This document shows positions 1-64,000 of a stretch of 64,000 bases of DNA, piece by piece (the stretch's first letter is position 1; each line of letters starts with the position of its first letter). A program made the position numbers and the translations under genes. Under the pieces are notes generated by a model, which did no database searches, was not told the DNA's origin, and was given only the letters and a program-made list of their open reading frames with translations. This DNA comes from Pseudomonadales bacterium (GTDB lineage Bacteria > Pseudomonadota > Gammaproteobacteria > Pseudomonadales > Azotimanducaceae). Location of the stretch: positions 1 through 64,000 of the forward strand of contig JAKUTH010000003.1 of the NCBI GenBank assembly GCA_022448085.1, in the 5' to 3' direction.

Positions 1-209
1 ACATCACGGCAAAGGTGAGTCAGCGGGATAAATACCTTCTTCGAATATGTGACAACGTTGCGAAAGCCTTGATCGCGCAGGACTGAGGCAACACGAGCGA
101 GAGCCCTTGTATCGGTAAAATCGGCCAAGGCTAACGCTTCGTTCATGCTTGGGGTTGCCCCAGCGAGCGCCTTGTCTAAAATAACTTGGACCACTACTTT
201 ATTGCTCAT
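1..209 (-). CDS. fbiC: FO synthase (FbiC/CofG-type radical SAM), N-terminal part only
   Basis: This is the first 69 codons of a gene that runs off the left edge. The visible end carries YSKKVFIPLTHLCRD, the segment just before the radical-SAM CxxxCxxC cluster in CofG/FbiC enzymes, which make the deazaflavin FO from tyrosine and a flavin precursor. About 50 residues precede this motif, more than in stand-alone archaeal CofG, which suggests a fused FbiC-type enzyme (inference; the CofH half is not visible). The ATG at 209 overlaps the cofC stop by 11 bases, so the two are probably translationally coupled. It is the last visible gene of the leftward F420 operon. Confidence 0.85.
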   Translation of the reverse strand, partial: MSNKVVVQVILDKALAGATPSMNEALALADFTDTRALARVASVLRDQGFRNVVTYSKKVFIPLTHLCRD

Positions 210-882
210 TTCCGCGATCGTGAGCGGGGAATCTATTATCGTTAGCGAATAGCCGAGATGCTATACCAGTTTTCTTTAAGAAACGTAGGCTGGCGATATC
301 GCGGTCTTTCCGAGCGAGTTCAATCAATTCGTCGATCGTATCGATATCCAGACTAAATCCGGGCAAACGGAGAACTCGTGGTTGATAACCGGCTTGGGTG
401 GCTTCGCGCTGATGCGGCTTGAAGCTTTTCCCGTCAAACAAGTACCGAAACGCGTTCGGAGGGCTTGATAGTAAGCCGTTGGTCCCGACGTCGTTTCGAT
501 CGGGAATTATCGTTACGTCGAGATGATTCTTAATCGCGGTGTCGATTTCTTCGCTAGTGATGAGCGGTACATCACCGGGAACGAAGAACGTGCCAGTCGC
601 CCCATACGTGTTGACGACGTGGTGGCCGGCTTCGACGACTGCACCGGAAAGATCGTCGGCCCGATCAGCGTACAGTTCCACCTCGTGTCGACGTGCAAAT
701 CCGCCGGCCTCGGGCGCTCGGGAGACGACCACGACGCCTTTTAGAAGCTGGGAATTTGTGAGGGCGTAAAGGACATCGTTGAGCATGTTAGTCACAAGCT
801 CATGTCGCTCATCGGCCGAAAGATAGCCAGCTAAGCGGCCTTTCGCTTCAACAGAACCTTTGAATGGCACCACAGCCCACAT
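199..882 (-). CDS. cofC: CofC/FbiD 2-phospho-L-lactate (or related) guanylyltransferase
   Basis: The 227-residue protein begins with WAVVPFKGSVEAKGRL, the nucleotide-binding start typical of CofC/FbiD. The family activates a three-carbon phosphoacid with GTP to give the guanylylated donor used by CofD. Known homologues use 2-phospholactate, phosphoenolpyruvate or, in some proteobacteria, 3-phosphoglycerate; which is used here cannot be read by eye. ATG start at 882, five bases after cofD. It lies between cofD and the FO synthase gene, as expected for a dedicated F420 operon. Assignment is firm, substrate open. Confidence 0.9.
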   Translation of the reverse strand: MWAVVPFKGSVEAKGRLAGYLSADERHELVTNMLNDVLYALTNSQLLKGVVVVSRAPEAGGFARRHEVELYADRADDLSGAVVEAGHHVVNTYGATGTFFVPGDVPLITSEEIDTAIKNHLDVTIIPDRNDVGTNGLLSSPPNAFRYLFDGKSFKPHQREATQAGYQPRVLRLPGFSLDIDTIDELIELARKDRDIASLRFLKKTGIASRLFANDNRFPAHDRGNEQ

Positions 883-887
883 TTTCG

Positions 888-1817
888 TCAGGAAATCTTT
901 TCGATGAATTCCACGACCGCGTGGGCGAGTGCCACACGATCGTCCAAAGTTACCATGACTGTGGGCCGCACGTCCGCCGACAAACCAAGATCCTGAACGC
1001 TACTTTTTGCGCTGCGGTCCGCTTCGTCAAGCACGAAACCTGTGATGATGTCGTTATAGTGCTTTGCCACCTCAATGGCAGTGCTCGGAACATTGAGTTC
1101 TTTCATCATTTTGGCAGTTGGACCCTTGATAGCCTTCCCTCCCACGATAGGCGATATTGCAACCACGGGTATTTCCGACTGTTGTATCGCGTTTTTCATT
1201 CCGGGGATCGCGAGGATCGGGTCGACAGATACAAACGGGTTAGAAGGACAGATAATGACGCCGTCGAGCTCGCTGAATTTGATGGCTGGATTTACTCGTG
1301 CGTCGGCAACACCTCGGAATTCAAAACCAGAAACGCTGGGTTTGCAGCGATCGCGGACGAAGTAATGCTGAAACAGGAGGGCGCCGTCGGATGTGTTGAC
1401 GAAGGTCTGCACTGGGTCATCGCTCATTGGTAGGATTTCGTGACGTATTCCGAGCTTGGTGGCGATTTCGCGCGTTGTTTCTGTAAGAGTTAAGCCTGCG
1501 GCGAGTCGCTCACGACGATAAACGTGCAGTGCAAGATCGCGATCGCCGAGGCGAAACCAAGTCGGCTCATCAAGAGCCTCGAGTGCGTCCATAAAGTGCC
1601 AACTTTCGTTTTGAGTACCCCAGCCAGTGTCCTGGTTGGATTTCCCGGCGAGCGTATAGGTCAGCGTATCGACGTCCGGTGAAATATGGAAACCGAGATG
1701 GTTGAAGTCGTCGCCGGTATTTACCACAAAAGCCAGTTCGTCGGCTCCAACTACGTGTGATAAACCGAGTGCTAACTTGGCACCACCGACGCCGCCGGTG
1801 AACGCCAGATATTTCAA
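888..1817 (-). CDS. cofD: CofD 2-phospho-L-lactate transferase
   Basis: The protein has 309 residues, full length for the family. It transfers the activated phosphoacid moiety onto FO to give F420-0 or its dehydro form. The nucleotide-binding GGVGGAKLALGL lies at residues 8-19 and NTGDD at 33-37, followed by a conserved block around DVDTLTYTLAG and WGTQNESW. The start is TTG at 1817, overlapping the cofE stop in a TTGA tetranucleotide, which supports coupling. Strong family match over the whole length. Confidence 0.93.
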   Translation of the reverse strand: MKYLAFTGGVGGAKLALGLSHVVGADELAFVVNTGDDFNHLGFHISPDVDTLTYTLAGKSNQDTGWGTQNESWHFMDALEALDEPTWFRLGDRDLALHVYRRERLAAGLTLTETTREIATKLGIRHEILPMSDDPVQTFVNTSDGALLFQHYFVRDRCKPSVSGFEFRGVADARVNPAIKFSELDGVIICPSNPFVSVDPILAIPGMKNAIQQSEIPVVAISPIVGGKAIKGPTAKMMKELNVPSTAIEVAKHYNDIITGFVLDEADRSAKSSVQDLGLSADVRPTVMVTLDDRVALAHAVVEFIEKIS

Positions 1818-2572
1818 AGAAATAGGTCCTCTTCGATGGGTCGGTTGATCATCGCAGCGGTTTGGTCACTGGGTTCGTAATCAAATCCGCGAACGATGGC
1901 TACAGGGATTTGCTCCGTTGTCTCACCCATGATTAATGTCGCAGCAGTTGCAATGCTGTCTGCTCGGTTAATGAGCGTTACTTTTAATTCGCGACCGTAT
2001 AGGTCGGTTCCACCGCGATGATCGTCGAGCACGGTAAACCCTGAAGCGCCAATCGCAATGCCGGTCGTCCCTAGGCGCCAAGGTCGATTGCCAGAATCAG
2101 AGATAAGGACGCCGATCTCTTTGCCCAAGCGATGGCGAATTGCATCACGAAGGCTCTTGGCACTAGCATCAGGATCGAGGGGTAAGAGCAGGGCTGCGTC
2201 ACCGTCAGCATGGTCAATGTTCGATTGATCGACGCCCGCGTGAGCGCCGACGTGTCCGAGTCGATGCCGCATAATCATTACGCCGGGTTTATGGCGGACG
2301 ACGGCTTCGGATTCGCGCAGGATAATTTCCACGAGGCGTGGGTCCTTCTCGGTTTCAGTGGCGAGATTAATGGCCTCCTCCGAGGGTGTGACGGACGCGA
2401 GCGATACCAGGCGACCTTCCGCCTTAGAAACGATCTTTTGAGCGATGACGACCACGTCGCCGTGTTCAAGAGGCTGTCGATTGTTGCGAAGTTGGTTTGT
2501 TATCAAGTGTGCCAGGTCGTCGCCCTCGTGGATCATAGGGAGCCCTTTGACCGGTAGCACGCGCATTTCCAT
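1814..2572 (-). CDS. cofE: CofE coenzyme F420-0:L-glutamate ligase
   Basis: CofE adds L-glutamate residues to F420-0 in a GTP-dependent reaction. The conserved GDVVVIAQKIVSKAEG is at residues 38-53 counted from the chosen start. The protein is about 252 residues and has only the CofE domain, without the C-terminal nitroreductase-like domain of actinobacterial FbiB. An upstream in-frame ATG at 2620 would lie inside npdG, so ATG 2572, four bases after the npdG stop, was preferred. It ends in the 4-base overlap with cofD. Confidence 0.92.
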   Translation of the reverse strand: MEMRVLPVKGLPMIHEGDDLAHLITNQLRNNRQPLEHGDVVVIAQKIVSKAEGRLVSLASVTPSEEAINLATETEKDPRLVEIILRESEAVVRHKPGVMIMRHRLGHVGAHAGVDQSNIDHADGDAALLLPLDPDASAKSLRDAIRHRLGKEIGVLISDSGNRPWRLGTTGIAIGASGFTVLDDHRGGTDLYGRELKVTLINRADSIATAATLIMGETTEQIPVAIVRGFDYEPSDQTAAMINRPIEEDLFL

Positions 2573-2576
2573 GATT

Positions 2577-3239
2577 TTAGTGCTCCGATTGCCCGACGAT
2601 TTGAAGACCGGAATGCGCAATGTCGTGACGCCGATTGATTTGGATTAGGACACTGGTCAAGGCCTCTGCCGCGGCTGAGTTTTCGATAGGCCCGGCGTGC
2701 CATCCTGTCATGCCCGCTTGTTGCGCGAGTTGAATCACTTTGTCTCGAGCCGAACGTTTATTCCCGGCCACAAGAACATCGCATTCGATCGTGACGTCCT
2801 CTTTCAGCAAGTGCGCCGCCACGTTTTGGAACGCGGTCACGACTTGGACATCGTCACCGAGGAAGTCTTGTGCTCGTTTACCTGCGCTGCCTTCTGGCGG
2901 GAGTTGTACCGTACCCACTTTGGGCGGTACCAGGGGTACAGTCACATCGATCAAGATTTTGCCAAGAAGGCCAGACTTAACCGTTTCCAGAGTCGATATC
3001 TGATGTTCCGCTGGTACCGTGAGCACGACGATGTCGCCCTCGGCTGCTGCGTCCGCATTCTCCATGGCGGCGGCGGGTGTCGTAGGACTGATCTTTTCAA
3101 GGTCGGCAACAGCAGCCTGTGCCTTCGTCAAGGTGCGTGAGCCGATAACAATTTTGTAACCTGCTTTTGACCAACGAATAGCAAGGCCGGTCCCGAGATC
3201 ACCGGTACCTCCGAGGATCGCGATGGTTTCATCTGCCAA
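2577..3239 (-). CDS. npdG: F420-dependent NADP oxidoreductase (NpdG/Fno)
   Basis: This 220-residue Rossmann protein moves hydride between NADPH and F420 and so supplies reduced F420 to the cell. The dinucleotide motif GGTGDLGTGLA is at residues 10-20, and the second-strand GSRTL at 33-37 fits binding of the NADP 2'-phosphate. The start appears to be TTG at 3239, with only a weak ribosome site. It is the first gene of the F420 operon, so cofactor synthesis and reduction are co-expressed. Full-length similarity to the Fno family makes this a firm call. Confidence 0.9.
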   Translation of the reverse strand: MADETIAILGGTGDLGTGLAIRWSKAGYKIVIGSRTLTKAQAAVADLEKISPTTPAAAMENADAAAEGDIVVLTVPAEHQISTLETVKSGLLGKILIDVTVPLVPPKVGTVQLPPEGSAGKRAQDFLGDDVQVVTAFQNVAAHLLKEDVTIECDVLVAGNKRSARDKVIQLAQQAGMTGWHAGPIENSAAAEALTSVLIQINRRHDIAHSGLQIVGQSEH

Positions 3240-3416
3240 CGTAATTACCCTAGTTGAGAAAGCGCGGGATTATCTGCTTTTTCGCTTTGTTGATGCTAGA
3301 CCCATGCGCATATACGAGTGATACCCCAGTGTTAGTCGAGACATGGTTGTTGAAAAGTCTTGAATCAGCGTGAGTCACACGACAGGATGACGGTTCACAC
3401 AATCCAAGGGGGCGAT
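3240..3416. promoter_or_regulatory. Divergent intergenic region: F420 operon / LLM oxidoreductase
   Basis: This 177-base spacer separates the leftward F420 operon from a rightward F420-type oxidoreductase gene, so it must hold both promoters. A GATAAT-like -10 is visible on the minus strand near 3271-3276, but no good -35 partner was found. The plus-strand gene has a strong AAGGGGG ribosome site just before 3417. Shared control of cofactor synthesis and a user enzyme is an inference. Confidence 0.35.
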
Positions 3417-4328
3417 ATGCGAATTGGTGTCATGATCGGCGCGGACGGGTCCGCTAATACCATTGACGGCGTGGTGAACTTCGCACAGAACGTCGAAGCG
3501 AAGGGATTACATAACGTTTGGATGGCCAATATTTTTGGTTTCGACGCAATATCGACACTATCGATTGTGGGCCGAGAAACGCAGCGGATCGGTCTGGGGA
3601 CGGCGGTTACGCCGACGTATCCCCGCCACCCAACGGCGCTTGCGCAACAGGCGATGACGGCCGCAGCGGCGACGGGGAATCGTTTCACGTTAGGTATTGG
3701 TCTTTCGCACAAAATCGTCATCGAGAACATGCTTGGATTCTCCTACGATCGTCCCGCCGCTCATATGCGTGAATACCTCGAGGTACTTATGCCCCTGTTG
3801 TCGGGGGAGTCCGTCACCCATCAAGGTGAGCAATACAATGTGGGTGGATTGCAATTATCGATTCCCGGGGCAGACCCGGTGCCGACGGTGGTTGCTGCGT
3901 TAGGACCGTTGATGCTCAAGATCGCTGGCGAACATACTGACGGGACCAATACCTGGATGGTTGGTCCTAAAACCATGGAAGATCACATCGTTGCCCGGAT
4001 CAGCCGAGCAGCTGGCGAGGCCGGGCGTCCTTCGCCGCGAGTGGTGGGGGGTGTACCCGTCATTCTCACGCGTAAGGTTGAAGAGGCACGACAGCGTATT
4101 GCAGGCGGATTGGCGATGTACGGGCAGTTGCCATCTTATCGAGCGATGCTCGACCGGGAAGGTGTCGACGGCCCCGCCGACATCGCCATCGTCGGTGATG
4201 AGAACGCGCTCCGTGGTGAGATTGACCGCTACCGGAACGCTGGCGTCACGGATTTCAACGCTGCAATCATGGGAGTGGAGGATGGCGCCTTCGATCGTAC
4301 TTTGGACTTTCTCGCAAGCATGGTGTGA
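3417..4328 (+). CDS. LLM-class F420-dependent oxidoreductase (MSMEG_4879-like)
   Basis: A 303-residue TIM-barrel protein of the luciferase-like monooxygenase superfamily. The start MRIGVMIGADGS and the downstream MANIFGFDAIS and LGTAVTPTYPRHP segments resemble the F420-dependent MSMEG_4879 subfamily rather than FMN monooxygenases. ATG 3417 was chosen over an in-frame ATG at 3360 because AAGGGGG sits seven bases upstream and homology begins there. It is divergent from the F420 operon, which supports use of F420. The substrate is unknown. Confidence 0.82.
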   Translation: MRIGVMIGADGSANTIDGVVNFAQNVEAKGLHNVWMANIFGFDAISTLSIVGRETQRIGLGTAVTPTYPRHPTALAQQAMTAAAATGNRFTLGIGLSHKIVIENMLGFSYDRPAAHMREYLEVLMPLLSGESVTHQGEQYNVGGLQLSIPGADPVPTVVAALGPLMLKIAGEHTDGTNTWMVGPKTMEDHIVARISRAAGEAGRPSPRVVGGVPVILTRKVEEARQRIAGGLAMYGQLPSYRAMLDREGVDGPADIAIVGDENALRGEIDRYRNAGVTDFNAAIMGVEDGAFDRTLDFLASMV

Positions 4329-4353
4329 ACAGAAACCGGAATGGTTGATCGGG

Positions 4354-5172
4354 CTAACTAGCCGGTAGCTCGTCGCGGTATTTACGGCCTCTGTAGTTGG
4401 GGTCGAACAGGGCCTTTGGATGCCGTCCGTTAACGGAACCTTTAAATCCGGGATCGATGACGCTATAACCCAATAACGCTTGGATTCTAGGGCTAAATAA
4501 AGCAGCTGTTGCCAGAGGGACCGCGAGCGACATGTTTTCGAGCTGTCTCATGTTCGGGTCGCAATATTGGATCGTGATACCAAGTCGATGTTGAGCAGAT
4601 CGGTTGGCGCCCCCGCGGTGGAACAGATTACCGGCGAAAATTAGGACCGCGCCTGCTGGCATATTGATCGCCGTGCTCCCGCGTTCTTGAGGTTTGCGAT
4701 CTTCCGACCAGTGGTGACTCCCAGGGATGACTTCTGTCGCCCCGTTTTCGGAGGTGAAATCATCCAACGCCCACATCGTACTGACCCCTAGCATGGCACG
4801 CGGTTGAGGAATAGGGAGCGCGTTTCCGCCGTCGTCGATATGAAAACGTTGGGGGGTTTCGCCTGGATGTAAATTGATGGCGAGAGCGGCCGAAAGAAGA
4901 TGGTTCTTTGGGAGCAGTGCATCGACGATCGCCAGAGTTTCTCGGTGCTCTACCATGGCGGCGATTTCGGGCACTTTTGCGAGTAGTGCGTAGACGCGCT
5001 CCGATCGAATCCCCTCAAAATCGTTTCGCCCCATCCGAGTGCCTTGAAGCCATGGATCGAGTCCGAGGCGAATTGCAGATCTTACTTCTGGCGCCAAGGC
5101 GTCTTTAATGACTGTAAACCCGTCGCGATGGATGTTGTCGAGGGCTGTCTCGGTGAAGTTCTTCGGGTCCAT
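4354..5172 (-). CDS. Phytanoyl-CoA dioxygenase (PhyH) family protein
   Basis: A 272-residue non-haem Fe(II)/2-oxoglutarate oxygenase of the PhyH family. The iron ligands are visible as H111 and D113 in RFHIDDGG and H185 in LFHRGGANRS, with an arginine near 196 to bind 2-oxoglutarate. All catalytic residues are present, so it is probably active as a hydroxylase. It is divergent from a short-chain dehydrogenase with only 42 bases between, a common hydroxylase/dehydrogenase pairing. The substrate cannot be told. Confidence 0.85.
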   Translation of the reverse strand: MDPKNFTETALDNIHRDGFTVIKDALAPEVRSAIRLGLDPWLQGTRMGRNDFEGIRSERVYALLAKVPEIAAMVEHRETLAIVDALLPKNHLLSAALAINLHPGETPQRFHIDDGGNALPIPQPRAMLGVSTMWALDDFTSENGATEVIPGSHHWSEDRKPQERGSTAINMPAGAVLIFAGNLFHRGGANRSAQHRLGITIQYCDPNMRQLENMSLAVPLATAALFSPRIQALLGYSVIDPGFKGSVNGRHPKALFDPNYRGRKYRDELPAS

Positions 5173-5214
5173 ATCCAGATCCTATGCTAACGTGCGGCGT
5201 TTTTCTAAGAAGGA

Positions 5215-6000
5215 ATGAGAGTGAGAAATCTCAAGGACAAACTCGCGTGGATTACCGGTGCCGGTACTGGGATTGGCGAGGGATCAGCTAAGGCGTTGGC
5301 GCGGCGCGGCATGCGGGTGGTGTTGTCGGGACGGCGGCGTGAAATGCTCGAAGCTGTTGCGGAAGGAATTGAGGGCGACGCTGTTGTTGAGCCATTAGAC
5401 GTGGCGGATCGCGATGCCGTGAAGGACGTTGCCTCTCGGATTTTGGCTCGACACGGACCTATTGATACGCTCGTCCTTAGCGCGGGGATTAACGTCAAGA
5501 AACGTAATTGGCACAACGTTTCACTGGATGATTGGGACGATGTCATACGCATCGACTTAGACGGTGCGTTTTACTGTGCCAAGGCCGTCTTGCCAAGCAT
5601 GATTGATAACGGTGGCGGGCTAATCGTCAATATTTCTTCTTGGGCCGGTCGTCAGGTCAGCATTGTCACGGGACCCGCATACACGGCTGCTAAACACGCG
5701 ATGAACGCGATGAACGAAAGTTTGAACATGGAGGCAGGGCTCTACGGCGTGCGCGCTTGCGCGATTTGTCCGGGTGAGGTCGCGACGCCGATTCTCGATA
5801 ACCGACCGATACCCGTAAGCGACGAAGATAGGGCGCAAATGGTCCAGTCCGATGATTGCGGGAACGTGGTGGCGTTTATTGCTCAACTCCCGGAGCACGT
5901 GTGCATCAACGAGTTAACGATTAGTCCAACGTGGAATAGGGGCTACGTCGCACAAGCACAGCGCATGTTGCAGTCGACCGAAGCGCCTCAAAAGGTGTGA
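5215..6000 (+). CDS. Short-chain dehydrogenase/reductase (SDR)
   Basis: A classical SDR of 261 residues. TGAGTGIG at 14-21 binds the nucleotide; S141/S142 with Y156 and K160 (YTAAK) form the active site. The usual catalytic-tetrad Asn appears to be Asp at about 114 (IRIDLDG). Start is either ATG 5215 or GTG 5221; the latter sits better relative to AAGGA upstream. It is divergent from the PhyH gene and convergent with the LLM gene ending at 6006. The substrate is unknown. Confidence 0.85.
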   Translation: MRVRNLKDKLAWITGAGTGIGEGSAKALARRGMRVVLSGRRREMLEAVAEGIEGDAVVEPLDVADRDAVKDVASRILARHGPIDTLVLSAGINVKKRNWHNVSLDDWDDVIRIDLDGAFYCAKAVLPSMIDNGGGLIVNISSWAGRQVSIVTGPAYTAAKHAMNAMNESLNMEAGLYGVRACAICPGEVATPILDNRPIPVSDEDRAQMVQSDDCGNVVAFIAQLPEHVCINELTISPTWNRGYVAQAQRMLQSTEAPQKV

Positions 6001-6005
6001 CGGGG

Positions 6006-6929
6006 CTAATTGAGCGCGGCGACGCTGGGCAGAACTTTCTCCACCAGTTGCCGCGTTTGGTCCAGCATGTCTTCGGTCCCTGATGCGATGGGACGCAATA
6101 CGAACTTGTGGACTCCCGCTTGCCGAAATTCATCGAGCAGTGCCATGATTTCTGGGGCGCCGCCGATGGCCGTGTACTTGGACGGATCCTGGCCCATCCG
6201 TCCGGAGAGAACTTTGTTGTAGCGCGCAATGATAGGCTCCTCAGATGAACCAAACCGAAATCCAAAGCCGGCGCCAAAATGATCCTCATCAATCGTACGT
6301 CCGATAGCGATGACCTTTTCCTTGATGGCTTTGATGACGGGGGCTACCTGATCGGCCGATTCGATTCCAGCTTGCCAACCCGTTCCCCAACGCGCTGTGC
6401 GTTCGATGGCTTTGAGCGAGGAGCCACCAACCCATAGTGGTAGTGGTTTCTGGACGGGTCTGGGAGCGATCGAAGCTCGGTCCAGTTGGTAGCACTCGCC
6501 AGCGAACGACACGCTTTCCTCGGACCAGAGCCGTGAAAGGATAACCAAGCCTTCGTCCATCCTTTTCCCACGGCCCGCAGTGGGTGTGCCCGTTGCAACG
6601 TAATCCCGTGACCGGCTACTGCCGATTCCGAAAGCGGGCAACAATCTGCCGTCTGAAAGAACGTCGATCGTGGCGCACTGCTTTGCAGTGAGTACCGGAT
6701 CACGAAGTCCCAGACTCGCGACATTCATTCCGAACTTGATTCGTTTGGTCCTGCCCGCCAACGCGGCCATAACGCTCATGCATTCTAGGTTGGCGTCGGT
6801 ACTGATAATTCGATCAGACTGCCAGATCGAATCAACGCCGCCTGAATCGCAAAGGTCGATCCATTTCCAAAAACCCTTGGTGTCATCAAAATTAAAGTTT
6901 GCGATACCAATGCCAGCACTAACGGTCAT
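6006..6929 (-). CDS. LLM-class flavin/F420-dependent oxidoreductase
   Basis: A 307-residue luciferase-like TIM-barrel oxidoreductase. It starts MTVSAGIGIANF and carries KFGMNVASLGLRDP and LPLWVGGSS, typical family landmarks. ATG 6929 overlaps the stop of the upstream permease gene as ATGA, so it is the last gene of the ABC importer operon. A longer frame to 7040 runs inside the permease and was discarded. The operon suggests that it acts on an imported compound. F420 or FMN use cannot be decided from the sequence alone. Confidence 0.82.
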   Translation of the reverse strand: MTVSAGIGIANFNFDDTKGFWKWIDLCDSGGVDSIWQSDRIISTDANLECMSVMAALAGRTKRIKFGMNVASLGLRDPVLTAKQCATIDVLSDGRLLPAFGIGSSRSRDYVATGTPTAGRGKRMDEGLVILSRLWSEESVSFAGECYQLDRASIAPRPVQKPLPLWVGGSSLKAIERTARWGTGWQAGIESADQVAPVIKAIKEKVIAIGRTIDEDHFGAGFGFRFGSSEEPIIARYNKVLSGRMGQDPSKYTAIGGAPEIMALLDEFRQAGVHKFVLRPIASGTEDMLDQTRQLVEKVLPSVAALN

Positions 6930-7759
6930 AAGCGAACTCCTTTTTCTTGAGGGTCCATCGCATCGCGCAGTTGATCCCCTGCGACATTCAAAACCAGTAG
7001 CGTTACAGCTAAAAACGTAGCGGGGAAAATGAGTTGCCATGGAGCGTGCAATCGAGTCGCACCATCGGCGATAAGCACGCCCCAGCTCGTCTGCGGTTCT
7101 TGAATACCGAGCCCTAGAAAGCTAATAAAACTTTCTGCAATGATGACCCCAGGGATTGTAAGCGTTGCATAAACTAATGCGGGGCCCATTACATTGGGGA
7201 CGACGTGCCTTGTTACGATCCACGGGTCAGATACACCCAATGCTTTTGCGGCTTCGATGTACATGGCGTTTTTTACTACGAGCGTCTGTCCCCGGACGAT
7301 GCGGGCAAGGTCTAACCAAGACACTGCACCGATCGCGATGAAAAGTAGATATGGATTACGACCGAAGAAAACGACCAAAAGGATCACCAAGAACATAAAA
7401 GGCAGGCCGTAAAGACCGTCGACGATCCGCATCATAACTTGGTCTACGCGCCCACCCGTATAGCCAGCAATTGCGCCCCAGGGTAATCCAATGGCAAAGC
7501 TCACAAGGGTGGCTAAAAAGGCAATTGTTAAACTAACTCGCCCACCGGCCATCGTCCGGACAAGAAGATCGCGGCCTGAACCGTCGGTTCCGAACCAATG
7601 CACGAGCGAAGGGGGCGTGTCGATGGCATTCCAATCGATATGCTCTTCTCCCCATGGACTTAACCAGGGCCCCAGAAACAAAGCGATGGCAAGCAGAAGT
7701 ATGCACACAATGGATGTTCGAGAACCTCGATGCATCGATGACCAACTTGAGTTAATCAT
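6926..7759 (-). CDS. ABC transporter permease, DppC/OppC type
   Basis: A 277-residue inner-membrane permease of the peptide/nickel/opine ABC importer class. About six hydrophobic segments are visible, with the cytoplasmic EAA-like loop around EAAKALGVSDPWIVTRHVV. A single N-terminal hydrophobic segment before WNAIDTPPS, then GTDGSGRDLL, is typical of DppC. It overlaps the upstream DppB-like gene by eight bases and the downstream LLM gene by four. No ATPase gene is adjacent. Confidence 0.87.
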   Translation of the reverse strand: MINSSWSSMHRGSRTSIVCILLLAIALFLGPWLSPWGEEHIDWNAIDTPPSLVHWFGTDGSGRDLLVRTMAGGRVSLTIAFLATLVSFAIGLPWGAIAGYTGGRVDQVMMRIVDGLYGLPFMFLVILLVVFFGRNPYLLFIAIGAVSWLDLARIVRGQTLVVKNAMYIEAAKALGVSDPWIVTRHVVPNVMGPALVYATLTIPGVIIAESFISFLGLGIQEPQTSWGVLIADGATRLHAPWQLIFPATFLAVTLLVLNVAGDQLRDAMDPQEKGVRL

Positions 7760-8687
7760 TCGACGCCACCATTTCGCTGCGTACTCTAGGATCGAGTCGT
7801 CCGTAGAGAAGATCGACCAAAAGGTTTAGCGCGAGGATTAACGCGGCATACACCAGGACCGTACCCATCACGAGCGTATAGTCACGGTTGATCGCACCCT
7901 GAACGAAATAGCGCCCGAGGCCTGGTAACGAAAAGACTTCTTCGACGACCATCGAGCCGGCCAACAAAGCTGCTGCCGCAGGTCCGCTGTAGGAAAGCAC
8001 CGGCACGATGGCGCTCGGCAACACATGTTGAAAAACGAGCCGGCGGCGCGACAAACCTTTTGATCGCGCTGTTGTTACGTGTGGTAGTCGGAGGGCTTCA
8101 AGGCAACCTACACGCGATAACCGGGCAAAGGCTGCGATGTAAGGGAGCGACAACGCAATGGTTGGTAATACGTAGTGCTGTGGACTGGTGTGCCCGCCGG
8201 CGGGTAACCAGGCCAAACCAACAGCGAAAACGAGGACTAGAACGGGGGCTACGATCAGCGGTGGGAAAGCAAGACCCAAGGAGGCGAGTCCGGATAGAAA
8301 TCGGTCTCGAAAGGTGTTGTGACCGAGAGCCGCGAGAGTCCCTAGCAACGTGCCGAACAGGAGCGCGAGTAGAAACGCAGAAATTCCGACCCCAAGACTG
8401 ATGGGTAATCCTGCCCTTATGAGCTCGTTGACCGTGAAGTCTTTTTGTTTAAACGATGGACCTAAATCACCACTACCGACCATGCGCAAGTAGCGCCAAT
8501 ATTGAACCGGAAGTGGTTCGTCCAAATGGTAGGAAGCCAACAAGTTTTTTTCGATGGCTGGTGGTAGGCGTCGTTCGCCGTCAAATGGGCCGCCGGGCGC
8601 CGCACGGATCAGAAAAAACGCCGCACTGACGACCAGCCACAAGGTGACTAGGGCAAAGGCAAGTCGGCGAAAGATGAATCGGGTCAC
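7752..8687 (-). CDS. ABC transporter permease, DppB/OppB type
   Basis: A 311-residue partner permease. The start MTRFIFRRLAFALVTLWLVV and the block RAAPGGPFDGERRLPP are hallmarks of DppB/OppB proteins, and the EAA loop is near EALRLPHVTTARSKGLS. It lies six bases after the substrate-binding protein gene and overlaps the DppC-like gene, giving one leftward operon. It presumably forms the transmembrane dimer with the next protein. Confidence 0.88.
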   Translation of the reverse strand: MTRFIFRRLAFALVTLWLVVSAAFFLIRAAPGGPFDGERRLPPAIEKNLLASYHLDEPLPVQYWRYLRMVGSGDLGPSFKQKDFTVNELIRAGLPISLGVGISAFLLALLFGTLLGTLAALGHNTFRDRFLSGLASLGLAFPPLIVAPVLVLVFAVGLAWLPAGGHTSPQHYVLPTIALSLPYIAAFARLSRVGCLEALRLPHVTTARSKGLSRRRLVFQHVLPSAIVPVLSYSGPAAAALLAGSMVVEEVFSLPGLGRYFVQGAINRDYTLVMGTVLVYAALILALNLLVDLLYGRLDPRVRSEMVASND

Positions 8688-8693
8688 GGAACG

Positions 8694-10229
8694 TTATTTC
8701 CAATGAAGGTAGCGAGCCCCGTGAACATTCCGGGGGTTAGTGTGCCAGCCGAGAATTTGGGGATCGACTAGGCTACGTATCATGACCGAGTACAGTGGAA
8801 TGACACTGAAATCCCGTAAACCTTCTATTTCCGCGCCCTTGAGTAACGTTATCCTCGTTTCAAGGTCAGCGGTGCGTTTGGCTTGGCGCATGAGTCGATC
8901 GTACTTAGGAGACATATAACGTCCATAGTTCACGTCCCCTATGTCGGACATGAGCAATTCAAGGTAGTGCTCGGGATTGTTTTCACCAAACCAACCCGCA
9001 TGGGCAACCTGGAAGTTGCCCTGCCGAAGATCGGCGAAGTGCACGTTGAGCTCCGCGTGGTGCAAACTTGTTTGGACGCCCACCGATCGCCACATCGACG
9101 CGATCGCGATTTGGATTCGCTTGTTCTCGTCCCCGGTAAAGTACCGAAGGGTTAGTTTCAGCGGATTGTCTTGAGTGAAACCGGCGGCGCGAAGTAGATT
9201 GCGTGCGAGCGCCCTGTCGGGAAGTTGGGTCGTTGCGGTTGGATAATTCGCCACCATTGAGGGTACGAGCCCGTAGCTAATTCGTTCGCCGCTTTTCAAG
9301 ACTTTTTCTGTGAGAATGCGTCGGTCTATCGCGAGCGCGAGCGCCTTACGAACGCGCGCGTCATTGAACGGTGGTTCCGATACGTTAAACACCAGGTACA
9401 TGACGGAAAGCAGCGGAGATACGCGGACGTGGTCGGCCATATGTTGTCGCAACCAACGAAGTTCGCCAGCAGGGAATTCAAGGATCACGTCGAGTTCACC
9501 AGCCCGATAACGGTTAAGCGCCGTCGTCGCGTTTTGAACGGGGATGTAACGAACCCCAGGAAGGGCTACGTTAAATGCGTCATAAAAATGTTGATTCTTA
9601 GCCAGCTCGACGAATCCTTGCGGACGCCAATCCGCAAGGATAAACGCGCCGTTGGTGACCATGTTTCCGGGTTTTACCCAGGCGTCACCGTGCGCTGCGA
9701 TCGCGTGAGGTGGCACGGGATAAGCTGTGGGGTAGAGCAAACGCTCGGCAAAAAAAGGAAAAGGTTTTTCTAACTCGATTGCAAGGCGATGCATCGTCAG
9801 AGCCGTAACGCCCAACGAGTTGAGCGGCGCGTTGCCCGAATTAATGGCTTCGGCGTTTTTGATCGGGTACATAAAAAAAGCGAGGCTTGACGCAGTTTGG
9901 GGGTTCAGAAGACGTTGGTACGAAAAGACGAAGTCTTCGGCGGTGACGGGTTCGCCGTCGCTCCATCGCGCGTTGGGCCGCAGTTCGAACGTCCAAGTCA
10001 AACCGTCGCGAGAAACGTCCCACGAAATTGCCGCGCCTGGAACGATGTGGCCAGCCGGACTCATGGTCGTTAGTCCGAGGTATAGGTCATTGAGGATGGT
10101 CTCCTCAAGCCTCAAATTGTATCGATGTGGGTCTAGGGTCGCAGGTTCGCCCGTGTTCCCGATACGAATGAAATCGGCTAGGCCGGTTACGCAACACCAC
10201 AGAGCCGATAAAAGCAAAAAGACGCGCAT
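8694..10229 (-). CDS. ABC transporter substrate-binding protein, OppA/SBP_bac_5 family
   Basis: About 511 residues. It has a hydrophobic N-terminal signal (MRVFLLLSALWCCVTGLADF) and then IRIGNTGEPATLDPHRYN, the standard start of mature OppA/DppA proteins. No clear lipobox is seen, so it is probably a soluble periplasmic protein. ATG 10229 was preferred over TTG 10265 because the signal peptide begins there. The family binds oligopeptides, but members also take sugars, nickel complexes and other ligands. It is the first gene of the importer operon. Confidence 0.87.
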   Translation of the reverse strand: MRVFLLLSALWCCVTGLADFIRIGNTGEPATLDPHRYNLRLEETILNDLYLGLTTMSPAGHIVPGAAISWDVSRDGLTWTFELRPNARWSDGEPVTAEDFVFSYQRLLNPQTASSLAFFMYPIKNAEAINSGNAPLNSLGVTALTMHRLAIELEKPFPFFAERLLYPTAYPVPPHAIAAHGDAWVKPGNMVTNGAFILADWRPQGFVELAKNQHFYDAFNVALPGVRYIPVQNATTALNRYRAGELDVILEFPAGELRWLRQHMADHVRVSPLLSVMYLVFNVSEPPFNDARVRKALALAIDRRILTEKVLKSGERISYGLVPSMVANYPTATTQLPDRALARNLLRAAGFTQDNPLKLTLRYFTGDENKRIQIAIASMWRSVGVQTSLHHAELNVHFADLRQGNFQVAHAGWFGENNPEHYLELLMSDIGDVNYGRYMSPKYDRLMRQAKRTADLETRITLLKGAEIEGLRDFSVIPLYSVMIRSLVDPQILGWHTNPRNVHGARYLHWK

Positions 10230-10295
10230 CGGGGATACGATACGCAATGGTCGAGTGGCAAGCAAAACGGCACAATGCGCATACGCTGAGCTAAA

Positions 10296-11372
10296 TTGAG
10301 TAACCTAGTGCCGCAACAGAGGCTTCTGGTAGTCGGCGCGCGTGGGTTGGTTGGTCAGGGCGTCCTTGAGGCGTACAGGGGGGACGCCGAATGGTCTGTC
10401 ACCGCATTGTCGCGCCGCCCGTTGGATTTTCCTACCGATGCGACGCACGTGTCAGTGGATCTAACAGACAGGATCCAGACTTTCGAGATGCTGGGATTTT
10501 TAGGCGCGTATACGCATGTCGTGTATGCGGCTTTACACGAGAAAGAGGATTTGATTGCCGGTTGGCGTGACTCAGAACAAATCGAAACCAACCTGGGGAT
10601 GCTTCGAAATTTACTTGACGCACTCGAACCGTCAGAACATCTGACGTTATTGCAAGGTACAAAGGCATACGGTGCCCACCTAGGGCCGATGTTGAATCCT
10701 GGGAAGGAATGGCACGATCGACCTTCGGGGCCCAATTTCTATTGGCCGCAAGAGGATTTGGTTCGAGAACGGGCTCGTGCAGGTGGATGGCGCTATACCG
10801 TGCTGCGACCCCAGATCGTTTGTGGTTTGGCGTTGGGAAGCCCGATGAACATGACGTTGGCTATCGGCATATTTGCCGCGGTATCCAAAGCCTTGGGCGA
10901 ACCCTTGTGTTTTCCTGGTGGCGCCGCATTCGTCACTCAGGCGACCGATGCGCGCTTGCTTGGTCGTGCGGTGCGGTGGTTTGGAGCCCAGTGCGGCAGT
11001 GACAACGAGACGTACAACATCACCAACGGCGATGAATTAATTTGGCGATCCGTGTGGCCGTCCATCGCCGATTCTTTCGAGATGGAAGTCGGCGATGATA
11101 GGCCGACTTCCCTCACTGAAAAGATGTCTAACGTGGCGCCGGTATGGGATGAACTGGTTCGACGACACGGATTGATGTCTTACTCGATGGATCAGCTTGT
11201 TGGAAATTCCTGGCAGTTCGCGGACGCCGCCTTCGGACTAAGGGGGGGGCAGAATACGCTCCTTTCAACGATTAAGGCGCGAAAACACGGCTTTGTCGAA
11301 TGCATCGACACCGAAGACATGTTTCGGGACCAGTTTGCAGCACTCCAGAGCGCACGGATACTGCCAATTTGA
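10296..11372 (+). CDS. PRISE-like NAD(P)-dependent enone reductase (SDR superfamily)
   Basis: A 358-residue extended SDR. The nucleotide motif GARGLVGQG lies at 14-22. GTKAYG places Lys123 and PNFYWPQEDL places Tyr149, matching the Lys/Tyr pair of progesterone 5-beta-reductase/iridoid synthase (PRISE) enzymes, which reduce activated C=C bonds. The start is TTG 10296, or GTG 10308. Its last bases overlap the glucokinase start. An NAD-dependent epimerase is the main alternative, but the motif pair favours PRISE. Confidence 0.75.
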   Translation: MSNLVPQQRLLVVGARGLVGQGVLEAYRGDAEWSVTALSRRPLDFPTDATHVSVDLTDRIQTFEMLGFLGAYTHVVYAALHEKEDLIAGWRDSEQIETNLGMLRNLLDALEPSEHLTLLQGTKAYGAHLGPMLNPGKEWHDRPSGPNFYWPQEDLVRERARAGGWRYTVLRPQIVCGLALGSPMNMTLAIGIFAAVSKALGEPLCFPGGAAFVTQATDARLLGRAVRWFGAQCGSDNETYNITNGDELIWRSVWPSIADSFEMEVGDDRPTSLTEKMSNVAPVWDELVRRHGLMSYSMDQLVGNSWQFADAAFGLRGGQNTLLSTIKARKHGFVECIDTEDMFRDQFAALQSARILPI

Positions 11373-12361
11373 CTTTACTGGTTGCAGATATAGGCGGTAC
11401 CCGGGCGCGTTTTGCGCTTTATGATCAAGGTCATGCACTAATTTTTCGGGAATTTCCCACTGCCGAATTCGACGGAGCGAGCGCTGCGACCGTCGTCGCT
11501 CGGGCACTGGAGGTCATGGGGATAAGGGACGTCGCCGCGATTTGTTTCGCCGTTGCTGGGCCCGTTATCGACGGCAGAGCGTCGATGACGAATGTGAATT
11601 TGAGCTTCGACGAACTCGAGATTTCGAACGAGCTGGGTTTACCCGTGGCGGTCATTAACGATCTGGTGGCACTCGGTCACGCGCTCAATGCAGACCCGGA
11701 AAGAGCTGTGGAAACGATTGGGGGACCAGGCGCGATTCGTTCTGACGAAACGCGAGCGATCGTTTGTGCTGGTACTGGTCTGGGCATGGCCATTCTTCCA
11801 TCCCGCGCGAACGGTCGCGGCGTAGTACCCTCAGAAGGGGGTCATGCCCGGGTAGCAACCATCGACGCCTACGAACGCGAGCTGGTGGATGCGGCAGAGC
11901 AAGAACTAGATGTTCGTGCGATTACCTGGGAACATTTCTTATCCGGACCTGGACTCGTCAACCTATATCGCGCCGTCGCGGCATTATGGGGAACGAAACC
12001 CGAATTACTCGGACCGAATGAGATTAGCGAACTCGGGATATCGATTAGCGATCCGGTCTGTCATCGAACCCTGGAGACTTTCTGTGCATTCCTTGGCACT
12101 GCATGCGGCTCATTGGCGCTAACTGCCCACGCGTTTGGCGGTGTATACGTGGGCGGAACCGTTGTGGCAGCTGTGGCACCGATGCTAGAGGACAGTAGCT
12201 TTCGCCGTCGCTTTGTGGATATCGGGATCCAAGCCGAAGTACTTCAATTCGTTCCAACGGTATTGTTTGCCGAAGATTCGCTTGGGCTCCGAGGGGCGGC
12301 TAAATATGCGATGCGTGTATTTTCTTCTGTTGAGAGCCCCGACGTCGATTCGAGTCTTTAG
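11369..12361 (+). CDS. glk: Glucokinase
   Basis: A 330-residue ROK-unrelated bacterial glucokinase, close to the 321 residues of E. coli Glk. The phosphate-binding ADIGGTRARFAL is at the start, VINDLVALGHALN and GTGLGMAI follow, and SEGGHA fits the sugar-binding part. The most likely start is TTG at 11369, overlapping the upstream stop as TTGA; an in-frame ATG at 11300 lies inside the previous gene. The product phosphorylates glucose to glucose 6-phosphate in the cytoplasm. Its 3' end overlaps the convergent cfa gene by four bases. Confidence 0.88.
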   Translation: MTLLVADIGGTRARFALYDQGHALIFREFPTAEFDGASAATVVARALEVMGIRDVAAICFAVAGPVIDGRASMTNVNLSFDELEISNELGLPVAVINDLVALGHALNADPERAVETIGGPGAIRSDETRAIVCAGTGLGMAILPSRANGRGVVPSEGGHARVATIDAYERELVDAAEQELDVRAITWEHFLSGPGLVNLYRAVAALWGTKPELLGPNEISELGISISDPVCHRTLETFCAFLGTACGSLALTAHAFGGVYVGGTVVAAVAPMLEDSSFRRRFVDIGIQAEVLQFVPTVLFAEDSLGLRGAAKYAMRVFSSVESPDVDSSL

Positions 12362-13530
12362 GGGGTGTCGTACAGGTAGTCCCTTGTCGTTGGCACAGAT
12401 GCATTGTTAATACTTAGCTGAAGCTGGTAGACGACCAGGCTTTCAACCTCGAAGGCGGTTTGACATGTAAGCAGGTAAAACTCCCAGATTCGGCAAAATC
12501 GTTCGCCTTTATCGCGTGCAAATTCGGACCGAACTGTCTGAAACCGACGATTCCATTCCTTCAACGTCAACGCGTAGTGCTGTCGCCATACCTCGATATC
12601 GGCGAAGACAAGTGGACTGCGTTCAATCGCGGTACTGATCTCGGATATAGCTGGGATGTAACCGCCTGGGAATATGTGTCGGCGTATCCATGGATTGGTT
12701 GCCGCGGGCCGATCCATGTGACCGATCGTATGAATCATCGCGATCCCGTCCTTCGAGAGGAGATTGCCAACCTTGTTGAAATAACCGTCGAAATTCCGTA
12801 GACCCACGTGTTCGAACATGCCGACGGAGACAACGGCATCGTATTCCCCCTGGTGGTTTCGATAATCTTCGAGACGGAATTCGACTTGGTTGTCTAACCC
12901 GCGCTGAATGGCATGCTCTTTGGCCACACCAAGTTGCTCGTTTGACAACGTAAGTCCGGTGACTTGAACGTCTTCTTGTTCAGCGAGGTATAGCCCGAGA
13001 CTTCCCCAGCCCGAGCCAATATCAAGGACCTTCTGACCGGGCTTGAGACATAGTTTTTTTCGAATGTGCTCGCATTTCGCGGACTGAGCGGCTTCAAGGG
13101 TTTGTTCCGGAGTACGAAAGTAAGCACAGGAGTAGTGCATGTCTTGATCCAAGAACGCGCGAAAAAGAGATTCGTCAAGGTCGTAATGATGACTCACGTT
13201 CCGCATGCTCGCGTGGAGATTGTTCCACGTTTGCAGAATTGCCGCGTAGGCAGCCATGGACCCTCGCCGAACTAATTCATCCTCGAAGTTGGTTCGCAGG
13301 ATGGTAAGCAGCTGAGCAAGCTTTCCATCCTCGACATCCCAGCCTTGTTCAATATAGGTTTCGCCGAGGTTAAGGAGCGGATTACGAGCGATCTTAGACA
13401 GGACCCGCGTGTCATTAATCCTCCACACGACAGACGCTGGGCCATCACCGAACACCTGCTCATCGCCGTTCGGGTAAACGAGTTTGAACGCCCCATGTTT
13501 GATGTTTTCGCGAATAAACCTGTCGTACAT
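12358..13530 (-). CDS. cfa: Cyclopropane-fatty-acyl-phospholipid synthase
   Basis: A 390-residue SAM-dependent enzyme that adds a methylene across double bonds of membrane lipids. The SAM motif VLDIGSGWGSLGLYL is at 168-182 and MHYSCAYF with C135 at 131-138, both typical of CFA synthases. Length is near the family norm (about 380). It acts at the inner membrane. A substrate other than phospholipid cannot be excluded, but the domain layout is standard. Confidence 0.9.
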   Translation of the reverse strand: MYDRFIRENIKHGAFKLVYPNGDEQVFGDGPASVVWRINDTRVLSKIARNPLLNLGETYIEQGWDVEDGKLAQLLTILRTNFEDELVRRGSMAAYAAILQTWNNLHASMRNVSHHYDLDESLFRAFLDQDMHYSCAYFRTPEQTLEAAQSAKCEHIRKKLCLKPGQKVLDIGSGWGSLGLYLAEQEDVQVTGLTLSNEQLGVAKEHAIQRGLDNQVEFRLEDYRNHQGEYDAVVSVGMFEHVGLRNFDGYFNKVGNLLSKDGIAMIHTIGHMDRPAATNPWIRRHIFPGGYIPAISEISTAIERSPLVFADIEVWRQHYALTLKEWNRRFQTVRSEFARDKGERFCRIWEFYLLTCQTAFEVESLVVYQLQLSINNASVPTTRDYLYDTP

Positions 13531-13707
13531 CCGCGTGTTCTATCATGCTTCCGCGTGATCCGCCTAATGTCGTCAGCGTGCACGGTCTAATGAGAATATC
13601 CTATTCTTATCGCAACTGGCTCGAGACAAAATGCGGGTTCGATAACGTGCAGGGTCCCGAACCCTAGCGATTGGGGTAGCGGGATTTAGCAACGAGGGTG
13701 TATACGA
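13531..13707. promoter_or_regulatory. Divergent intergenic region cfa / LLM with palindrome
   Basis: This 177-base spacer lies between two divergent genes. It has a perfect inverted repeat AGAATA-TCC-TATTCT at 13593-13607, close to where the cfa promoter would be, and a weaker AGGGT/ACCCT repeat near 13651-13665. The rightward gene has a GAGGGTG ribosome site. Operator function is an inference. Confidence 0.3.
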
Positions 13708-14754
13708 ATGAAAGTTAGCATCGGGGTAGGTAGTGCGGCGTCAGGGCAAGAACGCGACTTTGATCGTCAAGTCGATTATGTCGTGGAAGCTGAAAAGTTA
13801 GGCGTAGACGCCGTGTGGTCGGCGGAGGCATGGGGGCAGGATGCCGTTGCACCGCTCGCGTACCTCGCCGCGAAAACTGATCGCATCAAACTTGGTACCG
13901 GGATTATGCAAATTAGTGCGAGAACCCCGTCAATGACTGCCATGACTGCATTGACGATGGCTGCGCTTTCAAACGACCGTTTTTTACTCGGTCTCGGTGT
14001 TTCGGGACCGCAAGTGGTTGAGGGCCTTCAAGGCCGCTCATTTGAGGGCCCGTTGACACGATTACGTGAAACGATCGAAATCATTCGCCTCGCATTTCAA
14101 GGAGAAAAGCTCGCATACGAAGGTAAATACCATACCTTGCCGCTTCCAGGCGGCGAAGGTAAAGCACTGCGTTTAGCACAGCCTGGCAACCAAGAAATAC
14201 CCATCTACCTTGCCACGCTTGGGCCGCGGGCTTTGGAATTGACAGGTGAACTAGCCGATGGTTGGTTAGGGACTTCGTTCACTCCGTCCTATGCGAATGC
14301 CCATCTAGACTTTATTTCGCGAGGGGCTGAAGCTCACGGACGTTCGCTGGTTGATATCGATATTCAAGCTGGAGGCACCGTGGCTTTTGAAGCGGATATG
14401 GCAGGGGTGATGGGTTCTCTCAAAGCCGGCATGGCATTTACGCTGGGGGCTATGGGGTCAGCTAAAACGAATTTCTATAACGACGCGTACAAGCGGGGCG
14501 GATGGGAGGACGCGGCAAACGAGGTGCAAGGGTTGTGGGTGGCAGGTCGTCGCGATGAGGCCATCGCAAAGGTACCGGAGGAAATGGTTCTACAATCGAA
14601 TTTAGTGGGTGACAAAAAGGCAATACGAGAAAGGCTCCAGGCATACAAACGCGCGGGCGTTTCCACGCTGAGGGTTCAACCGGCGGGCCAGAATTTGGAT
14701 GACCGACTCAAAACGTTGGGTGAGACGCTAGATCTAATAGACGACCTCGATTGA
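13708..14754 (+). CDS. LLM-class F420-dependent oxidoreductase (Rv3520c-like)
   Basis: A 348-residue luciferase-like oxidoreductase starting MKVSIGVGSAASGQERDF. The blocks ERDFDRQVDYVVEAEKLG, KLGTGIMQISARTP and IPIYLATLGPRALELTGE resemble the actinobacterial Rv3520c-type F420-dependent subfamily. ATG 13708 has GAGGGTG upstream. It stands alone with a small membrane protein downstream. The presence of an F420 operon in the same window supports F420 as cofactor. Confidence 0.82.
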   Translation: MKVSIGVGSAASGQERDFDRQVDYVVEAEKLGVDAVWSAEAWGQDAVAPLAYLAAKTDRIKLGTGIMQISARTPSMTAMTALTMAALSNDRFLLGLGVSGPQVVEGLQGRSFEGPLTRLRETIEIIRLAFQGEKLAYEGKYHTLPLPGGEGKALRLAQPGNQEIPIYLATLGPRALELTGELADGWLGTSFTPSYANAHLDFISRGAEAHGRSLVDIDIQAGGTVAFEADMAGVMGSLKAGMAFTLGAMGSAKTNFYNDAYKRGGWEDAANEVQGLWVAGRRDEAIAKVPEEMVLQSNLVGDKKAIRERLQAYKRAGVSTLRVQPAGQNLDDRLKTLGETLDLIDDLD

Positions 14755-14769
14755 TAATCGACATGGCGC

Positions 14770-15087
14770 ATGCAAGATAAAGTAAAGATCCAGTTGGCGT
14801 ACGGACTGTATTTGGGGGTGGTCACCGCTATTGTTGGCCTCGCTCTTGCGTACACCCAACGGAATCGAGGAAACCCCTTCGTCGCGTCGCACTGTCGTTT
14901 CCAGATCAGGACTTTTTGGATCGGTCTTTTGTATGTGGGATTGTCGGCGCTTTTAGTTGGGCTGCTTCCGGGAGGCATTTACTTGTTACTTTTTCCAGCT
15001 TTCTGGTGGTTTATCCGATGTGTCAAAGGAATATTGGGTACCGTTAACGACGAATCCGTTCAAAATGAAGAGACGTGGCTTTTCTAG
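14770..15087 (+). CDS. Small membrane protein, DUF4870-like
   Basis: A 105-residue protein with three hydrophobic segments (about 9-26, 49-63 and 64-80). The pattern LAYGLYLGVVTAIVGLALAY, then ASHCRFQIRTFWIGLLY, resembles DUF4870 membrane proteins, whose function is not established. It follows the LLM gene by 15 bases and is probably co-transcribed. No catalytic residues are evident. Confidence 0.7.
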   Translation: MQDKVKIQLAYGLYLGVVTAIVGLALAYTQRNRGNPFVASHCRFQIRTFWIGLLYVGLSALLVGLLPGGIYLLLFPAFWWFIRCVKGILGTVNDESVQNEETWLF

Positions 15088-15115
15088 CACGTCGCTATTC
15101 GATTAAACCGGAATT

Positions 15116-15898
15116 TCAGACCTGCGATCGACCTCGGCGTAGAATTTCGTGGCGTCGTGCTGCGATTTTCTCCGATTTTACGTGGTTTTCGGAATGGGAT
15201 TCGTTCGCGACCGCTTCAACGTTGAGTCCCTCGGCGAGCGTCGTATTCCAGCCTCTATCCATAATGTCGAGCATCGCTTCGCGCGTAGGACGGTCGGTAC
15301 TGAGAATATCCTGGGCCAGCGCGCGCGCGCTCGGGAGGAGGTCGTCAGGATCGACAACCCGATTGACAAGACCCCAGTTGTACGCTGTTTGCGCGTCGAG
15401 AAAATTGCCGGAGAGGGAAAGCTCTTTGGCCCGGTTAATGCCCACCAGTCTCGGTAACCGTTGAGATAGTCCCCATCCCGGAACGACGCCCACTCTGGCG
15501 TGTGTATCGGCGAAGAGGGCCTCGGTGGAGGCAATGAGAATATCGCACATCAAGGCGAGCTCGAAACCGCCAGTGATCGCAAATCCATTGATAGCTCCGA
15601 TGAGGGGTACTTTCAAGAAGTCCACGGCATCGCTTAGATCGATCACGGATGTTTCCGTCGTTTTGTTACCCGAGCTCGTTTCGCCGCCCAATTCTTTAAG
15701 ATCGAGACCCGCGGTAAAGGCTCTTCCCGCTCCAGTCAGAATGACGATTTCGCAGGAACGGTCGTTGGCCAGGTTGCGGAACGTGGCGGTAAGTTCGGTG
15801 CGAAGATCAAAGGAAAGAGCGTTCATGACCTCGGGTCGATTGAGCGTGACTTCCGCGATGGAACCGTCACGAGCGCAAAGTACAAGATCACTCGTCAT
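15116..15898 (-). CDS. Enoyl-CoA hydratase/isomerase family protein
   Basis: A 260-residue crotonase-fold protein. ITGAGRAFTAGLDLKELGG is the first oxyanion-hole block; GAINGFAITGGFELALMCD is the second. ADTHARVGVVPGWGLSQRLP completes the family pattern, with Glu retained in GGFELA. It hydrates enoyl-CoA or does a related reaction in acyl-CoA breakdown. It overlaps the upstream alpha/beta hydrolase gene by four bases, so the two form a leftward operon. Confidence 0.87.
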   Translation of the reverse strand: MTSDLVLCARDGSIAEVTLNRPEVMNALSFDLRTELTATFRNLANDRSCEIVILTGAGRAFTAGLDLKELGGETSSGNKTTETSVIDLSDAVDFLKVPLIGAINGFAITGGFELALMCDILIASTEALFADTHARVGVVPGWGLSQRLPRLVGINRAKELSLSGNFLDAQTAYNWGLVNRVVDPDDLLPSARALAQDILSTDRPTREAMLDIMDRGWNTTLAEGLNVEAVANESHSENHVKSEKIAARRHEILRRGRSQV

Positions 15899-16788
15899 CG
15901 GAGTACTTCGATCGATGCCATGTGTTTGACAATCATTCCGACGAGTTCGGGGATGACTGGCTCAGAAAGGTCGTGACCGAGCTTTGGGATGATTTCTAAG
16001 TGCCCGTTACGGACGCAGTTAATGATGTCCTTGCTCGCGGACGGATCGATTAAGGGATCTTCCTCACCGTGAACGGCAAGGACTGGCATCGATAACTTGG
16101 TTAACAATTCGGATCGATCGGGGGCCGTCAGGGTCGCGGCCATTTGTCTCGCGGACCCCGAGGGTCGATGGGCCCGAGCGTGCGCGCTTTCGATGAATCG
16201 GGCTATTCCGTATTCAGAAGACGGATAGTAAGGTCCCGCGTTGGTGTTAGCAGCGTGAATGGATGACGCAACCGCGTCGTTGCCGTTACCCACGTGCAGC
16301 GACGTAGCCATTGCTGCAATGACATTGTCTGAAGGTCTTGGCAGACTCGGATTACTCGTTGTCGCCATCAATGATGTGAGCGTAAACACTCGTTCGGGAT
16401 GTTCGATCGCACACCATTGGGCGATCATTCCACCCATGGAACAGCCGATGATGTGAGCGCCCGATTGTCCAAGATGATCGAGCAGGTCGATCACGTCGTG
16501 GGCCATGTCTTCGAGCGTATAGGGTGGTTGCATAGATAAGGGATCGGACAATGCTGAGAATAGGTCTTCGATGCTCGGGATATCGGCGTTGACCTCGTGG
16601 CTGAGCCCTACGTCTCGATGGTCAAATACGATCGCGCGATAACCTGCGTCGACCAATGAATCGATAAACGCGTCCGGCCATTGGACGAGCTGACAACCGA
16701 CGCCGTGGATTAGTAAGGCCGGTGGGTTTGACCGGGCGCCTCGTTGTTGGAAGTAAATCTCGCCGGATCGGGCGCTAAATAACGGCAT
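15895..16788 (-). CDS. Alpha/beta hydrolase
   Basis: About 297 residues from ATG 16788; a longer frame to 16863 has no homology in its first 25 residues. The HGVGC oxyanion loop is near 29-32, the nucleophile elbow GCSMGG puts Ser117 at the active site, HGEEDPLIDP holds the acid and LGHDL the histidine. The triad is complete, so it should be an active esterase, lactonase or C-C hydrolase. Co-expression with the enoyl-CoA hydratase suggests a catabolic role. Confidence 0.83.
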   Translation of the reverse strand: MPLFSARSGEIYFQQRGARSNPPALLIHGVGCQLVQWPDAFIDSLVDAGYRAIVFDHRDVGLSHEVNADIPSIEDLFSALSDPLSMQPPYTLEDMAHDVIDLLDHLGQSGAHIIGCSMGGMIAQWCAIEHPERVFTLTSLMATTSNPSLPRPSDNVIAAMATSLHVGNGNDAVASSIHAANTNAGPYYPSSEYGIARFIESAHARAHRPSGSARQMAATLTAPDRSELLTKLSMPVLAVHGEEDPLIDPSASKDIINCVRNGHLEIIPKLGHDLSEPVIPELVGMIVKHMASIEVLR

Positions 16789-16965
16789 TCGGATACTTTG
16801 GCAACAAACGCGAAATTGTATCGTGCCCGATTCGCCCTTTACAGATTTATCGGGTGCGCACACCGACCGTCGAGCGCTTTAGTCCGACGTTTATACAGGG
16901 AATTCGGATAGGCGTAGGCGAGCGGCAGTGGACAACTCTTAAGTTATCGCTGTTAATGGGGGCCC

Positions 16966-17811
16966 ATGAAACGAATAGCGTTTTTGCTTGCGTCGTTGGT
17001 ATTGAGTGGATGCGCGAGCATTGTTTCTTCGGTCACAGAGACGCTCGCCGGAGACCTTTCACGTGCGATACTCAATAACGACGATCTCGCTACGGTAAGA
17101 GAGGGTGTTCCCGCTTTCCTAATTGTGCTTGACGCGCTTCTAACCTCTAACCCGGACAATCCAAATCTGTTGACCGCGGCTGCGAGACTGAACGCGTCGT
17201 ACGCGACTGGGTTTGTGGCCGACCAAGCCCGGCAGAGCAAGTTGACCGATAAGGCGATGGGGCTCTCGTACCGGGCAGCATGCAACCGTGTTGATTGGTT
17301 GTGCAACGTGCGCGAAATGCCGTTTCAGGAATTGGAAGCGCGATTGCTTGGCTCGAGACAAAAAGACGTGCCGGCCATATACACGTTTGCCAGCAGTTGG
17401 GCTGGCTGGATTCAGGCGCATAGCGATGATTGGGCCGCGATCGCCGAACTCGCCAGAGTGAAAGCGTTGATGGAGAAAGTTGTTGAACTCGATGCAAATT
17501 ATGATGACGGAGCGGCGGTCATGTATCTTGGTGTTTTTGAGACATTACTTCCGCCTGCTATGGGAGGACGGCCGGAAGTCGGTCGCCGACATTTTGAACG
17601 GGCGATCGAAATTAGCGATGGACGCTACCTCATGGCGAAGGTTCTGTTTGCTGAGAAATACGCGCGGCTCGTTTTTGATCGCCAGTTACACGATACGCTT
17701 CTCACGGAAGTAATGATCGCCGATCCATACGGCGAAGCATTAACACTGATTAACTTGGTGGCTCAGGATCAAGCTGCTGCGTTGCTTAAGAGTGCTGATG
17801 AATATTTTTAG
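16966..17811 (+). CDS. TRAP transporter TatT-type lipoprotein
   Basis: A 281-residue lipoprotein with signal MKRIAFLLASLVLSGC, so Cys16 is the likely lipidated residue. The body is helical with TPR-like repeats (for example NPDNPNLLTAAARLNASYA) and matches the TatT family first described in Treponema, where TatT partners a TRAP periplasmic binding protein. It starts a tightly packed run with DctP, DctQ and DctM. It probably sits in the periplasm on a membrane anchor and hands hydrophobic ligand to DctP (inference from the Treponema system). Confidence 0.85.
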   Translation: MKRIAFLLASLVLSGCASIVSSVTETLAGDLSRAILNNDDLATVREGVPAFLIVLDALLTSNPDNPNLLTAAARLNASYATGFVADQARQSKLTDKAMGLSYRAACNRVDWLCNVREMPFQELEARLLGSRQKDVPAIYTFASSWAGWIQAHSDDWAAIAELARVKALMEKVVELDANYDDGAAVMYLGVFETLLPPAMGGRPEVGRRHFERAIEISDGRYLMAKVLFAEKYARLVFDRQLHDTLLTEVMIADPYGEALTLINLVAQDQAAALLKSADEYF

Positions 17812-18787
17812 GATCCTTTTTTCGCTATGCGCGATGTTTGTGACGTTCCTGGCTGACGGAGCGACGAACTTTAAGATCGCAACGATTTCTCCTGATGGGT
17901 CGTCGTGGATGAAGTTACTCCGCGAAGGTGGTCGTTCGGTCGAACGCGCAACCGAGGGGCGTGTGAAGTTCAAATTCTACCCAGGTGGCGTCAAGGGCGA
18001 CGACCAGACCGTGCTGAAATTGATGCGGGTCGGACAACTCCACGGGGGTATTGTCACGACAGGTGTGTTCAATCGGATCTACCCGGACGTTCAGGTCTAC
18101 AACCTGCCAATGCACTTCCGTACTCCTCAGGAGATCGACCAGGTCCGGACAATGTTGGATCCGGAATTAATGCGCGGCCTTGAGAACGCGGGCTTTGTTT
18201 GCTTTGGCATTGCCGAAGTTGGGATGGCCTATGCTATGGGTAAAAAGCGCGCGACCAGTATCGCCGGTGCCCGCCGATTGAAGGTTTGGACGCCGCAGGG
18301 GGACGAGGCGGCCATGCGGACATTGGTCGCGTTCGGAATTACTCCTATACCCTCGTCGATTGTCAATGTTTTGCCGGGTCTTCAGACAGGTCTGTTCGAC
18401 ACTATTACGACGCCACCCGTGGCGGCGGTGGCGCTTCAATGGCACACGCAGATCAGGTTCGTACTCGATCTGCCGTTAATGTATGTCTATGGTTTGTTTG
18501 TGGTTTCGGCAACCCAGTTCGAGCGGCTGAGCGATGCTGATCAGACGACCTTACGATCGATCATGGCTGACGTTGTCAGACAAGCGGACCGGAAAAATCG
18601 AGCCGATGACATAGCCACATTCGACGTCCTGCTGGCTCAGGGTATAGAGCTTCTGACGCCATCGGACGACGAACGTCGCGAATGGAGGCGCGTTGGGGAA
18701 GAGGCAGCCGAAGAATGGATTGATAGGGGCATTGTTAGCCGAGGTCTTTATCAGCGATTCCAATCGGCGCTTGAGGCGCAGAGATAA
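17798..18787 (+). CDS. TRAP transporter substrate-binding protein DctP
   Basis: About 329 residues. A signal peptide (about 1-22) precedes FKIATISPDGSSWMKLLREG, the usual mature start of DctP proteins. TEGRVKFKFYPGGVKGDDQ is also family-typical, as is LKVWTPQGDEA, with the Arg-rich ligand region before it. ATG 17798 lies inside the TatT gene with a 14-base overlap. It captures the ligand in the periplasm and delivers it to DctQM. The ligand is unknown; TatT-linked systems are thought to carry hydrophobic molecules. Confidence 0.87.
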   Translation: MNIFRILFSLCAMFVTFLADGATNFKIATISPDGSSWMKLLREGGRSVERATEGRVKFKFYPGGVKGDDQTVLKLMRVGQLHGGIVTTGVFNRIYPDVQVYNLPMHFRTPQEIDQVRTMLDPELMRGLENAGFVCFGIAEVGMAYAMGKKRATSIAGARRLKVWTPQGDEAAMRTLVAFGITPIPSSIVNVLPGLQTGLFDTITTPPVAAVALQWHTQIRFVLDLPLMYVYGLFVVSATQFERLSDADQTTLRSIMADVVRQADRKNRADDIATFDVLLAQGIELLTPSDDERREWRRVGEEAAEEWIDRGIVSRGLYQRFQSALEAQR

Positions 18788-18803
18788 CGATTTGTTGGCG
18801 TTT

Positions 18804-19259
18804 ATGCAGCGTTTGCTCGCCCGGCTAGAAATGTATTTGTTGGGCGCACTTTTCCTCACCATGTTGGGTGTTGCCTTCTACCAAGTGATTGCTCGGAATA
18901 TGTTCGGTGGTGGTCTACTTTGGGGAGATGAATTGGTCCGTAATGCTGTGTTATGGGTGACCATGCTCGGTGCTACCTCGGCGGCTGGCACGAACGGTCA
19001 CATTTGCATTGATATCGTCGCCCGATTCGCCGGTGACCGGGCTCGCGCGGTGATCGGTCGTTTCACGAGCCTCTTCACCTCGATTGTTTGTTTGACGTTG
19101 GGGTGGTATTCGATCGACGTACTTTATGGAGATTACCTCTACCAGACCCCGGGATTTGGTCCAATCCCGGCGTGGATCTGCGAGGTGATTATTCCGGTGG
19201 CGGCGTTTACGATGGGGCTGCGGTATTTGATACGGACCGTGAAGCCGGAAACCACGTGA
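18804..19259 (+). CDS. TRAP transporter small permease DctQ
   Basis: About 151 residues from ATG 18804 (TTG 18792 is the alternative); a longer frame reaching back to 18693 overlaps dctP and is not needed. Four hydrophobic segments are visible, with FYQVIARNMFGGGLLWGDEL and TSAAGTNGHICIDI typical of DctQ. It is the small inner-membrane subunit that pairs with DctM. Its stop overlaps the dctM GTG start. Confidence 0.85.
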   Translation: MQRLLARLEMYLLGALFLTMLGVAFYQVIARNMFGGGLLWGDELVRNAVLWVTMLGATSAAGTNGHICIDIVARFAGDRARAVIGRFTSLFTSIVCLTLGWYSIDVLYGDYLYQTPGFGPIPAWICEVIIPVAAFTMGLRYLIRTVKPETT

Positions 19260-20527
19260 TCTGGGTTGGTATCGTGACCGTGATCATGGTGGCGCTCCTT
19301 GGTGCGCCCCTTTTCGCCGTGGTCTTGGCGGCTGCGATGTTGGGATTTCTTGCAACCGACGTGAACTTATCCGTCGTCGCGATTGAGATATACCGAATCA
19401 CCGACACTCCGTTGTTGGTGGCGTTGCCGCTCTTCACATTTGCCGGATACCTAATGGCGGAGGCAAACACTTCGGAACGTCTCATGGCATTGACGCGCGC
19501 CATGTTTGGCTGGATGCCAGCCGGTCTCGCGATAGTGGGGTTTGTCGCCTGCGCCCTGTTTACAGCTCTCACCGGGGCGTCTGGTGTGACCATCGTTGCG
19601 CTCGGTGCCTTACTCCTACCCATGTTGAAAGAGGCGGGCTATAGCGAAAGATATGGTCTCGGGCTCGTCACCACCTCTGGAAGTCTTGGCTTGCTCATCG
19701 TTCCGTCAGTACCACTCATTCTTTATGGCATTGTGGCCCAGCAACTCGATGTCGGTGAATCATTTACCATCCAACAACTCTTTTTGGCGGGATTGTTGCC
19801 TGTCATTTTGATGGTGTCGGCGCTTTCGGCGTGGACTATGTGGCGCCATGGCGACGCAAAACGAACTCGGTTTAGCTCGCGCGAGGTCTGGACAAGCTTG
19901 ACGCAAGCCAAGTGGGAAGTGGCGCTCCCTATCGTCGTGCTTGGAGGCATTTACTCGGGCATATTCGCTATATCTGAGGCCGCCGCACTGACCGCGTTGT
20001 ACGTTATCGTGATCGAGGTATTCGTATACCGCGATGTCGCACTCGCTAAGATCCCAACAGTCATTCGTGACGCGATGGTCATGGTAGGTAGCATCATACT
20101 CATTCTTGGTTGCGCGCTAGCGCTGACGAACTTTTTGGTCGACGCCGAGGTCCCGCAACGACTTTTTGAGGTGATTCAAGAACGCATTTCGAGTCGCGTG
20201 ATGTTTCTGATACTCCTCAACATCTTGCTGTTACTCCTTGGGGCGATACTCGATATATTTTCGGCGATCGTGATCATGGTTCCGCTGATTCTGCCGGTGG
20301 CTATTGGTTACGGTATCCATCCGTTGCATCTCGGCATTATTTTTCTCGCGAATTTACAGATCGGTTATTTCACGCCACCGATAGGTATGAATTTGTTCAT
20401 CGCAAGTTATCGGTTTAATCGACCTGTGCTCGAACTATATGCCGCATGTCTTCCTTTCATGGCGGTCTTACTTCTTGTGCTTCTCCTGATTACGTATATA
20501 CCGGCACTCTCTCTGTGGTTCCTGTAA
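19256..20527 (+). CDS. TRAP transporter large permease DctM
   Basis: A 423-residue polytopic protein, the normal size for DctM, with about 12 membrane segments. Motifs such as TGASGVTIVALGALLLPML and IGMNLFIASYRFNRP near the end are characteristic. The start is GTG 19256, forming a GTGA overlap with dctQ; upstream in-frame sequence inside dctQ is not part of the protein. It is the sodium-driven transport channel of the TRAP system. Confidence 0.88.
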   Translation: MIWVGIVTVIMVALLGAPLFAVVLAAAMLGFLATDVNLSVVAIEIYRITDTPLLVALPLFTFAGYLMAEANTSERLMALTRAMFGWMPAGLAIVGFVACALFTALTGASGVTIVALGALLLPMLKEAGYSERYGLGLVTTSGSLGLLIVPSVPLILYGIVAQQLDVGESFTIQQLFLAGLLPVILMVSALSAWTMWRHGDAKRTRFSSREVWTSLTQAKWEVALPIVVLGGIYSGIFAISEAAALTALYVIVIEVFVYRDVALAKIPTVIRDAMVMVGSIILILGCALALTNFLVDAEVPQRLFEVIQERISSRVMFLILLNILLLLLGAILDIFSAIVIMVPLILPVAIGYGIHPLHLGIIFLANLQIGYFTPPIGMNLFIASYRFNRPVLELYAACLPFMAVLLLVLLLITYIPALSLWFL

Positions 20528-20553
20528 GCTGATTCGCTCGCGTGGTGAAGTCC

Positions 20554-21123
20554 ATGTTTCGAATCGTATTGATAGTTCTGGCGTTCGAATTTGCGATCGG
20601 TAGCGAACCGGAGCGTGTGGTGTCCGAATTTCACGACGAGCTTCTATCTTCAATGAAATCGGATGCCGCATTCGTTGAGCGATACTTGGTTCTCGACGAA
20701 GCGGTCGGAAAGGCGTTTGACGTCGCGACCATTACTCGTATCAGCCTTGGCAAATCCTGGCGCGAACAATCGGCTGAAGAACGGTTTGGTTTTAATGCGT
20801 TATTGCGTGAACTGATCGTCGCGACGTATACAAGCCGATTTTCGAGCTTTAACGATCAAAGCTTTGAGATAATAGAAGCGACTGAGGTTCGAGATGATCG
20901 GTGGGTAGTGAAGACGCATCTTGTGAAGAAAGACGGCGGGATCGTTCGGCTTGATTACTATTTTAGAGACGGTCTTATTTTCAATGTCGTTGCTGATGGC
21001 GTAAGCGATTTGTCGTTGCGCCGTGCTGATTACGCTTCCATTATCGGATCGGAGGGGTTGGACGGGCTAAGACGGAGTATTCGGGACAATATCGAGGAAT
21101 ATCGGTCTTCTGATGCGCATTAG
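20554..21123 (+). CDS. mlaC: MlaC-type periplasmic phospholipid-binding protein
   Basis: About 189 residues with an N-terminal signal (MFRIVLIVLAFEFAIG). The rest matches the MlaC/Ttg2D family, including HpnM of hopanoid clusters: FHDELLSSM, ISLGKSWREQSAEERFGF and RLDYYFRDG. MlaC carries phospholipids across the periplasm between membranes. The start is ATG 20554 or GTG 20542. It follows dctM by under 30 bases and overlaps mlaA by 11, so it belongs to the TRAP operon. No mlaFEDB genes are near. Confidence 0.85.
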   Translation: MFRIVLIVLAFEFAIGSEPERVVSEFHDELLSSMKSDAAFVERYLVLDEAVGKAFDVATITRISLGKSWREQSAEERFGFNALLRELIVATYTSRFSSFNDQSFEIIEATEVRDDRWVVKTHLVKKDGGIVRLDYYFRDGLIFNVVADGVSDLSLRRADYASIIGSEGLDGLRRSIRDNIEEYRSSDAH

Positions 21124-21841
21124 CTTCGTTTCTCCTGCGGTGCTTGTTGCGCTTGCATCCGGCTGTGCCCTTAGTCCCGGTCCCGAATATGCCGTGTACG
21201 ATCCAGTTGAGTCGGTCAATCGACGTTCTTATGAGATCTCCGAAGCGTTGGATCGAGGCGTATTACGGCCGCTCGCGGTCGGATACCGTAAGGTCATGCC
21301 GACATTTGCGGAGCATGCAGTCGAAAACTTTTTTACGAATCTTCGTTCCACGGAAAGTGCTCTCTCGGGTTTTTTGCAGGGAGCCCCGAAGCGTGGGTTT
21401 AGAGATACCGGTCGGTTGTTCGTCAACAGTACCCTTGGCGTTGGCGGCCTACTTGATGTAGCGACGGCGTTGGGGATGGAACCGCAGGGCGAAGATCTTG
21501 GTCAAGTCCTAGCATCGTGGGGGTATACACGGTCGCGCTACTTGTACGTTCCGGTGTTGGGACCAACCACGGTACGTGACCTTCCACACCTCATTGTTCG
21601 TGCGTCACTGCCTCGATTGGCCATGCACGAAAACTACAACGGCTGGGTGGGCACCCTTGATCTCGCCAGCACTCGTGCCGAAGTCCTTATGGATACGGAT
21701 GTGCGGGACGAAACATCTCTAGACCCGTACACGTTCACCCGCGAAGCCTTTTACCAGCGGCGGCGCGATGCCGTGTTTAATGGCGAACCACCTGTTGAGG
21801 CGGGCTTCGATCTTCTGTTAGAGGAATTCGACGAGGAGTAA
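21113..21841 (+). CDS. mlaA: MlaA/VacJ outer-membrane lipoprotein
   Basis: A 242-residue lipoprotein with lipobox LASGC and Cys18 as the likely lipid site. YDPVESVNRRSYEISEALDR and VENFFTNLRS are diagnostic of MlaA, as are GRLFVNSTLGVGGLLDVA and YLYVPVLGPTTVRDL. MlaA forms a ring in the outer membrane through which phospholipids leave or enter the outer leaflet. ATG 21113 overlaps mlaC. With MlaC and the RND protein that follows, this makes an outer-membrane lipid transport set. Confidence 0.9.
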   Translation: MRISFVSPAVLVALASGCALSPGPEYAVYDPVESVNRRSYEISEALDRGVLRPLAVGYRKVMPTFAEHAVENFFTNLRSTESALSGFLQGAPKRGFRDTGRLFVNSTLGVGGLLDVATALGMEPQGEDLGQVLASWGYTRSRYLYVPVLGPTTVRDLPHLIVRASLPRLAMHENYNGWVGTLDLASTRAEVLMDTDVRDETSLDPYTFTREAFYQRRRDAVFNGEPPVEAGFDLLLEEFDEE

Positions 21842-21847
21842 TAGACG

Positions 21848-24424
21848 TTGGATCGAATACTCGCTCGATGGGTTGCTCTGGTCGCTGCATGGCCGTTAAG
21901 TACGCTGCTCTTGATTGGCGTCATAACCGCACTGCTTGGTCACGTATCCGTGACCCAATTCCAAATGAATTCAAATCTGAGCGATCTAATCCGTCAGGAC
22001 GCCCCGTGGAAGGATGATTTTGAGTCGTTCAAATCGCGCTTCCCCCAACTCGTAGATACTGCGGTTGTTGTCGTCAGTGGCACGTCAATGCAGGGGGTGG
22101 AGGACACTTCTAAATCCATCGAGCAGCGGCTCTTGGCGCGACCCGATCTTTTTTCCGACGTTTATTCGCCCATGACGGACCCTTTTTTCCGCGATAACGC
22201 GTTTCTGATGATGGATCTCGATGCCTTGGAGTCGATGGTGGATCGGCTTGCGGAAGCGCAACCAATGCTGACGCGTGTCGCCGAGGACCCCAGTCTACGG
22301 TCGGTTTTTTCGTTGGTTCGTGACGGGCTCGAAAACGAGGCAGAGATTGGTTTCGACCGCGTCCTGAGGATCTTGTCAGATTCGGCGGCATCGGTACTTG
22401 CTGGGGATAACACGCCGGTACGTTGGGCTGACGAGTTCTTTGACAGCGGTGAGAAGCGAATTGTCGGATTGATCATTTTGCGTGGCAAAGTCGATCACAC
22501 GGACGCGCTACCGAACGCACTCATCATGCAAAATCTCAGATTGGAAATAGCCTCCGCCGTCGTTCCTGAGGATATCGACGTCGCTGTAACGGGAGAAATT
22601 GCACTTTCTCACGAGGAAATTACAGCGGCCCAAGACGGCGTCCGCATCGCTGGATTTATTTCCCTAGCCGTTCTACTCCTGGTTTTAGGCGTGGGCATTC
22701 GTTCGGTCCGTATTATCGGTGCGACATTCGCGATGATCGGGATTGGCATTGTCTGGACAACCGGATACGCGCTGCTCACGGTGGGTGAATTTAATACTAT
22801 GTCGATTATTTTCTTGGTCATGTTTTTTGGACTTGGAGTCAGTTCAGCGGTGCATTTCTCGCTACGTTTTCGCGAGGCCATGTATCAAGAACATTTAGCC
22901 CTAAAACCGGCGCTTGAACGAGCGGGCGCGACGGTGGGCAGGGCGATCTTGCTATGCGCGGTGACCACGGCAATTGGATTTATGGGCTTTGCTCCGACCG
23001 ACTATAAAGGTCTTGGAGATCTAGGGATTATTTCCGCTGGCGGCATGATCGTCGCCTTCATTCTTACGTTTACGTTGTTACCGGCAGTGTTTGTATTAGT
23101 CGGAGCGCCAGGTCGAGCGCAAGCTGCGCAAGTCGGCAGCGGCGACCTCGCCATGAAATGGTTGTCCGACCGGCGAACCCCCATTCTCGCCGGGGTTTCT
23201 CTACTGGCGATCGTTGCGACGGTTGTTGGATCAAGGATGTATTTTGACTACAGCGTTCTCGCATTGCGCGACCCAGACTCAGAGTCGATGCGTACGCTCG
23301 CCCTTCTTCAAGAAGAAGAAATTGTGACGGACTACACCCTGTCAATACTCACGCAGGACGAAGACGAAACTCGGAGGCTCGATCGACTTCTGGACCTTCC
23401 GACCGTAGGTAAGATCACGACGCCGTTCGATTACGTACCGAAAGACCAAGACGATAAGCTCTTCCTGCTTGAAGATGCGCAGGCTTTTCTGCTTAGTGCT
23501 CTTGAACCAGGTATCAGTTCCACGCCCCCGACATCGTTAGAACTGGAAGAAGAATTTGAGCTTTTCAAGAAGGCTCTACGACAGAATTCGCTTGCAGATA
23601 GTGATTTGGATCGCGCGCGCGTTCGCCTTTTGGAGGTCGTTGCTCGAATTGAACCGATCTCCCTGGGACAATGGCAAGCGATGGTGATTACGGGTTTGGT
23701 CCAGGAACTTGATTGGCTGCGCCGGGCGATCACGGTCGACGAAAAACAGTTTGGCGACTTACCGGAGAGTTTGCGAAATAGACTCGTAAGTACGGACGGG
23801 GAGTATCTCTCCATGGCGTTACCGGCGCTCGACATCAGCGATGTTACGGAGTTGTCGCGATTTATCGAAGAGGTTCGCGCCGAGGTACCGTTTGCCACCG
23901 GTCGGCCCGTGGTGGAATGGGGCGTTGGTAATGTCGTGGTCGATTCGTTCGTCTGGGCACTGGTCTTCGCCGTTATTGGGATCGGTACCGTATTAGCCAT
24001 TTTTCTGCGGCGTGCACTTACGCCGGTATTGGTCCTCATCCCCTTAGCGCTAACGGCTCTTTTTACGGTTGCCGTTGCCGTATTGATCGACATGCCTCTG
24101 AACATGGCGAATATTCTCGTGATCCCTCTAATATTTGGTTTAGGGGTCGATAACGGAATCCATGTCGTCGAACGGTTTCGTCGGACCGGTGCCGTTACAG
24201 AATTGATGCATTCGAGTACACCGCTCGCGGTCGTTCTGAGCACGCTTACAACCATCGGGACGTTTGCGGCATTGACACTTTCGCCGCATCAAGGAACCGC
24301 GTCGATCGGATATTTGTTAACGCTGGCGGTTTCATTGTTGCTGGTGTTTACGCTGTTCGTCCTACCGTTATTGCTTTCTTTTCAGACGGGAAAGGCGAGT
24401 GACGCGTCATTGTCTGTTTCCTAA
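21848..24424 (+). CDS. MMPL/RND-family exporter, HpnN-like
   Basis: An 858-residue RND-superfamily membrane protein with two repeats, each a periplasmic domain followed by a bundle of membrane helices (first bundle about 255-420, second about 715-850). The helix-4 motif is intact in the second half (GLGVDNGIHVVERFR, Asp near 767). In the first half the corresponding Asp is Ser (GLGVSSAVHFSLRFRE, about 332). HpnN, the closest functional analogue, moves hopanoids to the outer membrane. The start is TTG 21848 with GAGGAG upstream. It ends the TRAP-Mla operon. Confidence 0.85.
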   Translation: MDRILARWVALVAAWPLSTLLLIGVITALLGHVSVTQFQMNSNLSDLIRQDAPWKDDFESFKSRFPQLVDTAVVVVSGTSMQGVEDTSKSIEQRLLARPDLFSDVYSPMTDPFFRDNAFLMMDLDALESMVDRLAEAQPMLTRVAEDPSLRSVFSLVRDGLENEAEIGFDRVLRILSDSAASVLAGDNTPVRWADEFFDSGEKRIVGLIILRGKVDHTDALPNALIMQNLRLEIASAVVPEDIDVAVTGEIALSHEEITAAQDGVRIAGFISLAVLLLVLGVGIRSVRIIGATFAMIGIGIVWTTGYALLTVGEFNTMSIIFLVMFFGLGVSSAVHFSLRFREAMYQEHLALKPALERAGATVGRAILLCAVTTAIGFMGFAPTDYKGLGDLGIISAGGMIVAFILTFTLLPAVFVLVGAPGRAQAAQVGSGDLAMKWLSDRRTPILAGVSLLAIVATVVGSRMYFDYSVLALRDPDSESMRTLALLQEEEIVTDYTLSILTQDEDETRRLDRLLDLPTVGKITTPFDYVPKDQDDKLFLLEDAQAFLLSALEPGISSTPPTSLELEEEFELFKKALRQNSLADSDLDRARVRLLEVVARIEPISLGQWQAMVITGLVQELDWLRRAITVDEKQFGDLPESLRNRLVSTDGEYLSMALPALDISDVTELSRFIEEVRAEVPFATGRPVVEWGVGNVVVDSFVWALVFAVIGIGTVLAIFLRRALTPVLVLIPLALTALFTVAVAVLIDMPLNMANILVIPLIFGLGVDNGIHVVERFRRTGAVTELMHSSTPLAVVLSTLTTIGTFAALTLSPHQGTASIGYLLTLAVSLLLVFTLFVLPLLLSFQTGKASDASLSVS

Positions 24425-24474
24425 CCCGGTGGGATGTTGGCGGTTCACGTTAACTATTCGAGGCGTTTAGACGC

Positions 24475-24879
24475 GTGAATGTTGAGCTCGAAATAGTTGT
24501 TGAACGCCCCGGCTTGTACGACGTGACTCAACAAGTTAGTGAGATCGTATCGGGCAGCGGAGTTGGTGAGGGTCTCGCGACGATTTTCATTCGTCACACG
24601 TCGGCTAGCCTCATCATTCAAGAGAATGCAGACCCTAGCGTTCTTGAGGACTTGCAAGCCTGGATGGATCGATCGGTTCCTCAAGATGCCCAGTTATATG
24701 CGCATCGAGCCGAGGGTCCGGATGATATGCCAGCACACATCCGAGCCGCGATTACGGCATCGAGTGTCACGATTCCAGTGATGAATGGCCGTATGGCGCT
24801 CGGTACATGGCAGGGAATTTTCCTTTGGGAGCATCGCCACGGTCCAAAACAACGGCACATGATCGTCAGCGTGCACTGA
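24475..24879 (+). CDS. YjbQ/UPF0047 family protein
   Basis: A 134-residue single-domain protein of the YjbQ (UPF0047) family. TIFIRHTSASLIIQENADP and HRAEGPDDMPAHIRA are conserved, with histidines in HTSAS, MPAHIR and EHRHGPKQRH. The family is trimeric; a weak thiamine-phosphate synthase activity has been reported, but the cellular role is unsettled. GTG start at 24475. It stands 50 bases after the RND gene and may or may not belong to that operon. Confidence 0.85.
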   Translation: MNVELEIVVERPGLYDVTQQVSEIVSGSGVGEGLATIFIRHTSASLIIQENADPSVLEDLQAWMDRSVPQDAQLYAHRAEGPDDMPAHIRAAITASSVTIPVMNGRMALGTWQGIFLWEHRHGPKQRHMIVSVH

Positions 24880-24886
24880 GTCGCGG

Positions 24887-25282
24887 TCAGCGGTCTCGAA
24901 GTTCACTCATCCATTTGCGGTGGCCGTCGGGATCGAGAATCATTGACGAGAAATACGTCAGTAGATCTTTGTGCGATTTCGACAGCTTCGCTTTATTCAT
25001 TGCAGTTTCGCCCGAGCGACTCGCGATAAATCGGAACGATTCGGTAATGGCCTCGGATTCGCCGAGAATTTCATTGGCGATTTCGTTAATCACGCTGTGT
25101 GCTGTTTCGAGGTCGGTTTCAGTCAGTTCCGCTTCTTCGGGATCCATAACTAGGTTTGCCCAGAACGTCGTCAAATATAGACGGTAGGTTTCTTTGTCCA
25201 CAAACGTGTCAGCCACGGCGGATCGTTTTTCGATCTGCGACAGGATGGGATCGAGCATCTCAGCAATTTTGTCGCGGTTCAT
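24887..25282 (-). CDS. Hypothetical acidic helical protein
   Basis: A 131-residue protein that I do not recognise. It is predicted to be mostly helical and acidic, with no signal peptide, membrane segment or metal motif. The segment KETYRLYLTTFWANLVMDPE and the C-terminal DPDGHRKWMSEL look conserved-protein-like. It is convergent with yjbQ. The 160 bases upstream hold no clear promoter and only a weak open frame. Confidence 0.55.
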   Translation of the reverse strand: MNRDKIAEMLDPILSQIEKRSAVADTFVDKETYRLYLTTFWANLVMDPEEAELTETDLETAHSVINEIANEILGESEAITESFRFIASRSGETAMNKAKLSKSHKDLLTYFSSMILDPDGHRKWMSELRDR

Positions 25283-25446
25283 GGCGTGAAAGTCGAATTG
25301 GTGCTTGGGCGCTGCAAAAGGTTGTTCTCAAAGGGATCAGTGACGCCCGGAATCATAACGTTGCACCGGATTGCAATGCCATGGTTGAGCCTATACGTTC
25401 GGCAGCTGAAGAGATTCGTGTGGCGTAGCGGCAGGGGCAACATAGG

Positions 25447-26586
25447 GTGTTTTCGGGACTTGATTTTGAACCAGCGCGATTACCACCGGAAGCGGAAGCG
25501 CTTCGTGTAGGAGTTCGGGATTTCGTCGAGCGGGAGTTACCCGGTGACTATCTGCGCAACTCGGATTTTAATGAAGGTCATTCTGCCGAGTTTTCACAAA
25601 AGCTCGGTATGCGAGGCTGGATCGGGATGACGTGGCCTAAGCAATACGGTGGTGGGGACCGCAGTTTTTTTGAACGATACGTCGTGACTGAAGAACTGCT
25701 TGCCGCTGGAGCCCCTGTAAGTGCGCATTGGATTGCAGATCGTCAGAGCGGTCCGTTGCTTCTACGCTACGGAACCGAGGACCAGAAACTCAAATATTTG
25801 CCGCCCATCACCCGCGGGGAATCTTATTTTTCCATTGGCATGAGCGAACCGGACTCCGGGTCAGACCTTGCGTCCGTGCAAACGAGAGCCAGTGCCGTGG
25901 ATGGTGGGTGGATCCTGAACGGAACGAAGCTATGGTCGACGGATGCTCATCGCAACCACTATATGGTGGCGCTAGTCCGCACCGGACCGTCGGGTGAGAG
26001 TCGCCACGAAGGTTTATCGCAATTTATTGTCGATTTGCATGCGAATGGCGTCACCGTACGACCGATCAAGAATATTGCAGGTGACGAAGATTTTAACGAA
26101 GTGGTGTTCGAGGATTGTGTTGTGTCGGAAGAGAACCTCGTTGGCGCCGTGGGAAATGGTTGGGAACAAGTAACGAGTGAGCTGGGTTACGAGCGGAGCG
26201 GTCCGGAGCGGTTCCTTTCGGCTTTTCGTGTATTTGTCGAATTTGTTCGTTACGTGGGCGCCAGTCCGTCCGACGAAGAATCAGCCCTCATTGGGCGTTT
26301 GGCTAGTCATATCATGACATTACGGCAGATGTCGATTTCGGTAGCGGCTATGTTGCAAGCAGGAAAAAATCCCGCGACCGAGGCGGCACTCGTCAAGTCG
26401 CTCGGCAACGATTTTGAAAAAACCCTACCCGAATTGGTTCGTCTTTTTGCTCCGCGTCTCGGGCCGAAACATCCGTTACGGTGCAGCTTAGAACAGACCT
26501 TGTTGCATTCACCTTCCTTTACGATTCGTGGTGGTACCCGCGAGATCCTGCGTGGAGTTATCGCCCGCGGGTTGGGACTTCGATGA
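25447..26586 (+). CDS. Acyl-CoA dehydrogenase, larger subunit of a pair
   Basis: A 379-residue FAD-dependent acyl-CoA dehydrogenase. WPKQYGGGDRS, FSIGMSEPDSGSDLASV and KLWSTDAHR cover the FAD and substrate regions, and FTIRGGTREILRGVI is the C-terminal FAD contact. The start is GTG 25447. The next gene is a shorter dehydrogenase overlapping by four bases. Such pairs form alpha2beta2 enzymes in steroid side-chain breakdown (FadE26-FadE27 and related), so a bulky acyl-CoA substrate is plausible. Confidence 0.85.
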   Translation: MFSGLDFEPARLPPEAEALRVGVRDFVERELPGDYLRNSDFNEGHSAEFSQKLGMRGWIGMTWPKQYGGGDRSFFERYVVTEELLAAGAPVSAHWIADRQSGPLLLRYGTEDQKLKYLPPITRGESYFSIGMSEPDSGSDLASVQTRASAVDGGWILNGTKLWSTDAHRNHYMVALVRTGPSGESRHEGLSQFIVDLHANGVTVRPIKNIAGDEDFNEVVFEDCVVSEENLVGAVGNGWEQVTSELGYERSGPERFLSAFRVFVEFVRYVGASPSDEESALIGRLASHIMTLRQMSISVAAMLQAGKNPATEAALVKSLGNDFEKTLPELVRLFAPRLGPKHPLRCSLEQTLLHSPSFTIRGGTREILRGVIARGLGLR

Positions 26587-27518
26587 CGATCGACTTGATA
26601 TTGGATACAGCAGAGCGGGTATTCACCGATCACTGCAATAAAGAAATACGCGACAGCGCTGAATCGGGATCTATAGACGATCAGAAAGGACTATTCCCAG
26701 AGGGTCTATGGACTGTCATTCAGGACACCGGTTTGCATCAAGTCGGTGGTAGGGAATCCGGCACTACGTTGGCTGATGCGTTCCGCATGATCCGCTTGGC
26801 GGGAAAATTTGCAGTACCACTGCCTTACCCGGAAATTCTCATCAGCAATCGGTTTGTTACGGGTCAGGGATTAACTACCGTCGCTGAAGGAGTGATCGCT
26901 CCATGGGCTCGTCGTGCCGAACGTGTCGTCACAGATGACGGCCAACTGGTGGACGAATTCGATGTCGTTGAAGGTGCCAATCTTGCGGGTGAGCCACGCG
27001 ATGAGGTCGTCTTTGAAAACTCAAAATCGATTGAATTACCGCCGAATTTCCGAGCGATCATGGCGATGACCAGAGTTGCTGCGATGAGTGGAGCGCTCGA
27101 GAAACTGCTCGAGTTGACCATCGACTATGTTGGCGAACGAAAACAATTTGGGCGCCCCATTTCGGGATTTCAGGCGGTTCAACATAACGTCGCGCGTATG
27201 GCGGGCGAAGTGGCTGCGTCGACGCGCGCGAGCGACGCCGCTATTGAAGCCTTGGACACGGACCGATTTGTCATACAAGTATCCGCGGCCAAGGTTAGAG
27301 TTGGCGAAGCAGCGGGCGTTGTCGCGGAAATCGCGCACCAGGCTCACGGCGCAATGGGGTTTACACACGAGCATGAATTGCATCATTACACACGGCGACT
27401 TTGGGCGTGGCGAGACGAGTACGGCCATGAGAAAGAATGGCAGCAACTAATTGGTCGCCAGGTCGTCGCTGTGGGAGCGGATCGCGCTTGGGAACTGATT
27501 TCGGATTGCGCGCACTAA
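26583..27518 (+). CDS. Acyl-CoA dehydrogenase, shorter subunit of a pair
   Basis: A 311-residue acyl-CoA dehydrogenase-like protein. The second half is well conserved (YVGERKQFGRPISGFQAVQH and HQAHGAMGFTHEHELHHYTR). The N-terminal part is short and divergent, and the middle FAD-binding sheet is reduced. ATG 26583 overlaps the previous stop as ATGA. A degenerate partner of this kind fits the beta subunit of a heteromeric dehydrogenase rather than an independent enzyme (inference). Confidence 0.83.
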   Translation: MTIDLILDTAERVFTDHCNKEIRDSAESGSIDDQKGLFPEGLWTVIQDTGLHQVGGRESGTTLADAFRMIRLAGKFAVPLPYPEILISNRFVTGQGLTTVAEGVIAPWARRAERVVTDDGQLVDEFDVVEGANLAGEPRDEVVFENSKSIELPPNFRAIMAMTRVAAMSGALEKLLELTIDYVGERKQFGRPISGFQAVQHNVARMAGEVAASTRASDAAIEALDTDRFVIQVSAAKVRVGEAAGVVAEIAHQAHGAMGFTHEHELHHYTRRLWAWRDEYGHEKEWQQLIGRQVVAVGADRAWELISDCAH

Positions 27519-27618
27519 CAGTAGGCAAACGCTAGCCGGGAAACATCGAGGGATCGGATAAGCACAATTTCGTTGATGGCGCCCGAGCGGGTTTTGGAGC
27601 AACGGTTCTGGCGAGCGG

Positions 27619-29544
27619 CTAGGCGGGGGAGGGCTCGACCAGGTCGTCTCCGCGATCGGTTTGGTTATTTGATCGGTCGGGTGACCAATCCCTAGTCGCC
27701 TCTTGCAGGCTTTGTTGGTAATAGAGCTTGGCGTAATGGCCTCCGCGTCGAATGAGCTGGGCGTGATCGCCAGTTTCTGAGATTTCACCTCCATCGAGAA
27801 CGACGATCCGATCTGCATTTCGAATCGTCGACAGCCGATGAGCGATTACGAAACTGATGCGGCCCGACAAGACTTGGTCGAGGCCAACTTGCATCTTAGT
27901 CTCGGTGACCGTGTCGACTGAGCTGGTTGCTTCGTCCATCACCAATATCTGTGGGTCGGCAAGAATCGCTCTTGCGAACGAGACGAGCTGTTTCTGACCT
28001 ACGGATAACATATCACCGTCTTCTCCCACCTCGGTCTGGTAGCCGTTCTCTAGTGCATTAATGAACTCGTGGGCCCCGATGGTTTCTGCGGCATGGATTA
28101 CGTCGTTATCGGAGGCTGTTAAACGGCCATACCGAATATTTTCGAGGACGGTTCCTCGAAAGATGTGCGCATTCTGGAGAACGACGCCGAGGTTAGACTG
28201 GAGCCAACGAAGGCTACGGTTACGGTAGTCGATACCGTCGATAAGGACTTGTCCCGATGTTGGCTGATAGAAACGGCAGACGAGATTAACGAGGGTACTT
28301 TTCCCGCTGCCAGTAGGACCGACGATGGCGATGGTTTCGCCTTTGTGCGCGGTCAGGTTGATGTCGCGGAGGATGGGTACGTCGGCTTCGTAGGCGAAAT
28401 TGACATTCATCAGCTCGACTTTGTGAATATCAAGCGATCCGCCGTCTTCGGCTCGGGTTTCGCGTTGAGGGGTAGATCGATGCATGCGCACGGCGTCCGA
28501 TACGGAAACCGAATCCCTTATAGCGGGTTCAGCATCTATGAGACTTAAGACTCTTTCGGCCGATGCTTGTGCCATCTGCATTTCCGCGAACCAGTACCCC
28601 ATAACTTCCACCGGTTCGAAAAAGTGTCGAGCCAACATCATGAAGGCCACTAACGTCCCGGCTTCGATAATACCGACCAGCAAGTCTGATCCGCCGATTG
28701 CGAGCGTGAGTCCAACCGCCACGCTGCTCATTATTAGGATGATTGGAATATAAATTGCCGACAAGGTGAGGTTTCGGACGGACGCGATGTACATGTCGCC
28801 AGTCAGGTGATGGAATTCGTCTGCATTGGGCGCTTCTCTCGAAAACGTTTTGCTCGTGAGAACTCCCATGATGCCCTGCGCATATGCGCCTGTGATCCTT
28901 GAATTTGTGCGGCGAACGGCACGTGCACTACCGAGAATGGTTCGTTGAAATTTAATCGACACCCAAGTAAGGATTGGGACGATGGCCAACACCAACAAAG
29001 CCAATTTCCAGTTCATCACGAGCATCGCAACGGTCATACCCAGCATGACCGTGACGCCCCAAATGAGATCGAGAAGGCCCCACGCCAGGATGTTTGTGAG
29101 GCGTTCACAGTCGGATGTCATACGCGCCATTAACCAGCCGACGGGCCGATAGTCGAAAAATGAAAACGACAGATTCTGCAAGTTCGCGAATGCCGCTTTC
29201 CGGATGTCGTAACTCGCGTAGACGCGAATTTTCGACGTCATCCAGATGAAACTGCCGATTGAAACTGCCATTAAGAAACAGGTGCCTAAGTAAACTATTG
29301 CCCAGAAAAATAGATCGGCTTCTTGACCGTTCGCGTCGACGTCGTCGATTAACCACTTAGTAATAAGCGGATACGCCATCTCCATGAGCGCAGTCACGCT
29401 TCCAGCGACTACCAACACCCATAATTCGGCCTTGTAGGGGAGAGTAAACGTAAACAAACGACGCCAGAGACTGATTTGCATCGCGGCACTGGATCGTGCT
29501 TCGTCGAAGCCATCGTCATAATTCTCGTCGTCGTAGTTATCCAC
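27619..29544 (-). CDS. ABC exporter half-transporter, canonical ATPase site
   Basis: About 641 residues: an acidic N-terminal stretch (VDNYDDENYDDGFDEA), a six-helix exporter domain (about 40-330) and an ATPase domain. Walker A is GPTGSGKST, the signature is the altered LSVGQKQL, and Walker B is ILVMDEATSSVDT with the catalytic Glu. GTG 29544 overlaps the upstream ABC gene by eight bases, so a frame opening at 29724 is not used. It should pair with the upstream half-transporter as a heterodimer. The cargo is unknown. Confidence 0.88.
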   Translation of the reverse strand: MDNYDDENYDDGFDEARSSAAMQISLWRRLFTFTLPYKAELWVLVVAGSVTALMEMAYPLITKWLIDDVDANGQEADLFFWAIVYLGTCFLMAVSIGSFIWMTSKIRVYASYDIRKAAFANLQNLSFSFFDYRPVGWLMARMTSDCERLTNILAWGLLDLIWGVTVMLGMTVAMLVMNWKLALLVLAIVPILTWVSIKFQRTILGSARAVRRTNSRITGAYAQGIMGVLTSKTFSREAPNADEFHHLTGDMYIASVRNLTLSAIYIPIILIMSSVAVGLTLAIGGSDLLVGIIEAGTLVAFMMLARHFFEPVEVMGYWFAEMQMAQASAERVLSLIDAEPAIRDSVSVSDAVRMHRSTPQRETRAEDGGSLDIHKVELMNVNFAYEADVPILRDINLTAHKGETIAIVGPTGSGKSTLVNLVCRFYQPTSGQVLIDGIDYRNRSLRWLQSNLGVVLQNAHIFRGTVLENIRYGRLTASDNDVIHAAETIGAHEFINALENGYQTEVGEDGDMLSVGQKQLVSFARAILADPQILVMDEATSSVDTVTETKMQVGLDQVLSGRISFVIAHRLSTIRNADRIVVLDGGEISETGDHAQLIRRGGHYAKLYYQQSLQEATRDWSPDRSNNQTDRGDDLVEPSPA

Positions 29545-31360
29545 GGTCCAAGCCCTCGAGATCGTTGCGGATCGACTCGTCGAGGGCACCCTGGATTTCG
29601 CACAGGCGACGATACGGACCTTGCTCTTGCGCAAGTTGTTGATGAGGTCCTTGCTGGACGATGCAGCCGTTGTCCATGACGAGGATACGATCGGCGTTCC
29701 GCACGGTGGTAAGTCGATGAGCAACGATCAGGGTCGTCCGCCGGCCACGACGCTGTTCCAGTGCCGTTAGGATGCGGTGCTCGGTATCCGTATCGACGGC
29801 GGATAGTGAATCATCAAGCACGAGTATGGGCGGATCTTTGAGTAGGGCTCGGGCCAAGGCGACACGTTGTCGTTGACCACCGGATAACGTCACGCCGCGT
29901 TCACCGACCATGGTGTTGTAGCCTTTCGGGAACTTGGATATGGATGCGTGCAACGACGCGTCTTTCGCAGCTTCGAGCAAATCCTCGTGCGGTGCGGCAG
30001 GTCGGCCAACGCGGAGGTTGGAATCAATCGTCTGGGCGTAGAGGAAAGGATCTTGGAGTACCACTCCGATTTGGGAACGAATCCACGCGCGGTCCGTCTC
30101 GTTTATCTCCAAGTCGTCGATCTTTACTTGCCCTCTTTGGTAAGGGTAGAACCGAAGCAGCACGCGGATAAGCGTCGTTTTACCGCAGCCAGGCGGCCCC
30201 ACCAGTGCGACCGTTTCGCCCGAGGCGACCGATAACGACATGTCCCGAAGAATGGCCTGTCCGTTGGGGTAGCTGAAATCTAGGTTGGCAACGGTAATTG
30301 CGCCGGGGCCGCGTCCTATCGTGGGTGTTGGCTCGAAACTCTCCTCGGGCGCGTTAAGGATATGATCAACCCGTCCGAGCGCCACGATAGCTTTGCCAGA
30401 GTCGGTAAGGACTCGCCCCAGGTGGCGAATCGGCCAAATGACCATCGAGACTTGGCTAATAAAGACAAACAGTTCACCGACGGTTAGCGAACCTTCGACG
30501 AGGAATACGCCACCGGCGATCAGCACAATCCCAATCTGGCAGGTCGCGACAAAATCGCTGGAACACCAGTAGACGGCCATGACCTTATTTAACCGGTAGT
30601 AGTTGTCGCGGAATGCTTTATTGCGTTGGCCAAATCGGTCCTGTTCGAAGTCATGGCGAGCAAAAGCCCGAACGACTCGGATACCGGTGAGATTTTCTTT
30701 TAGAACCGCGGTTAGAACGCCTTCCGATGCGTCGGTGATTTCAAACAGTGTCTTAATTCGACGGAAGAACACAAAGGCGCCCACACCCAGCAAGGGCATG
30801 AGACAAATCGACAACCATGCGAGTCGGTAATCACGCCAAAAGAGGACCGGCAACATGGCAGATAAGAGCATCACGGCTCGACCGATCTCGACGACGTGGG
30901 CTTGCAGGAAGACGCGGATGGTTTCAACGTCTGAAGTGCAGCGCTGGACCAAATCGCCGCTGTCGGCCGTATCAAAAAAAGCCGCGGGCAGTCGGTGGAG
31001 GTGTCGGAAAAGTTCCTCGCGCAGTCGTTTTGCTAAGGCTTCAGAAGCGATCGCTGCCCAGCGGCTTTTGAGAAAGCTAAATACCCCCACGAGAAGGGTT
31101 AGGAGCACACCGGCAGAAGCCGACAGCCATAGATACCAAGCAAAAGAGTCCCGTCCACTCCACTCGCGGGTGAGTGAAACGAGGACATTGGTACCGAAGC
31201 TGAAATCCTGGTAGACGACGACATCAAGGGCATACATGCCGACCAACGGAGCGACAATCGTAAAGACGCTCGCCATTCCCATGGCGATTAGGGCAAGGCA
31301 GTAGCGAGCGCGTTGCCCGCGGGTAATGACCCAGAGGCTATTGTTGCCTGTGTTGCTCAC
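29537..31360 (-). CDS. ABC exporter half-transporter, degenerate ATPase site
   Basis: A 607-residue type IV ABC exporter subunit. Six membrane helices come first, then Walker A GPPGCGKTT, signature LSGGQRQR and Walker B ILVLDDSLSAVDT, where Asp replaces the catalytic Glu. This is the usual mark of the degenerate partner in heterodimeric exporters (TM287/288 and BmrCD type). GTG start at 31360. It lies 58 bases after the transglutaminase-like gene and overlaps the canonical partner. Confidence 0.88.
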   Translation of the reverse strand: MSNTGNNSLWVITRGQRARYCLALIAMGMASVFTIVAPLVGMYALDVVVYQDFSFGTNVLVSLTREWSGRDSFAWYLWLSASAGVLLTLLVGVFSFLKSRWAAIASEALAKRLREELFRHLHRLPAAFFDTADSGDLVQRCTSDVETIRVFLQAHVVEIGRAVMLLSAMLPVLFWRDYRLAWLSICLMPLLGVGAFVFFRRIKTLFEITDASEGVLTAVLKENLTGIRVVRAFARHDFEQDRFGQRNKAFRDNYYRLNKVMAVYWCSSDFVATCQIGIVLIAGGVFLVEGSLTVGELFVFISQVSMVIWPIRHLGRVLTDSGKAIVALGRVDHILNAPEESFEPTPTIGRGPGAITVANLDFSYPNGQAILRDMSLSVASGETVALVGPPGCGKTTLIRVLLRFYPYQRGQVKIDDLEINETDRAWIRSQIGVVLQDPFLYAQTIDSNLRVGRPAAPHEDLLEAAKDASLHASISKFPKGYNTMVGERGVTLSGGQRQRVALARALLKDPPILVLDDSLSAVDTDTEHRILTALEQRRGRRTTLIVAHRLTTVRNADRILVMDNGCIVQQGPHQQLAQEQGPYRRLCEIQGALDESIRNDLEGLDRG

Positions 31361-31418
31361 GGTCTTATCGCCACATCCTGATAACTATCTGGTAGCAGCC
31401 TCGGTAACTTGAGATGCT

Positions 31419-32804
31419 TTACGAACCGCCGTCGACGTACGTGGTTTCGAGTGTCTTGAAGTTCAGCGACGACGACTGATCCAGCGCGGCCATTGTCTCA
31501 TCGGAGAGCCGCAGGTGTGTTGCATCGGCCCTTATTTGATTCCACGTTGGATCCACGGACATCCACCGACCGTCAATTGCGATCTCATTCCACGCGTGTT
31601 TGGCGAAGACCCCGTTGCCAGCATCGTAGGCGAGACCCACGACGGTTTTCGCAGGAAGCCTAGCGGCACGAGCTAGCGTGGTAAAAAGTTCTGCAAATTC
31701 CGAACAGTCCCCCCGTCGCCGGCTGACCGTGTCCAAAACGCTCTGAACGTGCTGGAGGTCTTCATAGACTAGATAGTCATGAACAAAATGCGTCAAAGCC
31801 TGGGCGCGTTTCAAGGGTGATGTTATATCTTGAGCCGCAGCGTTGGCGAGCGTCGTGATCGATTCGTCGGAGATCGGGTGCCTTAATGTTTCCCGAAGAA
31901 AAGATGCCCGTTCGCTCGGATCGACCTTGATGAGCGAGATGCTGTCACCAACAAGCAACGTCCCATCGTCCCAAGGCATTTCGCCGAATGGCTTCAATAC
32001 AAGCCGCGATAGTTTCGTCGGGTTGCGGAGCGGCTCCGCTGTGGCGATTGAGAAGTCTAGGCGGCGAGGAGAATTTGCTCGGTGACGCCATTTCGCGGCC
32101 ACCGCTTCATCGGTGACCCGGTCGAGAAAAAAGTGTCGGTCCGTCATCGCTTTAGCCATGAAATCCAAGTCAAGTTGAATTTCGGTGAACCCGTGTTCGT
32201 TTGCGGAACGCACCATGTAACCTTGGGCGTTATGGTCGACGACAGACCAGACCTTAGTTGAAATATCCAACCGGTCGAAATCGATGTGTTTGCTTTTTCG
32301 AGATTGCTCAGGTCTCGGCAAGACATTCTTCAACCACATCTCAATATTGAGGTAATCGGCTAGGCCATAATCGGACGTCAGCGGCAACCGTGTTCCCGTC
32401 GGCGCAACGGCGTAGAGCTTGCCCCGGTCTCGCAGAACACGCGCTTCAAGCACGTCGGTGTTATGTGGTCCCGAGCGTTGAGTGTGGCGCGCACGGATGA
32501 GCTGATAAGGAGGTTCAGCCGCAAACACGCGGGTTTCTTCAATGTGCGTCTCAAACGTACTATCTAAACGGAATCGCATCTCGGTTAAGAACCGAATTGT
32601 ACGATCGACGAGAACGACGGTTCGATATTGTCCGACGGGTTCCTGGTTTAACGACACGCGGTACCAGCGCTCGCCTTCCATTTGCTGGATCATCCCCGTG
32701 AGCGAGTGGTGCGTGTTTTGTTGATAAAACCACGCTACGGCTACGGCAAGCAGTATGGCCAGGCACACCGAGGCCCATCGATTTCTTGTCTGTTTGACGT
32801 TCAT
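31419..32804 (-). CDS. Transglutaminase-like cysteine protease-fold protein, membrane-anchored
   Basis: A 461-residue protein with one N-terminal membrane segment (about 10-27) and a C-terminal transglutaminase-like domain. The triad is complete: Cys367 in RRGDCSEF, His403 in KHAWNE and Asp418 in SVDPTWN. The middle (about 50-300) is beta-rich and not recognised. Members act as proteases, amidases or cross-linkers; the target is unknown. It is first in a leftward run with the heterodimeric ABC exporter, which suggests work on an exported product or in the periplasm. Confidence 0.8.
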   Translation of the reverse strand: MNVKQTRNRWASVCLAILLAVAVAWFYQQNTHHSLTGMIQQMEGERWYRVSLNQEPVGQYRTVVLVDRTIRFLTEMRFRLDSTFETHIEETRVFAAEPPYQLIRARHTQRSGPHNTDVLEARVLRDRGKLYAVAPTGTRLPLTSDYGLADYLNIEMWLKNVLPRPEQSRKSKHIDFDRLDISTKVWSVVDHNAQGYMVRSANEHGFTEIQLDLDFMAKAMTDRHFFLDRVTDEAVAAKWRHRANSPRRLDFSIATAEPLRNPTKLSRLVLKPFGEMPWDDGTLLVGDSISLIKVDPSERASFLRETLRHPISDESITTLANAAAQDITSPLKRAQALTHFVHDYLVYEDLQHVQSVLDTVSRRRGDCSEFAELFTTLARAARLPAKTVVGLAYDAGNGVFAKHAWNEIAIDGRWMSVDPTWNQIRADATHLRLSDETMAALDQSSSLNFKTLETTYVDGGS

Positions 32805-32969
32805 CGTCAGGAATCAGCTTATTGCAAGACGGGACGGAGTTTACGGGGAGGCACTTTGAATTGCGCGCCACGGTATCGAAATTTCAAGACCTTGCGGGTG
32901 GATTAATCGTGTTCGTGAATCTGCGTGGACGCGCTGAGACCGTTGATTCTCTATACAGTAAAATAACGT

Positions 32970-34634
32970 ATGACCGCTGACTTACGCGACTTCATACGCA
33001 ACCGCATACGTCGGGATCTCGATGAAGGTGCCCTTGAACAAGGCGTGGTAACACGGTTTCCCCCGGAGCCCAACGGCCACCTGCATATTGGTCATGCGAA
33101 ATCTATTTGTCTCAATTTTGGTGTTGCGGACGAGTTCGGCGGCAAAACCTACCTACGATTTGACGACACCAACCCGAGCAAAGAGAGTGAAGAATTCGTT
33201 CAATCGATCCAGGAAGACGTACGTTGGCTTGGATTTGATTGGGGTGAGAATTTGACGTTTGCGTCAGACTACTTTGATCAATTGTTTGAATTTGCGAAAC
33301 AGCTGATTGTTGATGGCAAGGCGTTTGTTTGCAGCCAGAGTGCAGAAGAAATGAGGCAAAGCCGAGGAACTCTCACTGAGCCTGGGCGGGATAGTCCTTT
33401 CCATAATCGCACAGTTGCCGACAATGTTGACCTGTTCGAGCGTATGCGGGCGGGCGAATTCGCTGACGGTGCACACGTGTTGCGTGCGCGCATCGATATG
33501 GCGTCTCCCAATATCAACCTCCGAGACCCCGTGTTATATCGAATCATGCATAAGAGTCACCACCGAACCGGTGATCGTTGGTGCATTTATCCGATGTACG
33601 ACTTCACCCATTGCATTTGCGACGCTCTTGAAGGTATCTCTCATTCTCTTTGTACGTTGGAATTTGAAGACCATCGGCCTCTCTATGACTGGGTCTTAGA
33701 TAACACCAACATCAATTTTCATCCCCCTCAAATCGAATTTTCACGCTTGGGTCTTGAGTACAACGTGATGTCGAAACGCGTCCTGGCGGAGTTGGTAGAC
33801 AAAGGAAAAGTTGATGGATGGAGCGATCCACGACTGCCGACACTTGCCGGGCTGCGTCGACGCGGTGTACCCGCCAGCGCCATTCGCGATTTTTGTCAGC
33901 GCGTTGGGGTATCGAAACAGGACAACCTGGTTGAAGTAAAGTTGCTTGAGTTCTGTATCCGCCAGGCATTAGAGGCGCAAACACCACGAGTCATGGCGGT
34001 GTTGGAACCCTTACGCGTGACGGTAACGAATTTTGAGGGCGAGGACGAAGTACTCGATGCTCCTTGGCATCCCCAGCAACCGGAGATGGGCGGTCGCGAG
34101 CTAACGTTTGGTCGCGAGCTCTTTATTGAAAGAACCGATTTTGATGACGATCCGCCGCACAAATTCAAAAGACTTTCTCCCGGCGCGATGGTTCGGCTTC
34201 GTTACGCGTACATCATTCGTTGCGACGAGGTGCTTAGGGGTGCCGCGGGGGAAATAGAGGCCATACGCGCAACGTACTTTCCCGATTCGCGGAGCGGCAA
34301 CGATAACAGTGGTCTGAAACCTAAAGGAGTGATTCACTTCGTTGCCGCTTCCAACGCGCGCCGGGTTCGGGTCCGATCGTTTGGCCATCTTTTCCGCACG
34401 CGCGCTCCGAAAGACATAGACCGAGATTTTAATGACGACTCTGTTGCCTCGACCGATGGCTTTATTGAAAGTGGTATCGCCCAAGCGCCCAACGCGCACG
34501 TTCAGTTCGAACGAACAGGTTATTTCTACCGCGACTCTTCAACTAGCGAAGCAATGGACGGCGACGCCTTGGGAGATTCCTTGATTTTCAATCGAACGGT
34601 GTCGTTACGGGACAATTGGAAACCTGGATCATGA
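32970..34634 (+). CDS. glnS: Glutaminyl-tRNA synthetase
   Basis: A 554-residue class I aminoacyl-tRNA synthetase that charges tRNA-Gln. EPNGHLHIGHAKS with HIGH at 39-42 and VMSKR at 266-270 are the two class I signatures. The FDDTNPSKE block and the length equal those of E. coli GlnS, and the C-terminal anticodon-binding barrels are present. Direct GlnRS is typical of gamma- and betaproteobacteria, which helps place the organism. The 165 bases upstream hold no convincing promoter. Confidence 0.95.
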   Translation: MTADLRDFIRNRIRRDLDEGALEQGVVTRFPPEPNGHLHIGHAKSICLNFGVADEFGGKTYLRFDDTNPSKESEEFVQSIQEDVRWLGFDWGENLTFASDYFDQLFEFAKQLIVDGKAFVCSQSAEEMRQSRGTLTEPGRDSPFHNRTVADNVDLFERMRAGEFADGAHVLRARIDMASPNINLRDPVLYRIMHKSHHRTGDRWCIYPMYDFTHCICDALEGISHSLCTLEFEDHRPLYDWVLDNTNINFHPPQIEFSRLGLEYNVMSKRVLAELVDKGKVDGWSDPRLPTLAGLRRRGVPASAIRDFCQRVGVSKQDNLVEVKLLEFCIRQALEAQTPRVMAVLEPLRVTVTNFEGEDEVLDAPWHPQQPEMGGRELTFGRELFIERTDFDDDPPHKFKRLSPGAMVRLRYAYIIRCDEVLRGAAGEIEAIRATYFPDSRSGNDNSGLKPKGVIHFVAASNARRVRVRSFGHLFRTRAPKDIDRDFNDDSVASTDGFIESGIAQAPNAHVQFERTGYFYRDSSTSEAMDGDALGDSLIFNRTVSLRDNWKPGS

Positions 34635-34685
34635 ACCCTTGGGTTTACGGTCAAACAAAACGAGATTCGCAGGAATATCGTTAGG

Positions 34686-35870
34686 ATGGCGGACGGTCCA
34701 CTGACTCACCTGCGGGTACTCGAACTCGGCACGCTGATTGCAGGGCCGTTCTGTGGCCAATTGTTTGGTGATATGGGTGCCGACGTCATTAAGATCGAGC
34801 CACCGGGTATCGGCGATCCCATGCGTTCATGGGGCAGGGGACTCCCGGTCTGGTGGCCGGTGATCGCTCGGAACAAGCGCTGCATTACCCTGAATCTCCG
34901 GGTTCCGGCAGGACAGGAACTGCTGAAGCGATTGCTCCAGGAATCGGACGTCCTAATTGAGAACTTTCGCCCGGGCACGATGGAGAAATGGGGACTCGAC
35001 TATGAAGTCTTGTCTGCCATTAATCCCGGCCTCGTCATGGTTCGGGTTTCGGGGTTTGGTCAATCAGGACCCTACTCATCGAGGGCAGGCTATGGATCTA
35101 TCGGTGAGGCTATGGGCGGTATTCGCTACCTAGCGGGTGATCCGGACCGTCCACCGAGCCGTGTCGGCCTTTCGATTGGCGACTCCCTGGCCGCGACGTT
35201 TGCTTGCGTCGGCGCCCTCGCCGCGTTGCACGAAAGAGATCGAACTGGACACGGCCAAGTGGTTGATTCCGCTATCTACGAAGCCGTACTCGCAGTGATG
35301 GAATCAACGGTCCCAGAATACACAGAAGGAGGTGAGATTCGCGAAAGAAGTGGCGCTATATTGCCGAAAATCGCTCCTTCCAATGTCTATCCGACCGCCG
35401 ATGACGATTCCATAGTGATGGGCGCCAATCAAGATTCTGTATTTACACGGCTCGCGGAAGCCATGGGCGATCCGTCATTGGCCGAACATCCCGACTACGC
35501 GGATCACGTCTCGCGTGGGGAACACCAAGCGGAACTCGATGAGCTCATCGGGCGTTGGACGGTTACGCTCGATGCTGACGCGCTGCTCCAGCAGCTCGAA
35601 GTCCATGGTGTTCCGGCGGGTCGAATCTATCGTGCGCCCGAAATGCTCGAAGACCCTCATTTCCAGGCTCGAGAATCTATTGTCGACGTCGAGCATCCAG
35701 CATTTAAGAATCTGAAAATGCAGAACATTTTCCCGAAACTGTCCCGGTCCCAAGGAAAAATTCGGTGGCCGGGTCCGGAACTTGGTGCCCACAACAACGA
35801 AATTTACGGCGGTCTTCTCGAGATTTCTGGCGAGGCGTTGCAAGACCTTATCGACGACGGCGTGGTATGA
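34686..35870 (+). CDS. CaiB/BaiF family (class III) CoA-transferase
   Basis: A 394-residue class III CoA-transferase. LELGTLIAGPFCGQLFGDMG at the start, RNKRCITLNLR, and GLSIGDSLAATFACVGALAA with the likely catalytic Asp of GDS are family hallmarks. HGQVVDSAIYEAVLAVME follows. It moves CoA between an acyl-CoA and a free acid, for example in carnitine, bile acid or dicarboxylate metabolism. It overlaps the PLP dehydratase gene as ATGA, so the two are co-expressed. Confidence 0.88.
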   Translation: MADGPLTHLRVLELGTLIAGPFCGQLFGDMGADVIKIEPPGIGDPMRSWGRGLPVWWPVIARNKRCITLNLRVPAGQELLKRLLQESDVLIENFRPGTMEKWGLDYEVLSAINPGLVMVRVSGFGQSGPYSSRAGYGSIGEAMGGIRYLAGDPDRPPSRVGLSIGDSLAATFACVGALAALHERDRTGHGQVVDSAIYEAVLAVMESTVPEYTEGGEIRERSGAILPKIAPSNVYPTADDDSIVMGANQDSVFTRLAEAMGDPSLAEHPDYADHVSRGEHQAELDELIGRWTVTLDADALLQQLEVHGVPAGRIYRAPEMLEDPHFQARESIVDVEHPAFKNLKMQNIFPKLSRSQGKIRWPGPELGAHNNEIYGGLLEISGEALQDLIDDGVV

Positions 35871-36790
35871 AAACGCCTGATCTAGCCGACGTTGTGGCGG
35901 CGGCCGAACGTCTCTCAGGCCGCATTCACCGAACTTCGGTCATGTCGTCAAATTCACTGAATGAAGCTGTCGGAGCAGAATTGTTCTTCAAATGTGAGAA
36001 TTTCCAGCGGACCGGATCGTTCAAACTCCGTGGCGCAATGAATGCGATCTTGCAGCTGCCACGGCATGTCTCGACCGTCGTTACGCACTCTTCTGGAAAC
36101 CACGGTGCCGCCCTGGCTTTGGCGGCGAAGGAATGCGGCAAGAGCGCCATGGTCGTTGTTCCGATAGGAGCGAGGCCGGAAAAGCGCCTAGCGATTGAAC
36201 GATTAGGCGCCGAAGTCGTTGACTGTGGGGAAAATTTGGAGGACCGCGAAGTCGTTTTGTTGCGGGTTATGACATCACACCCCGAGGCCGTGTTTGTTCC
36301 CCCGTACGACCACGCGGAGATCATTGCTGGTCAAGGTACGGCGGCTTTAGAGTTGCTGGAAGAAGTTGGCGACCTGGATCAATTGTGGGTACCCGTCGGA
36401 GGTGGTGGCCTTGCGGCTGGAACAACCATTGTTGCAAACGGTCAAATTGATGTCATTTGTGCAGAACCTGAGTTGGCAAGAGACGCGCACGATTCGCTAG
36501 CAATGGGCGACCTCCAACCGGCGATGCCGCCGCACACCGTGGCAGACGGACTACGGACCGCGCTTGGAAAGCTAAATTTTGAAATTCTGAGACGCAATAA
36601 GGTAGCCGTTGTATTGGTGGACGACGAAGCTATTGTCAGGGCGATGGGGTTGATCTGGAATCGGCTAAAAATTGTAGTCGAACCGTCAGCGGCCGTCTGT
36701 TTGGCGGCGATGCTCCTCGATCCTCAACGCGTAGCTAAACGAGCAGGCATCATTTTGACTGGTGGCAATATATCGCCGCCTGGTCCTTAA
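35867..36790 (+). CDS. PLP-dependent threonine/serine dehydratase-like protein
   Basis: A 307-residue fold-type II PLP enzyme. RTGSFKLRGA places the Schiff-base Lys at 53, SSGNHGAALA binds PLP phosphate-side residues and VGGGGLAAG is the glycine-rich loop. It lacks the C-terminal ACT-type regulatory domain of biosynthetic IlvA, so a catabolic threonine/serine dehydratase, serine racemase or hydroxyaspartate lyase are all possible. ATG 35867 was set by the overlap with the CoA-transferase gene. Confidence 0.83.
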   Translation: MKTPDLADVVAAAERLSGRIHRTSVMSSNSLNEAVGAELFFKCENFQRTGSFKLRGAMNAILQLPRHVSTVVTHSSGNHGAALALAAKECGKSAMVVVPIGARPEKRLAIERLGAEVVDCGENLEDREVVLLRVMTSHPEAVFVPPYDHAEIIAGQGTAALELLEEVGDLDQLWVPVGGGGLAAGTTIVANGQIDVICAEPELARDAHDSLAMGDLQPAMPPHTVADGLRTALGKLNFEILRRNKVAVVLVDDEAIVRAMGLIWNRLKIVVEPSAAVCLAAMLLDPQRVAKRAGIILTGGNISPPGP

Positions 36791-36809
36791 GCCATGACGA
36801 ACTGGAGTC

Positions 36810-38312
36810 TCAGGAACTGTCGCGTGTGTTGAGCCCGTCAAGGGGATAGATCGGTCGGCGTACATGTTCAAATTTAATTTCGGAGTAGTCGGACGTGCAG
36901 ACACCCAGTCCTGCGCATTCGACGATTTCCCGGGCGATGTCACGAAAGCCAACGCGGTAGTGAATGCGACTTTTGAGTAATAGAAACCGTCGCTCGGTAG
37001 GTTCGATACCAACGCAACGAAAACAGCCGGGATCCACAGGCTCAAAATGACGCGAAACAACCATAATGTCTACGCTTCCGGTAGATAACACGGCGGTCCT
37101 TCCCATATTGGTCGTCAATCCCCGTCCCATCGCGATGGTCGTCGGGAAACGTCCGTCGGAAATCAGTCGAACGCGGCCCTGTATTTCCACCGGTTTGCTA
37201 ATTCTCGACAAGGCAGGCATGGGTAATTTCCCGCCCAAGGATAGTGTCACGGTATTGCCCACGCCCGCAGCGACCATGGCGTCAACGGCTTCTGGGTCGT
37301 AAATAGCGCACACGGCCACGTCGTCAAGTTCTTGACGTAGTACTTCCCTGAGTACGTCGGTTGTGTCCATGGTTCCACCAGATGCCGTGTTGTCATAATG
37401 ATCAAGCAAAACTACTGGTCCATCGGCCTGGTCGACGTTGCCGAGCTGTTTGGCCTTCGCGACGGACGAATCTAAGGGCTCGACCGTATAGACGAATGCG
37501 GACCTTTCATTCCAAGCGCTTTCCAATAATTCGTCGCGCAGTCGTTCGGCGAGTTCCACATCGTCGTTGGTCGCAACCACAACGGACAGACCGGCTTGCG
37601 GAATATCGGCATGTGGGAAGCCGGTGAAGAGACTAACCGCGAGTGCACCATCGGTCTCCATTTCCTGGGCCCGCAGCTGAAGTTCTCGATTCGGAAAATC
37701 GTCGGTTCCTTGGCGCATTACGTGCGGCAACATCGGGTTGTTGCCCCAGGCCATGGTGGGACGCACCTGATTTTCGACTGCGGCGATTAGTACGCGAGCC
37801 GCACGCTCGGCAGTCTCAAACATGTCCACATGCGGGTAGGTGTGGTAGCCGGTCACGATCGTCGCTAAGTTGACGATATCTGGAAAAATATTGGCGTGCA
37901 TGTCTAGAGAGACAGCGATGGGGAGATCGGGTGCGATCGCGCGGATCCGGCGCAATAACTCGCCTTCGCCGTCTTCATGGCTACGGGTAACCATCGCGCC
38001 GTGTAGGTCCAACATTAAAGCGTCACAGTCGTCCAGCGCCCTTAGTATTTGTGCCGTTATGTACTCGTAGGCATCATCCTCAACGGGTCCAGAAGGCGCC
38101 GCGCCGGCCGCGATCGGAATATGGATGTCGCCTTCCAGCCGTTCGGCAACGGCGAGGTAACCGCCGATGCAACTCGCCGTATCTCTATAAATATTGATGG
38201 CATCGTCGCCTTGAAGCGGTCGCTCGCGGCCACCTGAAAATCTCGCCAAGTCGGTAATGACGGGTGAGAAGGTGTTGGTCTCGTGGCTCATTTGAGCAAT
38301 GACAATTCGCAT
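36810..38312 (-). CDS. M81-family metallopeptidase, MlrC-like
   Basis: About 500 residues from ATG 38312, which has GGGAAG upstream; a longer frame to 38504 was discarded. MRIVIAQMSHETNTFSP, LDLHGAMVTRSHEDGEGE and GYHTYPHVDMFETAERA are signatures of the MlrC family, as is LLDHYDNTASGGTMDTTDVL. Asp/His residues in them are the probable metal ligands. MlrC opens linear microcystin peptides in Sphingomonas, but most relatives have unknown peptide-like substrates. It is divergent from a POT peptide transporter gene. Confidence 0.87.
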   Translation of the reverse strand: MRIVIAQMSHETNTFSPVITDLARFSGGRERPLQGDDAINIYRDTASCIGGYLAVAERLEGDIHIPIAAGAAPSGPVEDDAYEYITAQILRALDDCDALMLDLHGAMVTRSHEDGEGELLRRIRAIAPDLPIAVSLDMHANIFPDIVNLATIVTGYHTYPHVDMFETAERAARVLIAAVENQVRPTMAWGNNPMLPHVMRQGTDDFPNRELQLRAQEMETDGALAVSLFTGFPHADIPQAGLSVVVATNDDVELAERLRDELLESAWNERSAFVYTVEPLDSSVAKAKQLGNVDQADGPVVLLDHYDNTASGGTMDTTDVLREVLRQELDDVAVCAIYDPEAVDAMVAAGVGNTVTLSLGGKLPMPALSRISKPVEIQGRVRLISDGRFPTTIAMGRGLTTNMGRTAVLSTGSVDIMVVSRHFEPVDPGCFRCVGIEPTERRFLLLKSRIHYRVGFRDIAREIVECAGLGVCTSDYSEIKFEHVRRPIYPLDGLNTRDSS

Positions 38313-38369
38313 GGGGACTTCCCGGCCAGCGGACGAGTCGACAATGTACGCCATGGTAGTCTCGACCGC
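38313..38369. promoter_or_regulatory. Short divergent promoter region, MlrC-like / POT transporter
   Basis: Only 57 bases separate the two start codons, so both promoters must lie here or extend into the opposite coding sequence. No clear -35/-10 pair was found by eye. The geometry suggests joint control of peptide uptake and cleavage. Confidence 0.3.
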
Positions 38370-39944
38370 ATGGAAGCAGCGACGGACAGTACGACTTTCC
38401 TGGGCCATCCGCGTGGGCTGGTGGTCCTTTTTTTCGCGGAAATGTGGGAACGCTTCAGCTTCTACGGCATGCGAGCCCTGTTGGTTCTTTATCTCACGCA
38501 GCACTTCTTGTTTGAAGATGGTGTCGCGGCAACGATCTATGCCTCTTATGGCTCTTTGGTTTACCTCATGCCGCTGTTGGGTGGCTTGATCGCAGATCGA
38601 TACCTAGGATTTCGCAAGTCGGTGATATGTGGCGCAGGACTGCTCGTATGTGGTCATTTCTTGATGGCTTTTGAGGGACCACCAGCTGAAGTAGTTGATG
38701 GTGCGGTTGTACGGGATGAATGGGCGCTGGCGACGATGTATTTAGCACTCGCGTTCATCATTGTAGGAGTCGGGTTTCTCAAACCATCGATCTCGAACAT
38801 CGTCGGCGAGCTATACCAGCGGAATGAACGGCGTCGGGATCAAGGATTTACGCTCTTTTACATGGGCATCAACCTCGGCGCATTGTCGGCAATGCTCCTA
38901 TGCGGTTGGCTTGGGCAGCATGAGGATTATGGCTGGTCCTACGGTTTCGGATTGGCGGGAATTGGAATGCTTGTTGGTCTTGTCACGTTTGTAAGGGGCC
39001 AGCACTGGCTCGGCGGTGTCGGAGCTCCACCCCGTCCGCTGGTGCTTACCAGTCGCTTCATGGGGGTGCGACGGGAAACGATTATCTATTCGGCTGGCGT
39101 CATCGTCGTCGTATTTGCATGGGGACTTATGCAGTCCCGCGAAGTCGTTGGTGCGCTGCTTGGTATTGCTTCCGTTGGAGCCGTGTTGGGCGTTGTCGGT
39201 TATGCGGTGTTGGATTGTTCTCGAATCGAGCGGCAGCGTTTGATGGTCGTTGTTTTCTTGACCTTCGTCTCCGTTATTTTTTGGACATTCTTTGAGCAGG
39301 CCGGTACGAGCTTGACGCTGTTTACCGACCGCAATGTCGATAAGAACGTTTTGGGTTTCGAGATGCAGGCTTCCCAGATGGGTTTTTTAAACCCGCTGTT
39401 CATTATATTGCTCGCACCGTTGTTCTTTATTGGGTGGGAACTCTTGGGTCGGCGGGGCTGGGAGCCGTCGACACCGATGAAATTTGGACTAGGTGTTTTG
39501 CAAGCAGGATTGGGTTTCGCCGTTCTCGTCTATGGCGCCCAATTTGCCGATGCGGCGGGCCAAGTGGCGGTGATTTGGCTTGTGCTCGCCTACCTGTTGC
39601 ACACAACCGGAGAGCTGTGTTTATCGCCGGTGGGATTGTCCATGGTGACCCGACTTTCGGTACCGAAAATCGTGGGGTTGATGATGGGCGTTTGGTTTTT
39701 GTCGTCCGCCGGAGCCCATTACTTAGCGGGCGTGATCGCCGGTATGGCCGCGGTGGATGCTGTGCCTGGTGGCTCCGTCGACTCGGTTTCGTCCTTGCCC
39801 GTCTACACAGAGACTTTTCGTTGGCTCGCCTATGTTGGTATCGCTCTAGGCGCTGCTGTTATGGCTTCCGCCCCCTTGGTGCGGCGCTACATGCACGAGT
39901 CTGAGTCAGACTTGATGAAGGTAGAACCGCGTCCCGCAGAGTAG
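38370..39944 (+). CDS. POT/PTR2-family proton-dependent oligopeptide transporter
   Basis: A 524-residue major-facilitator protein with about 12-14 membrane helices. EMWERFSFYGMRALLVLYL contains the ExxER proton-coupling motif of POT transporters, and MGINLGALSAM is the second family landmark. It takes up di- and tripeptides or related compounds with protons. ATG 38370 was chosen because homology begins there. It is divergent from the MlrC-like gene and overlaps the convergent VOC gene by 39 bases. Confidence 0.9.
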   Translation: MEAATDSTTFLGHPRGLVVLFFAEMWERFSFYGMRALLVLYLTQHFLFEDGVAATIYASYGSLVYLMPLLGGLIADRYLGFRKSVICGAGLLVCGHFLMAFEGPPAEVVDGAVVRDEWALATMYLALAFIIVGVGFLKPSISNIVGELYQRNERRRDQGFTLFYMGINLGALSAMLLCGWLGQHEDYGWSYGFGLAGIGMLVGLVTFVRGQHWLGGVGAPPRPLVLTSRFMGVRRETIIYSAGVIVVVFAWGLMQSREVVGALLGIASVGAVLGVVGYAVLDCSRIERQRLMVVVFLTFVSVIFWTFFEQAGTSLTLFTDRNVDKNVLGFEMQASQMGFLNPLFIILLAPLFFIGWELLGRRGWEPSTPMKFGLGVLQAGLGFAVLVYGAQFADAAGQVAVIWLVLAYLLHTTGELCLSPVGLSMVTRLSVPKIVGLMMGVWFLSSAGAHYLAGVIAGMAAVDAVPGGSVDSVSSLPVYTETFRWLAYVGIALGAAVMASAPLVRRYMHESESDLMKVEPRPAE

Positions 39945-40682
39945 GACCTCGTCGTCTGAGACGTAGGCGGCGCGTCGTCGTGCCCGATCGAGGATTTGAT
40001 CCCTATTAGCGACGGCTAGATCCAAGCCAGAAAGGCCTGGACCCCGGCCGTCGGTCGCTTGGATAAACCGTAAAGTAATGTTGTTCAGACGGATCGAAAG
40101 TTCGCTGCCGTTTCGATCGACGGGTAGGCCAGAAACTTTGCCCCACAGGTCCGCCAATTCGACGGGATCGGGTCCTTGAAGTTCAACGCCAAGGTAATCC
40201 ACCGTCACGGACTGGTCGACCTTGTCCTCCCACTGCAAGCCTCCGGATGGTTGCCAGTTGCCGCTGAAGTCGTCGTGTTGGTCCCAGTCGATCTCAAAGA
40301 AGGCGGCTCGCATATCGCCCGGGTGAATCTGGCATATGTTCCAAGTGTCGCGATGACTTTCGTGCGCGATTCGAATCCCATTGTCGAGTGCTCTTTGACG
40401 TACCGCTTGCTGGGTCACTTTGTTGTCCGCCTGACAGATGACCATATACCCACCATCACCCCCACGCCGATCTAGGTATCGACCACCGGCTGTTCCTTCT
40501 TTGACAGGAGCGACGACCTCGAGGAAATTACGGCCGACGCACATCAGCGTATTCTCAAGACCAAATGCGCCGACGCCCGGATCGATAAAGCAGGCATTGA
40601 TGCCTAGAACGTCAGTCAGATCATTGATCACAGGATCAAGTTCCCTTGCAACAAGACAAATTTGGCGTAGTTGAATGGTCAT
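39906..40682 (-). CDS. VOC (glyoxalase/dioxygenase fold) family protein
   Basis: A 258-residue protein of the vicinal oxygen chelate type. MTIQLRQICLVARELDPVIN opens the first beta-alpha-beta unit, and YLGVELQGPDPVELADLWGK opens a second. The metal ligands expected in an active enzyme (His near the start, Glu later) are not clearly present, so it may be a binding or lyase-like member. No substrate can be proposed. Its 3' end lies inside the POT gene. Confidence 0.75.
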   Translation of the reverse strand: MTIQLRQICLVARELDPVINDLTDVLGINACFIDPGVGAFGLENTLMCVGRNFLEVVAPVKEGTAGGRYLDRRGGDGGYMVICQADNKVTQQAVRQRALDNGIRIAHESHRDTWNICQIHPGDMRAAFFEIDWDQHDDFSGNWQPSGGLQWEDKVDQSVTVDYLGVELQGPDPVELADLWGKVSGLPVDRNGSELSIRLNNITLRFIQATDGRGPGLSGLDLAVANRDQILDRARRRAAYVSDDEVLLCGTRFYLHQV

Positions 40683-40727
40683 GGATGCATCCTCCCCTCG
40701 GGCCTATGATCGAGCTTCAAATGCAAC

Positions 40728-41381
40728 TTGGCTAGCCTTTTGAAGATTGAAATATTTTCTGACGTGATTTGTCCTTGGTGTTTCATCGGTAAGCGGAGGC
40801 TGGACTCGGTGCTTGAGGGCAGTGACGTAGGGGAGATCGAGCTTGAATGGAAACCGTATCAACTTTATCCGAATCTTCCGGCGGGTGGGATGGCACGCGC
40901 GGAATTCTTGCGGGCTCGTTATGGCGAATCCGCGGATGGTACTCGAACGCCTGAACACATTCGGACAGAAGCCGACGAGGTCGGCATTGCTTTTAATTAT
41001 GCTTCGATAGATCGAGTTCCCAATACCCTATCAGCACATCGGCTACTGGCCATGGCGGGAGAAATGGGTTGCCAGCACGAGCTCGCTGAAGCGTTGTTCC
41101 ATGCCTATTTTTGCGATGGATCAGACGTCGGCGCTGTCGACATCCTTGCGGATTGCGGCGCCGCGGTTGGTATGAATGGCGGCGCCGTGCGGGAGTTTCT
41201 TGATAGCGACGTGGATATTGAAACGACCCTCGGGGAGATCGCCGGTGCATTTGATGTCGGCGTTGTCGGAGTTCCGTGCTACCGGTTGGGGGGCGCGTTT
41301 CTATTACCGGGCGCCCAGACGCCGGATGTGATGATCCAGTTTATTGATCGAGCAAGAAAACGCCTAGCGGAAACAGAATAG
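40728..41381 (+). CDS. DsbA-family oxidoreductase, FrnE-like
   Basis: A 217-residue thioredoxin-fold protein with a helical insertion. IFSDVICPWCFIGKRRL holds CPWC (Cys15 and Cys18 from the TTG 40728 start), typical of FrnE/2-hydroxychromene-2-carboxylate isomerase-like proteins. There is no signal peptide, so it is cytoplasmic. No ATG is available; TTG 40728 or TTG 40740 must be used. It may reshuffle disulfides or act as a polyketide-type isomerase. Confidence 0.85.
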   Translation: MASLLKIEIFSDVICPWCFIGKRRLDSVLEGSDVGEIELEWKPYQLYPNLPAGGMARAEFLRARYGESADGTRTPEHIRTEADEVGIAFNYASIDRVPNTLSAHRLLAMAGEMGCQHELAEALFHAYFCDGSDVGAVDILADCGAAVGMNGGAVREFLDSDVDIETTLGEIAGAFDVGVVGVPCYRLGGAFLLPGAQTPDVMIQFIDRARKRLAETE

Positions 41382-41464
41382 TTACCGCCGGTGGATGGAG
41401 AACAGAAGTTCGCTACCGTGGTCGCCGCGTAATTTACTGATCGAGTAAAAGATCTTGTCGACGG

Positions 41465-43015
41465 TCACGGTCGGTAAGAAAAAGCTGGGCTTTCAACGCG
41501 AGTCGCTTTTCTTGCGAGATGTGCCCACCGACAAAGGACCGGGCGAGTATCTCGAGGGTCGATGATCTCTTCGATCTCAAAGTACTCGGCGCTGCGAAAC
41601 GGGGAACGGACGCGGTTGAGACGGTCCCGTATCTTCGCGAGGTGAGCGTCATAGTCGGTTGCCGAGGCTAGTTCCGCTTTGTAGGCCACCTCAATTCCTC
41701 CTTCGATGGGCAAGGAACCCCAATCGCCCGAAGGCCAGGCGACGCGAATATGGTGCGCGCCGGGCTTGTGGTTTGCGCCTCCGGCAACGCCGAATGCTTT
41801 ACGGACAATGACACAACAGAAGGGCACATTGCTCTGACCGAGCGCGGCGAGTGCGGACGAACCGAACCGAATGGTGGCCTCTTCTTCACTTTTCTTGCCA
41901 ATGAGAAAGCCTGGGCAATCTTCCAGATGAACGATGGGTAGATGAAAGGTTGATGCAAGATCAAGAAGTCGAATGAGTTTTCGGCACGCGTCGGCTGTCC
42001 ACGCGCCACCGTAAATTGCAGGATTTTCGGCGAATAACGCGATCGGGATGCCATCCAAATGTGCCAAGCCCGTGATAATTGAACGGCCCCACTTTTCGCC
42101 AATTTCGAAGAAGGATGCGTCGTCAACGACCGCGGCGATTAATTTGTGCATCTTGTAGATCTTTCTCGGGTCTTTGGGGACTAACTCTATGAGAGCATCG
42201 TGTCTTCGTTCTGGATCGTCCGTGCTTTGTACCCGTGGAGGTAGCTCGTCGGTCGCTGTGGGTAGATACGATAGGAAACGCCTAGCCCGATCGAACGCTT
42301 CGGATTCTGTGGCGACTTCGTCGTCGATCGCTCCGTTCCGAGTATGGATTCGCGCGTGACCGAGTTCCTCCTTAGTAACGTCACCAAGGTTCGCCCAATC
42401 GACTAGTGCCGGCCCAGCAATCATCATCTGTGCGGTATCCCGGACAATAACCGAATAGTGCGACGTCGCGACGCGCGCTGCTCCAATACCCGCGACGGAT
42501 CCCAAAGCGAGCGATACGGAAGGGGCGATGGCTAAGTGCTGGACGACGGTCTCCCAACCTCGTAGTTCGGGGATGTAAGTTCGACCTGCCATTTCGATGG
42601 TTTTTACCGAGCCGCCGCCGCCCATCCCGTCCACGAGTCGGACGTGGGGGAGTCTCAAATCTAACGCCAGGCCTTCCGCCCGCGCCCGCTTCGCCCCAAT
42701 GGACGCGTCCGCCGATCCTCCGCGGACGGTAAAGTCATCGCCGGATAGCACCACAGGACGCCCGTCGAGTTCAGCAGTCCCGAGGACAAAGTTGGACGGC
42801 GTAAACTCAGTGAGGTTACCAGCGTCATCGTATTTACCGACCCCGGCAAGTGTGCCGATTTCGTGGAACGAGTCCGGATCGCAGATCGCAGCAATACGTT
42901 CTCGAATGGTGAGCTTACCGAATTCATGTTGACGGGCGACCTTGTCCTGGCCGCCCATCCTCATTGCTAGCTGTTCGCGGTGACGGAGTTCCTTTATCTC
43001 GTCTTCCCAGGACAT
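41465..43015 (-). CDS. Acyl-CoA carboxylase beta (carboxyltransferase) subunit
   Basis: A 516-residue crotonase-fold carboxyltransferase. GKLTIRERIAAICDPDSFHE at the start, then the acyl-CoA and biotin pockets (DGMGGGGSVKTIE, GGANHKPGAHH) and the DPRDTRPVL end mark the PccB/MccB/AccD group. It moves carboxyl from biotin to an acyl-CoA such as propionyl- or methylcrotonyl-CoA. No biotin carboxylase (alpha) gene is in the window. It starts one base after the small beta-rich gene's stop. Confidence 0.85.
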   Translation of the reverse strand: MSWEDEIKELRHREQLAMRMGGQDKVARQHEFGKLTIRERIAAICDPDSFHEIGTLAGVGKYDDAGNLTEFTPSNFVLGTAELDGRPVVLSGDDFTVRGGSADASIGAKRARAEGLALDLRLPHVRLVDGMGGGGSVKTIEMAGRTYIPELRGWETVVQHLAIAPSVSLALGSVAGIGAARVATSHYSVIVRDTAQMMIAGPALVDWANLGDVTKEELGHARIHTRNGAIDDEVATESEAFDRARRFLSYLPTATDELPPRVQSTDDPERRHDALIELVPKDPRKIYKMHKLIAAVVDDASFFEIGEKWGRSIITGLAHLDGIPIALFAENPAIYGGAWTADACRKLIRLLDLASTFHLPIVHLEDCPGFLIGKKSEEEATIRFGSSALAALGQSNVPFCCVIVRKAFGVAGGANHKPGAHHIRVAWPSGDWGSLPIEGGIEVAYKAELASATDYDAHLAKIRDRLNRVRSPFRSAEYFEIEEIIDPRDTRPVLCRWAHLARKATRVESPAFSYRP

Positions 43016-43016
43016 C

Positions 43017-43319
43017 CTAGCCGATACGTGTGCCCGTGAATGACGCGTTCCCGAAGGAACCGAGTTTCACGTCGCCGGAAAGGCTGTCGCCGTCAACCGT
43101 CGCTGAAAATTCCAGCGTAATTGGCATTGGGTTGGTGATATCCGCTTTCCACGACACGCTGTCGCCATCGACCGCGCCGTCCTTAAGTTCGAGCGTTCCC
43201 TGATCACCCGCCATAGTTCCAGTCAACGTATCCCCATCGGTAGCGAGGGTTATGGTTGCTTTCTGCTGGCCCATCGGCGTGTTCATGGTTGTTTCCCATT
43301 GGCCGTCAGCACTACTCAT
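43017..43319 (-). CDS. Small beta-rich conserved protein
   Basis: A 100-residue protein with repeated beta-strand pattern (ATITLATDGDTLTGTMAG, then GDSVSWKADITNPMPITLE). Similar short proteins occur in many bacteria without an assigned function. No signal peptide is seen. ATG 43319 has a strong AAGGAG site. It directly precedes the carboxylase beta gene and is probably co-transcribed with it, so a link to acyl-CoA metabolism is possible but unproven. Confidence 0.65.
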   Translation of the reverse strand: MSSADGQWETTMNTPMGQQKATITLATDGDTLTGTMAGDQGTLELKDGAVDGDSVSWKADITNPMPITLEFSATVDGDSLSGDVKLGSFGNASFTGTRIG

Positions 43320-43416
43320 GCGATTCTCCTTCAAGTGTGTTCTTCGCGTGTTCGAGTATGCCTCTCCGTTCTCGCTGAGGTAAAGTGCGAAACACCAATC
43401 AATGTGGTGACCCGAT

Positions 43417-44082
43417 GTGATCGGAACCCTGAACGAGGGCCCACTACATCAGGCGTTAAAAGCGCTGTACGCGCGTCCCGGTTCCCAACAGGAAGTCAGT
43501 ATTGATGACTTTGTCGCGGATGTAGTCGATGGTAATCAAATCATTGAAATCCAAACGCGAGGTTTCGGCGCGCTAAAGAAAAAATTGCCGGTGTTTCTTT
43601 CCACACACCGGGTAAAGTTAGTCCATCCGATTGCCCAGACTCGTACCATCGTAAAAGTTCAAAATGATGCCGAAACTCGGCGTGTCTCGCCAAAACATGG
43701 ATCACCGTTTGATATTTTCGCGGAGCTCGTTTACATCCCGAAGATACTGAATGACCCGAACTTCGAGATCGACGTGGTGTTGATAGAAGAAGACGAACAT
43801 CGAGAATATGACGGTCGTCGTGGGCGTAGAAAGCGAGGATGGGTAACCACAGGGCGTCATCTCGTTCGGGTGGTGGAGGTGGTAACCGTTGGTTCGATGG
43901 AAGATTTATTCGGCCGCGTGGACACAGACTTAACGGTCACGTTCACGTCTGCAGATCTTGGGCACGTGATGAAGCGGCCGCGATCACTGGGACAAAAAGC
44001 CGCCTATTGTTTTCGTGTCGCCGGCCTAACCCGTGTGTGCGGAAAGAACGGTAATGAGCTGGTTTACGAGAAATCAAAGTGA
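43417..44082 (+). CDS. Conserved protein with nuclease-like N-terminal domain
   Basis: A 221-residue protein. GTLNEGPLHQALKALYARPG, the acidic VADVVDGNQIIEIQTRGFGA and the following ALKKKLPVF resemble a conserved uncharacterised bacterial family with a PD-(D/E)xK-like core (Asp, then Glu-x-Gln). The C-terminal part (about 140-215) is basic and could bind DNA. The start is GTG 43417. It is divergent from the carboxylase operon. Function is not known; nuclease assignment is an inference from the residue pattern. Confidence 0.6.
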   Translation: MIGTLNEGPLHQALKALYARPGSQQEVSIDDFVADVVDGNQIIEIQTRGFGALKKKLPVFLSTHRVKLVHPIAQTRTIVKVQNDAETRRVSPKHGSPFDIFAELVYIPKILNDPNFEIDVVLIEEDEHREYDGRRGRRKRGWVTTGRHLVRVVEVVTVGSMEDLFGRVDTDLTVTFTSADLGHVMKRPRSLGQKAAYCFRVAGLTRVCGKNGNELVYEKSK

Positions 44083-44206
44083 ACGTCGATCGACGAGAAC
44101 GTATCGCCGGCTGAGTTAGTTTTTTCGAAGCGAATGTTGGGCATCGACATTCCCGTGCCGCTCCGTAAACTGCGCTATCACGCAACGTCCGACGAGAAGC
44201 GTCTCG

Positions 44207-45895
44207 ATGCCACGATCAAAATGGCTGTATTTGCCGATGGTGCTCGCTGTGGCGCTTTTAATTGATTGGAGTTCCGAGGGTCCCCTGACTCGTCTGGTGC
44301 TTGGCACCGCGATACTACGCATCAACACGAGTCCTGACGGCGCGAGTGCATTCCTCGACGCAGATCTTATCGGGACCACACCGCTTCGCCATCAGGCGCG
44401 CCCGGGGAAAACGGTGTTGAAGTTGGAACACCCTTTTCATCCGAACTACGTTGAGCGGCTCGAACTCCTTCGTGGCAAAACTAAAGCGCTCGATATCACG
44501 TTGGAGCCGGCGTTTGGAAACCTCGAAATTATCACCAACCCTAAGTCGGCACAGTTGATAGTCGATGGCGAAGAAGTCAACGAGCGAACGCCCGTCAAAC
44601 TATCGGATCTCCCAACGGGTACCCATGACGTGCGCGTTTTTATATACGGGCGCGAGCCGATCACCGAAACGATAGCGGTGACGCCAAACGCGAATATTAC
44701 CCGCACCTATGAACTCGCTCGCGTGCCGATGGGTTCCCTAACGATCGACAAGGTGCCCACAAATGCCACGGCCCGACTCATCGGCATCCGACAACCTTAC
44801 GAACCCCAGATGCTGTTGCCGATCGGAAGTTACGATGTCGAAGTGTCCCATCCAGGCTATACGACCCAGGCATTTCGAATGGCCGTTCGGCAGCAGGCGA
44901 ACACGCGCCGAATTCGGCTAGAAAGGGAATACGGACGATTAAGTTTGTCGATCGCGCCGCCGCAGGCGGTAGTTACCATCCGCTATGACGCGGGTAGTGG
45001 GTTCCGAAATTTTGAGTATTTTGACCGTATGCAGGTGCCTACGGGGAACGTAGTGGTCCGTGCGAAAGCGCTCGGTTACCGAACCTACGAAAGGAACTTG
45101 ACGATGACCATGGTCGGGCTGAACCATAATATCGCAATGAAAATATTCAGGATCACGCCTGGGATTGAGTTCCGAGACAGCTTGCGGGCAGGTGGTGATG
45201 GACCATTGTTGAAAATCTTGAGTGAAGGAAGCTTTGTCATGGGTGCTTCGGATGGCTATCCGGACGAAGGGCCCACGCGTGCCGTCACAGTGACGCAACC
45301 GTTTGCGATTGCCGTCTACGAATTAACTCGAGGTGAATACAATCGGTTCGAAGACTTGGGGGGCGAAGACAGAGTTCCTGCGACCAATTTGAGCTGGGGC
45401 CAGGTCGACGGTTATTTGAGTTGGTTGAGCCGAGAGACGTCCTACACGTATCGATTACCCAGTGAGGCCGAGTGGGAGTACGCGGCGCGTGCTGGGACGA
45501 CGACTGCATATTATTTCGGATCCAACGCCGATCGATTGTGCGAATACGAGAACGTGGGCGATCAATCGATGCGTTCCCAATTCCAGAAAGACACCATCGC
45601 TTCTTGTAACGATGGTGTAATTCGGCTCGCACCCGTCGGAAGCTTTAAACCGAACCCGTTCGGCTTATACGACATGTTGGGGAACGTGCATGAGTGGGTC
45701 GCTGATTGCTGGCACGGAAATCACGAAGGAGCGCCCTCGACTGAGAAGGCCCGGACGAGCGTCTGCAATACGCCAGGACACGTTGTGCGCGGTGGCCATT
45801 GGTTTGCTGCACCTAATGACGCGCGGGTGAGTTTTCGCAATGTCGGGACGAAATCAAGCGGTTCCTTGGGGTTCAGGGTCGTGCGTGAGCTTTAA
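44207..45895 (+). CDS. PEGA-domain protein with formylglycine-enzyme-like C-terminus
   Basis: A 562-residue protein. A membrane segment (about 5-22) is followed by PEGA-type beta repeats (about 35-320; INTSPDGASAFLDADLIGTT and LEIITNPKSAQLIVDGEEV are clear copies). The C-terminal 230 residues match the FGE/SUMF1 fold (YDMLGNVHEWVADCW, VVRGGHWFAAPNDARVSFRN). The active-site cysteines of true FGE are absent from the RGGHW block, so it should not make formylglycine. It probably binds the cell wall or a protein partner at the membrane. Confidence 0.8.
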   Translation: MPRSKWLYLPMVLAVALLIDWSSEGPLTRLVLGTAILRINTSPDGASAFLDADLIGTTPLRHQARPGKTVLKLEHPFHPNYVERLELLRGKTKALDITLEPAFGNLEIITNPKSAQLIVDGEEVNERTPVKLSDLPTGTHDVRVFIYGREPITETIAVTPNANITRTYELARVPMGSLTIDKVPTNATARLIGIRQPYEPQMLLPIGSYDVEVSHPGYTTQAFRMAVRQQANTRRIRLEREYGRLSLSIAPPQAVVTIRYDAGSGFRNFEYFDRMQVPTGNVVVRAKALGYRTYERNLTMTMVGLNHNIAMKIFRITPGIEFRDSLRAGGDGPLLKILSEGSFVMGASDGYPDEGPTRAVTVTQPFAIAVYELTRGEYNRFEDLGGEDRVPATNLSWGQVDGYLSWLSRETSYTYRLPSEAEWEYAARAGTTTAYYFGSNADRLCEYENVGDQSMRSQFQKDTIASCNDGVIRLAPVGSFKPNPFGLYDMLGNVHEWVADCWHGNHEGAPSTEKARTSVCNTPGHVVRGGHWFAAPNDARVSFRNVGTKSSGSLGFRVVREL

Positions 45896-45962
45896 GCCAA
45901 ACGAATGATTTGTTGAAGCTCATGGCGCTTTGTTGGGGTGGGGTTTTTCAGGTACAGGTCAC

Positions 45963-47102
45963 ATGGAGCAGGTAGCCGTGGTGGGTTGCGGGATGATCGG
46001 TTCCGCGGCTCTGAAATATCTCGCACGTGCTGGCGTCGACGTGGTGGGATTTTCGTCCCTGGAACCTTCTTCATACGCGGACCACGACGGGGTTTTCGCG
46101 TCCCACTACGACGCCGGTCGCATTACCCGTACGTTAGATGCGGACAGGGATTGGGCCCGCATGGCACGGGCGTCAGTGGATCGGTATTTGGACTTAGAGC
46201 ATGAGTCAGGGGTCGCCTTTTACGATGCGGTTGGATTCGCTGCATTCGGTCCTCCCGGTTCTCGGTACGTTGATTGCGTAAGAAATATAGCTGACGATTT
46301 TTCAACCGTGTCGAGAACCGTGCGTCCCCAGGACTTTGGCAGCATTGACTTCGGTTCCAACACCGAAATTGAAGCGCAAGACACGGATGCTGGCGTGATA
46401 AATCCTCGTGAACTTGTCAGAGCGCAGCTGTTGCTCGCCGAACGCGCGGGCGCGAGGGTTAGGTACGCAGAGGTGGTGCGGATCGAGCGAAATGCTGGAG
46501 ATGGCGTTTCTATTGAGACAACCGAAGGTAACAGTTTCGGGGTTCACCGCGTATTAATTGCTACGGGCGGATTCACTGATCTCGCGCTCACGGGCGCGCG
46601 CTTGCAACTGGACGTACAGGGTCGTGTTGTCTTGTTGGTTGAGGTGGATCAAGAAGTCGCGACTGCCATGCCGTCGCTCATTGCGGAAGACGCGGAGGGA
46701 TTAGCCCTTTCCGAGTTTTACATCCTTCCGCCTGTGCTTTACCCAGACGGTAAACGGTACCTGAAAATTGGTACAGCTGAATTTGACCATCCGTTGAAAT
46801 CTCGAGCCGACAAAATTTCATGGTTTCGCGGTAAGGGCGATGTGAGTACCGATATACATGCGCTTCGAAGAACCGTTGAAACATTGATGCCGAGTATTCG
46901 TGACTGCACCATGCGGCAACTGCGTTGTGTGATTACGTATACTGTCAATGGTTACCCATACCTTGACTGGCTGAATGATCGAACAGCTGTAGCTGTCGGA
47001 GGTTGCGGCCAAGCCGCCAAATCTTCCGATGAGATCGGAAGGCTTGCTGCGCGCCTTTTTGATGGTGATGAAATGCGATATCCGGCTATTTCGGCGGAAT
47101 AG
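45963..47102 (+). CDS. FAD-dependent oxidoreductase, DAO/monomeric sarcosine oxidase-like
   Basis: A 379-residue flavoprotein of the D-amino acid oxidase fold. The FAD motif GCGMIGSAA starts at residue 8, and FASHYDAGRITRTLD resembles the monomeric sarcosine/N-methyltryptophan oxidase group, where such an Arg-His region lies near the flavin. A C-terminal GGCGQAAKSSDEIGRLAA contacts FAD. ATG 45963 was chosen because the Rossmann fold begins there. Probably oxidises a secondary or N-methyl amine; exact substrate unknown. Confidence 0.82.
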   Translation: MEQVAVVGCGMIGSAALKYLARAGVDVVGFSSLEPSSYADHDGVFASHYDAGRITRTLDADRDWARMARASVDRYLDLEHESGVAFYDAVGFAAFGPPGSRYVDCVRNIADDFSTVSRTVRPQDFGSIDFGSNTEIEAQDTDAGVINPRELVRAQLLLAERAGARVRYAEVVRIERNAGDGVSIETTEGNSFGVHRVLIATGGFTDLALTGARLQLDVQGRVVLLVEVDQEVATAMPSLIAEDAEGLALSEFYILPPVLYPDGKRYLKIGTAEFDHPLKSRADKISWFRGKGDVSTDIHALRRTVETLMPSIRDCTMRQLRCVITYTVNGYPYLDWLNDRTAVAVGGCGQAAKSSDEIGRLAARLFDGDEMRYPAISAE

Positions 47103-47131
47103 AAATCGGATTGAAGAACGCGCGGCGAATG

Positions 47132-49480
47132 CTAGAGTTCGGGGATCGCCAGCTTCATTACGTCAGCAAGGGTCTCCACCAATGAAAGTTGCATTTCGCT
47201 GCGGATGGCTTCGGGCAGTTTCTCCAATTCGGACTCATTTTCTTTCGGAAGAATCACGTGACGTATGCCGGATCGATGCGCAGCAAGAATCTTCTCTCGA
47301 ATCCCTCCGACGGGGAGTACGAGTCCGGAGAGTGTGAGTTCGCCCGTCATGGCGATGTCGTCTCGTACCTTCTTTTCGCTGTAGGCCGAGGCCAGCGCTG
47401 TTGCCATTGTAATACCGGCTGAGGGACCGTCCTTGGGTACGGCTCCGGCGGGGACGTGAACGTGAACCCCGGAATCTTCGATCTTTGATCTATCGATATT
47501 GAGCGCATCGGCCTCTGTCCAAATGCACGAACGAGCTGCCTTCACGGATTCCTGCATCACTTGGCCGATATGGCCCGTAATCGTCACCTTTTCGTCCTTG
47601 TGCGTCAGTGAAGCCTCCACGTAGAGGACATCACCACCTGCCTCGGTCCACGCCAACCCTGTTGCGACGCCATTGGTTAAACGAGCTCGACTTTTGTCCG
47701 ATTTATATCGCTCCGGTCCCAACATGTCCGTGACAGAAATCTCGTTAATCGGTTCGGTCTGGGGCTCATTGAGCAGACTATCTTTGGCCCGTTTCCTAGC
47801 GAGTCGACTGATGGTACGTTCGAGTTCGCGCACGCCGGCTTCGCGGGTATAGCGTTGAATTGCGAGACGTAGTCCTTCGTCGGTCAGTTCGAGTTGTTCG
47901 GGCTTAAGCCCCGCGTTCTCTTGTTGTCTCGGTATGAGGAAACGGCGAGCGATCTCGACTTTTTCGAGCTCACTGTATCCCGTCAGCTCGAGCACCTCCA
48001 TGCGATCAATTAGGGCTCGGGGGATACCCTCGAGCGTATTCGCGGTAGTGATAAAGAACACCTTGGAGAGATCGAAGGGTAGATTTAAATAGTTGTCACG
48101 GAATTCTTTGTTTTGTGCCGGATCGAGTATCTCCATCAGGGCTGAGCCCGGATCGCCGCGATAATCGCGCCCCATCTTGTCTAATTCGTCCAGCATCAGC
48201 ACGGGATTGCGAACGCCACACCGTCGGACGGCTTGCAAGATGCGGCCTGGCATGGCGCCGATGTAGGTGCGTCGGTGACCTCGGAGTTCCGCTTCATCGT
48301 GCAAGCCCCCAAGACTCATCCGTTCAAACTTTCGACCCATTGCGCGCGCTATCGACTGTCCGAGCGAAGTCTTACCGACACCGGGTGGGCCGACAAAACA
48401 GAGGATGGAGGCCTTTGTTTCGGGATTCAGTAACAACACCGCCAACGCCTCTAATATCCGCTCCTTGATATCGTCGAGACCAAAGTGGTCTTCATCGAGG
48501 ACTTCCTTGGCAGATTGGAGTTCGAGGTTGTCCTCGGTAATCACGTTCCACGGCAATTCCGCTACGAGCTCCAAGTAGCTACGTGAAACTTGGAAATCTG
48601 CTGCGTTGGGTGACATTCGGGACAGTCTCTTTAGTTCTCGATCGACCTCTTTCTGGACGGACTCGGGTAGATTTGCCTGTCGCAGCTCGTCTTTTAGTTC
48701 GGCTATATCCTCATCGCCTTCGTCTTCGCCCAATGCTTGCTCGATGGCGCGTTTTTGATGCCTGAGTACATGCTCCCTCTGCTGATTCTCGACGTCTTCA
48801 CGCGCCTGACTCTGAATTTCCTTTTGGATCTCAGTCACCGCGTGTTCGTGTTGTAAGACCTCGTGGATGCGAGTCAGTAGCTCGGTCTCAGAATTAATTT
48901 GGAGTAACTCTTGGCGTTCTTCGGTCGAAAGGTTTTGCGCCACGGATGCAATCTTGTACATCTGACTAATGGGTTCGTCGATCTGACCGATAAATTGCTG
49001 AAAAATCTGATCTCCTTTGTCAGGATTTAACGAATTCGCTATATTTCTCGCGAGCTCAAGCACTTCGCGGTGTAAAGCTTCAATTCTCGGCTCAACATCG
49101 TCGTCCAGGTTGATCGAAAGATCGTCGATGGGTGTATACGCAACCGAAAGGTAGTCATCGACTTCGTCGACGCTATCGATACGCACACGCTGATTTCCTT
49201 GAAGGATGACCTGAGCACCGCCATTGCGTTCCTCAACGCGTGACACCGTGCATAAGGTACCGAACTCGTGAAGTTCTTCTCGCGTTGGTTCTTCCGCTTC
49301 CGGATCACGTTGCAGGACAACAATGACTTCACGGCTTCCGTTCGCTGAAGCCTTGACGGACGCAAGAGAACGCACGCGCCCTACGGCAACCGGTGCAACG
49401 AGGGTGGGAAAGATGACCAGATTCTTTAAAGGTAGAAGAGGCAGGGTCGGCACGGACTTTCCAGAAGTTCTTTGCGTCAA
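47132..49480 (-). CDS. lon: ATP-dependent protease Lon
   Basis: A 782-residue Lon protease: substrate-binding N-domain (about 12-200), coiled coil (about 200-260), AAA+ domain with [15 protein letters not shown] and LDELDK, and protease domain. The catalytic dyad is Ser687 in KDGPSAG and Lys730 in GGIREKIL, 43 residues apart as in E. coli. It degrades misfolded and regulatory proteins in the cytoplasm. The start appears to be TTG 49480; GTG 49453 is an alternative. Confidence 0.95.
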
Positions 49481-49560
49481 AGCTTAATGTGCGGTCGCGG
49501 AGGACATATTTCAACCCCCCCAATATTGCGACGCGTGGAGGCTAATATTTTTCGAAATCA

Positions 49561-50640
49561 TCAAAGTCCCTGGGCACGAGCCGCCTCTTCACGGATTGAT
49601 TCGGGGCCACCCAAGATCTGACGGTTGTACCCGATTCGCTTAAACCAGTAGTGAAGACCTAACAGATCTGTGAATCCCATCCCACCGTGGACAATGGTCG
49701 CGGTCTTGCCAACGAATGAACCCACTTCGCTGAGGTGGGCTTTGGCGTGACACGCGTTCAAATGGGACTCTTCGGGGTCTTCATCGATCGTGTGGGCCGC
49801 ATACCAGAGGAGTGCACGACTGGGTTCGATTTCCGCGGCCATCTCGGCGCACATGTGCTTCACTGCCTGAAACGACGCAATGACGCGATTAAACTGTCTG
49901 CGTTCCATCGCATATTGGACCGACTGGTCCAGCATTTCCTGGGATGCTCCCAGCGTGTCTGCGGCGATCATGATTCGGCCAATGTCGATGACGGAGCGCA
50001 GTGCTGAGCCTCGATCTTCGGCGACGAGGGCGTCCACGGGCGTGTTATTAAAGATGATTTCACCGATAGGCCGCGTACGATCGATCTGTGGGAGTGTGTT
50101 GATGGTCAAACCGTTCGCGTCGGAAGGGACGATGTGTAGTCGGTTGTTGGTGTCAGCTACCAAGTAGTTGTCGGAGTAGATATCGATGACAAAGAGCGCT
50201 TTACCGTTCAGTTTCGAGTTCGTTGCCACGACGCCCGCGTCGCGGCGGGCCCCCGTCGCTTCTGACAGAGCAGCACCAAACGTCGTGTTACCTGCCGCTA
50301 TTTCGGGTAAATATTGATTCTGTTGCTCCTCGCTACCGGCAAGTAGTATCGCCGTGGGTGCTAGTACCGCCGTTGATAGGAATGGCGATGGCGTGACATG
50401 CCGACCTAGACATTCACAAACTGCTGCCGCGTCTAGTGCGCCGAGTTCGATGCCGCCATGCCTTTCAGGTATAAGCAACGCGGGAAGGCCAAGTTCTACG
50501 AGCCCATCCCAGATGTCGTCAGCGCGTTCTTGTTGCTCTTCGCTGTACTGACGGACACGTTCAAGCGGAGCTTTTTCTTGTAGAAATCGGTTGACGTTGT
50601 CTTGGAGAGCGGTCTGTTGCTCGGAGAGTCCAAATTCCAT
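49561..50640 (-). CDS. Acyl-CoA dehydrogenase, shorter subunit of a pair
   Basis: A 359-residue acyl-CoA dehydrogenase-like protein with standard N-terminal helices (MEFGLSEQQTALQDNVNRFL), a middle domain with reduced FAD motifs, and a C-terminal ERRQFNRVIASFQAVKH and IVHGGMGFTDLLGLHYWFKR. It starts one base after the larger dehydrogenase gene stops, so both are made together. It is probably the degenerate partner of a heteromeric enzyme acting on a bulky acyl-CoA (inference). Confidence 0.85.
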   Translation of the reverse strand: MEFGLSEQQTALQDNVNRFLQEKAPLERVRQYSEEQQERADDIWDGLVELGLPALLIPERHGGIELGALDAAAVCECLGRHVTPSPFLSTAVLAPTAILLAGSEEQQNQYLPEIAAGNTTFGAALSEATGARRDAGVVATNSKLNGKALFVIDIYSDNYLVADTNNRLHIVPSDANGLTINTLPQIDRTRPIGEIIFNNTPVDALVAEDRGSALRSVIDIGRIMIAADTLGASQEMLDQSVQYAMERRQFNRVIASFQAVKHMCAEMAAEIEPSRALLWYAAHTIDEDPEESHLNACHAKAHLSEVGSFVGKTATIVHGGMGFTDLLGLHYWFKRIGYNRQILGGPESIREEAARAQGL

Positions 50641-50641
50641 A

Positions 50642-51838
50642 CTAAGCCTCAGCCTTCTGTTCGAATTTGGGCTCTTTCGGCATACCTAAACCGCGTTCGC
50701 TGATGATATTTTTTTGAATCTGAGATGTTCCTCCGCCGATGATTAGTCCCAGGAAGTACATGTACTGCTGTTGCCATGAACCGTTGTCGGTAAGGTAGTC
50801 GCTGCGGCCATACATCAGACCGATTTCTCCCATGATGTCGATGGCGAGACCCTCTAAATCGTGTCGCAGTTCAGTTCCTTGTAGCTTCGATATCATTCGG
50901 GCGAGTCGCGAGTCAGTATTGTTGATCCGTGACGAAAGAACGCGCTGGTCGTTGAAGCGCAGTGACATAGCGCGCGCTTGGATTTTCATCATGCGATCGC
51001 GAAAGACGGGGTTGTCGATCAAGCGTTGGCCATCCATTGTTTCCTGACGCGCGAGTTCGATTAATCGATTTAACCGAGTGAGCGTGGCGTTTGGGTCACC
51101 AAGCGAGTCACGCTCGTGCCCTAGAATAGCGTTTGCAACGAACCAGCCTTCGCCTCGTTTGCCCACAATTTGATCCTTCGGGACCCGAACATCGCTAAAA
51201 AACACTTCGTTGAAATTGCGCGCCATGGTCATGTCAACGAGCGGGCGAATTTCGATTCCTGTCGTATCCATTTGAAATAGCAGAAAGCTGATACCTTGAT
51301 GTTTAGGAGCTTCGGGCTCGGTACGGACCAGACAGAAAATCCAGTCAGCCAGGTGCGCGGTAGAAGTCCAGATCTTGGAGCCATTGACGATCCATTCGTC
51401 GCCCTCGAGGATTGCCGACGTGCGTAAACTCGCGAGGTCGCTGCCCGCGTTGGGCTCTGAATATCCCTGGCACCAGACCATTTCGCCGGCGAGCGTGGGG
51501 GGGATGAACCGTTTTTTCTGTTCCTCGGTCCCTAGTTCCAACAAGGTTGGTACCAGCATGGAAATACCCTGGCCGCCTAAACCACCAGGGGTTTGAGAAC
51601 GGGCAAATTCTTCGCCGATGATCCTAGCTTTGATAATGTCAGGTTCGCCGCCGTGCCCGCCGTATTCTTGCGGTATTGTCCGGGCCGTATAACCTTTCTC
51701 GATAAGTAGCTTCTGCCAACTTTGAACGCGATCGGATTTCATCGCTTCACCGCGTGGTGCGCTCTCGCGATTCGTTTCGATGAATTTCCGAACGTCCTGA
51801 CGGAATGCCTCGTATTCGGGACTGTAAGAAAGATCCAT
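50642..51838 (-). CDS. Acyl-CoA dehydrogenase, larger subunit of a pair
   Basis: About 398 residues from ATG 51838, which has GGAG five bases upstream. WCQGYSEPNAGSDLASLRT and GSKIWTSTAHLADW form the flavin region; LGHERDSLG holds a Glu where several related enzymes keep their catalytic base. GGGTSQIQKNIISERGLGMP contacts FAD. This form is common in fatty acid, terpenoid and steroid side-chain oxidation. It heads a two-gene leftward operon with the shorter dehydrogenase. Confidence 0.87.
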   Translation of the reverse strand: MDLSYSPEYEAFRQDVRKFIETNRESAPRGEAMKSDRVQSWQKLLIEKGYTARTIPQEYGGHGGEPDIIKARIIGEEFARSQTPGGLGGQGISMLVPTLLELGTEEQKKRFIPPTLAGEMVWCQGYSEPNAGSDLASLRTSAILEGDEWIVNGSKIWTSTAHLADWIFCLVRTEPEAPKHQGISFLLFQMDTTGIEIRPLVDMTMARNFNEVFFSDVRVPKDQIVGKRGEGWFVANAILGHERDSLGDPNATLTRLNRLIELARQETMDGQRLIDNPVFRDRMMKIQARAMSLRFNDQRVLSSRINNTDSRLARMISKLQGTELRHDLEGLAIDIMGEIGLMYGRSDYLTDNGSWQQQYMYFLGLIIGGGTSQIQKNIISERGLGMPKEPKFEQKAEA

Positions 51839-51932
51839 CTCGTCTCCAATGGGCACTGACAAAACGGAGTTTACCCGATCACCGAATAGTTAAAGAAGAG
51901 GACGCCGGCCCGAGGGGGCTTGAACCGATTGT

Positions 51933-52940
51933 CTAAGCGAGTCGATCCAGCTCTTCGCGCTTGACCGCATGCTGCAGCGGCACATTTTTTACAAAACGAC
52001 CGATTTCTTCGAGGATGCACTCGGCTAGCCGTTGTGTTTCGTTTCCCAGTGACCCGGCGATGTGTGGTGTTAAGAATACGTTTGGAAGCTCGTAGAGGGG
52101 CGAGTCCGGCGTTGGGACCTCTGGATCGGTGGTGTCAAGCACGGCGAAGATTCTACCGTTAACCAATTCTTGCATGAGGGCGGCGTGATCAACGAGCGCA
52201 CCTCGAGCGGTATTTATGAGCGTGGCGTGATCCTTCATCAGACCCAGTTCTCGTTCACCAAAAATGTTGCGAGTCTCGGGTAGTAACGGTGCATGTAGTG
52301 ACACCACGTCGCTTTGGCTGGCGAGCTCGGCGAGACCAACCTTTGCAGCGCCGAGATCTCTTGCATCCAAAGGTGATACGTATGGGTCGTACAAGAGGAG
52401 GTTAAAATCATGCTGTTGCAGGTATCGAAGTACCAGTCGACCAACATGAGAAGCCCCGACTATACCCACGGTTTTGCCGTAGTTGCCGACGTCGGGTGCT
52501 TCTCGAGACCAGGGAGATCTGTTCTCACGAACCTTTCGATATGCCCGATTTAGTTGAAAAACGCGTTTATTGGCGAACAAGATTGCAGCGAGCGTGTATT
52601 CTGCTACGGGTACGGCATTTGCGGCGACAGCGTTGGTCACTATTACACCTCGGCGCCACGCGTACTCATCCACGAATCCCTTGACGCTCCCGGCTAAGTG
52701 CGCGATGAGCTTTAGTTTTGGTAGTTGGTTGAGTACGGCCCGATCGATGCTCGGGCAACCCCAACTGGTAATCAAAATTTCTGTTTTCGCTAGTGTTTTT
52801 TGCGGTGCATTATCGAAGGAAGGGAACGGGCTTCGAGATGCGAGGGAACAAAGCGTATCGAGTCTTGCAATGTGCCTGTCGTGCAGAAGCTCTTCCCGCA
52901 CGTACGGGTGCATGACCAGAGCTGTCGCTGGTGCAGGCAT
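51933..52940 (-). CDS. D-2-hydroxyacid dehydrogenase
   Basis: A 335-residue NAD-dependent dehydrogenase. The Rossmann motif is slightly unusual (GIVGASHVGRLVLRYL, with Ser for the second Gly). Catalytic Arg lies in INTARGALVDH and His in LTPHIAGSLGNET. The family covers glycerate, phosphoglycerate and lactate dehydrogenases; the substrate here is not evident. It stands alone, with a short divergent spacer to the dUTPase gene. Confidence 0.85.
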   Translation of the reverse strand: MPAPATALVMHPYVREELLHDRHIARLDTLCSLASRSPFPSFDNAPQKTLAKTEILITSWGCPSIDRAVLNQLPKLKLIAHLAGSVKGFVDEYAWRRGVIVTNAVAANAVPVAEYTLAAILFANKRVFQLNRAYRKVRENRSPWSREAPDVGNYGKTVGIVGASHVGRLVLRYLQQHDFNLLLYDPYVSPLDARDLGAAKVGLAELASQSDVVSLHAPLLPETRNIFGERELGLMKDHATLINTARGALVDHAALMQELVNGRIFAVLDTTDPEVPTPDSPLYELPNVFLTPHIAGSLGNETQRLAECILEEIGRFVKNVPLQHAVKREELDRLA

Positions 52941-52986
52941 TCACGCACAATAACAAATAAAGGCGCTGTGTAAGTGAGAAATCGGA

Positions 52987-53628
52987 TTGACGAATTCTGA
53001 GGAGATCTTTGCTGGTCGCTTATCCGTGATGGCAAAGATGCAAGCCGAGCACAACGACGAGGTACACCCCGATTGGCTTAATCAAGGATTCGAGTATTAC
53101 CGGGCAGTGTGGGTTGAATGCGCGGAATTACTCGATCATTTCGGTTGGAAGTGGTGGAAAAAACAGGTAGCAGATATCGAGCAGGTCAAGCTCGAAATTG
53201 TTGATATTTGGCACTTCGGATTGTCTGATCTCATTCGGGATGACATGGTTGGCGCTGACCTAGCGCGGGAAATGGTTCGGTGTGCGGAGAGCAAGGGCGA
53301 TGGCAACTTTCACCAAGCTGTTGAGGCGCTTGCTAGCCGAGCACTTGTCGATCCGAAATTCCACGTCGCAAGTTTTATCGATGTCTTAAATGCGTTGCCC
53401 ATGTCGCTTGACGAACTGTTTGAAAAGTACATTGGTAAAAACGTTTTAAACCGATTTCGACAGGCGCATGGTTATAAAGCGGGCCATTACCAAAAAGTGT
53501 GGCAAGGGCGAGAAGACAATGAACACCTAAGTGAACTAGTCGGCGAACTGAACCCACTATCGGACTCGTTTGTGGACGAACTCCTTGACGCTCTCGAAAA
53601 GCGTTACCCCGACAAGAGCCTCTCGTAA
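52987..53628 (+). CDS. dUTP diphosphatase, dimeric all-alpha type
   Basis: A 213-residue all-alpha NTP pyrophosphatase of the dimeric dUTPase group (Campylobacter/trypanosome type), unrelated to trimeric Dut. YYRAVWVECAELLDHFGWKW and EIVDIWHFGLSDLI are the metal-binding Glu/Asp helices. It hydrolyses dUTP (and dUDP) and keeps uracil out of DNA. TTG 52987 is the longest start; ATG 53029 is possible but would trim only 14 residues. Its 3' end overlaps the macrodomain pseudogene by 25 bases. Confidence 0.85.
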   Translation: MTNSEEIFAGRLSVMAKMQAEHNDEVHPDWLNQGFEYYRAVWVECAELLDHFGWKWWKKQVADIEQVKLEIVDIWHFGLSDLIRDDMVGADLAREMVRCAESKGDGNFHQAVEALASRALVDPKFHVASFIDVLNALPMSLDELFEKYIGKNVLNRFRQAHGYKAGHYQKVWQGREDNEHLSELVGELNPLSDSFVDELLDALEKRYPDKSLS

Positions 53629-54094
53629 ATCTCAACTGTTGCCCGGTCGAAATAGATGAAACGAACCAGGTCGAGGCGCGAATTACTCTGCAGTGTTTTC
53701 ACGGCGATGATTGCGGCGAGGTTCGGCGGAAATCTGTATGCGCCTGTCGAAATGGTAGGAAAGGCAATGCTCGTGACCCATTTTCGGCAGCGAGACGGAG
53801 ACAATGCTCGTAGCAGTTGCGCAGTAGCTCAGGTTCTTGGGCGCTACCGTTATGCCATATGGGACCGACGGTATGAACGATATAGTGAGCTGGAAGACGA
53901 TACGCGCTGGTAATACGGGCTTCTCCCGTGAGGCAACCGCCGAGCAGCCGACACTCACCGGAGCAATTCCGGTCCCGCCGCCCGGTGGATGGCTCCGTCA
54001 ACGCCTCCGCCGCCGATCAACGTTGTGTGGCGGCATTGACGATCGCGTTGACGCGCTCGTTCCTGATGTCTTCGAGACGGGACTCGATCTTCAA
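53604..54094 (-). pseudogene. Macrodomain (O-acetyl-ADP-ribose deacetylase-like) gene with three frameshifts
   Basis: Reading leftward from a TTG at 54094, three frames together spell a whole macrodomain protein: RVNAIVNAA, then IGGGGVDGAIHRAAGPELL, then TGEARITSAYRLPAHY with VHTVGPIW, then AFPTISTGAYRFP. One base is missing near 54028, one extra sits near 53957, and one is missing near 53778. The total of 491 bases is one short of 164 codons, as expected. Intact members remove ADP-ribose or acetyl groups from it. The gene is either decayed or hit by sequencing errors; the domain itself is clear. Confidence 0.8.
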
Positions 54095-54226
54095 AGCAGT
54101 CGAAACGTGTTTTGTTTAAGCCGATTCAACATTGAATAACTTGGTCGTGGGCAACGTTGTAAGAAACATCGGTGACACCTTGTTGACCGAAGTCAAGCCT
54201 GACTCTGGAACGCCTATACTTTAAAG

Positions 54227-54763
54227 GTGAGTACGAAAATTGCATTCCCGTCGAACTGGAGCCCGCGGCAGCAGGGCACGCTTGTGTACTTGTTGAGAGA
54301 GTCGTCGGTTTTATTGATCCACAAGCTTAGTGGGCACGGAGCGGGACGAATCAACGCACCGGGTGGACGCCTCGAAAAAGATGAATCGATTTATCAATGC
54401 GCGGTGCGGGAGGTACGTGAAGAAGTGGGGATCGGGGTGGCGTCTCTTAGTCCCGCCGCGGCACTACGGTTTCATGATTTTGGCAACGGTTTCTCCATGG
54501 CGGGCTACGTCTTCACATCGAGAACATTCGAGGGTGACGCTATGTCGAGTAGCGAGGCCGATCCTTTTTGGTGTCGTTTGGACGAAATTCCGTATGACGA
54601 GATGTGGGAGGACGACGCTCTGTGGTTACCTCGAGTACTTGCAGGCGATTGTATTATCGGAGACTTTATATTCGAGAACGATCGTTTGAGATCTCACGAC
54701 ACTGGGCAGGTAGATCAAAGTGAAATCCAGCAGTATTTTGAGAGCGGTTCGATCGGGACCTAG
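54227..54763 (+). CDS. Nudix hydrolase, MutT/8-oxo-dGTPase-like
   Basis: A 178-residue Nudix protein. The full Nudix box lies at 47-69 (G47, E53, then REVREEVGI at 61-69), so the enzyme should be active. The start is GTG 54227. The KLSGHGAGRINAPGG stretch and the C-terminal half resemble MTH1/MutT-type enzymes that clean oxidised nucleotides. It neighbours the dUTPase and macrodomain genes, forming a nucleotide housekeeping group. The GTG-started LLM gene follows by 12 bases. Confidence 0.83.
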   Translation: MSTKIAFPSNWSPRQQGTLVYLLRESSVLLIHKLSGHGAGRINAPGGRLEKDESIYQCAVREVREEVGIGVASLSPAAALRFHDFGNGFSMAGYVFTSRTFEGDAMSSSEADPFWCRLDEIPYDEMWEDDALWLPRVLAGDCIIGDFIFENDRLRSHDTGQVDQSEIQQYFESGSIGT

Positions 54764-54775
54764 GGAAGAGTGTAG

Positions 54776-55678
54776 GTGCGCATAGGGATTTCCATCGCCA
54801 CGATGCAGCTAACCCGTGATCATCGCGAAGGTGCGCGGAATATCGTCGAGCGGGCCGCCCGGGCCAGGGATGCGGGACTGGATTCGCTGTTTGTTGGCGA
54901 CCATCACGTCACCGCAGTGCCTTACTATCAGAACAGTCCCGTGATTGGACGAATACTTGCAGAATGGGATCGTGGTGATTGTGGCGCATTGTATCTGTTG
55001 CCTCTATGGAACCCGGTGCTTGTGGCAGAGCAAACGGCGACGCTCGCGTGCATCGCCCAAGGTCGATTTATTCTGCAGTGTGCACTAGGTGGTGAACGAC
55101 AACAGAGTGGCGGGATGGGCGTTCCGCATCGGGACCGGCGAAGCATGTTCGAAGATGCGGTCAACCTCTTGCGTCGACTGTGGTCTGGAGAAACGCTCGA
55201 TCACGATCGTCATTGGCAATTGAGGGACGCACGGATTTCACCGTTACCTCCGGAGCCCATTGATATATGGATAGGTGCAACGGCAGACGTAGCCATCGAA
55301 CGAGCGGCCCGGCTCGGTGATGGTTGGCTAGGCGATCCTGGAAGCGTGTTTGATGCAACGCGACACCAACTTAACGTTTATCGCGAAGCATGTGAGCGCC
55401 TGGGTACCGCCAAGGGAGCCGTCGCATTGCGGCGGGACGTCTTTGTGGGGAAATCAGCCGACGAGGCAAGCCGTCGGATGGAACCTTATCTCGGAAATTA
55501 CCGTGGCTTCGATCCGGAAGCACTTATTGTGGGGGATGTCGGTTTGGTTACGGAACGCCTGAATGACTTTAAAGAGCTCGGGTTTACGGACGTGTTGATG
55601 CGAAATATATCGAGAGATCAGGACGAGGCACTGGCGACCATCGAACGGATGGGGCGGGTGCGGGAACAGCTCAAGTAG
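54776..55678 (+). CDS. LLM-class flavin/F420-dependent oxidoreductase
   Basis: A 300-residue luciferase-like TIM-barrel protein. RIGISIATMQLTRDHREGAR and LYLLPLWNPVLVAEQTATLA are family landmarks, as is IDIWIGATADVAIERAARLG. The start is GTG 54776 with GGAAGAG upstream. It is the fourth LLM oxidoreductase of this window and is probably co-transcribed with the Nudix gene. Cofactor (F420 or FMN) and substrate are open. Confidence 0.8.
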   Translation: MRIGISIATMQLTRDHREGARNIVERAARARDAGLDSLFVGDHHVTAVPYYQNSPVIGRILAEWDRGDCGALYLLPLWNPVLVAEQTATLACIAQGRFILQCALGGERQQSGGMGVPHRDRRSMFEDAVNLLRRLWSGETLDHDRHWQLRDARISPLPPEPIDIWIGATADVAIERAARLGDGWLGDPGSVFDATRHQLNVYREACERLGTAKGAVALRRDVFVGKSADEASRRMEPYLGNYRGFDPEALIVGDVGLVTERLNDFKELGFTDVLMRNISRDQDEALATIERMGRVREQLK

Positions 55679-55702
55679 GCGCTCCTCCGGCTACGTAACC
55701 CA

Positions 55703-56485
55703 TTATTGGCGGGTCGTCGCCGTTGGCGTGCGTTTCTCCGACAATTCGTGCAGAACATTCCAAAGTATGGTGCCGGCGCAGACGCTCGCAGGAATAACGA
55801 GAACGTTAAAGAAAGGTAATGCCAGCAGGCCAACCGCGAGAGACCCGAACACAATTGTGGGGCCTGGGTTTCGACGCAACAGCGTGCGGGTGTGGCTAAA
55901 AGGAAGCCCGCGATTTTCTGACGCGTGATCGACGCACTGCACGGCGGTCAACCAGGCGCCGACTATCAGCCAGATGAGAGGTGCAATGGGGCTAAGTATT
56001 AAACCTATGATCAAGGCGGCGAGGAGTACCGTGAGATGGTATCGAAGTTTAGTCAGTTCTCGTTTGTATGCGGAGATAGCGGACCTTATAAGACTTTCGT
56101 CTGCAATGATCGCTGCGCCATATTCATGCTCTTCTGTTTGTGATGACAAGCTACCCAAAAATGGGCTCGAGATAATTATCGCGACGAATCCAACCAACCA
56201 AGTGCCTGACACAATCACAATCACGTAAACCATTGGTACGAGAATGGCTCCGGAGAACGAAAGCCAATCAGGCAATAGTTGCATGATGCTGTGGGTAGTA
56301 GTTTTGATGTAGCTGAATGCGAAGAAGAGGAATACTGAGACGATAACTAAACTGCAGGCTACGGGTCGCCACAGGTATTGACGGAAGCACGGTAGACGAA
56401 TCAAAAGAAATCCGCGTAGGAAGGCTTTGACAGGAATGGTCAGTCGGTCGAACACGAGACCACGAAGTAAGTTGGGGGATTTCAC
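55703..56485 (-). CDS. cysZ: CysZ/EI24-family membrane protein
   Basis: A 260-residue protein with several long hydrophobic segments (about 38-60, 78-110, 150-180 and 210-235) in the EI24/CysZ pattern. NLLRGLVFDRLTIPVKAFLR near the N-terminus is a little longer than usual. CysZ of E. coli is a sulfate importer for cysteine synthesis; other EI24 members have unclear roles. It is divergent from the APH-like gene. No sulfate genes are near, so transport specificity is unproven. Confidence 0.72.
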   Translation of the reverse strand: MKSPNLLRGLVFDRLTIPVKAFLRGFLLIRLPCFRQYLWRPVACSLVIVSVFLFFAFSYIKTTTHSIMQLLPDWLSFSGAILVPMVYVIVIVSGTWLVGFVAIIISSPFLGSLSSQTEEHEYGAAIIADESLIRSAISAYKRELTKLRYHLTVLLAALIIGLILSPIAPLIWLIVGAWLTAVQCVDHASENRGLPFSHTRTLLRRNPGPTIVFGSLAVGLLALPFFNVLVIPASVCAGTILWNVLHELSEKRTPTATTRQ

Positions 56486-56672
56486 TTTAGCGACTTTGGC
56501 TCGAATTGGCTCTGGGCAATGAAAACGCGTCGGAATTGGCTAAATGTTCGTAAACACTAAATTCGACCGTTGCGATGTCGTTGGCGATCGATGTGCGTCG
56601 CCTAACTGGGTTGACGTGGTGTGCCCGACCGGTTATCACCACGGACATGGCGGAAGCTGAGGTGCGGTAAAC

Positions 56673-57680
56673 ATGATCGATGGAATCAACCTATCAAAAG
56701 TCACGGACTGGGTTCAGGGCAGGATCCCGGAAATTGCGCCGCCGCTTGATTTTGAGCTCATCGCGGGAGGCCATTCGAACCTGACCTTCAAGTTTACGGA
56801 TACCCAGGGATCAGCATACGTCCTGCGACGCCCGCCGCTGGGCCACGTTCTAGAGAGTGCTCACGACATGGGTCGGGAACATCGCATTGTGTCGGCTTTG
56901 TCGGGTTCCTCGGTCCCGGTGGCGCCAACGTATGGGCTATGCGAAGACACCGACGTTAACGGGGCGCCGTTTTACCTTATGGGTTTTGTAAGCGGTGTTG
57001 TCTTGCACAACCAACAGCCGGCACAAAAGATGACGGAAGCGGAGCGACATTCGTTCGGATTGCACGCCATCGAAGTTCTCTCCGACCTGCATTTGATTAA
57101 CCCAGACGATGTTGGTCTCGGACAACTCGGTCGTAAGGAAGCGTACATTGAACGTCAACTTAAGCGGTGGACAAAGCAGTGGGAAGCCACCAAAACGCAT
57201 GAGATTCCTGAAATGGATGAGAGTCTGAGACTGTTGCACGAGGACCTGCCGGTTCAGGTTGGGGCCGCTATCGTTCACGGTGACTATCGTCCCGGCAATA
57301 TGATCGTCGCCGAGGGACGAATGGCGGCACTACTCGACTGGGAACTCTGCACACTTGGCGACCCTCTCGCGGATGTTGGGTACATGCTCAATAACTGGCC
57401 ATCGGCCGGCGAACGTGGAGCGGAAAATGCACCGACAGCGCTGGAAGGATTTCCGGACCGCGGCGAAATCCAGGAACGATACGAAGTGGCGACGGGGCGA
57501 AGCCTCGAACGGATCAACTACTACCGTGCGTTTTCTCACTGGCGTTTGGGCGCGATAACCCAAGGTGTTTACAAGCGTTATCTTGTTGGGGCGATGGGGA
57601 AACAGGAGTTCGATCTCGAGGTGTACAAGGAAGGTATCTCTACGCGGGCCTGTTCAGCACTCAACCTATTGACCGACTGA
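56673..57680 (+). CDS. Aminoglycoside phosphotransferase-like kinase (ACAD10/11-type)
   Basis: A 335-residue protein-kinase-fold enzyme. FELIAGGHSNLTFKF opens the ATP-binding lobe. IVHGDYRPGNM is the catalytic loop and LLDWELCTLGDPLADVG the metal-binding loop. This subgroup is related to the kinase domain of ACAD10/ACAD11 and is often found beside acyl-CoA genes, where it may phosphorylate hydroxy-acyl substrates; it is not an antibiotic-resistance enzyme by context. ATG 56673. Confidence 0.82.
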   Translation: MIDGINLSKVTDWVQGRIPEIAPPLDFELIAGGHSNLTFKFTDTQGSAYVLRRPPLGHVLESAHDMGREHRIVSALSGSSVPVAPTYGLCEDTDVNGAPFYLMGFVSGVVLHNQQPAQKMTEAERHSFGLHAIEVLSDLHLINPDDVGLGQLGRKEAYIERQLKRWTKQWEATKTHEIPEMDESLRLLHEDLPVQVGAAIVHGDYRPGNMIVAEGRMAALLDWELCTLGDPLADVGYMLNNWPSAGERGAENAPTALEGFPDRGEIQERYEVATGRSLERINYYRAFSHWRLGAITQGVYKRYLVGAMGKQEFDLEVYKEGISTRACSALNLLTD

Positions 57681-57778
57681 ACCGCTTCGTTTCGACAAAA
57701 CCGACGCAGCGCGTGAATTCCGCGTGCTTACGCTAGTAGACGACCATCGATCCAGGCTGATTTAGATACAGAAGAAGC

Positions 57779-57819
57779 GGTGCGCGGGACCTGCGGGTGC
57801 AAGGACCCGTCCCGCGACC
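57779..57819. repeat. Strong hairpin with bulge downstream of the APH-like gene
   Basis: CGCGGGA (57783-57789) pairs with TCCCGCG (57810-57816), and inside it CGGGT (57794-57798) pairs with ACCCG (57805-57809), leaving a 6-base loop and a 4-base bulge. GGT and ACC extend the outer stem with one bulged base. It follows the APH-like gene by about 100 bases and could end transcription or form part of the adjoining RNA element, but no U-run follows on the plus strand. Confidence 0.45.
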
Positions 57820-57852
57820 AAGACGCTCTACACGCCCCTCGGCAAGGAAAAG

Positions 57853-57960
57853 TAAAAAGGCGTGTCAGCGGCGGGAGCCGCTGAAAACAACTTCGCTGGG
57901 GGAAGGACACTTGACAGGGAGGACTGCATTGAAGTTGTGTTGCACGCCTAAACTCTTTGG
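57853..57960 (-). ncRNA. Candidate small RNA with three-way junction and terminator-like end
   Basis: A leftward transcript from the promoter at 57967-57994 would fold compactly. AGGCGTG/CACGCCT (57943-57949 with 57858-57864) closes the fold, ACAACTTC/GAAGTTGT (8 pairs) and CAGCGGC/GCCGCTG (7 pairs with a 4-base loop) branch from it. A run of five U follows the closing stem at 57853-57857, as in an intrinsic terminator. The 36-base loop between the 8-pair strands has TCCTCCC and CCTTCCCCC, which could pair with Shine-Dalgarno sites. No protein of quality is encoded. A plus-strand RNA is also possible, since the small hairpin then has a GGGA (GNRA) loop. Confidence 0.45.
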
Positions 57961-57966
57961 TCATGC

Positions 57967-57994
57967 ATTATGTACAGTACAAAGTTATTGTCAA
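57967..57994 (-). promoter_or_regulatory. Strong leftward sigma70-type promoter
   Basis: On the minus strand TTGACA (57989-57994) is followed after 16 bases by CATAAT (57967-57972), matching the -35 fully and the -10 at five of six positions. It points away from the regulator gene, whose stop lies at 58024, and toward the candidate RNA. A TGTACAGTACA palindrome (57971-57981) overlaps its -10 end, so a bound repressor would block it. Confidence 0.6.
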
Positions 57995-58000
57995 GACTTT

Positions 58001-58018
58001 TTGTATAGTATTTGTACA
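58001..58018 (-). promoter_or_regulatory. Operator direct repeats (TGTACAA / TATACAA, 11-base spacing)
   Basis: On the minus strand TGTACAA (58012-58018) and TATACAA (58001-58007) lie exactly 11 bases apart, just upstream of the -35. CarH-type MerR proteins bind 11-base direct repeats of the form T-n-n-A-C-A, and the adjacent gene encodes a MerR protein of related architecture. Binding is inferred. Confidence 0.5.
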
Positions 58019-58023
58019 GTAAC

Positions 58024-58935
58024 TTAATTGGCTTTTTGAACTGAATCTTCGGCTTCCACGAGAACGCTGAGTGCATTTTCGAGGCAGGCTCTCGCCTCGT
58101 TGGCTTCGAGCGAAATTTCGAAGTGATTAGCTGCAGTATTGACGGTGCCGCAGCGTTCGGTGTGAATTGCATATGCGTTAATTTGTGTAATTAGTTGAAC
58201 CAAGTCGCGGGGGCAGGTGCAGCCTTCGATGCTCGTTCTGGTTGCCAGGTGGAAAAGTTGCTCGTCGGAGAAACGACGTTGGGTCGAACTTGTCGTACGG
58301 AACGCGCGTCCAGAGCGAAGGCACGTCTCCTCGATTTGTTGCCATGTTGACGGCCACGGCAGTACCTCCAATCCACGCTCCGTTGCGATTTGTAGATCGT
58401 TATCGGTACAAAAATGGTACACAACCACGACACGCGCGTCTGTATATTCTGTATATTTATCAATTAGATAGATGTCTAGACTGGGCATCTCGAGGACGAC
58501 GACGTCAAGTTTTTGAAGTCGTTGCGGTGGGGTCCGTTGCAATGGAGTGGAGGCAAAAGCGTCTGCACTCGGCCAACGATCGAGGATCTCCAGGCGGTTG
58601 CCATCATTAAATTGCTTTTCGGCTAAAAGTAAGGCAGTCCCGGCGAGGGCTACTTTGAGTCGCCGGTTGGAGGGAGTTAGCGCTGGCGAATATTGACCTA
58701 ATCGATTGGCCAGATCCGCGTCGCTCAGTTTTATGAGTTGGCTGACGGGGTGACCTTGGTCGATAAGACGCTTGATTTGGGTTAGCCGATGAATCTGGGT
58801 TTCGCTGTAGAACCGCGTCTTGCCAGCTTTTTCCGCCGGATTCATACCGTAGCGTCTTTCCCATGCGCGCAAACATTCGACGGTTACACCCGTGAGTTTA
58901 GACACCGCGCCTATTCTGTACAGTTCTTCTGTCAT
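58024..58935 (-). CDS. MerR-family regulator, LitR/CarH-like without visible B12 motif
   Basis: A 303-residue regulator. The MerR DNA-binding domain is at 5-72 (YRIGAVSKLTGVTVECLRAW, then ERRYG and TRFYSETQIHRLTQIKR). The C-terminal half resembles the Rossmann-like domain of the LitR/CarH group but lacks the DxHxxG cobalamin motif. A Cys-rich piece, GCTCPRDLVQLI, is followed by an ERCGTVN segment, so a metal, redox or other ligand is possible. Its promoter and the RNA promoter next to its 3' end share TGTACA elements, which suggests autoregulation and control of the RNA. Confidence 0.82.
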   Translation of the reverse strand: MTEELYRIGAVSKLTGVTVECLRAWERRYGMNPAEKAGKTRFYSETQIHRLTQIKRLIDQGHPVSQLIKLSDADLANRLGQYSPALTPSNRRLKVALAGTALLLAEKQFNDGNRLEILDRWPSADAFASTPLQRTPPQRLQKLDVVVLEMPSLDIYLIDKYTEYTDARVVVVYHFCTDNDLQIATERGLEVLPWPSTWQQIEETCLRSGRAFRTTSSTQRRFSDEQLFHLATRTSIEGCTCPRDLVQLITQINAYAIHTERCGTVNTAANHFEISLEANEARACLENALSVLVEAEDSVQKAN

Positions 58936-58962
58936 TCACGTACTGAACAAAAGGGGCCGCGA

Positions 58963-58990
58963 ATTGTACAGAGTTTGGTTCGGCTGTCCA
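58963..58990 (-). promoter_or_regulatory. Leftward promoter of the MerR-type regulator with embedded TGTACA
   Basis: On the minus strand TGGACA (58985-58990) and TACAAT (58963-58968) are separated by 16 bases, each matching consensus at five of six positions. The -10 lies within TTGTACA (58964-58970 on the plus strand), the same element as in the RNA promoter. A further TTGACA is at 58994-58999. A TGTACA also occurs at 58917-58922 inside the first codons of the gene. Confidence 0.55.
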
Positions 58991-59139
58991 GCTTGTCAAG
59001 ATTTGTCTAGCTACGTTGTTCGGAAGTCGTTGGTGAGACGTTGAGGAACGTTCTCGAAGCAATCAACATTTGGAATTAGGTTTCGTCACCGAGAAATCGT
59101 CATAGAATGACACGGAGGTCCAACATTTAAAGGGGTCGC

Positions 59140-60684
59140 GTGAAAAATAACATTGGGTTGTGGTTGGCGAAGCGGTCACTGCTCTCGCCGAATCGGGAAG
59201 CGTATGTTGACGGGAATACTGGCGTGCGGTTGACGTATGCGGCGCTTAATGAACGTTGTAATCGAATCGCAAACGCTTTCGTTCTTGACGGAGTCGAGAA
59301 AGGTGAGCGGGTCGGTCTCTTGTTGATGAATAGTGCTGAATTCATGGAAGCCTACTTTGCCTTGGGCAAGATCGGAGCGGTCGTTGTGCCGCTGAACTGG
59401 CGGTTGGTTGCGGATGAATTGGAGTTCATTCTAAAAGACAGTGGTACGACCAGGCTTATCTTTAGCGAAGAGTTCATCGAAACGGTTGCAGAGCTTCATA
59501 GCCGCGGCGAGCGCACCGATATTCGCCAGTGGTTGCAGGTCGAAGGTGCTGAGGACGTCGTATATTTCGCCGATGGGTATGTGGGATTCCGGGATACCGC
59601 TGATGACACTGAACCGGAAATTGCGGCCGTCGGTGACGACATGTTGTACATCATGTACACCTCCGGAACGACCGGGTTACCGAAGGGCGTCGTCCATACG
59701 CATGAGACCTCTGCATGGGGAGCATTAACCATTGCCGGGACAACCTATTATCAAGAAAGCGACCGATTCTTGTCGCCGCTGCCGATGTTCCATGTCGGTG
59801 CGCTCACTCCTCTCACCGTGAACGTATACCGCGGTACTACGAGCGTCGTCATGCGCAGTTTCGACCCCGTTCGGGCGTGGGAACTCGTTGATTTGGAGAA
59901 AGTGACAACCGGATTGTGCGTGCCGGCGATGTTAAATTTTATGCTGCAGGTGCCAAATCTCGAACGCTATGATTTTTCGCAATGGCGGTGGTGCCTATCG
60001 GGTGCAGCTCCGGTACCGGAATCCTTGATCGAGGCATATGCGGACTTGGGAATCGAGATTCACCAAGTGTATGGATTAACCGAATCCTGCGGGCCGGCGT
60101 GCTTAATTGATGCTGAAAACGCGCTCAAACGGATTGGATCCACCGGCAAGGCCTTTTTTCACACGGATATCGCCATCGTTCGCCCCGATGGATCGCCGTG
60201 CGCTAGCGAAGAAGCGGGTGAGGTGCTGGTGAGGGGTGAGCACATCATGCGTGAGTACTGGAATCGACCCGAAGCCACTGCCGAAACGATCGTCGATGGT
60301 TGGTTGCACACCGGAGATGTGGCTCGCATGGACAGTGAGGGATTTGTGTACATTCAGGATCGAATAAAAGACATGATTATCTCTGGCGGAGAAAATGTGT
60401 ACCCGGCGGAAATCGAAAACCTTCTGCAGACGCACGACGATATCTCAGAGGCCGCGATCATTGGACAACCAAGTGAAACGTGGGGCGAATCTCCGTTCGC
60501 GATTATTGTGCGTACCGACAAGGAACTGACTCAAACAGACGTTTTGGAGTTTTGTACTGGAAAACTCGCTGGGTTCAAGATGCCCAAAGGAGTGGTCTTT
60601 GTCGATGAGATCCCACGCAACCCGAGTGGCAAGATCCTAAAACGCGTGCTTCGTGATCAGTTTCCCGGGCCGGCCGAGGTTTAG
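59140..60684 (+). CDS. Acyl-CoA synthetase (AMP-forming ligase)
   Basis: A 514-residue ANL-superfamily enzyme that joins a carboxylic acid to CoA through an acyl-adenylate. MYTSGTTGLPKGVVHTH is the phosphate-binding loop, QVYGLTESCG the adenine site and WLHTGDVARMD the hinge Asp region. DRIKDMIISGGENVYPAEIE continues it, and PRNPSGKILKR holds the catalytic Lys. GTG 59140 has AAGGGG upstream. It is followed after two bases by an APH-like kinase. Chain-length preference is not evident. Confidence 0.9.
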   Translation: MKNNIGLWLAKRSLLSPNREAYVDGNTGVRLTYAALNERCNRIANAFVLDGVEKGERVGLLLMNSAEFMEAYFALGKIGAVVVPLNWRLVADELEFILKDSGTTRLIFSEEFIETVAELHSRGERTDIRQWLQVEGAEDVVYFADGYVGFRDTADDTEPEIAAVGDDMLYIMYTSGTTGLPKGVVHTHETSAWGALTIAGTTYYQESDRFLSPLPMFHVGALTPLTVNVYRGTTSVVMRSFDPVRAWELVDLEKVTTGLCVPAMLNFMLQVPNLERYDFSQWRWCLSGAAPVPESLIEAYADLGIEIHQVYGLTESCGPACLIDAENALKRIGSTGKAFFHTDIAIVRPDGSPCASEEAGEVLVRGEHIMREYWNRPEATAETIVDGWLHTGDVARMDSEGFVYIQDRIKDMIISGGENVYPAEIENLLQTHDDISEAAIIGQPSETWGESPFAIIVRTDKELTQTDVLEFCTGKLAGFKMPKGVVFVDEIPRNPSGKILKRVLRDQFPGPAEV

Positions 60685-60686
60685 AC

Positions 60687-61688
60687 GTGGACCTTGACGA
60701 GTTGGCGAGTCGTCTTGGCCCCTTCTGTGCAGCAAAGTATGAAAGCTCGGATGTTGAAGTTTTCGACGTGCACCATATGCCCGGCCACGCCGGGTTCGCT
60801 TATGGATTCAGTGTTCGAACCTCCGATGAGATTGAGTCTTGGTTTATTCGTTTGCCGCCACCCAACGTCAATTGGCGTGGAACCGCAGACGTGCTCAGAC
60901 AGGTTGAAGTTCTCGATGCTCTTGATGGGACCGATGTCCCGCACTGCTCTGTTAGGTGGTCTGGCAACGATCTCGAGTGGTTTGGGAGGCCTTATTTCGT
61001 TGTCCCGCACCTGGACGGAGATGTGATGCGGCTAGGCCCGGGCGAGTGGGCTGAGAAACTGAGCGCGAAGCAGGCGTTGGAACTTGGTCGAGAGGTGATG
61101 TCAGCCTTGGCCAAGATCCACAAAATCGATCCCGTGGAGACGCCCTATCTTGGCGATGCAGTTCCCTTCGTTGACGATGTTGAGCGTTGGGACCGCTTTT
61201 ACGAGCGAGCTGCGGATCCGGAGTTGTTAGCCGGAGTCCCGCATTGCCGGGAGCGACTGCTTGAAACGTTGCCGCAAGAAGCGCCCGTGGGAATATTTCA
61301 TGGGGATTTTCAAACGTCTAACTTATTTTGTTCGGCTGACGGAAAGCTCCTGGCTGTTATTGATTGGGAACTCACAGGAATCGGCGCCACGCTTAACGAC
61401 GTTGGCTGGATTTGTACGTTTAGTGATCGAAAAGCTTGGGGTGGAGATGGGGCCGGCCGCCCGGTATTCCTTGAACCGGATATTCTGATGGAACTATACG
61501 TGGAGGCATATGGTGATCCGCTACCGGACCTCAATTGGTTTCGGGCGCTAGCTGCATACAAGTTCGCGATCATCACCGGGTTCAATCTCAGCCTACATCG
61601 GCGCGGCAAACGGGTTGATCCGTCCTGGGAACAGACGCGACTATCGATGGATCCGCTGATCCATCGAGCGCTGGAATTGCTGGGTTAA
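60687..61688 (+). CDS. Aminoglycoside phosphotransferase-like kinase
   Basis: A 333-residue APH/choline-kinase-fold enzyme. IFHGDFQTSNLF is the catalytic loop and VIDWELTGIG the metal-binding loop; SWFIRLPPPNVNWRG belongs to the N-terminal lobe. GTG 60687 follows the acyl-CoA ligase stop by two bases, so the two are coupled. A role in acyl or alcohol phosphorylation linked to the ligase is plausible, but not shown. It overlaps the convergent ABC gene by four bases. Confidence 0.82.
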   Translation: MDLDELASRLGPFCAAKYESSDVEVFDVHHMPGHAGFAYGFSVRTSDEIESWFIRLPPPNVNWRGTADVLRQVEVLDALDGTDVPHCSVRWSGNDLEWFGRPYFVVPHLDGDVMRLGPGEWAEKLSAKQALELGREVMSALAKIHKIDPVETPYLGDAVPFVDDVERWDRFYERAADPELLAGVPHCRERLLETLPQEAPVGIFHGDFQTSNLFCSADGKLLAVIDWELTGIGATLNDVGWICTFSDRKAWGGDGAGRPVFLEPDILMELYVEAYGDPLPDLNWFRALAAYKFAIITGFNLSLHRRGKRVDPSWEQTRLSMDPLIHRALELLG

Positions 61689-63565
61689 TTAACCGGCGGA
61701 TCATCGGTGTCTTGAAACTGCAGAGAGTGCAGCGTCGAATAGAGGCCCCCGGATGTAACGAGTTCTTCGTGGGTCCCTAATTCGCTCACTTGGCCATCGT
61801 CTAATACCAAAATACGGTCGGCTTGTTGAATCGTTTGTAATCGATGCGCGATCAAGATAGACGTGCGTGCTCGGGTGAGTTCACGAAGTCCTTCCTGGAT
61901 CAAAACTTCGGTTTCGGTATCGATGCTCGCGGTCGCTTCATCGAGGATCAGAATTTCAGGATCGGCTGCGAGAACGCGTGCGAAGGCCAATAGTTGTCGT
62001 TGTCCCTGCGATAAATTCTGCCCCCGCTCAGATAGGGGAGTCTCGTACCCGAGCGGTAGTTCGCGAATAAAACGATCTGCGTTGACCGTGCGCGCCGCTT
62101 GTACGGCTCGAGCCATTTCAATGCGTTGATCGCCAAGTGCAATGTTGTCGTAGACGGTTCCGGAGAAAATGTGGAAATCTTGCAGAACGACACCTATACG
62201 TTGACGCAGGTCGTGGCTGTGGATTTGATTGAGATCGATTCCGTCGAGAAAAATGCTATGGTCGTCGATGTCGTAAAAGCGTCCAAGCAGACGCACGATG
62301 GTACTTTTTCCTGAGCCGGTCGGGCCGACAATGGCTAATTTTTCACCGGCTCGAATGGTGAATGAGAGATTCTGTAATATCGGGATGCCGCGATCGTATT
62401 CAAAGTCTAGATTCCGAAATTCCACTGTGCCGCTGAGGCGTTTAGGTAGGGTCGCAGGGTTTAGGGGTTCGTGAACCTTTTCGTCCCAGTCCAAGGCTTG
62501 AAATATACGTTCTCCGCTCGCCATGGCCCTGAATAAAACGTTGAACTGTTGGCCTAAAACAACGATGGGATGGAAAAGCATGTCGATAAAGCGGGTGAAT
62601 AAAATCATTCCACCGAGGGAGATTTGGTTTCTAATGACGTCGCCACCTGCAAACCAAAGGATCGAGCCGATCGCTAACGACACCATAGAATCGTTGAGCG
62701 CGCCATAGAGCGTTTCTAGTTTGACCGAACGCGATTCGAAATTGAGGTTTTCAGAGTTGATCCGATCGTAGCGCCGGTGGTTGTACTTCTCTCGGTGCGA
62801 CAACTGCACGACCTGAAGACCCGCCAGATTCTCTTGAAGATTCTGGTTCATCGTCGACACGGACTGCCGAATTAGCCGGAATAAGCTGCCGGTTTGTTGA
62901 CGAAACCAATAAGTCGCAAGTGCGATGATAGGGATGGCGAGCATGAGGATACCCGTCATCTTGATGTCGATTGCGAGCATGATAATCAAGGCAACTAAAA
63001 AAGGGACGAACTCGCCGATGAGTGTCCCGAGCCCCCTGAGCAGCTCATAGAGGGCTTCAATGTCATTCGTCACCCTGGTCATGATGCGTCCTACGGCCAC
63101 CCGATCAAAAAAAGATGATGGTCGAGTTTCCAAGTGCTCGAAGAGGTCTTGTCGGAGGTCTCGTAACCCATTGATGACCGAGTTGACGAGGGTCATGCGG
63201 TGTAGATGACCGGCAACCGCCCACATTAGCTGCAAACCGCCGTACAACAGGCAAGCAGCGGCGATCATTGACAGGCCGCTTTGCTGAGCAAGCCACTCCG
63301 TAGTCTCGATTGTTCCGAGGTCGAGGGTTTGAACATCAACCTCCTGCAGGATGATGTGGTCGATAATGACGATCGACATGACGACCGGGAGAAGTACTGC
63401 GAGCGTCGAAGAGATTAAGACGAGGACGACGCTAAACGCGAATGTCCGACGGTAGGGTTGAAGCCACTTCATTAAACGTCTCAGCAGCGTCAGATTCATC
63501 GCAGTTCCCGACAACTCGGCGTCGAACATCGAGTAATCGCGAATATCTACCTGTGTGTCAGCCAC
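61685..63565 (-). CDS. ABC exporter half-transporter, canonical ATPase site
   Basis: A 626-residue type IV exporter subunit. Six membrane helices lie at about 35-340, then Walker A GPTGSGKST, signature LSQGQRQL and Walker B ILILDEATASIDT with catalytic Glu. The start is GTG 63565, 18 bases after the stop of a second ABC gene that has the degenerate site, so the two form a heterodimer. The arrangement repeats that at 27619-31360. Confidence 0.9.
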   Translation of the reverse strand: MADTQVDIRDYSMFDAELSGTAMNLTLLRRLMKWLQPYRRTFAFSVVLVLISSTLAVLLPVVMSIVIIDHIILQEVDVQTLDLGTIETTEWLAQQSGLSMIAAACLLYGGLQLMWAVAGHLHRMTLVNSVINGLRDLRQDLFEHLETRPSSFFDRVAVGRIMTRVTNDIEALYELLRGLGTLIGEFVPFLVALIIMLAIDIKMTGILMLAIPIIALATYWFRQQTGSLFRLIRQSVSTMNQNLQENLAGLQVVQLSHREKYNHRRYDRINSENLNFESRSVKLETLYGALNDSMVSLAIGSILWFAGGDVIRNQISLGGMILFTRFIDMLFHPIVVLGQQFNVLFRAMASGERIFQALDWDEKVHEPLNPATLPKRLSGTVEFRNLDFEYDRGIPILQNLSFTIRAGEKLAIVGPTGSGKSTIVRLLGRFYDIDDHSIFLDGIDLNQIHSHDLRQRIGVVLQDFHIFSGTVYDNIALGDQRIEMARAVQAARTVNADRFIRELPLGYETPLSERGQNLSQGQRQLLAFARVLAADPEILILDEATASIDTETEVLIQEGLRELTRARTSILIAHRLQTIQQADRILVLDDGQVSELGTHEELVTSGGLYSTLHSLQFQDTDDPPVN

Positions 63566-63583
63566 TTGTTGTTCTCACTCGAT

Positions 63584-64000
63584 TCAATGCTTACTGATCG
63601 TTGCGAAGTCGGATTCGCTGGCGCCTTCCCGCTGAATGCGCTCAAGTTCAGCGTAAATGCCGCCTCTTCTGATTAGTTCGTTATGCGTGCCAATTTCGAC
63701 GATACGTCCGTCGTCGAGAATGACGATCCGGTCAGAATGTCGCGCAGTGGAAACGCGGTGGGAGACGAGCAATGTCGTTCGACCACGGCGTAGACGATTT
63801 AGTTCGCCGAGGATATGTTCCTCCGTTTCGGTATCAACCGATGAGAAACAATCGTCAAGAATGAGTAGCGGTGCGTGCCGAATCAGTCCACGCGCGAGCG
63901 TCGCCCTCTGTTTCTCCCCTCCCGACAACGTCACCCCTCTTTCCCCGACCAGGGTCTGCATTTTCTCCGGCATGGCATCTACCGTTTCGGAAAAGTCGGC
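63584..64000 (-). CDS. ABC exporter half-transporter with degenerate ATPase site, C-terminal part
   Basis: The last 138 codons of a gene entering from the right edge. LVGERGVTLSGGEKQRATLA has the signature, LLILDDCFSSVDT is Walker B with Asp instead of the catalytic Glu, and LLVSHRVST is the H-loop. Membrane domain and Walker A lie outside the window. It is the degenerate partner of the following half-transporter. Confidence 0.85.
   Translation of the reverse strand, partial: ADFSETVDAMPEKMQTLVGERGVTLSGGEKQRATLARGLIRHAPLLILDDCFSSVDTETEEHILGELNRLRRGRTTLLVSHRVSTARHSDRIVILDDGRIVEIGTHNELIRRGGIYAELERIQREGASESDFATISKH

What the first reader, a model, noticed from the sequence alone, without database searches (positions are those of the whole stretch)
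16966..24424. TRAP transporter of TatT type fused in one operon to MlaC, MlaA and an RND exporter
Seven genes run in one direction with overlaps or gaps of under 30 bases: TatT lipoprotein, DctP, DctQ, DctM, MlaC, MlaA, MMPL/RND. TatT-linked TRAP systems are thought to carry hydrophobic ligands; MlaC/MlaA carry phospholipids; HpnN-like RND proteins carry hopanoids. No MlaFEDB ABC complex is present. The set could be an envelope lipid or sterol transport machine in which a TRAP importer and an RND pump replace the Mla ABC transporter. I know of no described system with this composition.
Basis: partly seen in the sequence, partly recalled or inferred. Interest (0 to 1): 0.78.

Follow-up and report, generated by a model that had tools for sequence, protein, structure and literature searches.

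The report
Two lipid-transport gene sets, one operon
In one family of bacteria, genes for an importer that probably carries oily molecules sit in one row with genes for a hopanoid-style lipid shuttle, and the row has been kept across several genera, although each half can also be found without the other.

Summary
In detail: TatT-DctP-DctQ-DctM-MlaC-MlaA-RND, one strand, gaps of at most 14 bases. The order is conserved in 13 of 61 genomes of its family, 8 genera. The tail is better named: the MlaC is HpnM-like and the RND HpnN-like, both under curated cut-offs; its MlaA forms a clade apart from other MlaAs of the family. HpnM-MlaA-HpnN also lies in a hopanoid gene cluster of another family, and a VacJ/MlaA-family lipoprotein in an hpnN operon is already in print. 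The window's genus (3 MAGs) shows no hopene cyclase, MlaE or MCE match. The front half is a TPAT whose DctP has Trp for the carboxylate-binding Arg (86 of 87). The halves come apart: in one genus, one genome has only the TRAP and another only the triad, between the same flanks. Seven of 13 seven-gene genomes also keep an Mla ABC permease, so replacement is not general. Best reading: a TPAT importer plus an ATP-free lipid shuttle, probably co-transcribed and serving one lipid economy, not one fixed complex.

The parts
16966..17811 (+). tatT: TPAT T-component, TPR lipoprotein (lipobox LSGC, +2 Ala)
   Evidence: PF16811 239 bits; AlphaFold2 model pLDDT 88, best fold matches 8g52 (titled TPAT family transporter), 3u64 TatT, then 7t1s BstC; lipobox by pattern
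17798..18787 (+). dctP: TRAP substrate-binding protein; Trp164 (counted from the ATG at 17798) where canonical TRAP receptors have the carboxylate-binding Arg
   Evidence: PF03480 91 bits; NF037995 252 bits, cut-off 50; alignments
18795..19259 (+). dctQ: TRAP small membrane subunit
   Evidence: PF04290 90 bits
19256..20527 (+). dctM: TRAP large membrane subunit (GTG start, overlaps dctQ by 4)
   Evidence: PF06808 258 bits; TIGR00786 351 bits, cut-off 268
20542..21123 (+). hpnM-like gene of the MlaC family: periplasmic lipid carrier
   Evidence: PF05494 106 bits; TIGR03481 HpnM 138 bits, cut-off 160; PRK15117 MlaC 30 bits; model pLDDT 88, the 12 fold matches at E<=0.001 are MlaC, Ttg2D and similar phospholipid-binding proteins
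21113..21841 (+). mlaA paralogue: lipoprotein (lipobox ASGC, +2 Ala)
   Evidence: PF04333 191 bits; solved MlaA matched at 1.7e-24; clade separate from other MlaAs of the family
21848..24424 (+). HpnN-like RND transporter
   Evidence: TIGR03480 HpnN 681 bits, cut-off 752; solved HpnN 6wu0/5khn E 1e-85 over residues 4-844; Asp768 kept in 26 of 26 readable members of its clade

Best explanation
The operon joins two ATP-free lipid-handling systems. (1) A TPAT: TatT, held at the outer membrane, takes a hydrophobic ligand and hands it to DctP, whose pocket lacks the carboxylate-binding Arg, and DctQM carries it inward on an ion gradient. (2) A triad of the hopanoid-export type: MlaA at the outer membrane, an HpnM-like MlaC-fold carrier in the periplasm and an HpnN-like RND pump in the inner membrane, which moves a lipid between the membranes on the proton gradient without an MlaFEDB ABC complex. 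The two halves are co-transcribed because they serve the same lipid economy (uptake of an oily substrate, and placing or retrieving lipids in the outer membrane), not because they form one fixed complex. Shown: parts, order, conservation, paralogy, separability, absence of MlaE/MCE/cyclase matches in three MAGs of the genus. Inferred: ligand class, localisation, direction of the triad, energy coupling, co-transcription and shared physiology.
For: Order kept in 13 of 61 family genomes in 8 genera (14 with G160, whose contig ends after MlaA), at 39-70% protein identity to the window in ten loci outside its genus. No gap over 196 bases within the seven genes in 25 records, whereas 2.1-5.4 kb lie between RND and YjbQ in all 8 such records outside the genus where YjbQ is on the piece (7 distinct contigs). 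RND tree: linked RNDs and the unlinked ones that also have MlaC and MlaA form one clade (27 rows, SH-aLRT 98), apart from RNDs without MlaA and from the RND beside a cyclase. The operon's MlaA is in a clade apart (98) and HpnM-like MlaC is apart from ordinary MlaC (100). HpnM-MlaA-HpnN lies beside HpnH and HpnA in G396 (L177), with HpnM, HpnN, HpnH and HpnA over their TIGRFAM cut-offs; G265 of the same family (L179) has HpnM and HpnN over cut-off with MlaA between. PMC7157819 (passage): in Burkholderia a VacJ-family lipoprotein of the hpnN operon is said, from unpublished data, to be needed for the pump. DctP Trp in 86 of 87; PMC4646407 (passages): 96.8% of 6142 DctP have Arg, and Tp0957 with Ala has a hydrophobic pocket. 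TPAT model for lipids or aliphatics: PMC5812351 (passages). No MlaE, MCE or cyclase match in 3 of 3 genomes of the genus.
Against: No ligand, transcript or interaction is shown. The flanking genes (ECH, YjbQ, orf131, ACAD) are also kept together in relatives without the triad (L057, L099), so part of the conservation may be a slowly changing neighbourhood. In the window's genus and nearest kin the RND has Ser332 where 20 of 26 readable clade members have Asp. The halves separate in G157, G187, G189 and L144. Two of the 13 seven-gene genomes do have a PF13243 match over its cut-off (G197, 194 bits in a 1270-aa frame; G166, a 35-bit partial match), so cyclase-like proteins are not absent from all. 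In three seven-gene genomes with MlaE (G153, G158, G188) the operon's MlaA is the only MlaA found, so it may serve the ABC system there. Outside the family 0 of 40 HpnN-like loci examined (of 48 places found) had TatT or DctM nearby, and of 33 genomes of other families of the order with a strong TatT none has an MlaC on TatT's contig within 100 kb (several contigs are short).
Confidence: 0.52

Rival explanations
1. One trans-envelope machine: TatT and MlaA share an outer-membrane entry, the HpnM-like carrier passes lipid to or from DctP, and TRAP (inward) and RND (outward) act as two ends of one exchange cycle.
For: Very tight gene packing and 25 of 25 records without an inserted gene; the 14 family genomes in which I saw TRAP and triad joined (G160 cut by a contig end) stand against one, G189, that has both at separate places; no MCE or MlaE match as partner for MlaC in this genus.
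Against: TRAP without triad and triad without TRAP both exist, even between the same flanks within one genus (G187 and G157; the RND of G157 reads in two frames); TatT-DctPQM is complete without the triad across the order.
Confidence: 0.15
2. Neighbours by history only: a TRAP for an ordinary solute and an unrelated envelope-lipid triad have stayed together because this region of the chromosome changes slowly.
For: Flanks ECH, YjbQ, orf131 and ACAD are also conserved without the triad (L057, L099); the seven-gene state needs at least 6 changes on the TRAP tree (in which G160, cut by a contig end, counts as lacking it).
Against: No insertion within the seven genes in 25 records while the next interval is filled in the records outside the genus; DctP lacks the canonical Arg and TatT has the TPAT fold, so an ordinary carboxylate solute is unlikely.
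Confidence: 0.2
3. Detoxification: the triad exports a toxic hydrophobic compound (compare AmeABCD, the tetrapartite HAE3 RND monoterpene exporter of Castellaniella) that the TPAT and the neighbouring acyl-CoA enzymes take up and degrade.
For: RND related to the HAE3 model, though under its cut-off (117 against 352 bits); neighbouring acyl-CoA dehydrogenase-like proteins, enoyl-CoA hydratase and hydrolase; AmeABCD (PMC6394551, abstract and passages); TPATs noted in hydrocarbon degraders (PMC5812351, passages).
Against: The passages seen describe AmeB and AmeC as chaperone-like or COG4447 proteins, not MlaC or MlaA; MlaC-fold proteins are known as phospholipid carriers (titles).
Confidence: 0.1

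Closest known systems
TPAT (TatT-TatP-TatQM) of Treponema pallidum
   Same: TatT fold, SBP without the canonical Arg, genes together, proposed hydrophobic ligand (PMC5812351, PMC4646407, passages)
   Different: Q and M are separate genes; no lipobox found in DctP; Trp instead of Ala at the Arg place; joined to HpnM-like MlaC, MlaA and RND
Hopanoid transport HpnN with HpnM and a VacJ/MlaA-family lipoprotein
   Same: Best NCBIfam hits are HpnM and HpnN; HpnN alignment over almost the full length; triad with MlaA found in a hopanoid gene cluster of another family; VacJ-family lipoprotein in the Burkholderia hpnN operon (PMC7157819, passage)
   Different: Both under the curated cut-offs; no hopene cyclase match in the genome; joined to a TPAT
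Mla system (MlaA-MlaC-MlaFEDB)
   Same: MlaC fold, MlaA family
   Different: No MlaE or MCE match in the genus; MlaA and MlaC of other clades than the ordinary ones sampled; RND in the operon
BstA/BstB/BstC sterol transport of Methylococcus (PMC10942540, passages)
   Same: Also combines an RND like HpnN with a T-component protein (BstC) and a periplasmic binding protein; TatT fold resembles BstC
   Different: BstC is a remote relative (sequence E 0.32); BstB is PhnD-like, not DctP; no TRAP membrane subunits in the passages seen, and the paper's main text does not hold the word MlaC; BstA score 158 against a cut-off of 1400
AmeABCD of Castellaniella (PMC6394551, abstract and passages)
   Same: HAE3 RND encoded with periplasmic and outer-membrane partners
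   Different: AmeB and AmeC described as chaperone-like

Membership tests
TPAT | T-component (TAtT) next to dctP-dctQ-dctM | tested here: met
   PF16811 and DctP/Q/M adjacent; same order in 35 of 37 order-level regions, the other two cut by contig ends
TPAT | SBP without the canonical carboxylate-binding Arg | tested here: met
   Trp in 86 of 87 non-identical DctPs; the exception L108 is a divergent TatT locus
TPAT | TatT trimer binds the SBP and carries hydrophobic ligand | not testable with these tools
   needs a complex and a ligand
Mla system | MlaA and MlaC homologues | tested here: met
   but separate clades
Mla system | MlaFEDB ABC complex with MCE protein | tested here: not met
   MlaE 0 of 3 and MCE 0 of 3 genomes of the genus (MAGs 93-95% complete); MlaF and MlaB not searched
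Hopanoid transporter HpnN/HpnM | score over the curated cut-off | tested here: not met
   HpnN TIGR03480 681 against 752, NF052374 492 against 1100; HpnM 138 against 160
Hopanoid transporter HpnN/HpnM | hopanoid synthesis in the genome | tested here: not met
   PF13243 0 of 3 genomes of the genus
Bst sterol transporter | BstA score over cut-off and BstC relation | tested here: not met
   158 against 1400; BstC sequence E 0.32, fold E 4e-5
RND secondary pump | conserved acidic residues in the transmembrane core | tested here: inconclusive
   Asp768 in 26 of 26 readable clade members; first-repeat Asp replaced by Ser332 in the window's genus and nearest kin; their role as proton relay is recalled

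The most novel reading that the evidence does not exclude
An ATP-free counterpart of the Mla pathway in which a dedicated MlaA and HpnM-like carrier work with two ion-driven inner-membrane transporters, a TRAP inward and an RND outward, to exchange a lipid across the whole envelope; in the window's genus it would be the only MlaA/MlaC-based route left.
Probability: 0.2. Interest if true: 0.8.

Novelty: new variant of a known kind. Interest (0 to 1): 0.5.

Why it matters
The inner-membrane engine for MlaA and MlaC is taken to be the MlaFEDB ABC complex (general knowledge, recalled). This locus, in a genus without any MlaE or MCE match and without a hopene cyclase match, offers a natural test of an RND engine for MlaA and an MlaC-fold carrier. 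It also gives TPATs, whose ligands are unknown (PMC4646407, passage), a genomic link to lipid-moving proteins.

Tried and rejected
Rejected: (a) a sequencing or binning accident: the same order stands in other MAGs of the genus and in seven other genera. (b) A hopanoid operon: no cyclase match, scores under cut-off. (c) A sterol Bst system. (d) MlaA following DctM in G152 and G182 as a remnant of the triad: their MlaA falls outside the triad clade, with the MlaA of G175; only that of G151 falls inside. (e) The RND near DctM in G154 (L105), after a 387-aa gene that looks like a glycosyltransferase by eye (not searched), as the same module: its RND falls in another clade. (f) My first guess of ClpB for the gene between DctM and YjbQ: in L109 and L120, and after the sulfatase-like gene in L146, it is a PAS-GGDEF-EAL protein. 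(g) My first statement that MlaA with HpnN is not in print: on checking, PMC7157819 reports a VacJ-family lipoprotein in the Burkholderia hpnN operon. Led nowhere: Rfam (no match), promoter and terminator scan (at chance). Limits: the lipobox count over loci (63 of 93 TatT, 20 of 35 MlaA) is a lower bound, because starts were taken at the nearest codon. Trees are quick searches with SH-aLRT only, on fetched loci; one search used non-identical RNDs over 500 aa; L169 and L108 are very long rows. The named-genome scan used seeds from four seven-gene RNDs, so its 22 loci lean towards that arrangement. The class search scored at most two candidates a genome; 40 of its 48 places outside the window were examined. 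The sulfatase-like gene was searched in libraries only for L110 and L115; elsewhere it rests on similarity to L115.
Full report
What is there. The window (contig C61 of a 2.66 Mb MAG in 137 contigs, 94.6% complete) carries seven genes on + between 16966 and 24424. Pfam names them TAtT, DctP, DctQ, DctM, MlaC, MlaA and MMPL, each over its cut-off. They overlap or lie at most 14 bases apart. NCBIfam refines two of them: the MlaC is closest to HpnM (138 bits, cut-off 160; ordinary MlaC 30) and the RND to HpnN (681 bits, cut-off 752), so both are relatives, not certified members. The RND aligns over residues 4-844 with the solved HpnN (E about 1e-85). The modelled HpnM-like protein (pLDDT 88) has the MlaC fold: the 12 matches at E 0.001 or better are MlaC, Ttg2D and similar phospholipid-binding proteins. 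The modelled TatT (pLDDT 88) matches 8g52 (titled a TPAT family transporter), TatT of Treponema and, more weakly, the sterol-binding BstC.

Is the order conserved? In the order (145 genomes) 38 have a strong TatT match (E 3e-57 or better). In 37 fetched regions TatT-DctP-DctQ-DctM follow each other in 35, the other two being cut by contig ends. Comparing places, none of the 33 such genomes outside the window's family shows an MlaC on TatT's contig within 100 kb; several of these contigs are short, so this is weak evidence. Inside the family (61 genomes, 37 genera) 49 have a strong TatT match; 13 of them, in 8 genera, have all seven genes in the same order on one strand: G000, G172, G196, G153, G158, G159, G166, G169, G171, G173, G188, G195, G197. 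G160 has the first six up to a contig end. A scan of named genomes with an alignment of four seven-gene RNDs gave 22 loci: 13 with all seven genes, 3 cut by contig ends but agreeing (L145, L150, L152), one with the triad alone (L144), and 5 with RND only or MlaC-RND. In all 25 locus records besides the window the largest gap within the seven is 196 bases, while 2.1-5.4 kb lie between RND and YjbQ in the 8 records outside the genus where YjbQ is on the piece. Against this as proof of function: the flanks (ECH, YjbQ, orf131, ACAD) are also conserved in relatives without the triad (L057, L099).

What the triad is. The RNDs of the linked loci, with the unlinked ones that also have MlaC and MlaA (L144, L161, L164) and two from cut contigs (L150, L175), form one clade of 27 rows (SH-aLRT 98). 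RNDs with MlaC but no MlaA, and the RND beside a hopene cyclase (L169, a long branch), lie outside. The operon's MlaA is likewise in a clade (22 rows, 98) apart from 14 of the 15 other MlaAs sampled from the family, including other copies in G166, G169, G195, G159, G160 and G171; the fifteenth (G175) groups with the MlaA of G152 and G182. The HpnM-like proteins are apart from ordinary MlaC (100, five ordinary rows). So this is a special set, not a stray mlaC. But in G153, G158 and G188, which have MlaE, the operon's MlaA is the only one found, so it may serve both routes there. A precedent was found here: in G396 (L177), of another family of the class, HpnH (545 bits, cut-off 225), HpnM (194/160), MlaA, a glycine-zipper protein, HpnN (TIGR03480 958/752; the stricter NF052374 703/1100 is not met) and HpnA (501/368) lie together; a cyclase was not looked for there. 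L179 (G265, same family) has HpnM and HpnN over cut-off with MlaA and a 168-aa ORF between. In print, a passage of PMC7157819 reports a VacJ-family lipoprotein, which it calls HpnM, as second gene of an hpnN operon in Burkholderia, likely at the outer membrane and needed for the pump (unpublished data of others); so an MlaA-family partner of HpnN is not new. Passages of PMC12583986 name HpnM and HpnN but not MlaA or VacJ. The window's genus has no cyclase match (0 of 3), so its triad probably moves something else. Of all 13 seven-gene genomes two have a PF13243 match over cut-off: G197 (194 bits, in a 1270-aa frame) and G166 (35 bits, partial).

What the TRAP is. DctP residue 164 is Trp where TRAP receptors carry the carboxylate-binding Arg: 86 of 87 non-identical DctPs from TatT loci, the exception being a divergent TatT locus (L108). 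Alignments to solved receptors put the Trp on the Arg. According to PMC4646407 (passages) 96.8% of 6142 such receptors have the Arg, and the Treponema receptor with Ala has a hydrophobic pocket; PMC5812351 (passages) gives the lipid-chaperone model and notes TPATs in hydrocarbon degraders. This Trp is found across the order's TatT loci, not only in the seven-gene ones, so it says nothing on the link to the triad.

Are they one machine? The evidence leans to no. G187 has the TRAP without the triad, and G157 of the same genus has the triad without TatT, both between the same flanks (ECH/LLM on one side, YjbQ/orf131/ACAD on the other); the RND of G157 reads in two frames, so it may be decaying or misassembled. 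G189 has both, at different places. L144 has the triad and its follower gene without TRAP. G039 and G190 have the TRAP directly followed by YjbQ and no MlaC, MlaA or MlaE match. On the TRAP tree the seven-gene state needs at least 6 changes (shuffled mean 11.6, none of 500 as low; G160 counted as lacking it); gain and loss cannot be told apart.

Does it replace Mla? In this genus there is no MlaE match (0 of 3) and no MCE match (0 of 3), and the only MlaC and MlaA found are the operon's, so here the RND is the one inner-membrane partner in sight. But 7 of 13 seven-gene genomes have MlaE and MCE elsewhere (G153, G158, G166, G169, G171, G188, G195). The system is therefore often an addition, and only in some genomes (this genus; G159, G173, G197) without an MCE or MlaE match. 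MAG gaps could account for single absences: G188, of the genus of G159, has both.

Energy. The RND keeps an Asp in the second repeat (Asp768) in 26 of 26 readable clade members; the matching place in the first repeat is Asp in 20 of 26 and Ser in the six sequences of the window's genus and its nearest kin. Proton drive is likely but not tested.

Verdict. A real, conserved gene arrangement, not described in the papers listed (open-licence papers only; most lists capped). It is best read as two neighbouring lipid-transport systems of known kinds in a new combination, with one specially testable point: an RND in place of an ABC engine for MlaA and an MlaC-fold carrier.

Noticed in passing
L115:17050-18798 (+); likewise L104, L110, L112, L116, L117, L146, L149, L155, L174; also L144, L150 and L161: An eighth gene, a 560-620 aa sulfatase-fold protein with weak likeness to LtaS/OpgB-type phosphoglycerol transferases (L110, L115), follows the RND in 12 of 25 seven-gene records (10 distinct contigs), in 8 of them with a 4-base overlap, and stays with the triad in L144 and L161 where no TRAP is beside it. 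It may modify a lipid head group. It is absent beside the window's operon.
   Followed up: partly
L177:5982-13567 (-), L179:5357-9982 (+): HpnM-MlaA-HpnN with a small gene between MlaA and HpnN (in L177 a glycine-zipper protein; in L179 a 168-aa ORF not searched); L177 also has HpnH and HpnA. A possible route of hopanoids to the outer membrane.
   Followed up: partly
L169 (G148:C191): The only one of 61 family genomes whose RND passes the HpnN cut-off has a PF13243 cyclase match beside it.
   Followed up: no
L109:3721-6936, L120:2408-6001, L146:14332-17823: A 1070-1200 aa PAS-GGDEF-EAL protein lies before YjbQ on the opposite strand in three genomes looked at.
   Followed up: no
L108 (G146:C166): A divergent TatT-TRAP locus whose DctP keeps the canonical Arg: a TatT-linked TRAP for carboxylates may exist.
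   Followed up: no
window 27619-31360 (-): Two adjacent ABC-transporter genes; the upstream one scores 405 bits to MsbA (cut-off 602), the other looks alike by eye. Another possible lipid exporter 3 kb from the operon.
   Followed up: no
window 44207-45895 (+): Formylglycine-generating-enzyme-like domain (PF03781) with PEGA domains in one protein.
   Followed up: no
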